64,000 nt of DNA from Hoplostethus atlanticus (Eukaryota; Chordata; Actinopteri; Trachichthyiformes; Trachichthyidae): NCBI GenBank assembly GCA_034670405.1, contig JAXDDX010000148.1, positions 112,501-176,500 of the forward strand, written 5' to 3'. Position 1 is the stretch's first letter. Every line of letters starts with the position of its first letter. Shown one piece after another: positions 1 to 64,000 of this stretch. A program made the position numbers and the translations under genes. The notes beneath the pieces were generated by a model, which searched no databases, was not told the origin of the DNA, and was given only the letters and a program-made list of their open reading frames with translations.

Positions 1-597
1 TCCATATATACATTAATATAAGTAATACATATCCATATGTAACATAGTTATTATTGAGTATAATTCCACTTGGTACTTGTTGAGTTTATGTTATGTCTGT
101 GCTATGCTGCCCCCTGCTGGTGGTGTGTGCCTGGCTGACTATTAGTGTATGAGATTGGGTGTACATCTGCCCAGTCGGCGAGTGCGCTGATACCGGTAGG
201 TTGCTCATAGTCGGATAGAATTCCAATAAAACTGCATCTTATGTTTAAAGTATGTATAAGTGTAGAATATTGAGTTCGGATATATCCGAGCATATATGTG
301 TGTACTATGTTTCGTGGATATTCTTTTTTTAATGTATTTTACGATTATAAGGGGCTTGCTAACCATGAGCACATGTGTGTTTTGTACAGTGTGCTGGCTA
401 ACAGGCATCTGCAAACTGACGGAGCTGTATATGTTTTGTGTTCCATCAGAAAATAAATCTGGCTTATGGCCTAAAATATCTTGGAGAGCGAGAGAAGATT
501 TGTCGTCATACACAACGCAACAGTTACACATATATACATTAATATAAGTAATACATATCCATATATACATTCATATATATCCATATATACATGAATA
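1..597. other. Gene-free AT-rich stretch
   Basis: I see no exon with convincing splice sites here. The stretch has short repeated AT-rich motifs around ATCCATATATACATT that recur at about 1-30 and 530-590, so the two ends look like diverged copies of one repeat. Short open frames on both strands lack any recognisable domain. Confidence 0.4.
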
Positions 598-1245
598 TCC
601 TCTCAAAGTCCTCCCCCAGTCCCATTCATCCACCAGTCCCAATCCTTTCCTAGTCCTCCCCTAGTTCCCCGGGGATCAATAAAGTATCTATCTATCATCT
701 AGTCCCAGTCCTCCACCAGTCCCAGTCCTCCACCAGTCCCAGTCCTCCTCCAGTCCCAGTCCTCCCCAGCCCCCTCCCAGTTCCAGTCTTCCCCCAGTCC
801 TCTCCCAGCCCCAGTCCTCTCCCAGCCCCAGTCCTCCCCCAATCCCAGTCTTCTCCCAGTCCTCCCCCAGTCCCAGTCACCTCCCAGTCCTGCCCCAGTC
901 CTCCTCCAGTTCCACTCCTCTCAGTCATCTCCCAGTCCACCCCTAGTCCCAGTTACCTCCCAGTCCTGCCACAGTCCTCCTCCAGTCCCCTCCCAGTTCC
1001 AGTCCCCTCCAGTTCCAGTCCTCTCAGTCATCTCCCAGTCCACCCCTAGTCCTCCCTCAGTCCCAGTCCTCTCCCAGTCATCTCCCAGTCCCAGTCCTGT
1101 CCCAATCCTCCCCTAGTCCCCCGGGGATCAATAAAGTATCTATCTATCATCTAGTCCCAGTCCTCCCCCAGTCCCAGTCACCTCCCAGTCCTTTCCCAGT
1201 CCCAGTCATCTCCCAGTCCTCTCAGTCCTCCCCCAGTCATTTCCC
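598..1245. repeat. CCCAGTCCT-rich minisatellite with higher-order duplication
   Basis: The stretch is built almost entirely from variants of CCCAGTCCT and CCTCCCCCAGT. The segment around CCCCGGGGATCAATAAAG plus a short TATC run occurs twice, near 667-700 and 1118-1152, so a block of about 450 bp was duplicated. Minus-strand open frames here (695-940) are low-complexity TG/GG repeats and are not genes. Confidence 0.85.
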
Positions 1246-1496
1246 AGACGTGCTGCCTGGAAATGGCTCATCTGATTGTAAGACAGGAGGACAGCAGGGT
1301 GGGGCTCTGCTGAGTCATCAGACCACAACGCCATGTGTTCGGATGCTACATACTCTGTATGTACTGCTAGTGTACTATTATCAGCATCTGGCCGGGCTAA
1401 GCTAACTGTGACTGTTTAACACCTGAAGGTCTCAGGTTCAATTCCCACAGCAGACACGTGTTGAGCAAGACACAACATCCACTACAGAGGGGGATG

Positions 1497-1523
1497 GATG
1501 TGTGTGTGTGTGTGTGTGTGTGT

Positions 1524-1560
<37 letters not shown>
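1497..1560. repeat. (TG)n microsatellite
   Basis: A run of TG dinucleotides with one GG interruption, directly visible. Confidence 0.95.
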
Positions 1561-1561
<1 letters not shown>

Positions 1562-1686
1562 TGACGTGACAGATGCCGTCTCAGCATGACTTCAGTGAAT
1601 GTGTGTGTGGGGGGAGGATGATTCTCTGGATGTGTGTTTACACCATGATTCAGTCTCTGATCAGCTGATTGTGTTTCTTCTCAACA

Positions 1687-1917
1687 GAATTTAATCTTCA
1701 TGGTTAATTTCTGTTTCTACTGAACTGATCATTTCATCACTGATCCATCTGATTGATTTAGTGTTTAGATCATGTAGCTTGTTAGCTAGCTAACCATAGT
1801 ATCTGGTCAGCTAACCATCACTGTCTTGTTGTTAACACATCTGGTTAGCACACTAGCTAATGTATCTAGTAGAAGCTAGCGTTAGCAGTGGCTAGTCGTC
1901 CCATGTTAACAGTAACT
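1687..1917 (+). repeat. Left arm of a long inverted repeat
   Basis: This segment is nearly the reverse complement of 3318-3550. Shared blocks include CTACTGAACTGATCATTTCA, TAGATCATGTAGCTTGTTAG and GAAGCTAGCGTTAGCAGTGG. The arms are about 230 bp with scattered mismatches and small indels, and are separated by about 1.4 kb. This is the layout of a foldback element or an inverted duplication. No transposase-like frame is visible between the arms, and similarity stops at the outer edges. Confidence 0.75.
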
Positions 1918-1960
1918 AAACTAGCCTGCTGGCTAGTTAGCTAGCTACCGGGAGTGTGTC

Positions 1961-2133
1961 TATGTTCCCTCAGCCCTATGTTCCCTCAGCCCTATGTTCC
2001 CTCAGCTCTATGTTCCCTCAGCCCTATGTTCCCTCAGCCCTATGTTCCCTGAGCCCTATGTTCCCTCAGCCCTATGTTGAGGAACTGAGGAACATAGGGC
2101 TGAGGGAACATAGAGCTGAGGGAACATAGAGCT
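1961..2133. repeat. 16-bp minisatellite that inverts on itself
   Basis: At least seven copies of a unit like TATGTTCCCTCAGCCC run in one orientation. Near 2080 the sequence flips to the reverse-complement orientation (GAGGGAACATAGAGCT). The block can therefore fold into a long hairpin. It sits inside the larger inverted repeat, close to its left arm. Confidence 0.85.
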
Positions 2134-2139
2134 GACCCC

Positions 2140-3317
2140 CTAGCTACCAGTTTGTTCAGGTTAACTAGCTGACTCTTCTCCAGCTCCAACTCAGAGTGTT
2201 TTGGAGTAGAGACTAGGGCTAAAGACAAGACAGTTTACTGAGTCACAGTAACCTACATTTGGAGACAAATCTACCTGATCACACTGATCACTTTTACTGA
2301 GAACGTTACTGGATGATCTACAGACACACCACAACAACCTGGTTCAGACAGTCAACTGGACACATTATTAACTAACTGATGATTCTCAGTCAGTGAAAAT
2401 ATTAAGAATGAAAGAAAAGGTTCTTTCTGTGCTGTTGGTTAAAATAATTCTAAATTAACTAATGGATTCAACCCAACAGCAGCTTCACCCTAACAGGACC
2501 AACCAGGTTAAATCAAGCTGGAATTACAGAAACTCTTCAACCGGGAAATACTGAGAGAGAGAGTGTGTGTGTGATACTGGTTTGACTGGTCATATGTTTA
2601 CCATGACATCACTCAGAGCTGATTCATCCAGTGTGTGTTTGTTGGAGAGAGAGAAAATTAGGAAAAGAGGGAGAGTCTAGGAAAGTGTGTTTGTGCGTGT
2701 GACGCTGGTCGTACTGGTTTTAGCTACCATGACTCATCCAGAGCCATGCTGAATATCCAGTTCATCTCCCAGTAAGCCTCCCCACCCCAATCACTATGCA
2801 TTATACAGGATGATGTCACCTGGAGAGGCGGGGCTTGTCAGACAAAAACTCACCTGTCAGGGTTAGGCCTGCATCTGCCAGTCTGCTTCATGCTACTTAG
2901 CCAGTCTGGCTCATTTCAGGTTTATTTGGTTCCACAAAGCAAGCTCAACATAGTTCAAGCTGAGTTGCTATGGCAACTTATGCTTCGAAACTAGCCTGGC
3001 CCGAGCCTACCCAATAAAAGTCTAACCAGAGAGACGTGCTCGTTACGTTGTGGTGGATCTATTTATTTTTTATTTTTCTTGCAAACCTCATCTGAGTCGC
3101 TCCTCAAACTGCTCCATTGCTATTCTCTGTTTCATTTAGTTTCTTTTAGTTTACCGGCTATACTCCGGTGTTCAACCAATCAGCGTTTGTTTGACGCACA
3201 CGACCACAGCGACGTGTTGTTGAGATTTGGGAGGTGTGCGAGTCGACGCGGGTAAGCATCGCCTGCACGCTTACCCATAAACCCCTTCTGTGCATACGCG
3301 GAGACGTTTACGTGTAA
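2140..3317. other. Centre of the inverted-repeat unit, no gene seen
   Basis: This is single-copy-looking DNA between the two inverted arms. I find no frame longer than about 60 codons with splice support, and no tRNA or other RNA gene. A GC-rich patch with CpG dinucleotides lies near 3180-3310. Confidence 0.4.
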
Positions 3318-3550
3318 GTCACTTTAACATGGGACTACTAGCCACTGCTAACGCTAGCTTCTACAAGCTACGTTAGCTAGTGTGCTAATCAGATGTGCTA
3401 ACAACAAGACAGTGGTGGTTAGCTGACCAGATACTATGGTTAGCTAGCTAACAAGCTACATGATCTAAACACTAAATCAATCAGATGTATCAGTGATGAA
3501 ATGATCAGTTCAGTAGAAACAGACAGAAATTAACCATTAAGATTCAATTC
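3318..3550 (-). repeat. Right arm of the long inverted repeat
   Basis: Reverse complement of 1687-1917 with scattered differences. The inner edges match as CCCATGTTAA near 1905 and its complement near 3325. The outer edges match as AATCTT...ATGGTTAATTTCTG. See the left-arm entry. Confidence 0.75.
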
Positions 3551-4405
3551 AACATGGCCGCCAGAGGGGGCGGGGCTACACCATTACTGATAGTTAGAAA
3601 GACAGCAATTTCATAGAGTTGCTTTAATTTGATGTGTTCTATCATGTTACTGTTATTATGTGGCAGACCGGGGAGGTGGGGGTGCTGGTTCGCCGGGGTC
3701 AACAGGGTCACAGGGGTCAACGGGGTCTGGAGGACCAGGAGACAAAGGGTTCCTGGAGCCTCCCTCCTCCGGAGCTCCGTCCTGGGCTACAGCTGGGGGG
3801 TTTGATGCATTCCTCAGGGAGTTTTACCATCATCCCCCCCCCCCACACACACACACACACACACAAGCTCTGAGGAAAACACAATGCCTAAACAGCATGG
3901 GTCCTCCTATTTCCTTTGAATGGATTTACCCCCCCAGCGACACACAAACCATTCATCACCACACACACTCACACACACACACACACAAGCAGCCAAACCT
4001 GTTTAAATGTGGCCACATCAACTAAACATTAAAACACACACGCTGGACCTGTCAATCACAACTGTCCAATCAGAACAGATGGAGCTGATCACACCTCTAA
4101 TCGCTGATTGGCTGCTTAACGAGACACATTAACATACATGAACAGGAATGTGTGTGTTTTTATTGTGTCTGCGTCACAGTGCCCCCCCCCCCCCCACGCC
4201 TGTCAAAACACACTCCCTCCACATCCATCTCACCACAGCCCTGCAGTCACACCCCTCCCCCCCCCGACAGACACTCTCGCCTAAGGGTGGCAGTCTGGCT
4301 GCTAGGAGGGTCAGAGGTCAACACCTGACACATACACACACACACACACGAGGAGGCGGCGGCCGCCGTTGTGGGTATTTATAGAACCGCTCTCTGGTCT
4401 GTCTG

Positions 4406-5569
4406 GGGCCTGTTCCAAGAAGCAGGTTCAGCAAACTCTGAGTCTAACCCTGAACTCTGAGCTGATTCATTCCGAGAAGGCAAAGTCTGAGTTTTCGGTT
4501 CCAGAACGGCTGATCTGAGTTAGTTCAATCAACTTTGAGTATGTTCACCTTGAGTTAAGACAATAAAAAGCCATCATCAATGGAGGTCCGATACTACGAT
4601 TCACCATGGCAACCAGCAAGCAGGAGGGTCGTAAAGGAGAGGGAATTGGCGTGGGAGAGAATCGCTGCCCGAGTCAATGCGTACGTTTGAATGCAGCAGT
4701 GTATTCATTTAACATTTAACCACACTTTCTTATAATATTACCTACATGTGAGAAAGTGGTGGAATGGTATTGGAAAAAAAATATTTTCATTTAGGTGCAA
4801 TCCCACGGGCGCAAAGCGCACTTGGCAGCAGCTGAAAATGAAATATAAAAACATTACAGTCATTTAGCAGACGCTTTTATCCAAAGCGACTTACAAAGGT
4901 GATAGTTAACACTATGTGGGGATTGAACCCACAACCCTGCGACTGAGAGTCTAATGCTCTACCAACTGAGCTGTCTGAGCCAGACATACTTCAAATGTTG
5001 TACTTGGGGCAGCAAATTAGAAAGGCAGATCTAGAAATGTGATTACTGGAACATAAGTTAGAGGTGGGTGCATGGTCACAGGTGAAATGTGTTGTTGGAA
5101 CAATATAAAAATACTAACTGTTGCTTTTGTATTTGGAGGAAATAAAGAAGACCAAATGAAAGGTGTCTTTATTTGACTGCTCGGGGTGGTGGTAGCTTAA
5201 TCCGTGAAGTGTAAACGGCATATTATATCTCGGACAGCTCTTCCATCCTGGACATAGAACATCTAATCGGGGTCTCAAAATCCTCTCCCGACGTGAGGCT
5301 ATGCCAATTACTTCCGCTTGAATATCGATCGGGTTACGAGGAAAGGACACGCCATGTCCGACAGCTGCTTCAGGTTCAGCAGAGGGAGGAGACAGGGAGA
5401 AAGTCAGGGTTTGTTCAAGAAAACCTGCCAGCGAGCAGGTTAGGTTCACAGAGTCAGTTACCATGGTAACTGAATCAGAGTTTGAGTTACCTCTCTTTCT
5501 GGAACGGAGAACCCAGAGTTTCCCTCATCTCAGGGTTAACAAACTAAACCCGCTTCTTGGAACAGGCCC
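4406..5569. mobile_element. Harbinger-like DNA transposon, non-autonomous, with Myb/SANT-type coding remnant
   Basis: The terminal inverted repeats begin GGGCCTGTTCCAAGAAGC at the left and end with its complement at the right, flanked on both sides by CTG, a possible 3-bp target duplication. A diverged Myb/SANT-type coding remnant lies on the plus strand. One piece reads WERIAARVNA (near 4650-4680). After an apparent intron it continues CNPTGAKRTWQQLKMKYKNI (near 4797-4857), then GQQIRKADLEM near 5006-5040. This domain is typical of the accessory protein of PIF/Harbinger elements. A SINE interrupts the coding remnant. No DDE transposase is visible, so the copy is not autonomous. Confidence 0.8.
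4850..4985 (-). mobile_element. tRNA-derived SINE nested in the Harbinger-like element
   Basis: Read on the minus strand, it starts with a tRNA-Lys-like head: an A-box-like GCTCAGTTGGTAGAGC and a B-box GGTTCAATCC. It ends with the common fish repeat motif AGTCATTTAGCAGACGC and AAAGCGACTTAC. The flanks would not pair as an acceptor stem, so this is a SINE and not a working tRNA gene. Confidence 0.75.
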
Positions 5570-6342
5570 CTGGTCTCGTCTCCTCAAGGAGGAAAAAAAC
5601 AAGTGTGGGTCGTCTTTGAAGAGACGAGGGCTGCTAGGGAGGAGGTGGTGAGGAGCGAGGAGGAGAGGTGAGATTTTGTTCATTTCATTTTTCTTCCGTA
5701 ATTGCTTGTTTTATCTTGTAAAATATTCTCTTAACTGCTTTCATAAATTCCTTATAAACAATAATATAAGGCGACATCGCCCCCTAGTGACCCGTCAGGA
5801 CATTACACACTAAACAGGTTCACATAGAACCCTTTATATTCTGTTTACTCCTAATCCAGTTTACTGTTATTCCAGATTAATTGACCTCAAATCAGTTCCT
5901 ATGTTACTTTTATATATTTTAGGCATTCAGTATACGTTTCCACTCTCCCCTTTCTTTCATGGTTCCTGAACTCATCGCTGATCAACAGAAAATCATGATC
6001 ATTATTTTGTGGCTCCAGTTTGACTCCATCTGACTTAGTGTTGTACCCAACCTGGCTTCTATATGTTCCATGCTCAATGTTCATGGTGCTGTGAAGAACC
6101 TTTAAGAACGCAGAACATGCTCCAAACCAACAGAATTACAGAACCTTTTAAGAATCACTGGGTTCTTTATTCTGGTGTTCCAATTTATTTCAACCAGTCA
6201 GAGGGTCTTTGAGACATTATGGTTCTGACCCTGACCAGAGAACCCTGAAGAACCAGTACTGGTCTACTACAGCTAGAAGAATCCCACCAGGACAGATGAT
6301 CCCTGCTGAGAAAGAATTACAGATCAACTTCAATCAAATGTT
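5570..6342. other. Region downstream of elavl1, no gene seen
   Basis: No exon or strong repeat is recognised. It lies beyond the proposed elavl1 polyadenylation signal. A longer elavl1 3' UTR could extend into it. Confidence 0.35.
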
Positions 6343-6348
6343 TTTATT
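6343..6348 (-). terminator. Candidate elavl1 polyadenylation signal
   Basis: TTTATT on the plus strand reads AATAAA on the minus strand, within AGAAATAAAAAC. It lies about 1.1 kb downstream of the elavl1 stop codon and would give a 3' UTR of ordinary length for this gene. More distal signals are possible. Confidence 0.45.
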
Positions 6349-6360
6349 TCTAGAATGTGG

Positions 6361-6463
6361 CGTTGTGGTGATGATGATGATGATGGTGGTGATGGTGGTG
6401 GTGGTGGTGATGATGATGATGGTGGTGGTGGCGGCGATGATGATGATGATGATGGTGATGGTG
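6361..6463. repeat. (GAT/GGT)n trinucleotide repeat
   Basis: A near-continuous run of GATGAT and GTGGTG triplets just downstream of the elavl1 polyadenylation candidate. The overlapping plus-strand frame at 6209-6514 is mostly poly-Met/Val from this repeat and is not a gene. Confidence 0.9.
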
Positions 6464-7442
6464 CACCTACAGACTGGCAGTATCAAGTCTACATGTCATC
6501 TATGGACTGAGTAAAGAAAAACTACATACAAAAAGGTGAAGTTTGTTTTTTCTGTTCTTATTGAGGCCAGACACAGAACACATGGAAACAACATCTAGAA
6601 ACTGAGCCAGAGTTACAGTCAGGAGTCAAAACAGAAACTGGAATGATTCTGTCACGTTTTAACTGAACATGAAAGAAAAGAAGATCCACTGATACACAGA
6701 ACTGGTCTGGTCGTCTGAACCATTGAACTGATCCCAGTTCAGCTCCCAGTGCTGAAGATGCTGCTTTGGTCAACTATCATGGGCTCTTGATATTAGAGCT
6801 ACAGACCGGGCTAAACACAAAGAAATTAAAGTCACAGGAAAGTTCGCCAAAGACATTTTGATTGGCGGACAAAGAAAAATAAATGAAAGGAACCAGGCTC
6901 TCCTCACAAGGAGCCTCAATAGAAAGAAATTAAAAAAGAAGAAAAAGAAATACTTGCTCCTTAAACAAGAAGAACAGGGTGATCTACTGGATCACTTAAT
7001 ATTCCCATTAACATTTGACAAGTGATGAAGAGGAGGGTTGCATTAGAAAACCACAAAGTACCATCAGCATATATACACTATCAGCAGACCAGGCCTAAAA
7101 ACCTGGTTCCACAAGAGGGCCAAACCAGGCTAACTAGGGCTATCTGACTAGCCAATCAGGGCTCGTCATCTGGGGTTTGTCTTCCTGCTGCCGCCGCCAT
7201 CTTGGATCCAGTTCCTAATTAATGAGAGCAGTTTTGGATTGTGGTCATGAACATCAGACAGCAGCCGGCCAATGAGAATGTAGGAATGAGGTGATGCGAC
7301 ACAGTATGAGGAAGCAGGCGTGAGGCAGAACAGAAGAACTCACTAACAGGAACACCAACACTTTTCCTGCCTGCTGGGAAAAAGACTTTGAGAACAAAAA
7401 TAGAAAAATAAAATCACAGTAACAAACTGATTTCCTCCTCCT

Positions 7443-14030
<6,588 letters not shown>

Positions 14031-14053
14031 GGAGACGATTCAGATGATCCCGT

Positions 14054-16440
14054 CTGAAAGAACAGCAGCGGATGGTCAGTAACCGGTAACTGGTCCTGTT
14101 TCATGGGATGTTCTTCCAGGACATGGATGTAACAGCGACCACAACAATACCGGTACGACACTTACTGGATGCCGGTATGTCCTGAGCAGACTGGCTAGCC
14201 CTGACACCTGCTGTGCCATCGTTAGATTCCGCTTCTCAATTATTACACACTAACATAAAACTGTAACACCAACACCAGTGTGAATGGGGGCCAGATTGGC
14301 CCCCAGAGAGGACAAGGGAATCGGGGCTAACCAACAGTGAACGTTGACTAAAACCAAGTACATGAAAAACAAGATGAGGTCAACAGATACCCGTTTGCTT
14401 TACCTGACGGACTACATCAGGAAGGAAATGGACAAAGGCAATTACTGTGGAATGGTCTTACTGGATCTCCAGAAAGCCTTTGATACAGTAAACCATAAAA
14501 TACTTATTTTTAAACTTAAGGCTATAGGTTTTAATGCAAATGCATTACAGTGGATGAAGTCATATCTTACAGTTAGAAACCAAGTAGTAGAGGTGGGTGG
14601 AATACTTTCAAATCCAAAGGAAATCAGCTGTGGAGTCCCCCAAGGGAGCATCCTAGGACCACTTTTGTTTTTACTTTATATAAATGACATGCAATCGGCA
14701 TGTTCTTGTCCTTTGTTTTTATTTGCTGATGATTCTGCCCTACTCATGTCCCACAAAAACAAAGATGTCGTAGAACAGTCATTGAGCACAGAATTGGCTA
14801 ATATCAGTAAGTGGCTGTCGGACAATAAATTGTCTCTTCACCTGGGCAAGACTGAAACCATACTTTTCGGTTCTAAACACAAAATAAAAAAATGGTCAGA
14901 ACTCTCAGTTATGTGCAATGGTATAAAGATCAAGGCAAAAAGTACAGTGAATTACTTGGGCTGTGAATTAGACCAGCAAGTGTCTGGGGATAACATGGCA
15001 GTCAAGGTATTGGGCAAGGTCAATTCAAGAACAAAATATCGGGCTAGAATAGCTAAATACTTTGACATAGGAACCATGAGGACACTTGCAACAGCCTTAG
15101 TTCAGAGCCAGTATGATTATGCCTGTACCTCGTGGTATAGTGGCACGTCACAATCTCTCAAAGATAAATTACAAACATCCCAGAATAGATTGGTGAGAGT
15201 AGTACTGAAGCTACATCCTAGGACTCATTTGGAAGAAAGTCATTTTAAATTATTAAATTGGCTTAGAGTCCCAAAAAGAGTTGCACAACTCAAAACCAGT
15301 ATTATTTATAAAATTCTGCATCACTCAGCCCCAAGCTATCTCTCTGGCTACGTCAGCTATATTAGTGAGGGTCATGACTACAACACCCGTTCCAGTATTG
15401 CCAACCGAAAAACATTGCGTTACAAAACTAAGGCAGGTAAGAATACTTTTCAAAACACCGGAGCAGAAGAATGGAACAAGCTGCCAAAAGAAATAAAAGG
15501 GATTCAGGTGGAGAGTAGGTTCAAGAAAAAGGTGAAACTTTGGCTTATAAGGCAAGTTTAATTAATATTTTGTTTAATTAATAAGCCATCAAGGGAAATA
15601 ACTGCTGCTTTTTATTTAGGTATTTATTAATTACGTGATTGATTGTTGTTATATGTGATGTATTTATTATGTTTTTATGGAGTGCTGATAGGCATTTGGA
15701 TGATGCGTGACTTTTTCTGCTCGCTGCTATATAGCCACCAGATAGAGGACCACAATGGAAATAAGTTGTCGTTTTGCCAACTTTTTTGTGTTATCCTCGG
15801 CAATTTATGATGTGCATGGATGTGTTGGCATGTGTTTGAGAGTATGTGAGTTCGTGTTTGTATATATCTGTTGTTTTCTTTTTGTTGTATTGTTTTTTTA
15901 AAATGTCAAATAAAACTACTACTACTAACACATTAAGACGTCGCCATTCACTGAGCTAACGTTGGCGTTAGCAGATTAGTCAAGTTAAAGGTTCCCAAGT
16001 AGCTTTCAAATGATGAGTAACAAGTACCTTAGTTAAGTAGCTGATATGTGACTCGGTAAAAATCAGTAGTGTTAACCAACCCGTAGTTTATAGGCCGCAA
16101 AGAAACAGGCTAGCTGTTAGCGTTAGCTTACCCCGCCGGAGGGAGCCTAGCTAGCTATCACAGTAACGTAAGCGAGTTATCTAGCCATCACTATATTTCT
16201 TACCTTTTACTTCAGTAAGTGGGTACAGCTTATCGTTTGAGAATATCGGATGTGAAGAAGTTGTATCTAAGCTAACGATCTAAGATAGTATCGTTTCAGT
16301 TTATCCCGTGTAAGACCAGGTTAACTGTCTCGTCCAAAAACAAAGGACGCTAGCTAGCTAGCTGCAGCTCCGGCGGGACTTTTCTGCTTCCAGGGTTCTT
16401 CCTCTTCTTCCTGAGTCAGGTAGGTGTCCATCAGTAATAA
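14054..16440 (-). promoter_or_regulatory. elavl1 5' region: proposed noncoding first exon and promoter
   Basis: The ATG exon begins at 14053 after a good acceptor (CTTTCAG). Upstream on the minus strand, GTAAAAG|GTAAGA at 16204/16203 is a strong donor. A noncoding exon from about 16204 up to around 16400 is therefore likely. The nearby GC-rich sequence with CTCCGGCGGGAC and no TATA box fits a housekeeping promoter. The transcription start itself cannot be placed. Nearly all of the resulting first intron is occupied by the LINE copy. Confidence 0.5.
14344..15927 (+). mobile_element. 5'-truncated non-LTR retrotransposon with a long open reverse-transcriptase frame
   Basis: An uninterrupted frame of 405 codons (14344-15561) carries reverse-transcriptase signatures: VLLDLQKAFDTVNH, CGVPQGSILGPLLFLLYIND and FADDSALL. 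It continues into the C-terminal region typical of the jockey/CR1/L2 superfamily, with RLVRVVLKL, HSAPSYLSGY and EEWNKLPKEIK. The 5' end, including the endonuclease, is missing. After the stop comes an AT-rich 3' UTR with AATAAA and a terminal (ACT)n tail (15916-15927), a tail type used by several non-LTR clades. The insertion lies in elavl1 intron 1, antisense to that gene. The intact frame suggests recent insertion. The exact clade is uncertain. Confidence 0.85.
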
Positions 16441-17220
16441 TGTTTTTGGCGCCACCTACTGACCTGGAGGGTGAATTGAGACTTTTGAATAACTAAAAAT
16501 TCTATTTCTTTACATAAATGATGCTTAGTGATTGGTAGAAACAAACCAACACCAACTCCGGATACTAAAAGGTAATCTTATGTTAGACAATGCTAGCTGC
16601 CTACAGGCTCTTCACGTACTGTATGCTAACATGTTAGCATGTGACCAGGACAGAAATCTACTGACACCAGAGATTGTTTTAGTGGTTTTCCTATGCTAAC
16701 TGATCCTAAAGGTAAATTGACCAATTAGCCAAGTGACCCTGAGAGCCTGCATGAGGGAAATCCAAATCTCCCCCAACGTCTTACCAGTCAGAAAGATGAA
16801 ACTCTATTCAAATAAATGCTGCTTGGAGTATTGGAGTGTGCAGGATTGAAGAGTGGATCCTACTGATGGAGAAAATGTCTCCAGTCACTTTCTACCAGGA
16901 TGTATGTTTCCAGTAAGCAAGGCCAATGGAGTTAACCTCTCCCTCATGCTGCCTGGTTCCAGTTTATATAATAATATACTTTCTCCTCCACTGAGTAGAG
17001 GAGAGTAATTATTTAATACAGCAGGGTCATGTGGTGAGAAAAACCATATTGATTATTACTGATTACAAAATATGTAATATATTGATTAAAGCTCATTGAT
17101 TCGCTGACAGAGCTGGAAAACATCACAGACTCTGGAAGACCATTCATTTCAATGGGAGTCTGTTACTGCTGGTTCATTCTACTGGACTAACCAACGTTAT
17201 TGTGATGAATACTTCATGCT
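16440..17220. other. Intergenic DNA upstream of elavl1
   Basis: No exon, RNA gene or clear mobile element is seen. Short frames here have no domain or splice support. Confidence 0.35.
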
Positions 17221-17221
17221 G

Positions 17222-17340
17222 TAATACTATAATCAATAGTAGTAGAAATAGTAGTAGCAATAGTAGTAGTACTACTAGTAGTACTAGAAGTCCACCAGTC
17301 TTTTGTGATACCTTTATGCTCCTGCAACCACAGAATTCTA

Positions 17341-17412
<72 letters not shown>
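17222..17412. repeat. (TAG)n and (TCTG/TCTA)n microsatellites
   Basis: An interrupted AGTAGT run at 17222-17290 is followed by a clean TCTG/TCTA tetranucleotide run at 17341-17412. The overlapping open frame 17202-17519 is repeat translation. Confidence 0.9.
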
Positions 17413-17876
17413 ATGGTACAGGTACCAGGATGGCCATCGTTTATTTTCAACATATTATTGCAACTACCGTGATCAGAATTGTTTTGCTGTCTGTCGTTCT
17501 CCTCTTCTGGTGTGTGTAGCCAGGTGGCGTCCGCTGGGTCCTAAAGCGAGCCGACGTCTCCGGTCTGCAGAGATACATACTTGCATACTTGGGATATTGT
17601 GCCATTTCCCGCCTCACGCATGCGCACTATTTTGGAACGCGCCAATGTTTATCGTTTGTGGAGATTTATTGTATTTTGATGTTTATGCAGGACTTTAATT
17701 TGTGTATTTTGATAGTTGGTATGTTCTGGGGTCGTTGTGGTCGTATATATGTAAATAGTTTTCTCTTTTTGGATACTCACCTTCACATTGTTTTTGGATT
17801 TTGGTTGCACCAATAAATCACCTTGCACTACAACTGCTATTTTGTGATCGTGCCATTTGTTTGGAGGGTTGAAGGC

Positions 17877-18007
17877 TTACGCCGGGGACACACTGGACGC
17901 GGAAAGAAAAGGAAGCGCCGCGATCGGCGCCGAATGAGCAAGAAGGAGTTTGGTTGTTCACACCGGCGCCGAACGTTCTCCGCTGGTTTTCTCAATGTAG
18001 GGGTTTG

Positions 18008-18078
<71 letters not shown>

Positions 18079-18710
18079 CCAATTTCGCTTTGAAGCTTTA
18101 TTGACATGAAAAGTGAACAGTGCTTATATTGCCAAAGCAAACGTATATGAACAGACAAAGAACAACATTTACAACAATATGAAAGTACATGCCACAGGTG
18201 ACAGGGCAACACAAGTAAGAAGAGCAATGAATGAAAAATTATTAAGCATTATGTATACTTGAGTAGTATGGTGTCTATTAAAGTGCACATGCATATATAT
18301 ACATATACATCTCTCTCTCTTTCTGCTTGTGTGCGTGTGCCTGCTCGTCTCTCTCGCTCTCTGTTTAGACACAGACGGTAAAAGTTTAGATACAACTCAG
18401 AAATACCATCAATCAGGGTGTTTTATTTTGAAATTTGTTATATTTTGGAAATTGACCGGATGCTCTATGCCGTTCCTGTGTCTGACTTCCTGCCCAGCTT
18501 GACACATTCGCTCACGAATCGAGAAAATCTTAGACCTGACGCCGAAACGGTCGCTGCAGGCCGCGGCCATTCGGCGCCATTCGGCGCCCTTCCGCGTCCG
18601 GTGTGCACGGCCACATTGGTTAACATGGGCGCGGAAAGAATTTTCGTCGGCATTCGTCGCCATTCGGCGCCTTTCGTCGCCGTTCCGCGTCCAGTGTGTC
18701 CCCGGCGTAA
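17877..18710. mobile_element. DNA transposon (non-autonomous) with perfect 28-bp terminal inverted repeats
   Basis: Positions 17877-17904 and 18683-18710 are exact reverse complements; the outer 20 bases are TTACGCCGGGGACACACTGG. The interior is GC-rich at both ends, with repeated CGGCGCC-type subterminal motifs (CATTCGGCGCC repeated near 18568-18670). It holds a long (TC)n run at 18013-18077 and no transposase frame. I see no clear target duplication outside the TTA ends. The superfamily is not assigned. Confidence 0.8.
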
Positions 18711-18739
18711 CACTCCCTAACTCTGTCTGTCTGTCTGTC

Positions 18740-19160
18740 AGTAGTAGTAGTAGTAGTACTAGTAATAGTAGTAGTAGTAGTAGTACTAACTAGAACTTAA
18801 GAAACACTGCCCTGACCCTTCCTCTTAGCACTTGCCTATTTGTCTTCACTTATTTGTCTGAGTTCTTGTTTATTAGTTCTTGTTTATTTGATTTACTTAT
18901 TTGTCTCATGTGTTTAATAAAAGTAGGTATCTAACTTATTGATCTTCTACCTCAACACTGGTTCTGCTCTTAGATGATGTTTAGGAAGGAAATGCACTTA
19001 CGATTTCTGGTGACTAGTAGTTCTCTACCTATGTTGAATGCACTTATTGTAAGTCGCTTTGGATAAAAGGGTCTGCTAAATGACTGGAATGTACTAGCAG
19101 TAGTAGTAGTAGTAATGGTCAAATTCTCTGTATTCTTATTTCTTTTCTATTTTTATTCTA
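18740..19160. repeat. (TAG)n microsatellites and a SINE 3' fragment
   Basis: AGTAGT runs lie at about 18740-18785 and 19098-19116. Between them, GTAAGTCGCTTTGGATAAAA (near 19050) is the 3' motif of a common fish SINE, here on the plus strand. Confidence 0.65.
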
Positions 19161-19305
19161 TATCATTTATTTCCACACCTAATTATCAATAAAGTTGAAT
19201 CTAATGTAATCTTAAATGTAATGACAGATCGATGGTCTGCATGGTTTCACCACTAGGGGGCGTCATCTCCCCTGCTTTGGATTGGCTGAAGCCGACTCTG
19301 TTCAA

Positions 19306-19340
19306 CCAATCACTTCCTTCCTGCCTGTGGTTAATAAAGG
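19306..19340 (+). promoter_or_regulatory. Compact promoter-like motifs before the orphan signal-peptide exon
   Basis: CCAAT at 19306-19310 (and a reverse ATTGG near 19280) is followed by TTAATAAAGG at 19331-19340, which could act as a TATA-like box. An ATG follows 22 bp later with a signal-peptide frame. The spacing suits a TATA-driven gene with a very short 5' UTR. This is inference from motif spacing only. Confidence 0.35.
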
Positions 19341-19361
19341 TATTTGGTTCAAGGAGACAGA

Positions 19362-19402
19362 ATGAACAACAGTCAGCTGGTCCTGTGTCTGCTCGGTGCT
19401 CT
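19362..19402 (+). CDS. Orphan first coding exon encoding a signal peptide
   Basis: ATG at 19362 reads MNNSQLVLCLLGA with a good donor CT|GTAAGG at 19403, phase 2. The hydrophobic run after a polar start is a typical secretory signal peptide, often encoded by the first exon of small secreted immune proteins. I could not identify the next exon with confidence. One possible continuation at about 19500-19590 (after TGTGTAG) reads TLCLEVAECR-like sequence and stops quickly, and is unconvincing. It could be a real small gene with an unseen exon, or a dead exon. Confidence 0.35.
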
Positions 19403-19409
19403 GTAAGGT

Positions 19410-21238
19410 TTAATAGACCAATGAGGGCAAAGATAAAAAAATAAATACATCAAATCTGACTTTACATATTGTACTATGTATTCCAAATATCCCTGTGTAG
19501 TTGTTTGGAAGTAGCCGAGTGTAGGACTGATAGATTCATTACATATAAAACCAACAGCATGAAGGATTTTCATCACAAGTCATTTTAGGGTCACAACTCT
19601 TAAAATACCACGGCAGAACACAACTACAGCTGGATGTCTGGTTTGTGGTCGACATTACAACATTTGGTTTGCTGTAAAACAGGAAGTCAGAAGTTTCATC
19701 ACTAAGTTCATGTTAAGAGAGAAGAAGCTGATCAGGATCAATCAAAGTCTACAGAAAAATACAATCATGGCATGTTGACAGAACGTGTGAACATTTCCAA
19801 GTCGTCACGTCATGTGGTTCTGACATGTGGTTATTCCCACGTAACCTGAATGCATCATAACTGTACTGTGGATTACCCAGCAGGGATTGACGGCTTGGTC
19901 CACGTTTGAATCTTCAACTTTGAACTTTAACCTTTTGGTGGTTCAGACTGAATAAGTGAATAGGTAGTAGGAGGAGGTCAAGCAGCGGGTGGAGGATGGA
20001 TTCTGGTCTTTTAATTCTGATGAAGAATTCTGTTTCATCCTGAACAGCATCATAAATAAAACTGTTCAAGTGTGTGGACCTTTCCCTTCTAATGTTACTA
20101 CGCTAAGCTGTGCTTGCTCAAGTTCTGCCACAAAAACAAATGCTAAAATGGATGCTAAATCCAGACACACACACTTTGATATGACGTTTCATAATTAGCT
20201 TCCAAATATGTTTGACTGCATGTCAGTTGCTTTTCAGCAGGAAACTAAAAGACCAAAACCGTCAAACAGGATGTGTCTGTTAGGTTTTAACCCAACGAAG
20301 CCGTAGCCTATTGATCTCTACCAAGCTTTAAAGAAGGCACAGTGGCAAAGGAAGCCGGAAACGCTTTAAAAAATAACAAAACACCCGCCCCTGTTCCACG
20401 TTGAAGCAGGTTTTCACTCCAATCATTCATACTACAAGGTGAAGTGTAAATGTACACAGATAAAAGTGTCTGTAGATCAGACGTTTGTACAGCAGTCGTA
20501 TTGTCCAGGTAGGTCCAGGTTCTGGTGTCATCCTGGACAGCAGTGTTCACCCACCAACCGACCAGCACCTCGCCAGCTTCCTGCATAGACAACCAGTCAC
20601 TTCAGTCCACATACATGTATGTATGTCACATGTTAGAGTAGGAGCTGATGACCATTATGTACGTCACATTAACATCTTCACATTGATCCCATAAAGTCTC
20701 CTTGTTGCTCCTCAGGGGTTTTAGGAGAAACATCTCAGATGGAGGTGATCACAGAATGATCCAGAACTGAGATCTTCTCTGGTAAAGAGAAGAAGAAGAG
20801 ACTCTGAGCTAATCCTGAGCTAAAGGCTTCCTGGGCTAACCACAGAGACAGTACAGTCGGTTATGGCCGAAGCCATAATGTCTGTGAGACCACCCAAACA
20901 GAAATAGATGAGATTAGATTCAATTAATTTATTAATTCAATTAATTAATTAATTAGATTCCCTGTGGGAAATCGGGTTGTTGCAACAGCAGAGAATAAGA
21001 CAAGAGTTGAGTAATGAAGATAATGCAACACGTTCTTCTACACTAGAGGTTCTCCATCCTGGACCAGGGAGTCCAACAGTCTGCAGGATTTCATTCCAAC
21101 CAACCACTACAGCAGCTCAGTTCACTAACTGGTTCCTCCTCCTGATCTGCTGTAGTGGTCGGTTGGACTCTCGGACCTCCGCGAGCCATGATGGAAACCA
21201 CTTACCACTAATGATTGTCAGTGATGCGTCGTACTCAC
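19410..21238. other. Gap between the orphan exon and the tetherin-like gene
   Basis: A final exon of the minus-strand tetherin-like gene may lie here, because exon 4 of that gene ends in a strong donor, but I could not pick it out. A short MITE-like hairpin lies at about 21041-21177 (GGTTCTCCATCCTGGACCAG with a partly complementary right side). AT-rich AATTAATT runs lie near 20925-20955. Confidence 0.35.
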
Positions 21239-24200
21239 AGGTTAGGAGGTGCAGGCCGGTGCAGAGCAGCAGCAGCAGCGCAGGAATGCTAGCATGGGGC
21301 GAGGCCGCATTCTCTGCAGTCTGTTCAGAGGCTTGCTGGTCAACAACCTTACACTTCAGCCTGTAAGCCCAGACACAGAAATAGTATCAGTCCTGAAATG
21401 TGAAGCGGTGCCTTCATCCATTGGGCTGTGTAATGTGGACCAGTACTCACAGCTGCTTCTCTAGATACTGCTTGCTGGACTGGCAGGCTTTGGTCAGGCT
21501 CTGGGCGGCCAGCTTCTGGCTCTCGGCCGCAGTGTTCAGGCTGAAACAAGACTGAGCCTGGTGGAAGGTCTGGGTCAGGTTCTGCTGCATGGTCTCAATG
21601 TGATCTGGATCAGAGGAGAACCAGAACACAGAGGCAGCTTCAGGGTTTAGACTTCATCACAGCAGCAACAACAGCACAGACATTAAACACAACAAGTTCA
21701 GTAGCTTTCTATGTGGATCTTCTACTGTTGATCAGAAATAGAATCTGATTTTGGGTCCATGGCATTAACTTAAAAGGTAAGGAGCAGCCGGGCGTGGCTT
21801 ATCGCAGCATCTCAACAGAACTACATGTCGTCATTGGAACTATTTCAGGAATTGGCTGCCAGCTTAGGAATTTCACATATATTGGCTTGTTTTTTCCAGC
21901 AGCAGCCTACTGTTGGCTTCTGTGTTGCTGCTTGCCAGGAGAGTTACTTCTTCCACAAGGATGTGCTTGCATTAAGCTGATGAAGGAGTGAATGATGCTT
22001 ATCAAACCAGGCAGCTCCCTGTTCACACAATGCCTTTTTCATATCGCCTTCATACAGGAATTCATCATTTCCCCTCACTGTTGCAGGTCAGGAAAAACCA
22101 TTAGCAAAGTGTTTCTCCTTGAGGACTCTGCTTCCTCTCTGACGGTTTACTGATTCGATCTCAGGTCATCTACTATAATTGTATTAAAACTTATAGAGCT
22201 TTTGACCATATGAAGCCTTGATGGTCAGCCTTTGATTTGAAGGTTGGTCACTACACTGGAAATCCCTCGTTCCCCCTCTAGGCTCTTAGCGTTGTAATCC
22301 CTGGCACCTTGCCTCTACCAGCCTGCTCTCGTTAAGGGATCCCAGATGCCAACTCTTCTCCTGCTATGCTTGCTGTGTGTTGCTCTGGATGACAGCGTCA
22401 GCTAAATGCCTGAATTGTAAGTGTAATTGTTAAAGCAAATGTTTCCAAGAGGAGTCGGAGACGCTCCATTATGCTTTTTGAGAGATGATAAACAAGTAGC
22501 TTTTAAAGCCATCAGCAGCCATCAGTCATCTCTCTGAACAGACCCCAGAACAGTGTCAGCTCATTTTTCTAAAGGAGCAGTAACCCACCAATCTCACGTG
22601 TTTATTTACTGTGACTCAGAGGTCGCTATGGTAACAGGGGAAAATGCAGCTAAGAATATCGTGGCTGAGAAAGTCTCCTTTCATGGCAGGGAGTTTACCA
22701 GCAGCAGGATCCGGAGCTGCAGCACTGACGGGTATTTTCCTACCTTGGTGGAGAACGATCTGAGCCGTCAGGTTGGCCTCCACGTCTCGGAGAGTCTCAA
22801 TCCGTTGGTCCAGCAGGGAGACGTTCCCCCTCAGAACAACCTGCAGAACCACAAAGCACAGCATGACCCAGCTAGAACCACACCAGGTACAAGTCTGTTG
22901 TCCTGTACTGAGTCAGTAGCTGTGTACTACTGTTAGTGTTATGTTATGTCAGTTGTCATCCAGACTAATTCCTGGACATTTATTGGACTTGGAGATGGGA
23001 TCCCTTCTGATTCTGGTGATACTGTGATTCATTTGATTAAGTTTAATTGGTGACATGTTTGACATGAATGACACAAATCCAGGCCTTAGAAAAGATTCAT
23101 AGAGACTCTTAGAGACTCTAAGAAACTCTTAGAGACTCTACTCGCTTTCACAGCCAGCATGTTCTGGTGGGTTTATTAAGCTCTGCAGCGTTTCCTCCTT
23201 TAGCTGGTTGGTCTCCAGGTGAGAACAACAACATTCACCAAATAACCGACGAGACGCCTGAAAACGTCTCAGTCCTCTAACAAGAGAACACAAGGCATTA
23301 TGGGTAGACGAGAACTGTGGTGGTTCGTTAGGAGAGAGAACGGGATCCAACCAGCTACAGGAAACCACCCCAGAACACAAGGCATTATGGGTAGAAGAGA
23401 ACTGTGGTGGTTCGTTAGGAGAGAGAACGGGATCCAACCAGCTACAGGAAACCACCCCAGAACACAAGGCATTATGGGTAGAAGAGAACTGTGGTGGTTC
23501 GTTAGGAGAGAGAACGGGATCCAACCAGCTACAGGAAACCACCCCAGAACACAAGGCATTATGGGTAGAAGAGAACTGTGGTGGTTCGTTAGGACAGAGA
23601 ACGGGATCCAACCAGCTACAGGAAACCACCCCAGAACACAAGGCATTATGGGTAGAAGGAGACTTGGTCAGTCTGGACTGATGCTTATGTTCAGATGTTT
23701 CTTCATGTGTTCTTAACTGGTATGAACACTAGAGAAGAGCAGACAAGTCCATCATGGTAGATCAAGTTACAGACTGGAACCAGGTTGGTTTGGACTCTCT
23801 GACCTGGTGGGATGACAGGTGGTTTCTTGGTTCAGACCAAAGAAAACCAAATGGAGGGGAGATCACACCCTTAGTGAAAGCTGTAATTCTTGCAGGAAGC
23901 TCTAGTTCTTGAATGCAACTCTAGTTTTTGTAAGGTGACATCAACAGTGAAGATGAATGATTCGAGATAAAGCTACATTTCCTGTTTTAAAGTTTCCAAG
24001 TACAAAGAACATCTGGTTGCAACAGCTACTGTTACAGTAGCAGTACAGGAAGTAGAAAGTACAGACTGTCTGTCACAGACAAATCCACTAAACCCTAAAC
24101 TGCATCTAACATCATTCATCACCAAAACGTCCAAACCTGCTGATATAAACAGACTCATGTTGAGCATGGATGATAACGGACTAGACATGATTTGGTCAGT

Positions 24201-25807
24201 GTGATGAAGTATTAGTCGTAGGTCACCAAACTACCAGCGTAGAGGTCAGAGGAACTTTGGACCTGATGCTGCCTGATGGCGTTTGTTTAGATTTGACTTG
24301 TCAATCCATTTGAATTGATCTTTTCTCTCCATTATAATGATAAAAACCACAAGATCACATTTGGACTCACTTAGACTGAAGTATGGAGAGACCACACCCA
24401 ACTGATGCTCATGAGCAACATATGAATCTCTAACCTGCTCTTCCTCTTTAAGAAATCCTTGGCCAAGCCATGCCAAGCCATGCCAAGCCATGCCTCCCCG
24501 CTATCACATATTTGAGGCGGTGATTGAAAGCAGGCCAGTGTCAGCCGTTGACTCTACGATGAGAACGGCTTTTAAAAACATTCCTTTCATTGAACGCAGT
24601 ATTTAAACTTAGATCCACAGATGAACCTTGACACTTAAAGGGACAGTCCAAACAAACACCTTCACTTATTTTACTTATTTTGAAGCCATTTAGGATTTCC
24701 CAGTTACACATGAGCAGAAGAGTCGCTAACATTATACAGAACTCAGACTAAACTTCCACTCAACACTTGAAACTCGACCTGTGGCTTTCTGATCAGTTTG
24801 TGGATGTAGTGAGCAGGTTGTGATGTGGAGGCAGATCCTGGGTCAGGGTTATGCTCCATTTGCTCAGCGTTTGGATATCTGTCTGTCAGAGCGGCGGCTG
24901 GTCTTATGTAAAAAACACAGTTGTGATTTTTCCTGCTGTAGGTGTCCACTAACAAACTAGACGATTTCACCAGCTATTGCGAGCAATAAAAGTCCTTCAT
25001 GAGTGACAACTACAGCACTGACAGATTTTCCAGGCAGGACTATTAGACGTCTGGCGCCAAGAGAACAGAGATTTGGACCCAATGACCCCAAAGAGTTTCA
25101 AACTCCTTACAAGGAAAACAGAGAAAAACGATGAGCAGAAAGAGAGAGAAGCTAAACGAGAAGGGAGTGACAGAAGTCAGGCTGAGGAAAGAAAAGGAGA
25201 AGTGAAAGAGGTGAAGGAAGGAAGGAAGGAAGGAAAGGGGGGGGGGGTATGAGTCAGGGCTAACCTCGTGGAGGAGGGAGGGGGGAGAAAGGAGGAGAAG
25301 GAAAACAGTCACATTTTCCTGCCAAAGATATTAAGAATATGCGATTGGAAAAGTTCTTTCTAGAATAAGAAACTTTCCTTCTTTCATACTAAAAAACAAC
25401 AGGAAACAGGAAACAAGGTGAAGGGTGATGGAGAGAGAGAAACACAACATAACACACAACCCAATGAAAACCTGAACACTCACATTTTCCTGCCGACACT
25501 CATCCAGGGTGGCGTTGGTAGAGGCCAGACGCTGCAGGAGCTTCTGGATCTCCTCCTGCTGCCTGGTCTGGTTCTCCCGCAACTCCTCTACCATCTCCTC
25601 CAGGGCCGCCTTGTTCTTGGTCCAGACCACCTTGGCACCCTCCAGCTTCTCCGTGACCAGCTGCAGCTCCTCTCGGCATTGGCTGGAGCTCTTCATGTCC
25701 GGCGAGGTCGCCCAAACCACGATGATGATGAGGGAGATGACAGACCAGAGCGTCAGCAGGACGATGATGATGTTCTTCATGGTCTGGGAGGACTTGGAGC
25801 CTGTCAT
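21239..25807 (-). CDS. Type II membrane coiled-coil glycoprotein with BST2/tetherin-like layout
   Basis: Exons 25807-25484, 22840-22744, 21604-21451 and 21360-21239 join in frame with GT-AG borders and encode at least 232 residues. A 12-residue cytoplasmic start (MTGSKSSQTMKN) precedes one membrane helix at about 13-33. The ectodomain has heptad-like helices (ALEEMVEELREN, EEIQKLLQRL, LLDQRIETLRDV), sequons at N79, N98, N114, N131 and N149, and cysteines at 44, 104, 160, 181 and 195. It ends in a hydrophobic stretch IPALLLLLCTGLHLL (217-231), like a GPI-anchor signal. N-terminal helix, glycosylated coiled coil and C-terminal GPI signal is the layout of BST2/tetherin, which holds budding enveloped virions at the cell surface. 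Exon 4 ends at a strong donor (ACCT|GTGAGT), so a small stop-bearing exon may follow; without splicing the frame runs about 40 codons further. The layout is seen; orthology is not proven. A PLVAP-like protein is an alternative. Confidence 0.65.
23285..23659. repeat. 87-bp tandem repeat in intron 1 of the tetherin-like gene
   Basis: Units start at 23285, 23372, 23459, 23546 and 23633 (last one partial) and are almost identical. Because 87 is a multiple of three and the unit lacks stops in several frames, long open frames appear on both strands (for example a 29-residue repeat on the plus strand). These are repeat artefacts, not genes. Confidence 0.95.
24190..24440. repeat. Dispersed repeat, copy A
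   Basis: The stretch shares blocks such as TTCTCCATTATAATG, ACAAGATCA, ATTTGGACTCACTTTAGA-like sequence and CTGATGCTGCCTGATGG with 41870-42100 (in a camk4 intron), in the same order and orientation. It is therefore an uncharacterised dispersed family of about 230 bp. Confidence 0.6.
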
Positions 25808-25960
25808 GGCTGACGAGGAGGAGGAGGTGGTGGTGGTGACTGTCAGTGTGGTGAGGATGAGGATGGCGGAGGGGATGTGAATCTGTCAGGCCAGGTGGAT
25901 GTGTAGCTCCTCTCAGTGAAACTCTAAAAGTGGAATGCAGTTAGGACTGGGCTTTCCCCA
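25808..25960 (-). promoter_or_regulatory. Candidate promoter of the tetherin-like gene: ISRE half site and kappaB-like site
   Basis: AGTGAAACT at 25915-25923 is the core half of an interferon-stimulated response element, about 110 bp upstream of the ATG. GGGCTTTCCCC at 25949-25959 is one base away from an NF-kappaB consensus. Both would fit an interferon- or infection-induced gene. Short motifs like these arise by chance, so this is only suggestive. Confidence 0.35.
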
Positions 25961-26134
25961 GCAACTTCAGATGGGCAGGGAAGGGGGCGTGGCCTCCTCA
26001 ATGGGTGACATTAGGACAGCAAACCTTAGCTCCACCCTCTCCTCCTCCTCCTCCCCTCCCCCTCCATGTCGGTGTTATGGTGCCTGGAGAAATCACAACA
26101 TCAGATGAAGGCCAACACTGTTCCCATAAACACG

Positions 26135-26137
26135 AAT

Positions 26138-26180
<43 letters not shown>

Positions 26181-26320
26181 ACAGCACACACACAGGAATG
26201 ATGATTCAACGTGTGTGTGTGTGGGGGGGGGGGGGTGGGGGGGGTGGGGGGGGTGTTTGTAAGGAACTGTGGGTTTCTGTTTCTGTTTCTCAACTTCGAG
26301 ACTAACCTGGCAGAACTCCC

Positions 26321-26386
<66 letters not shown>

Positions 26387-26478
26387 ATCTCACTTAAAAA
26401 GCCAAAATGAAAACCAAAAGACACAAACCATGCTCATAGAGAAACACACTTATAAATATTAAATTCCCTTATAGAAAC

Positions 26479-26516
<38 letters not shown>

Positions 26517-26530
26517 AAACAAAATCAATA
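26135..26530. repeat. Cluster of (CA)n, poly(G) and (GA)n microsatellites
   Basis: (CA)n at about 26140-26177, G-rich tracts at about 26222-26254, (GA)n at about 26320-26383 and (CA)n at about 26482-26513. Open frames over them are low-complexity. Confidence 0.9.
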
Positions 26531-26915
26531 AATCAATAGAAAAATGAATAAAAAAATAAATAAAAAATAAAGCACCAGCAACCTACAGAAGCTCAGCTAC
26601 AACTTAGATGCATACATCCAGACCCTCTGTTCCCACAGTACATATTGCATTGCCCAAACCCCAGACATTTACAAAGGATGCTACATCATTCTTTAGGGTT
26701 TAAAACATATACTCCATCCAAACCTTTAAACATGGCTACAGCATCTGTAGGACCTGTACCCCTCACCTTGTTCCAGCTTGGCCTGACAAACAGACACACT
26801 GCTTTATTTCGCAAAGAGTACACAGGCCCAAGAACAAAACTCTCCCCCATCTTACCACACAACACGTTGAGCAAGTTCAGGACCTTCGAACTTCGAGACT
26901 AACCTGGCACAACTC

Positions 26916-26960
<45 letters not shown>
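26290..26960. repeat. Direct duplication flanking a ~550-bp segment
   Basis: The string ACTTCGAGACTAACCTGGCA followed by (A/G)AACTCCCAGAGAGAG and a (GA)n run occurs at about 26294-26383 and again at about 26889-26958. The two copies flank about 500 bp of other sequence. It could be a local duplication or a long target duplication of an inserted element. Confidence 0.7.
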
Positions 26961-26963
<3 letters not shown>

Positions 26964-27099
26964 TGGTATGACTAGGACTGCAGAAGAATCAGAAAAAAAT
27001 GAAGACACCTGTCCAACCAAAACACCATCAACCACAAAACACAAACTGAGAATTTGGCCCTACAAAACTGTAGTATTTGGGAAAGTCATTGAAAGACTA

Positions 27100-27740
27100 T
27101 ATGAGCAAATTTCACCAAACTGTTTACAGTTTTTCTCAGTCGCTTTGGTACATTTCTCAGATCAGAATTTAAATTCTCAAAACTCCTTGTTCAACCTCCA
27201 CATCATCTAGTCACTTGTTCAACCTCCACATCATCTAGTCACTTGTTCACATCATCAAAGCAGCTTCTCTTCTCTTTTCTTTTCTTTTGAACAAATTACA
27301 AATGCTTTGGCTCATTCATGCAAATGATTATGTAAAACTGTCTGCTGTTTCCTACATTATCAATAGTTTCTGTCATGTTGATCAAAATGTATTATATTGG
27401 TTCTCTGTTGAGTAGTCTCACCCCCCAGAACATCTAGGCACTAGTTCATTGCATAAGTCATTACATGCAAAATGGTTGAACCAGGTGTCATAATCTGTCA
27501 AGAATATTTTATCTACATTTCTATTAGACGTTTTTTGTAAATGTGTCCTGAATTGATGAATCTTGACTTTCACTCCAGCTTTTCTCAGTTGATTTGGCTC
27601 AATTCTCCAATGACAGTTGAAGTCGTCAAAACAAAATGTGTCATTTTGTTTCTTGTGCACAACAGAAAGAGCATTTGAACACAATGTCTTGAGTAAAGGA
27701 CAAATTGGCTTCCTACCAAAGCAACTACTGATCATGTTTA
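27100..27740. repeat. Unclassified repeat-like AT-rich block
   Basis: Similar phrases recur inside it: CAGTTTTTCTCAGTCGCTTTGG near 27126 against CAGCTTTTCTCAGTTGATTTGG near 27577, and CACATCATCTAGTCACTTGTTCA tandemly near 27197-27250. This suggests a transposon-derived piece. No coding domain is readable. Confidence 0.35.
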
Positions 27741-28065
27741 CACCCTACACACCCTAATTAACCATCACGTACACCAAAAAAACAAGGGGAAGATTTTTGC
27801 ATGTTTTATTGATTTAAAAAAAGCTTTTGATTCTATTTGGCAAGAGGGATTATATTATAAAATTCTCCAAAGCGGTATAGGGGATAAAGTTTATGACATA
27901 ATAAAGTCAATGTATATCAGTAATACCTGTGGAGTAAAAATTGGCAATAAAAGTACAGAATTCTTCACTCAAAGGAAAGGAGTGTTTCAGGGAAACAGCT
28001 TGTCACCAACTCTCTTTAATATCTACATAAATTAATTAGCAGTACAGTTGGAACAAGCTGCAACC
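27741..28065 (+). mobile_element. LINE reverse-transcriptase fragment, 5' part
   Basis: One plus-strand frame reads FIDLKKAFDSIW, then KGVFQGNSLSPTLFNIYIN followed by a stop where a GA-type codon would be expected. These are reverse-transcriptase motifs 2a to B. It runs directly into the 54-bp array and continues after it near 30140. The copy is inactive. Confidence 0.75.
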
Positions 28066-28389
28066 CCTGGACTTACCGTACACAATAAGGAGGTCAAACT
28101 CCTGCTGTACGCAGACGACCCTGGACTTACCCTACACAATAAGGAGGTCAAACTCCTGCTGTACGCAGACGACCCTGGGCTAACCGTACACAATAAGGAG
28201 GTCAAACTCCTGCTGTACGCAGACGACCCTGGACTTACTCTACACAATAAGGAGGTCAAACTCCTGCTGTACGCAGACGACCCTGGGCTAACCGTACACA
28301 ATAAGGAGGTCAAACTCCTGCTGTACGCAGACGACCCTGGGCTAACCGTACACAATAAGGAGGTCAAACTCCTGCTGTACCCAGATGAC
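28066..28389 (+). repeat. 54-bp tandem array built from a reverse-transcriptase YADD box (left half)
   Basis: Six units start at 28066, 28120, 28174, 28228, 28282 and 28336. In the LINE frame each unit reads PGLTLHNKEVKLLLYADD, so the catalytic YADD motif is repeated in phase. The seventh unit is cut at 28390-28396 by the hAT insertion and resumes at 29793. Confidence 0.95.
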
Positions 28390-28396
28390 CCTAGAC

Positions 28397-29791
28397 CCGC
28401 GCTACTCAACACGCGGCCCGCGGGCCGCATGCGGCCCGAGGTTAATATTATTGCGGCCCTTGGTTGAATTTTTATTGTCATAGCAACTACCAATAAAAAT
28501 ATAATATTCTCATTTCAATGAACACAAACCATTTCTAAACTAAATTCTTAATGACCACAAGATGGCGATCGTGCATACTGTGCTTATTTAGCAATCGTGG
28601 GATCAACAAAGAAGATAAACCAACACATGATCAGCGACAAAAACGCTCGGCGCTGGCACTGCCATTCATTTCCTATTTGGCAAGCGTTGCCATCGATTCT
28701 AGCGTCGCTGCCGCCGTCGGTATTGTGCACCTGGGCACAGACGCTGGGAGAGTCCCTGGGGCTGCGCTCAAAGTTCAACTATATTCAACTTTGACATTCG
28801 CGACGCTGATCTCTGCGACTCGCAACCAATCACAGCACAGTTTGATATCATAACCGCGAAATTAAAAAAAAACAATGGAGGAGAAACTTGTTTTATGTGT
28901 GTCGGAGCATCCCGAGTTATACAACATGACGCTTAAATCATACCACGATCTGACTAAAAAGTCTGGCATGGAATGATGTCGGTTTACAGACGGGACTACC
29001 AGGTTGGTTGACAGCTTAGTACAGGTTTGTATATGCAGCCAGTCTATATTCACTTCTATGGCTGTGCTAGTATGATCATTGGCGGTGTGGTTAGCTACGG
29101 CTGATGCGGGCTGTTGTCCGAAATTTAACTCCACTCTATTCTTTCCTGAATGCTGTCATTTTAAAAACTCGACAGTGTGAAAGTAATGAATGTAATGTAA
29201 TTCTCCTGACGCTGATCATGTGAAGGGGTTGCGCTCAACCTGGTGTTGACGCCGACGCTTTGCATGGATCATGTGAACGCCCCAACTGTGCAGGAAGTCT
29301 AGCCTAGCCTACTCTCAAGTCATGGCAAAACCGGCAAAACGTAACATTTCTGATGAACACAGGGTATTTCAAAAAACATGGGAGGAAGAATTCACTTTTG
29401 TTGAGGTAAATAACAAACCAATGTGCCTTCTTTGCCAGAGAACAATAGCAGGACCAAAACGGGCAAACGTTCACATCACCATGATATCTATCACGGTGAC
29501 TTGGAATTACATATCCATCCGGGGGTAATTTGATATACTCAGACCTGATTTCAATTTAATATGCCTATATTTATTTTATTAAACATTCTTGTGATTTATT
29601 GCAACAGCAATCTACACTTTTACATTTAGTGAATAAAGCCTACTTATTGTCATTTAATCATTTGATATCCATGTGGCTTGAAATAACACTACAAAATAGT
29701 TTTATATGACCAAAAAATTTGTGTTGAGGCCCTTTGACACAGCTGTATCTTGCTGTGTGGCCCTTGAGCTATGTAAAGTTGAGTAGCCCTG
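28397..29791 (+). mobile_element. hAT transposon, non-autonomous, with perfect 8-bp target duplication and BED-finger remnant
   Basis: CCCTAGAC flanks it on both sides (28389-28396 and 29792-29799), an 8-bp target duplication typical of hAT. The ends are near-inverted (CCGCGCTACTCAAC at the left, complement of CAGGGCTACTCAAC at the right). On the plus strand at 29322-29470 a frame reads MAKPAKRNISDEH, EEEFTFVEVNNKPMCLLC and IAGPKRANV, matching the N-terminal BED-type zinc-finger region of hAT transposases. The frame then degenerates and the catalytic domain is absent. GCGGCCCGCGGGCC near the left end is a typical subterminal motif. At 1395 bp it is an internally deleted copy. Confidence 0.85.
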
Positions 29792-29792
29792 C

Positions 29793-30138
29793 CCTAGACT
29801 AACCCTACACAATAAGGAGGTCAAACTGCTGCTGTACGCAGACGACCCTAGACTAACCCTACACAATAAGGAGGTCAAACTCCTGCTGTACCCAGATGAC
29901 CCTAGACTAACCCTACACAATAAGGAGGTCAAACTCCTGCTGTACGCAGACGACCCTGGACTAACCCTACACAATAAGGAGGTAAAACTCCTGCTGTACG
30001 CAGACGACCCTGGATTAACCCTACACAATAAGGAGGTCAAACTCCTGCTGTATGGAGACAACCCTGGGCTAACCCTACACAATAAGGAGGTCAAACTCCT
30101 GCTGTATGCAGATGACCCTGGACTAACCCTACACAATA
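29793..30138 (+). repeat. 54-bp YADD array, right half
   Basis: Units start at 29793, 29847, 29901, 29955, 30009 and 30063, with a partial unit at 30117. Together with the left half this gives twelve full units once the hAT copy is removed. Later units diverge slightly (for example TATGGAGACAAC in place of TACGCAGACGAC). Confidence 0.95.
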
Positions 30139-30545
30139 CACAACATCTAGACCTCCTGGAGGAGTACTGTCAGAACTGGGCCCTGACAGTCAACTTTCAA
30201 AAATGTAAAATAATGATCTTCCAAAAGAAGCCCAGATCTCAGGAAACCAAGTATGCATTCACTCTAGGAATCACCGCCCTAGAGCACACCCTGTTCTATG
30301 ACTACCTGGGGCTCAAAATCAGTGCCTCAGGTAACTTTGGTCTGGCAGTGAACACACTAGAAGAAAAATCCTGTTTATGCAATCAGGAGAAAATTCCACA
30401 AAATTCACATACCAATCAGAATCAGCCCTTTATGGAAGTGAAGTATGGGGTCCACTCAGTCAGCATGACTACACTAGATGGGACAAGCATCCCATAGAGG
30501 CCCTGCATGCAGAATTCTATAGAACCATTTTAAACATTGATTGCT
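30139..30545 (+). mobile_element. LINE reverse-transcriptase fragment, 3' part
   Basis: The same LINE resumes: LLEEYCQNWALTVNFQKCK, YDYLGLKISASGNFGLAVN and, after a frame shift, ALYGSEVWGPLSQHDYTRW. These are the thumb and connection regions of the reverse transcriptase. It ends near 30545 ahead of a (CA)n run. Confidence 0.75.
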
Positions 30546-30594
30546 GTTACTATTGTTATTATTGATGATCCTCTGCTGATCAATACTAACGCAT

Positions 30595-30596
<2 letters not shown>

Positions 30597-30660
<64 letters not shown>

Positions 30661-30828
30661 CTACAACACACACACACAGTGGAGCAAATATTAATATGTA
30701 GATATATTTATTTATTTTAAATTATTTTCTTGTTGATTAATTGTATCTTCTTATTCTTCTTAATTTATTATTATTATTATATCTATTATTAGGCAGAGAG
30801 AGAAAGACAAACAGAGACAGAGAGAGAC

Positions 30829-30873
<45 letters not shown>

Positions 30874-30875
30874 CA
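30597..30875. repeat. (CA)n and (GA)n microsatellites
   Basis: (CA)n at 30597-30658 with a short break, then (GA)n at about 30800-30870. Directly visible. Confidence 0.95.
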
Positions 30876-30979
30876 GTGTGTTTAGTTCCCCAGTATATCT
30901 CCAGCTCACTGTTTCCTGAACTCCTGCCAGAACCTGGAGAGCTGGCATAGGCCCGCCCCCTCCACCAGACCACACCCAC

Positions 30980-31345
30980 TGACAGACCACACAATGTTCT
31001 ACCAGACCACCCCCCCACCCTAATAGACCACTCCCCTACCAGACCACACCCCCTGCCACCACCCTAACAGACCCAGCCCCCCCAAAAAAACACACCCTCT
31101 AATAGACCATGCTCTCTGACAGAACACACCCCCACTCTCAGACCACACCCCCTGACAGACCATACACTCTCAGACCACACCCCCTGACAGACCATACACT
31201 CTCAGACCACACCCCCTGACAGACCATACACTCTCATACCACACCCCCTCAATCAGACCCTTGCATGCCACCAGACATGGATTGACCAAACACCTACCAG
31301 ACCTACACTCCCCCAGCAGCAGACCACGCCCCCTGACAGAGAAGC
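30980..31345. repeat. CCACACCCCCTGACAGACC minisatellite
   Basis: Variants of CAGACCACACCCCCTGACAG recur through the block, with three near-identical ~33-bp units at about 31140-31235. No gene is present. Confidence 0.85.
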
Positions 31346-31807
31346 ATCTTCTTGTCACTGTTGTCATATGAAACCTCTTAACTCCAGTTGAGTCAGCTTT
31401 CATGTTTTAAGGATTCCAGGCTCCTCTGTGGGTGAGGAGTAGCCTGAAGGAGGAGAGACAATTTTGTTGCTGAAATTAGATCTGCAATGAATTTCTGTCC
31501 AGTGTCTGTCCAGATTGCAACATGTAGAAGTCATACAAATATATACAGCTCAAAAACCTGGTTTAGTGTTGACTATCTCTTTAATGAGTAACAGGACAGT
31601 TCACCTCAGATCACCATCTCTTCACACAACCGAGATCCAGCAACTAAATGAGTCATTGGCTGGTAGTTGACCTCTCTGACCCCGTATCCTGCCCAGGTCA
31701 ACTTATCTGTGAATGGGAGGCTGTTTGGCCTCCTATGTACACTGGGACACAACTAACTGACTAGCTAACTAACTAGCTAACTAACAACTAACTGACTAGC
31801 TAACTAG

Positions 31808-31840
<33 letters not shown>

Positions 31841-32387
31841 AACTACTAACTAATTAACTAACTAACTAGCTAACTAACAACTAACTAACTAAGGTCTTTG
31901 CAGAGTCTGGTCTGTTTGCTGGTTGGACGTCTGCAGGCTGTATCTTCTTTAACTGTTTTCATGTTTTCATGTTTTCCATGTTTCAACCCAAATGTACCTT
32001 CATCTTTGTTTTTCTCCATTTTGAAATAAAAATGATGAAACATTCAGACTGCAGACTGAGGCATGAAGGTCATCCTGTCTCTGTGTGTAGCTAGTCTGCC
32101 CTCTAGTGGTGAGACCAGTGGAACCATGAGACCTACTACTAGTTTAAATGAAGTTATAAATTAATTATAAGATTAATAAAACATAACTCTTTTATTTTAA
32201 ACACTAAAATGTAGAGTTCCTACAGCTGTTTGTGTTTCATCTCCTCACTCTATAACAGACCGGTGACTTGCTGTTGGTTTAGAACTGATATCTTATTTAC
32301 CTTTATTACACTTAAAACTCCTAGCTGTTATCTATTATCTGTTATCTATTAGCTGTTAGCTGTTAGCTGTTAGCTGTTAGCTCTGTT
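31346..32387. other. Intergenic DNA before the first Ig gene
   Basis: A (CTAA)n-type repeat fills about 31748-31895 and a short TTAGCTG run sits at about 32335-32380. I see no exon. The region would contain the upstream control sequence of the V-only gene. Confidence 0.4.
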
Positions 32388-32393
32388 TGTGGT
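32388..32393 (+). promoter_or_regulatory. RUNX-type motif upstream of the V-only gene
   Basis: TGTGGT, the RUNX core, lies about 90 bp before the start codon. RUNX factors act on many lymphoid promoters. A single six-base match is weak evidence. Confidence 0.2.
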
Positions 32394-32480
32394 GGATGAT
32401 GAAACGCTCTGTTGGCGTTGTGAACAACAGCAGGTTTCCTCAGTCTGTCCTGAACCAGCAGCAGAGCTCAGCTAGCTAAC

Positions 32481-33241
32481 ATGGAGTCACTGCTCATCCT
32501 GTTGATCCTGACTGGTGAGTCTGTTTTTCATTCCTAATGTTCATATTTAGTGTTGCAGGATGAACCTTTCAACACATGTAAATATACAACTTATATATTT
32601 AGTATCTGGACAGAAACAGGATGTTTTAACACTTTAACTTAAAGGTTAAAGTGCAGCTTGTCATCTTTAATTTAAAGGCAGTTTCAAAATCCCTTTGAGT
32701 GAAACCCGACTGACAGAACGGATCAAACCATCAGGGGATGTGGATCTGAACCAGAAACTGTTTGGGTTCCACTCTGATGGTTTGCTGCTGTAAGAGACGA
32801 GGCCTTTATCTTCTGACAGCCGTTCATCCAACCAGCAACACGAGAGGTGTTGGTCTGGACGGCTCGCGGACCAGAGGTCATGTTGTTGTCGTTGTGTTGT
32901 GTTGTGCAGGTCTGGGGTCGGACCGGCGCGTCGCTACGCTGCCAACCAACACTTTAAAGGTGAAAGTTGGAGATGCTGCCACCCTGCAATGCCCCCTGCT
33001 GGCCAGATCCAGCATGGCCACGGTGAGCTGGTACCGGCAGACGGCGGGGAAGGGTCCTCTTCTGGTCCTCAGCTACCGTCTGACCAACACCTCCGCCGTG
33101 ACCTACGGCCCCGGCGTCCATCCCGACAAATTCACCACCGGGGTCGACGGGTCGCTGCTGATTCATGGCTCCGAGGAAAGCGACTCTGCGGTGTATTACT
33201 GTGGACTCTCCAAATACCAGAACCAAATGCCACGCCACTGA
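32481..33241 (+). CDS. Secreted single V-set immunoglobulin domain (VpreB-like)
   Basis: Two exons, 32481-32514 (signal peptide MESLLILLILT, donor ACTG|GTGAGT) and 32910-33241, join in phase 1 and encode 121 residues. The second exon is one complete V domain: first cysteine at 39 (ATLQC), tryptophan at 52 (VSWYRQ), second cysteine at 109 (DSAVYYC). The cysteines are 70 residues apart, normal for a V-set. After YYC the frame continues GLSKYQNQMPRH and stops. There is no J segment, no membrane helix, no donor at the V end and no recombination signal, so it is a stand-alone germline V gene. VpreB proteins have this form (human VPREB3 is 123 residues). WYRQ is also common in T-cell receptor V domains, so a TCR-V-derived origin is possible. 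Function is not proven. Confidence 0.75.
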
Positions 33242-33428
33242 GACCACCGCCATCACGTCACGTGGAAGGAGACTGCCGCCATCGTCATTATTATCATGAT
33301 CAATATTATTATTGTTGTTATTATTATTATTATTGTCATCATCATCATCATCATCATCATTATATCAGCTGACTGGGACAGAGGATTTTACAGCTTCAAT
33401 ACTTTGAAATGATATAAATATATAGGGA

Positions 33429-33434
33429 AATAAA
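33429..33434 (+). terminator. Polyadenylation signal of the V-only gene
   Basis: AATAAA about 190 bp after the stop codon. It supports the view that transcription ends here and that the V exon is terminal and not spliced to the J-like exon downstream. Confidence 0.5.
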
Positions 33435-34213
33435 ACGTTTGTACTTGTAAAGCTTAGGAAGTTTGTGATATGAAAATGGTCAAATTAAAGATTTTCAATA
33501 TCAACACAGAATATGGTCTATGAGTTTCAATCCAAAAGGACCAGGATCAGCTGGGGTCAGAGCTAACATGCTAGCAGACAGAAGGTCACAGGTTCGATTC
33601 CCTCTGGACAGACCGTCAGCTATATGTCTGAAGGACATTCTGTGAATGAGCAGAGCCAGGGCATCTCTGAGGGATTCTGGGAAATAAACTGTCTATCTGT
33701 TGTTTTTTGTGATGATTACATTCTCGTTCATATTGTGTGAGCAAAGTTTTTACCCTCACATAAAACTTTAACTGACATCCCAGCGATGGATTTTAGGTGC
33801 CACAACTTCTAAATATCTAATTTTGGAACAAAACTTTTATTCTCTGAGCTTCCAGAATTCTCTTTACCAGTCAGAGAATAACAAGACCAGGCGCCGCAGA
33901 AGAGAGTACACCTGGTACAGGGGAAACACAAACCAACCGTCCTTTCCTGTTGCTTTTCCTGTTTTTCTTGCCTCCACCAACCGACCGGCAGATCCACCAA
34001 CCGTCGTCTGAGTTTGGATCCCTGCAGAGAAACCGTCGCCTCTCCTCTGGGAGCCGGTGACGTTCTACTAGATGGTTTTCATATTTCTGTTGTGCAGAAA
34101 CGTCCTGCTGTCACTTTGTCATTTCAACTGCAGAACTACAGAAAATCACTGGGTTGAGAGTGGATGCATACTTTTGTTTACCACTGCTATTAGATACACT
34201 GCTCAGCGTTGGG

Positions 34214-34226
34214 AAAGAGGAAGTAG
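34214..34226 (+). promoter_or_regulatory. PU.1/Ets-type site before the J-C Ig gene
   Basis: AAAGAGGAAGTAG matches the extended PU.1 site (purine-rich with GAGGAAGT core) and lies about 25-40 bp upstream of the ATG at 34252. PU.1 or SpiB sites at this position are common in TATA-less myeloid and B-cell promoters. Activity is inferred. Confidence 0.4.
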
Positions 34227-34251
34227 GGAGGAGCAGCTTCCTGTCAGCGGC

Positions 34252-36265
34252 ATGGAAGCAGGACTGGCCTTCATCGTCCTGCTGCTGGGGTGAGATTCAC
34301 TATCTACTGTCTAATGTATTGATAATGTATTGATATGTATAGTTACTGTCTATATAGATGACATGTATAGTTACTGACTATATAGATGACATGTATAGTT
34401 ACTGACTATATAGATGATGTATAGTTACTGACTATATAGATGATGTATAGTTACTGACTATATAGATGATGTATAGTTACTGTCTATATAGATGATGTAT
34501 AGTTACTGACTATATAGATGACATGTATAGTTACTGACTATATAGATGATGTATAGTTACTGACTATATAGATGACATGTATAGTTACTGTCTATATAGA
34601 TGATGTATAGTTACTGACTATATAGATGACATGTATAGTTACTGACTATATAGATGATGTATAGTTACTGACTATATAGATGACATGTATAGTTACTGTC
34701 TATATAGATGATGTATAGTTACTGACTATATAGATGATGTATAGTTACTGACTATATAGATGACATGTATAGTTACTGACTATAGATGACATGTATAGTT
34801 ACTGACTATATAGATGATGTATAGTTACTGACTATATAGATGATGTATAGTTACTGACTATATAGATGACATGTATAGTTACTGACTATATAGATGATGT
34901 ATAGTTACTGACTATATAGATGACATGTATAGTTACTGACTATAGATGACATGTATAGTTACTGACTATATAGATGATATATAGTTACTGACTATATAGA
35001 TGACATGTATAGTTACTGACTATATGTTGGTCAGTTGTCCTGCCCTGTGTCAGTAGTACTGTCCTGTCCTCAGGTCCGTCCTCGTCCGTCAGTCTGTGAT
35101 GGACATGGTCTTCAGCGGTGGAACATTGCTGCTTGTCGACGGTGTGGAATCAGTTTCTATTTTCAATATCATGTTCTTTACTGTGTTTTATTCCAATAAA
35201 TCTATAAAGACCAGAACTGAGAAATTAGAAGCTCTAAATACAACAGACTGAACTTCAATGAGAACACAGAAAATAAAGATTTATAACTTTCTGCATAACT
35301 GCAGTAAAATTGCTCAATTGCACTGCAAAGTGTATGACTGATTAATTATTGCTTCTTAGTGGACAACCTAATTATTGTGTTCATCAAACTATTGATCAAC
35401 TATTGTCTTTATTGGTTTCATTGTTTTTTTGTAATGTGTGTTTTATTCCCTGGACTGCAAAGAATGTTGAGTTAATGGAGTCGACAGAAATGACAAAAAC
35501 CATGAGAACAATTCCTGCTTTCATGTAAAGCGACAGATCTTCTCACATCAGATGCAGAGAGACTCCACTGAGGTCACAAGTAGAATAAAATTCACTTCCT
35601 AGATCACCAACATTACAAGCAGCCAATACTAAGGAGGTCAGAGGTCACAGTGTCCTTTTCCCCATGACTAGAGAATGATCATGTAAAAGTGCTGGTAGAA
35701 GAAATAGAATAAGAGCTGAGGAGAAACACAGAAAGTTTTATTTTCGTTCCATCTTTTCTTATGTTGGTGACTTGTGTGGTTTGGTTGAAATACTTCAACT
35801 GAAATGTTACTTTTTTTCAAGATTGTGTTTGTATTCTGGTCATGGACCAAATTCACTTCTGTTTGATCCAGATCTTCTCACATGAGATACTTTCTTCATC
35901 CCATTTTATTTTTGTGACTTTCGTCTGCAGGTTCGATTCCCTCCGGTCCGTCAGTGCAGATCTTCTCCTCCTTCCCGGCCAGTCAGGATCCAGGAGCCGC
36001 CCGCATCCTGGTGTGCATCCTCAGCGGTCTAAACACAACCCTCCTGGACGTCGTCTGGTGGGTCAATGATGCGGTGGTGACGCCAGTGGAGGCAGATGTG
36101 TGGACGGTGCCGGACCTCGGCGGGGCCTACAGCACCATCTCTGTCTGGGAGGTCTCTGCAGAGGACTGGAGCTCCTCCACTACCTACTGGTGTGGAACCG
36201 TCCAGGAGGGGAAAGTTTACAGGCAGAAGTCAGACGCCTCTCTCTGCGGGGGGGCTGGCTTGTGA
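34252..36265 (+). CDS. Signal peptide + J-like segment + C1 immunoglobulin domain (lambda-5/IGLL1-like)
   Basis: Three exons join in frame to give 146 residues: 34252-34289 (signal MEAGLAFIVLLL, donor GG|GTGAGA), 35074-35141 (acceptor CTGTCCTCAG) and 35931-36265 (acceptor CGTCTGCAG). Exon 2 encodes a short lead then MVFSGGTLLLVD, which matches a light-chain or TCR J segment except that F-G-x-G-T is F-S-G-G-T. Exon 3 is a C1-type domain: PSVQIFSSFP start, cysteines at 64 (ARILVC) and 123 (TTYWC), tryptophans at 78/79, sequon N70, and a cysteine at 141 (ASLC) where light chains bond to heavy chains. No membrane helix follows. Unique/signal, J and C exons in that order is how IGLL1 (lambda-5) is built, though the unique part here is very short. 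The exon 2 donor (G|GTGTGG) is weak. A relic light-chain locus is the main alternative. Confidence 0.65.
34333..35023. repeat. 26/28-bp minisatellite between the signal and J-like exons
   Basis: About 25 units of TATAGTTACTGACTATATAG plus GATG or GATGACATG alternate through the whole intron up to 50 bp before the J-like exon. Any recombination signal or V segment that once lay here has been replaced or never existed. Confidence 0.95.
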
Positions 36266-36515
36266 CTTAAAGATTTCTGGTTTAATTCCCCAGACCAGCT
36301 AGGAAAATGTGGGTGGGGAATGTGAATGAGAACCTTTCATTGAGATGCCCTTGAGCAAGGCACTGAACCACCAACTGCTCCCAGAGGCCACCAGTAGAAG
36401 ACTGTGGTTGTACTGGTCCCAGTTTGAATGTGTGTAACTGTGTGAATATGAAGGAGTGATGCTGGAAAAAAAGCACAGACGTTCAGGTGACTTTCCCTGG
36501 AGAAATAAAGGTTAA
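36262..36515 (+). mobile_element. tRNA-derived SINE abutting the stop codon of the J-C Ig gene
   Basis: It contains the common fish SINE phrase GATGCCCTTGAGCAAGGCAC followed by AACTGCTCCCAGAGGCC, a B-box-like TGGTTTAATTCCCC near the start, and an A-rich end with AATAAAGG. It begins at or just before the TGA at 36263-36265, so the last few codons of the Ig gene may be SINE-derived. Confidence 0.7.
36504..36509 (+). terminator. Polyadenylation signal for the J-C Ig gene, inside the SINE tail
   Basis: AATAAA about 240 bp downstream of the stop codon, in the 3' end of the SINE. It is the first clear signal after the gene. Confidence 0.4.
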
Positions 36516-39162
36516 AAATGTGAATAGTAATAACACAAAGTCTAAAATGATGAATGTTTCTTGCTCAGGTAAAACATGTGCTGGGAAATCAAACACACAA
36601 TAATGTCATGTTGAGGACATTTAGGGACAGCCAGACAGTGTACTGCCCCGTGTTGGCCTCATTACTCATTCTAAAGGTAATATTATTACTTTACTCATTA
36701 CTCACTGGCAGCACTACTTCGTTACCATACTTGTTCTACTACTTTCCGTTAGTTTCCTCTGCTGTGAGCGATCACAAAACCAAACAGCATCGATGTCAGA
36801 TGTTTCTGTGGTTCTTTTACTGGAGAAAATCAAAATAGTGAGATTACTTCCATCCAGAGAAAGTAACTTTTCTACCATTTCCCCTCTCAGCAGCTCAGTG
36901 TGAGAGGAAGACCACTAGTTATGATGAAAATGAATCAGAAGATGGAGGAGGATATAATGTTAGTTTTTAGATTCAACTTCAATCTGATATTAAGTTGGAT
37001 GGGTAACTGTAATAATATTACTAAGATTGAAATAGTAAATCATCACACTACTTGTTAGTGGGAAAAGTAATAATATTATGGTAACACATTACTAAGTAAC
37101 TCATTACCACCAAACCAACTTGGGGAGATAGAGTTTAACTGTGAGATACAGCAGAGTATCATCGGCATAGTGTCAAACTGAACACCAAACAGCCTACATG
37201 GTCTACTGCACAGGAACAGATTGACTGAAGACACCCAGAATGCATTTGATAGATGGTGACATGCAGGAGGAGGCGGAGTTCAACATCAAACCTGATCAAA
37301 ATTCATATTCAACAGCTTTGGAAACAGTTTTGAACTGATATAGAAAACCAAAAGCCATTAATGATTTATATCCTTTACTGCACATGCCATGTAAAATCCT
37401 GCTTCAGAGAGAATGAGTAAAATTAAGCTGTGTTCATTTTAAGAGTCATTTTAGACTTCACAGCAACAGCCTGGTTGTGTTTTAAATCCTTTTGAATCAG
37501 ATCAGTGTTAAATAGTTCTGCAGGATACATACAGTCTCTTCCAGTTGAATGTCATTATTCTGATATGATGAAACATAAATAAAATAATAGAACTACACAT
37601 GCAACAATAAATCCCCCTTCTTAAATGTGACTGATACACTGTCAGCATGTACTCTATAATATGTTGTCCTCAAAATTAAAGAAGGTACAAGTTTACTCAA
37701 CCAAACACAAAACTAACACCACTTACAGTTGGGTAGCCCCACCTACCCAAACGCCCCTAATATATTCCTCATAGACATGATCAATATAAGCAAAATATTC
37801 ATATTTTTACACAATTGTATAGATGTAAATCAAATATATACATGCTTTAACATGACAGCAAGTTATCCAATGCATACTATTTGGCAAGAAGTTACTGTGA
37901 AAATGCCTGTGAGCAGGTTAATGATGCGTACACCTGTAACAGATAAAGTTGATAGAAGACATGCAAAACTGACATTTCACCAATTATTCAAGTTCCTAAG
38001 AGGAAAGCCCTTTGGCGACGGATGTGTTCCTCTACTCTACTTTACACCAAACCCATGACTCCTGTTTAACTGAGAAATATCATTTCATCAAGTGGCCTCG
38101 GGTTTTTCTGCTCAGCTCTTCAATATTTTCTTTAGAGAATGTTCTACAACATTTTTGGAAGCCCCTGTACAAAAAGAGGTAGAAAGTGTGGTTTCAGATC
38201 AGATGAAAGGGTTTGATTTGTTTTTCTAAGAAAGGTCAATGGTCAATTTGGGAATTGGGTGTGACCACAGAATGTGTTTCTGGTCATTTCTACATAAAGA
38301 GGACTGGTCAACGGGAACGGTGAACAACTGATTCTGTAATCTATCTCAAATAAAACAATATGTACAGTGCAAACATCAGATCATCATTGCTGTAATTGTA
38401 AAGTAAACGTTGTACAACACACCGTACCAGAAGCTCACAAATACAACATATACTCACCTGAAGGCTAATCTATGCAAGGACAGGGTCTTATCTAGTCATA
38501 TAGTTGCATAATGAAGTTAAATAGTAGAAAGGTGCAAAGGATAAAAAACTCTGAAAGCAGACCGTCTGTTCAAGTTCCCTGTAAACCAAACAGCATCCAT
38601 CATGCAGGGCTGGCCTCACCTCGAGATTTAACGTCTCATCCTATCTTATCTTAAAAGCAACGTTAGAATACAATCAGGAGGAAGGTCGTCCATGGCTGCG
38701 TTGGTTCTGAGTCTCTGAGGAAAGAAGAGGCCGAAGTCTGTTTTATCCCGGGATGAAACCTCTCCAGACCTTCTATCACCTCCAGTCTCACCAGCAGTAT
38801 CTAGTATCCACCATGTTAACCTGTAGGAGCTTCATGGTTGTGCGTGTCACCAAAGACCTTTAGAAGATATCCTACTCAACAGTAAAAGACCTTCACCACG
38901 TGCAGCCACGCCATAATGGCTGAGCTGGTACACAACTGAAACGACTCATCACAAAATGGTAAATCTTAGCTCTGGATGTTCGCAGTACTTTCAACTTGGT
39001 GTAATTCTGTCCAAATAAATCTTTTCAGTGGAGGATATCTGCAACAGAAGGCCACACCAACACGGTGAGGTCAGACTATGGTTCACCATGACTTTGTCCT
39101 GGAAATAGAAATAGAAATAGAAATAGAGTGGAACCTCTCTGCTTCCTCCTCTCAGAAGACAA
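36516..39162. other. Intergenic DNA and probable camk4 3' UTR
   Basis: The right-hand part (about 38.5-39.16 kb) should be camk4 3' UTR on the minus strand; I could not place a clean polyadenylation signal. Pieces at 36660-36740 and 36990-37110 (GTAATAATATTACT, TAACTCATTACC) resemble the ends of the hAT copy at 44846-45632. A frame at 37729-38058 (109 codons) has no recognisable domain and no splice context. I do not call it a gene. Confidence 0.4.
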
Positions 39163-55800
<16,638 letters not shown>

Positions 55801-56650
55801 GACGACAGAACCCCCACACCAGACCAGACTGGACCAGGACCAGACTGGACCAGACCAGACAAGACCAGATCAGAATGGACCAGGACCAGACCTGGGCCTG
55901 AACCAGTACCGAACAGGCCAAGACCAGATCAGACCAAAACCAGTCGAGACCCAGACTGGACCAGTACCATGACCAGACCAGATCAGATCAGATCAGACCA
56001 GGACCAGGACCAGGACCAGGACAGACCAAATCCTCCTATAGGCCAGCTCAGTAATGCCCAGATTAAAGGAGCAGAGGATGATGCATGATCCCGGATCAGC
56101 AGCAGGAGGCGGTTCGGTCCACAGTCCGGATCCTCAAACTGATTTAAACCTCAGAGACCAGGACGACCGGATTCTCTCCTCATAAACCATCCAGTCAGAT
56201 CGGATCAGATCCAAATGTGTCGCAGCTTCCATCAGGCCTGAACCCGGTCAGCTGACGGACCGTCCCGGACCCGCCCGGTAACGGAGACGTTTATATTAAT
56301 ATTTATATTAATATTTATATTTTTCTAGCAGCGCAAAAGCAGCCATCCCTCCCTCGGCGACCACAAGCCTCCCGGTGAATCCAGGATCCGTCACCGCCTG
56401 GAAACCGGCAACACCGGAGGTTCGGTGAAGTTAACGGAGCTCCGTGTGATGGAAGAACAGCCGTCTGTCCGGGTCTGGGGCTCCGGTGTCGGTGGTTTGA
56501 TTCCCGGGCAGCACTGACACAGATGTCGGTGTCTGCTGATGCGGGCGGAGAGCTGCTGTAATCTCATCTGCCCGCCCTCCGCTCCGCTCCACCAATCAGG
56601 TCCTTGCACAGAGACACGCTGCACTCCTATTGGGAGACGGACTGCCAGTC
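55801..56650 (-). promoter_or_regulatory. camk4 5' UTR and promoter region
   Basis: Immediately upstream of the camk4 ATG is a run of ACCAGACCAG-type repeats (about 55815-56030). It is followed by a GC- and CpG-rich stretch (about 56100-56640) interrupted by an AT-rich TTTATATTAATA repeat near 56290. No TATA box at a fixed spacing is evident. A CpG-rich promoter is the likely reading; no start site can be fixed. Confidence 0.4.
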
Positions 56651-57039
56651 AGTGTGATTTCCACAGACAGAGCAGCCATCACCCAGAAACCATATGTTCA
56701 CACGGTGGGAATCAAACCTCCAACGGGTGGTAGTGCCCGGCCCAAGTACTGTCCTCCTGTCCTCCGTCTGTCCAACCCGAACCCTTTGGAGAATCAAATA
56801 TCAGAAACATTTTGATGTTTTCAGTAGGAAATTCTACAAACTGGTTTGATGTGGAAGAGTGCACCACCTGGCAGGACAGAAAAGTTTATGAAATAGTTTC
56901 CATCATAGTAGTGAATACAGGGTCCTCACCGGGGTGAGCTCTGACTGGAGGTCAGCTTTACCATAGACTCACTATCATATGGATATTATAGAAATATCAT
57001 AGGAATATAATAGGAATATCATAGGAATATTTTACTCCC

Positions 57040-57230
57040 GCCCATCTCTCTCCTTAACTCTTAGTCCATTACTGTAAATATTGTGTTGTTCTTTTATTGT
57101 AAATACTGTGTACTGTTGCCCTTTGCACATTCCCGTTGAGCATTGCCACTTTTTCATTTCACTGCACACCCCGTGTGTGTATGTGACAAATAAAGTTCTT
57201 GAATCTTGAATCTTGAATTTCCTGCCCCAA
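57040..57230 (+). mobile_element. Retroelement 3' tail
   Basis: GTATGTGACAAATAAAGTTC followed by TTGAATC repeated three times is a typical LINE or SINE 3' end with a short tandem tail. A similar ending (AATAAAGTTGAATCTCAAATC) is at about 58741-58775. No coding part is attached. Confidence 0.55.
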
Positions 57231-59815
57231 TACATGGTCATACATGGTTGTCTGTCACAGGACTAAGGGCTCTAAGGTCCTGACCTTTGACCTCCTTACT
57301 ACTCGTTTGCAATGTTGGTGATCTAGTAGTTGAAGCTTATTGTGGAGTCTCTCTGGATAAGAGAACCAGATAAATGCTTCAGATCTAAAGCTCAGCAAGA
57401 GAAGGTGAGGAGAATTCCCCTTGCTGAGTAGCAATGATGCACAGATGAGCACCAGCTGAGTGTCCTGTCAGTGTCCATGCTGGTGTGTCCAGGTGTGTCT
57501 TGACTCCTCATCATTATAACCCAAAGCTTCAGGTACACAGCTGCTGCTGCTCAACCTGAAGACTAAAGCACAGAGGCCAAGAATTAAACAAGGAAGACAT
57601 CACGGTCATCAAAGACGTGAAGGTCATCCAGGAGTTTCTGGAGTCTTGATCAGAAAACATTGGGGCAAAACTTATAGAGAAACCTGTCAACTTGTCCAAC
57701 TGTCTCCACTGAAGGATGCTTGTATACAAGCAGCACTATGACAGCTTTGTCCTCAGATTTCCTGCCTGTTAGATCAAAGATCTGAAGGATCTGAGGATCT
57801 GAAATGGAACTGGGGCGAGTCGTCCCTCCACTATCCCACCTGTTGTATGGATTCAGGGCACCAAGGAAAAGGCACTAAAATAGCATGACTGAATGGAGCG
57901 GTGGGACGGCGCCCCCTGGGCAGGACGCTACAGCAGAACTGGGACAGAGACCGTTTGGAAAAAAATCAAGACATGTATTTTTAACGGAGGGTGGATTGTA
58001 TTTTAATTCTTCAGTGGGGCGGGGCTTCACCACCCTCTCTGGGTCAGGTCATGAAACTTTTTAATCACTGTTTGAAGAAGTATTGCATTTTACACACTGT
58101 CCAGCTTCATAATAATAAATAAAAGCACAGGAGGAGGAGGAGGAGGAGGAGGTGAAACAGCCCTGGACTCTGAAGCCTCTTCAGTCTGCTCACTTCCTTT
58201 TTACCTTTTACACCACTTTTCATGTTTACGCTGCACTGGAGCGTCTGCAGGAAACAGTAAGTTTCCTATGATGATAAAACTGTTTCATTATGTTGTTAGA
58301 GGACAGCTGTGGCGGAGAGGAAAACTCTGACTGCTGTTTGAGTGTAGGCGCCTAACATCTATCTTGTAGACTCCACAGTCCTGCTGGGAAACATCAACGC
58401 TCATGTTGGTAACAGCTGGGAAACCTGGAGGGGCGTGACATTTAAAACAGCAAAGCAGAATGTAAAAACTAAGAAAAACAAACATAAATTACATAAAATG
58501 TAATTGTTTAAAACTTTAAATTGGCATATATTGTGTACGTTTCTTCAAATCCTATATAGTCATTATGTTACTACCTACAAGTCAAAGTTAGGGGCATCAT
58601 CACCAGGAAGTGGGCAAATTCCTGAATCGATTCACTTTACCACAGAAAGTAAATACTGGTATAGGGTATTTAATAATATAAGGGTCAGGCTCCACCAATC
58701 ACAACACATTATTGTCTCAGTACTTGTAATCTGTGCAATGACAATAAAGTTGAATCTCAAATCAAATCTAATCCAAAAACAACAACAACAACAACAATAA
58801 TAATAAAAGCAGTGAAATCTCCCTTTTTTGCATCGTAAATAGTAAATAAAGGTTTCGAGGTCAATAAGAAAACAATGCTACAGTAAAAATAAATAAAACT
58901 CAGGATTGTGATACCCTGTGATGTCCCCTGTCATATTGGAGTATTGGTTTCTTGAGACTTTTAATACTGAGCAGGTAGGACCACAGCAAACAGGCAAAAA
59001 TAGCAATAAGACTGAAAATCAGTTGAGTAAGGGCAATAAGAAAAAAATGCTACAGTTAAAATGATAAAAATTTAGGATTGTAAATCAATTAAAGGAGACC
59101 ATTTCATTCTATGATTCATTCTCATTTCATCTTCCTCCTATTTGTTACGTTTTTCAGTTCATGAATTAGCTGACCAATGGCTATACCTCCTTCATTGACC
59201 AAACATCATTCCATTCATTAAACCTTATTGCATGGGAAAATGTTATAGACACAATAATCATTTGAAAATAAAAAATTTGATCAACAGAAGAGAAAGAACA
59301 ATAAATATTAAAAGTGATTCACAGTCTATTCCTTAAAGGAACAGTTCAATACATCTGATTTGTCAAAAACATTTAATTTAATTTTGAATTCAGTGTGATA
59401 TGCAGGTGGTGACAACGACAGTAAGGTTGTAACTAAGTACTTTATGATGGGTCACTGTAATAATATTACTGAAATTGAAATAGTAATTCATTATACTATT
59501 CGCTACTGGAAAAAGTAATATTATTACTGTCACGCATTACCAATCAACACTGGTCTCCATATCAGGAAAATCACAATATAGAAATTTATCAAACATTAGG
59601 TTGTGACACTAACAGCAAACTTTACACTGCCACAACATCCATCCAATGACACTGTTTCCATTATGACTTATTATGACTGTATATCCATTCATTACTCTAC
59701 CAATGTTACGCTGAGAACACACTGAAGAAGTAATGATGTATGTTACTGCAAACTGCATACAGAGTGACAGAAGAAGATAAACTCCACAAACAAATATATG
59801 CACTTAACTTTATGT
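57231..59815. other. Intergenic DNA between camk4 and the FAM174 gene, left part
   Basis: No exon with a recognisable domain. GGAAACA|GTAAGT at about 58252 is a good donor with a GA-rich, TATA-less sequence upstream, so a noncoding first exon of an unseen plus-strand transcript is possible. A fragment at about 59455-59555 (GTAATAATATTACT, TCACGCATTACC) resembles the ends of the hAT copy at 44846. Confidence 0.3.
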
Positions 59816-59819
59816 TTAA

Positions 59820-61240
59820 GTAAGCAAGGCCGCTAGGACAGGGGCTTCCATTCTCAAACAACAAAGCCCAATTTCAAAATAAAAGCCCCAGAAAAATACT
59901 ATACTGTAAGCCCATATGGAAAAGATTTGTGGCGCCCCCTATTGGCCAATTTTAAGATAATTGTACAAACTTAGTTCAACATAAATATCTACCAAGTTTT
60001 GTGATGTTTGGACAAACTCATTGATTTATGGCAGAATTTGCGCCAGGCCCATGCACATGTTTGGAACTGGTGGCGCCCCCTATTGAGCGATTTTGTTAGC
60101 ACGTTGAGCTGGACTTGTGTGTCAAATTTCAAGTCAATCGGAGTCACGGTGTGAGGGGCGTGGCCTTTCCAAAATGGCCCTAATTACAGCGCCACCACCT
60201 GGCCGATTGGGCTCATGTTTCTTGGGAAGCATTTGCACATCATTTCCAGTTATTGGGCCAAGTTTCATGATTTTAGCTCATTCCTAGCTCATGGCTATTT
60301 GAGACGCAGCATAAGAATAATAAACCGGCACAAAAACAATAGGGTTCTACCCCTTAGGGGTTTGAATCCTAACTAGTAAAGGTTAGATTTTTTGAAGAAA
60401 ATTTGTGTGCTTTCTTCAGCTTCAAAATGTTTTTAAAAAAATGTAATCAGGAAGATTCTGTGTTAAGAAATCGTAGTAGTATAAGTAGTAAAAGCAGAAG
60501 TAATAGCAACACCAACAGTAGTAGTGGCAGAAGTAGTAGTATTAGCTGAAGTAGTAGTAGCAGAAATAGTAATAGTTGAAGTATTAGCAGAAGTAGTGGT
60601 TTGTGTTTTCTATTCAGTCATCAGTAAACCACAAACTGAGTCTCTGGTCTGTGGATATTGTCAAAGACAGCGAGGGTCACATGAGTCAGCCACCAGAGGG
60701 AGACAGAGACTGTCAAATGTGACTGTGGCTGTTAGTAATAGCTGCAGTAGAAATAGTAGTAGTTGGAAGTATTAGCAGAAGTAACAATGGTTACTAGTAG
60801 TAGATGTAGTAGCAGGAGTAGTAACAGCAGTAGTAGTAGTAGTAAAAGTAGTAGCAGGAGTAGTAGTTGTAGCAGTAGTAGTAGTAGTAGTAGTAGTTGA
60901 AGTATTAACAGAAAAAGTAAAAGCATTTACAGCTGTAGTAGTAGTAATAGTATTGAAAAATGTAATAGAAATCATAGTATTAAACATATAGAAGTGTATA
61001 TACAAGTGTAATCAAAAATTTGAATGACCGATCGTGATTCCAGGCTATGCTGAATTTTTCAAAGTTTGAACGGTGTTGATAGCTTAAATGGTGTGAAAGT
61101 AGTTGAGTGGTGAAGTTTGGGGCGGAAATAATAATAAAGAACTAAGTACAAGAACATAAGTGTTGCTTGCTGAAGCAAGCACACTAATAAACCGGAGCAA
61201 ACTCAATAGGGTTCTACCCCTTTGGGGTTTGAACCCTAAT
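59820..61240. repeat. Fish repeat with duplicated terminal motif and internal (AGT)n arrays
   Basis: The string CAATAGGGTTCTACCCCTT plus GGGGTTTGAA occurs at 60338-60368 and 61210-61240, each preceded by AATAAACCGG.(A/C)AAA. Upstream of the first, two copies of TGGCGCCCCCTATTG (59930 and 60070) belong to the same dispersed family. Between lie (AGT)n-type runs at about 60470-60600 and 60780-60960. Confidence 0.6.
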
Positions 61241-61244
61241 AATT

Positions 61245-61357
61245 AGGGATGGGCTGCTCGGGACTCATGCTCGATACTGTCTAGATCTTGTCGACACTCA
61301 CAGCGTCAGAACGACATCCTGAGATATGTTTCAAAACACCACCGGTCACGTGACGCC

Positions 61358-61392
<35 letters not shown>

Positions 61393-61905
61393 GTGTGTGT
61401 GTATGTGTGTGTGTGTATTAAAATAATATATATATATATTTATAGTTGTCCCAGTTAGTAGTAGCTTGGATTAGTCATGTTCCGTTGCACATGCACTTGA
61501 AAACACAATTCAATGTATGATTTCTAACTGCACTGTTATCTGAACAAACTATAGTCCATGTACTTGTTTACATTACAAAGACATTTGTTGTTGTGTCAAT
61601 TTTTACATTCTGTTTATTGTCTCATACAAATCAATCAATGAAAAAGTTTTGGCAAAATACTGATGTGCAAAAAGCCAAGTTCGATTATATACATCTTCAC
61701 AAATTGATAACATGTCCGACGTCTTACCGCTCAGCCATGGAAACTAAAGCGTAGTTGCGGGATAGATGCACAAGACTCTCAACACTCTCAGCTGCTATGA
61801 CTGCGACCACCACCAGATGTCACTGTCGAGTAAATGTTTCGAGCGTTTCATAAAGCGTCGACTCAAATGGTTCGGAAAGCCTCGTTCTGCACAGCCCTAC
61901 TATTA
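61245..61905. mobile_element. MITE-like element, probable hAT type
   Basis: The left end TTAGGGATGGGCTGC and the right end GCACAGCCCTA resemble TAGGG(C/A)TGTGC termini of fish hAT MITEs. Subterminal CGAGTC/GACTCG-type motifs lie near both ends. The interior has (GT)n and (TA)n runs. No exact target duplication was found. Confidence 0.45.
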
Positions 61906-62243
61906 ATCGGACAGGAAGTGAAAACCCGCCTGACAACAGACAGGTAAATGTACCTCTAATGTGACTTGTAGGAGGTCAGTTGATTGGTTGGCAGGTTGAT
62001 GTGGGTGAGTGCGCCTACGAGTCAAACTTAGGGAAAATGATAACCGACCGTCACGGAACTTGGATGACGTCACCAACAGGAAGTGGGAACTTCCTGGTTT
62101 GGATTCACTTCATGACAACAAAACGCAGCCCCAGAGTTTGGCTAACGCTACGTGTATTTGTCAAGCCCTGCGCAGTTGTGTAACGTTTTAGATAACCTGC
62201 TGTCCGCCGAGCTGTCTTTCCGGTTGAGCCTCGATAGCTGAAA

Positions 62244-63655
<1,412 letters not shown>

Positions 63656-64000
63656 TATTTAAACAACATGGTGACAACCTACAAGAAAACAATAAAAGGT
63701 GAAGAGATCAAACGACATCTGTAGAAATCACTACCGACCTCAGAGGTCAGCAGAGGTCGTCTGTTTGGTTTCATCCAATCGCCAGCAAGCTGTTGAACTT
63801 TGGCTTGTTGATCGGTTCCTGTATTGATCTGCTGATGCACGTCTCTGTTGTGTTGTGTTCAGGTGAGTCCTGGTTTCCTGTCTGGACCAAGGCAGAAGAC
63901 TTCCTGTTTAGTTTCGTCTGCTGCAGACGAGGAACCTGCCTGGTTCTGTCTGGAAGATACTGGAGAACTGGAGGGAGGCTCACAATGATTATGGATTGTA
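63656..64000. other. Window end, no gene identified
   Basis: AACAATAAAAGG near 63689 could be a polyadenylation signal for the FAM174 gene. TGTTGTGTTCAG at about 63851-63862 is an acceptor-like site. I cannot tell whether a last exon lies beyond it. Confidence 0.3.

Follow-up and report, generated by a model that had tools for sequence, protein, structure and literature searches.

An adjacent V-only and J-C gene pair with surrogate-light-chain-like architecture in the teleost Hoplostethus atlanticus

Do two neighbouring immunoglobulin-domain genes of a fish encode a surrogate light chain? The genes, here called A and B, lie in a 64,000-nucleotide stretch of Hoplostethus atlanticus DNA from contig JAXDDX010000148.1 (contig 148), which as a whole is referred to as the window. 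An earlier note on this DNA proposed that they could form a fish surrogate light chain, and took it that none had been established in fish. That view is out of date: the available text of PMC9614664 already proposes an adjacent zebrafish pair as VpreB- and lambda-5-like. Since that pair and medaka sid1 have been reported, the window pair looks like a further case of a kind already described, whose function is unproven; what is new is a further teleost example of the putative surrogate. The two genes are composed of the following features.

32481..32514, forward strand: gene A exon 1, signal peptide (MESLLILLILTG) with a hydrophobic core, phase-1 donor G/GTGAGT
32910..33241, forward strand: gene A exon 2, one V-set domain with Cys39, Trp52 and Cys109, ending in YYCGLSKYQNQMPRH and a stop codon, with no J
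33429..33434, forward strand: AATAAA, possible gene A polyadenylation signal
34252..34289, forward strand: gene B exon 1, signal peptide (MEAGLAFIVLLLG), phase-2 donor
34328..35025, forward strand: tandem repeat array of 26/54/80 bp, occupying most of gene B intron 1
35074..35141, forward strand: gene B exon 2, end of the leader and J-like strand (VFSGGTLLLVDG), J core at 35108-35140 by inspection, no upstream heptamer-nonamer
35931..36265, forward strand: gene B exon 3, C1-set, light-chain-type constant domain with the stop codon in the same exon
36504..36509, forward strand: AATAAA, possible gene B polyadenylation signal

Gene A (32481-33241) has an intact frame of 121 amino acids, interrupted by one GT-AG intron in phase 1. 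Its V-set domain is recognised by Pfam above the curated cut-off (E 1.3e-12), and the stop codon follows 12 residues beyond the second cysteine, Cys109, which agrees with the earlier description of a single V domain behind a signal peptide, halting shortly past YYC. From this stop codon to the ATG of gene B there are 1,010 bp on the same strand, as the estimate of about 1 kb had it. Gene B (34252-36265) likewise has an intact frame, encoding 146 amino acids with cysteines at positions 64, 123 and 141, and two GT-AG introns in phases 2 and then 1. Its germline J strand reads VFSGGTLLLV and is preceded by a leader splice, which is not expected in ordinary light-chain J segments. Ahead of the J core there are 24 residues in total, leader counted, and a long unique region upstream of J is absent. 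The C1-set domain again exceeds the curated Pfam cut-off (E 3.7e-7), and in alignment Cys141 (36245-36247) matches the terminal cysteine found in lambda chains. The proposed order of signal peptide, J-like segment and C1 domain with a light-chain-style cysteine stands. The claim that all exon phases fit is right in that the frame is kept, though the leader introns of the two genes differ: that of gene A is in phase 1, and the one between leader and J in gene B is in phase 2. In neither protein did we see a transmembrane segment.

Ordinary light-chain loci carry recombination signals, and we scored heptamer-nonamer candidates out of 16 matches. The best V-side candidate reaches 9/16, a score equalled or exceeded in 608 of 1000 random 211-nt segments of the window, and the best J-side candidate reaches 11/16, a score matched or bettered in 102 of 1000 random 131-nt segments. 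As a positive control, the same scoring, with spacers of 12 and 23 only, was applied to 11 light-chain loci or pieces from this genome; 8 of them together contain 25 sites of at least 14/16, 24 of which are perfect. Neither the window nor 70 kb of its flanks has a site of this quality. The two genes therefore carry no recombination signal, as previously claimed, and do not qualify as a rearranging immunoglobulin light-chain locus. Their architecture, a V without J beside a J and C without V, no recombination signals and a light-chain-type C domain, is surrogate-light-chain-like.

The J and C parts of gene B align with the lambda light chain 8r4n_L in a single block (E 2.5e-11) that includes both J and the terminal cysteine. 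Alignment z-scores for these parts are 16.4 to 22.1 with lambda-type sequences, 9.1 with kappa, 7.2 with B2M, 7.1 with TCR-beta and 0.5 with pre-T-alpha (a provisional PTCRA sequence). Within the genome we scored 56 rows at 54 places, among 130 C1-set matches listed in a search limited to 150 candidates; many of the unscored matches have scores and frames in common with scored copies. The best are light-chain exons on contig 108 (31/85 identical, z 13.4) and contig 4 (30/102, z 12.8), with the best MHC-type exon at z 6.8 and the best IgH-type exon at z 6.7 (classes named by inspection). Other light-chain classes of this genome are weaker: C22/C783 exons have z-scores of 5.8 to 9.5, and C147-type exons, at 1.2 to 3.8, score under some MHC exons. 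By these sequence comparisons, the C domain of gene B is nearest to immunoglobulin light chains. A tree of C domains with 15 rows from this genome gave no resolution (the end branch of the window C is 3.05), and single-sequence structure predictions for the V and C exons had mean pLDDT values of 41.2 and 41.6, too low to use. A search of the genome for a second copy of gene B scored 11 candidates, none of which matches at E <= 1e-3, and the 130 listed matches include no further C1-set match on contig 148. Judged by their sequences, genes A and B are not recent copies.

For the V domain of gene A, the nearest V genes are found in this genome's C22/C783 light-chain loci (40% over 87 aa, E 2.8e-12). 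Three such V rows score 45.8, 42.9 and 25.0 bits, compared with 34.3 for human kappa, 28.8 for TRAV12, 24.4 for VPREB3 (provisional sequence) and 19.5 for VPREB1; human kappa and TRAV12 thus outscore the lowest of the three. In a tree whose own rows were 8 V genes of this genome, hand-chosen from light-chain-locus matches, gene A joins the C22/C783 V genes at 93/100, under the program's mark for firm support, and on a long branch. Against human references alone gene A is ambiguous between Ig V and TCR V, since its z-score with TRAV12-2 (17.5) is similar to those with kappa V (17.9 and 15.5); VPREB3, in the same provisional sequence, follows with 30/84 identical residues and z 15.1, and VPREB1 with z 11.8. 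By bits, the closest kin of gene A is an ordinary light-chain V class and not VpreB. An alternative raised in the earlier note was convergent origin from a degraded light-chain or TCR locus. A light-chain origin fits the V comparison better than shared descent with mammalian VpreB does, and a TCR origin of the V is not favoured in this comparison, in which the TCR reference is human TRAV12.

How far, then, does the pair resemble known systems? With mammalian VpreB1/2 and lambda-5 (IGLL1) it shares a J-less V beside a J and C, separate leaders and the lack of recombination signals, and gene B, like lambda-5, has a light-chain-type C domain with a terminal cysteine. However, gene B has almost nothing of the lambda-5 unique region, the tail after the cysteine is 12 residues in gene A but 30 in VpreB1 (2h32_A), and in its V domain gene A resembles fish light-chain V more closely than it does VpreB1. 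In mammals a strand of lambda-5 has been shown to fold VpreB, and the unique region of lambda-5 matters for antigen interaction, according to the available part of PMC12859133. The settings differ as well: the mammalian genes have a 22q11-type neighbourhood (VPREB/IGL), which the recognised genes around the window pair do not match, whereas the pair is accompanied by ELAVL1-, CAMK4- and FAM174-like genes, with WDR18 about 68 kb upstream. Both genes stand outside IgL loci, as adjacent V-only and C-type genes in the same orientation. The locus also holds repeats and one retroelement fragment. Simple pattern searches for an octamer (30-37 kb) and for an EBF-type site (29-37 kb) gave no match, which we take as evidence neither way.

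The closer parallel is in zebrafish. According to the available text of PMC9614664 (2022), sid1 (ENSDARG00000095540) and si:ch211-1a19.2 are adjacent, in the same orientation, and putative orthologues of VpreB and IGLL1. In the same text, sid1 matches mainly TCR chains by BLAST and is placed in the VpreB3 branch, as a VpreB3 ortholog of similar length; si:ch211-1a19.2 matches mammalian Ig heavy or light chains and is without the GPRC motif of IGLL1; and a pre-B stage is argued against with the cited finding that zebrafish larvae express mu and kappa together. The two genes share a gene module of zebrafish rag1/2+ B cells, where two light-chain genes were undetected (PMC9365674). Medaka sid1, whose locus is at chr 4:24323750-24324064, is restricted to rag1-high B clusters and adjoins si:ch211-1a19.3 (PMC11759298), so that sid1 expression is linked to rag/dntt-positive B cells in both species (PMC9365674, PMC11759298). 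The window pair is like the zebrafish pair in adjacency, orientation and Ig-superfamily domains, a likeness drawn from architecture and literature, and both have a TCR side, sid1 in its mainly TCR BLAST matches and gene A in its Ig/TCR ambiguity with human references. We recognised no certain counterpart of the medaka neighbour si:ch211-1a19.3 in the window. The position of WDR18 is only suggestive of orthology, because the synteny legend in PMC9614664, as available, includes WRD18 with no species given and does not tie it to zebrafish. Sturgeons have an IgL sigma locus that is said to encode no typical light chain; PMC5985310 suggests that in the sterlet sigma IgL might take the part of VpreB and lambda-5 through convergent evolution, and unlike in the window no split V and J-C gene pair is described in the available text.

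With moderate confidence, we consider the window genes to be the teleost counterpart of zebrafish sid1 and si:ch211-1a19.2, most likely encoding a two-chain, non-rearranging surrogate of a light chain. Orthology with the zebrafish pair is the most likely relationship on the basis of architecture and literature, and the published expression of both zebrafish genes and of medaka sid1 favours a B-lineage reading. The gene A protein would be a V domain without its last strand (G), a gap that the J strand opening the gene B protein could fill. The C domain of gene B would then dock on the first constant domain of a mu heavy chain, with the terminal cysteine bonded to the heavy chain, and such a complex might let early B cells test or stabilise a new heavy chain before light-chain rearrangement. 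Its origin was probably in ray-finned fish, from light-chain material and separate from that of VpreB and lambda-5 in mammals. The earlier reading as a fish surrogate light chain is supported in part, by the architecture; the closest kin of gene A is not VpreB, the recognised neighbours are not those of the mammalian genes, and the function is putative. More tentatively, the pair may belong to a true teleost pre-B-cell receptor, with a surrogate built from fish light-chain segments (a C22/C783-class V and a light-chain-type J-C) independently of mammals, kept across teleosts as a split-V pair, and needing no lambda-5 unique region. That a further species has an intact split pair, free of recombination signals and with a germline J strand suited to completing the V domain, makes the split-light-chain reading more concrete and directly testable; if this reading is true, surrogate light chains had two or more separate origins.

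Gene A could instead work in the endoplasmic reticulum as a VpreB3-like chaperone for newly made mu chains and form no light chain with gene B, which would act separately. Gene A and VpreB3 are indeed alike in having a single V domain, a short tail and similar length (121 aa, and 123 aa in human VpreB3), and VPREB3 exceeds VPREB1 in z-score, as given above. VpreB3 is not known to have a J-C partner gene, and this explanation leaves the adjoining J-C gene, with its intact J strand, without a role. Furthermore, VPREB3 scores below the two best light-chain V rows of this genome, though close to the third, and none of the tetrapod VpreB3 neighbours C22orf15, SMARCB1, DERL3 and MIF was recognised in the partly annotated window. 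Even with zebrafish sid1 assigned to the VpreB3 branch, we regard a chaperone of this kind as unlikely.

Less probable still, both genes could encode secreted innate immunoglobulin-domain proteins, unconnected to the testing of heavy chains. The name sid is short for secreted immunoglobulin domain, and in zebrafish fin sid4 is upregulated after rhabdovirus infection, in the available part of PMC2997011; the lack of visible transmembrane segments would suit such proteins. However, sid4 is a different gene, the B-cell association described above is that of sid1, and it is not obvious what a secreted domain acting as a monomer would do with a J strand and a terminal cysteine.

We think it very improbable that the pair is a component of a pre-T-cell receptor in the thymus, that is, a pre-T-alpha-like J-C chain with a V partner. 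The C domain of gene B has a WWVN in common with TCR-beta C in the alignment, the V of gene A scores with TRAV12-2 about as it does with kappa V, and an ORF downstream of gene B (36554-36838) resembles by eye a TCR-type transmembrane segment with a lysine. Against this, PTCRA and TCR-beta C score far below lambda-type sequences, gene B closes directly after the C domain with a light-chain-type terminal cysteine and a stop codon, and the transmembrane-like ORF has no Pfam match and is overlapped by inverted repeats. Comparably improbable is a decayed light-chain locus, a functionless leftover of V and J-C parts after loss of recombination signals, which the light-chain type of both parts and the repeats and retroelement fragment might suggest, but which fits poorly with two intact frames, GT-AG borders at all three introns, a J-C gene with its own leader and leader-J splice, and expression of a similarly built pair in zebrafish and of sid1 in medaka.

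The transmembrane-like ORF was also considered as a missing exon of gene B and rejected, for its lack of a Pfam match and its inverted repeats and because on inspection the C exon has its own stop codon and no good donor was seen in it; the inverted repeats over the ORF we read as a transposon.

The exons of the V-only, VpreB-like gene (gene A) and of the J-C, lambda-5-like gene (gene B) are as follows:

32481-32514, plus strand, gene A exon 1, leader, phase 1
32910-33241, plus strand, gene A exon 2, V-set domain (Pfam E 1.3e-12)
34252-34289, plus strand, gene B leader exon
35074-35141, plus strand, gene B J-like exon
35931-36265, plus strand, gene B C1 exon (C1-set E 3.7e-7)

Gene A encodes 121 residues, and its stop lies 12 residues past the second cysteine, in line with an earlier note that had the V domain end just after YYC. 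Gene B begins 1,010 bp further on and encodes 146 residues; its proposed make-up of a leader, a J-like segment and a C1 domain is borne out by the exons and the C1-set match. All three introns of the two genes are GT-AG, those of gene B being in phase 2 (leader-J) and phase 1 (J-C), and both genes have an AATAAA 3′ of the stop. The gene structure and the light-chain nature are, in our judgement, very nearly certain. The first intron of gene B is mostly a tandem repeat of about 700 bp based on a 26-bp unit (34328-35025). Downstream, an ORF at 36554-36838 resembles a TCR-type transmembrane segment; it is overlapped by inverted repeats, which may belong to a small transposon, and we put the resemblance down to chance.

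A rearranging J segment is ordinarily preceded by a recombination signal, and a splice acceptor like the one before the gene B J is not expected there; light-chain J segments of this genome have such a signal in front, as expected of an ordinary J. With heptamer-nonamer scoring out of 16 and spacers of 12 and 23, the best candidate beside the gene A V domain reached 9/16, a score attained by 608 of 1000 random window segments, and that beside the gene B J reached 11/16, attained by 102 of 1000. Neither the window nor 70 kb of flanking sequence has a site of at least 14/16. As a positive control, the same scoring was applied to 11 light-chain loci or pieces from this genome, and 8 of these gave 25 sites of at least 14 in total, including 24 perfect ones; their spacers are 12 bases long at V and 23 bases long at J. 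Of the three without sites, two were 801-base C-exon pieces and the third was a 10-kb neighbour stretch. The method can therefore detect such signals, and their absence at both genes, already remarked upon in the earlier note, does not stem from a lack of sensitivity. The clustered light-chain loci with perfect signals are:

L034 and L037, contig 147
L043 and L064, contig 4
L060-L062, contigs 783 and 22

V and J run in opposite directions on contig 147 and on contig 4, and in the same direction on contigs 22 and 783. A passage of PMC3570791 reports co-orientation in the L2 and lambda clusters of teleosts, and the contig 22/783 class is likely sigma/L2.

Among the best 60 of 1661 PDB sequences matched by gene B, most are named as light chain or Fab, few name kappa or lambda, and the third-ranked is an IgA heavy chain. 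The alignment of gene B with a horse lambda chain starts at VFSGGT, spans the C domain and ends at Cys141, opposite the last cysteine of the horse chain, in line with the suggested light-chain-style terminal cysteine. Against a panel of 11 reference proteins, gene B gave z-scores of 22.1 (horse lambda), 18.7 (IGLC2), 16.4 (IGLL1), 9.1 (kappa), 7.2 (B2M), 7.1 (TCR-beta), 3.6 (TCR-gamma), 0.7 (IgM CH1 and TCR-alpha), 0.5 (pre-T-alpha) and 0 (TCR-delta). In its own genome (56 rows scored, at 54 of the 130 C1-set places listed; exon classes named by inspection), the C1 domain is closest to light-chain genes on contig 108 (31/85 identical, z 13.4) and contig 4 (30/102, z 12.8), followed by those on contigs 22/783 (24/91; z-scores from 9.5 to 5.8). 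MHC-type exons reach 6.8 at most, and IgH-type exons 6.7. As the large contig 147-type class scores just 1.2 to 3.8, the domain is kin to some light-chain classes, not all. A tree of 23 C domains leaves it unplaced, and a genome search with 11 scored candidates gave no second match for gene B at E ≤ 1e-3.

Against human references, the V domain of gene A is ambiguous by sequence, with z-scores of 17.9 (IGKV3-20), 17.5 (TRAV12-2), 15.5 (IGKV1-39), 15.1 (VPREB3), 14.3 (TRDV2) and 11.8 (VPREB1). This agrees with zebrafish sid1, whose matches in eutherians are mostly TCR chains according to a section of PMC9614664. Comparison with V genes of the same genome is more telling on origin than the human references: among the light-chain loci compared, those on contigs 22 and 783 have the best-matching V genes, at 40% across 87 residues (E 2.8e-12). 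Two of the three rows of this class top the 20-row comparison (45.8 and 42.9 bits); the third (25.0) lies narrowly over VPREB3 (24.4) and below human kappa (34.3 and 30.8), TRAV12 (28.8) and the contig 147 and contig 4 V rows (28.7 to 25.3). The tree of the 20 V rows groups gene A, on a long branch, with all three at 93/100, below the program's mark for firm support.

The J-encoded strand is absent from gene A and present in gene B. By inspection, gene A has the Tyr and Gln of WYRQ, the Pro of GKGP and the YYC tyrosines, which we take to be residues of the ordinary VL-VH interface. The two products could thus form one split light chain, which would pair with mu via the C domain and Cys141. As there is no unique region, the mammalian mode of ligand engagement may be absent, and ligand-driven signalling would then be less likely than heavy-chain stabilisation and quality control. 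We give about even chances that the pair works as a surrogate light chain, and infer every step that concerns the fish proteins.

Neither VpreB nor lambda-5 was known in fish according to statements in reviews of 2013 and 2016 (PMC3570791, PMC5192425), and the earlier note likewise held that a fish surrogate light chain had not been established. The view that nothing of the kind is known in fish is out of date: portions of PMC9614664 (2022) report sid1 and si:ch211-1a19.2 as adjacent and co-oriented in zebrafish, taking sid1 as a VpreB3 ortholog and arguing against a pre-B phenotype. PMC9365674 (2022) groups the two zebrafish genes in a single module of rag1/2+ B cells, where two light-chain genes went undetected. 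Medaka sid1 was observed solely in rag1-high B clusters in a passage of PMC11759298, and another gene, igic1s1, served as a predicted IGLL1 homologue in PMC6365377. Given the zebrafish pair and medaka sid1, this kind of pair was already known; the present one adds another example and sets out its gene structure, and our search of open-licence papers recognised none on the pair in this species. That it is the counterpart of sid1/si:ch211-1a19.2 we consider quite probable.

The recognised neighbours are:

7446-7802, minus strand, ELAVL1
11004-11228, RRM exon, probably part of ELAVL1
25807 (25.8 kb) down to about 21400, minus strand, membrane coiled-coil gene, apparently multi-exon
40573-40842, candidate further CAMK4 exon, probably the next one (kinase match under cut-off)
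41579-41815, minus strand, CAMK4
62247-62516, plus strand, FAM174-like gene (under Pfam cut-off)
about 68 kb upstream of gene A, WDR18

Judged from these genes, with the remaining window and flanks skimmed as ORF lists, the neighbourhood is not IGL-type. In the membrane coiled-coil gene, a short N-terminal segment and a single transmembrane helix are combined with coiled-coil-like exons, a layout resembling that of BST2/tetherin. This gene is a possible counterpart of si:ch211-1a19.3. The latter adjoins sid1 in zebrafish and medaka (a passage of PMC11759298) and, in one zebrafish data set, is listed together with interferon-response genes as a hub of the network. A reverse transcriptase fragment of a retroelement lies at 27697-28035 (Pfam RVT_1, E 5.8e-15), and the ORF list has two arrays of one ~18-codon unit (LTLHNKEVKLLLYADDPG and variants) at 28036-28467 and 29787-30497, which seem to have arisen by amplification of part of a retroelement's coding sequence.
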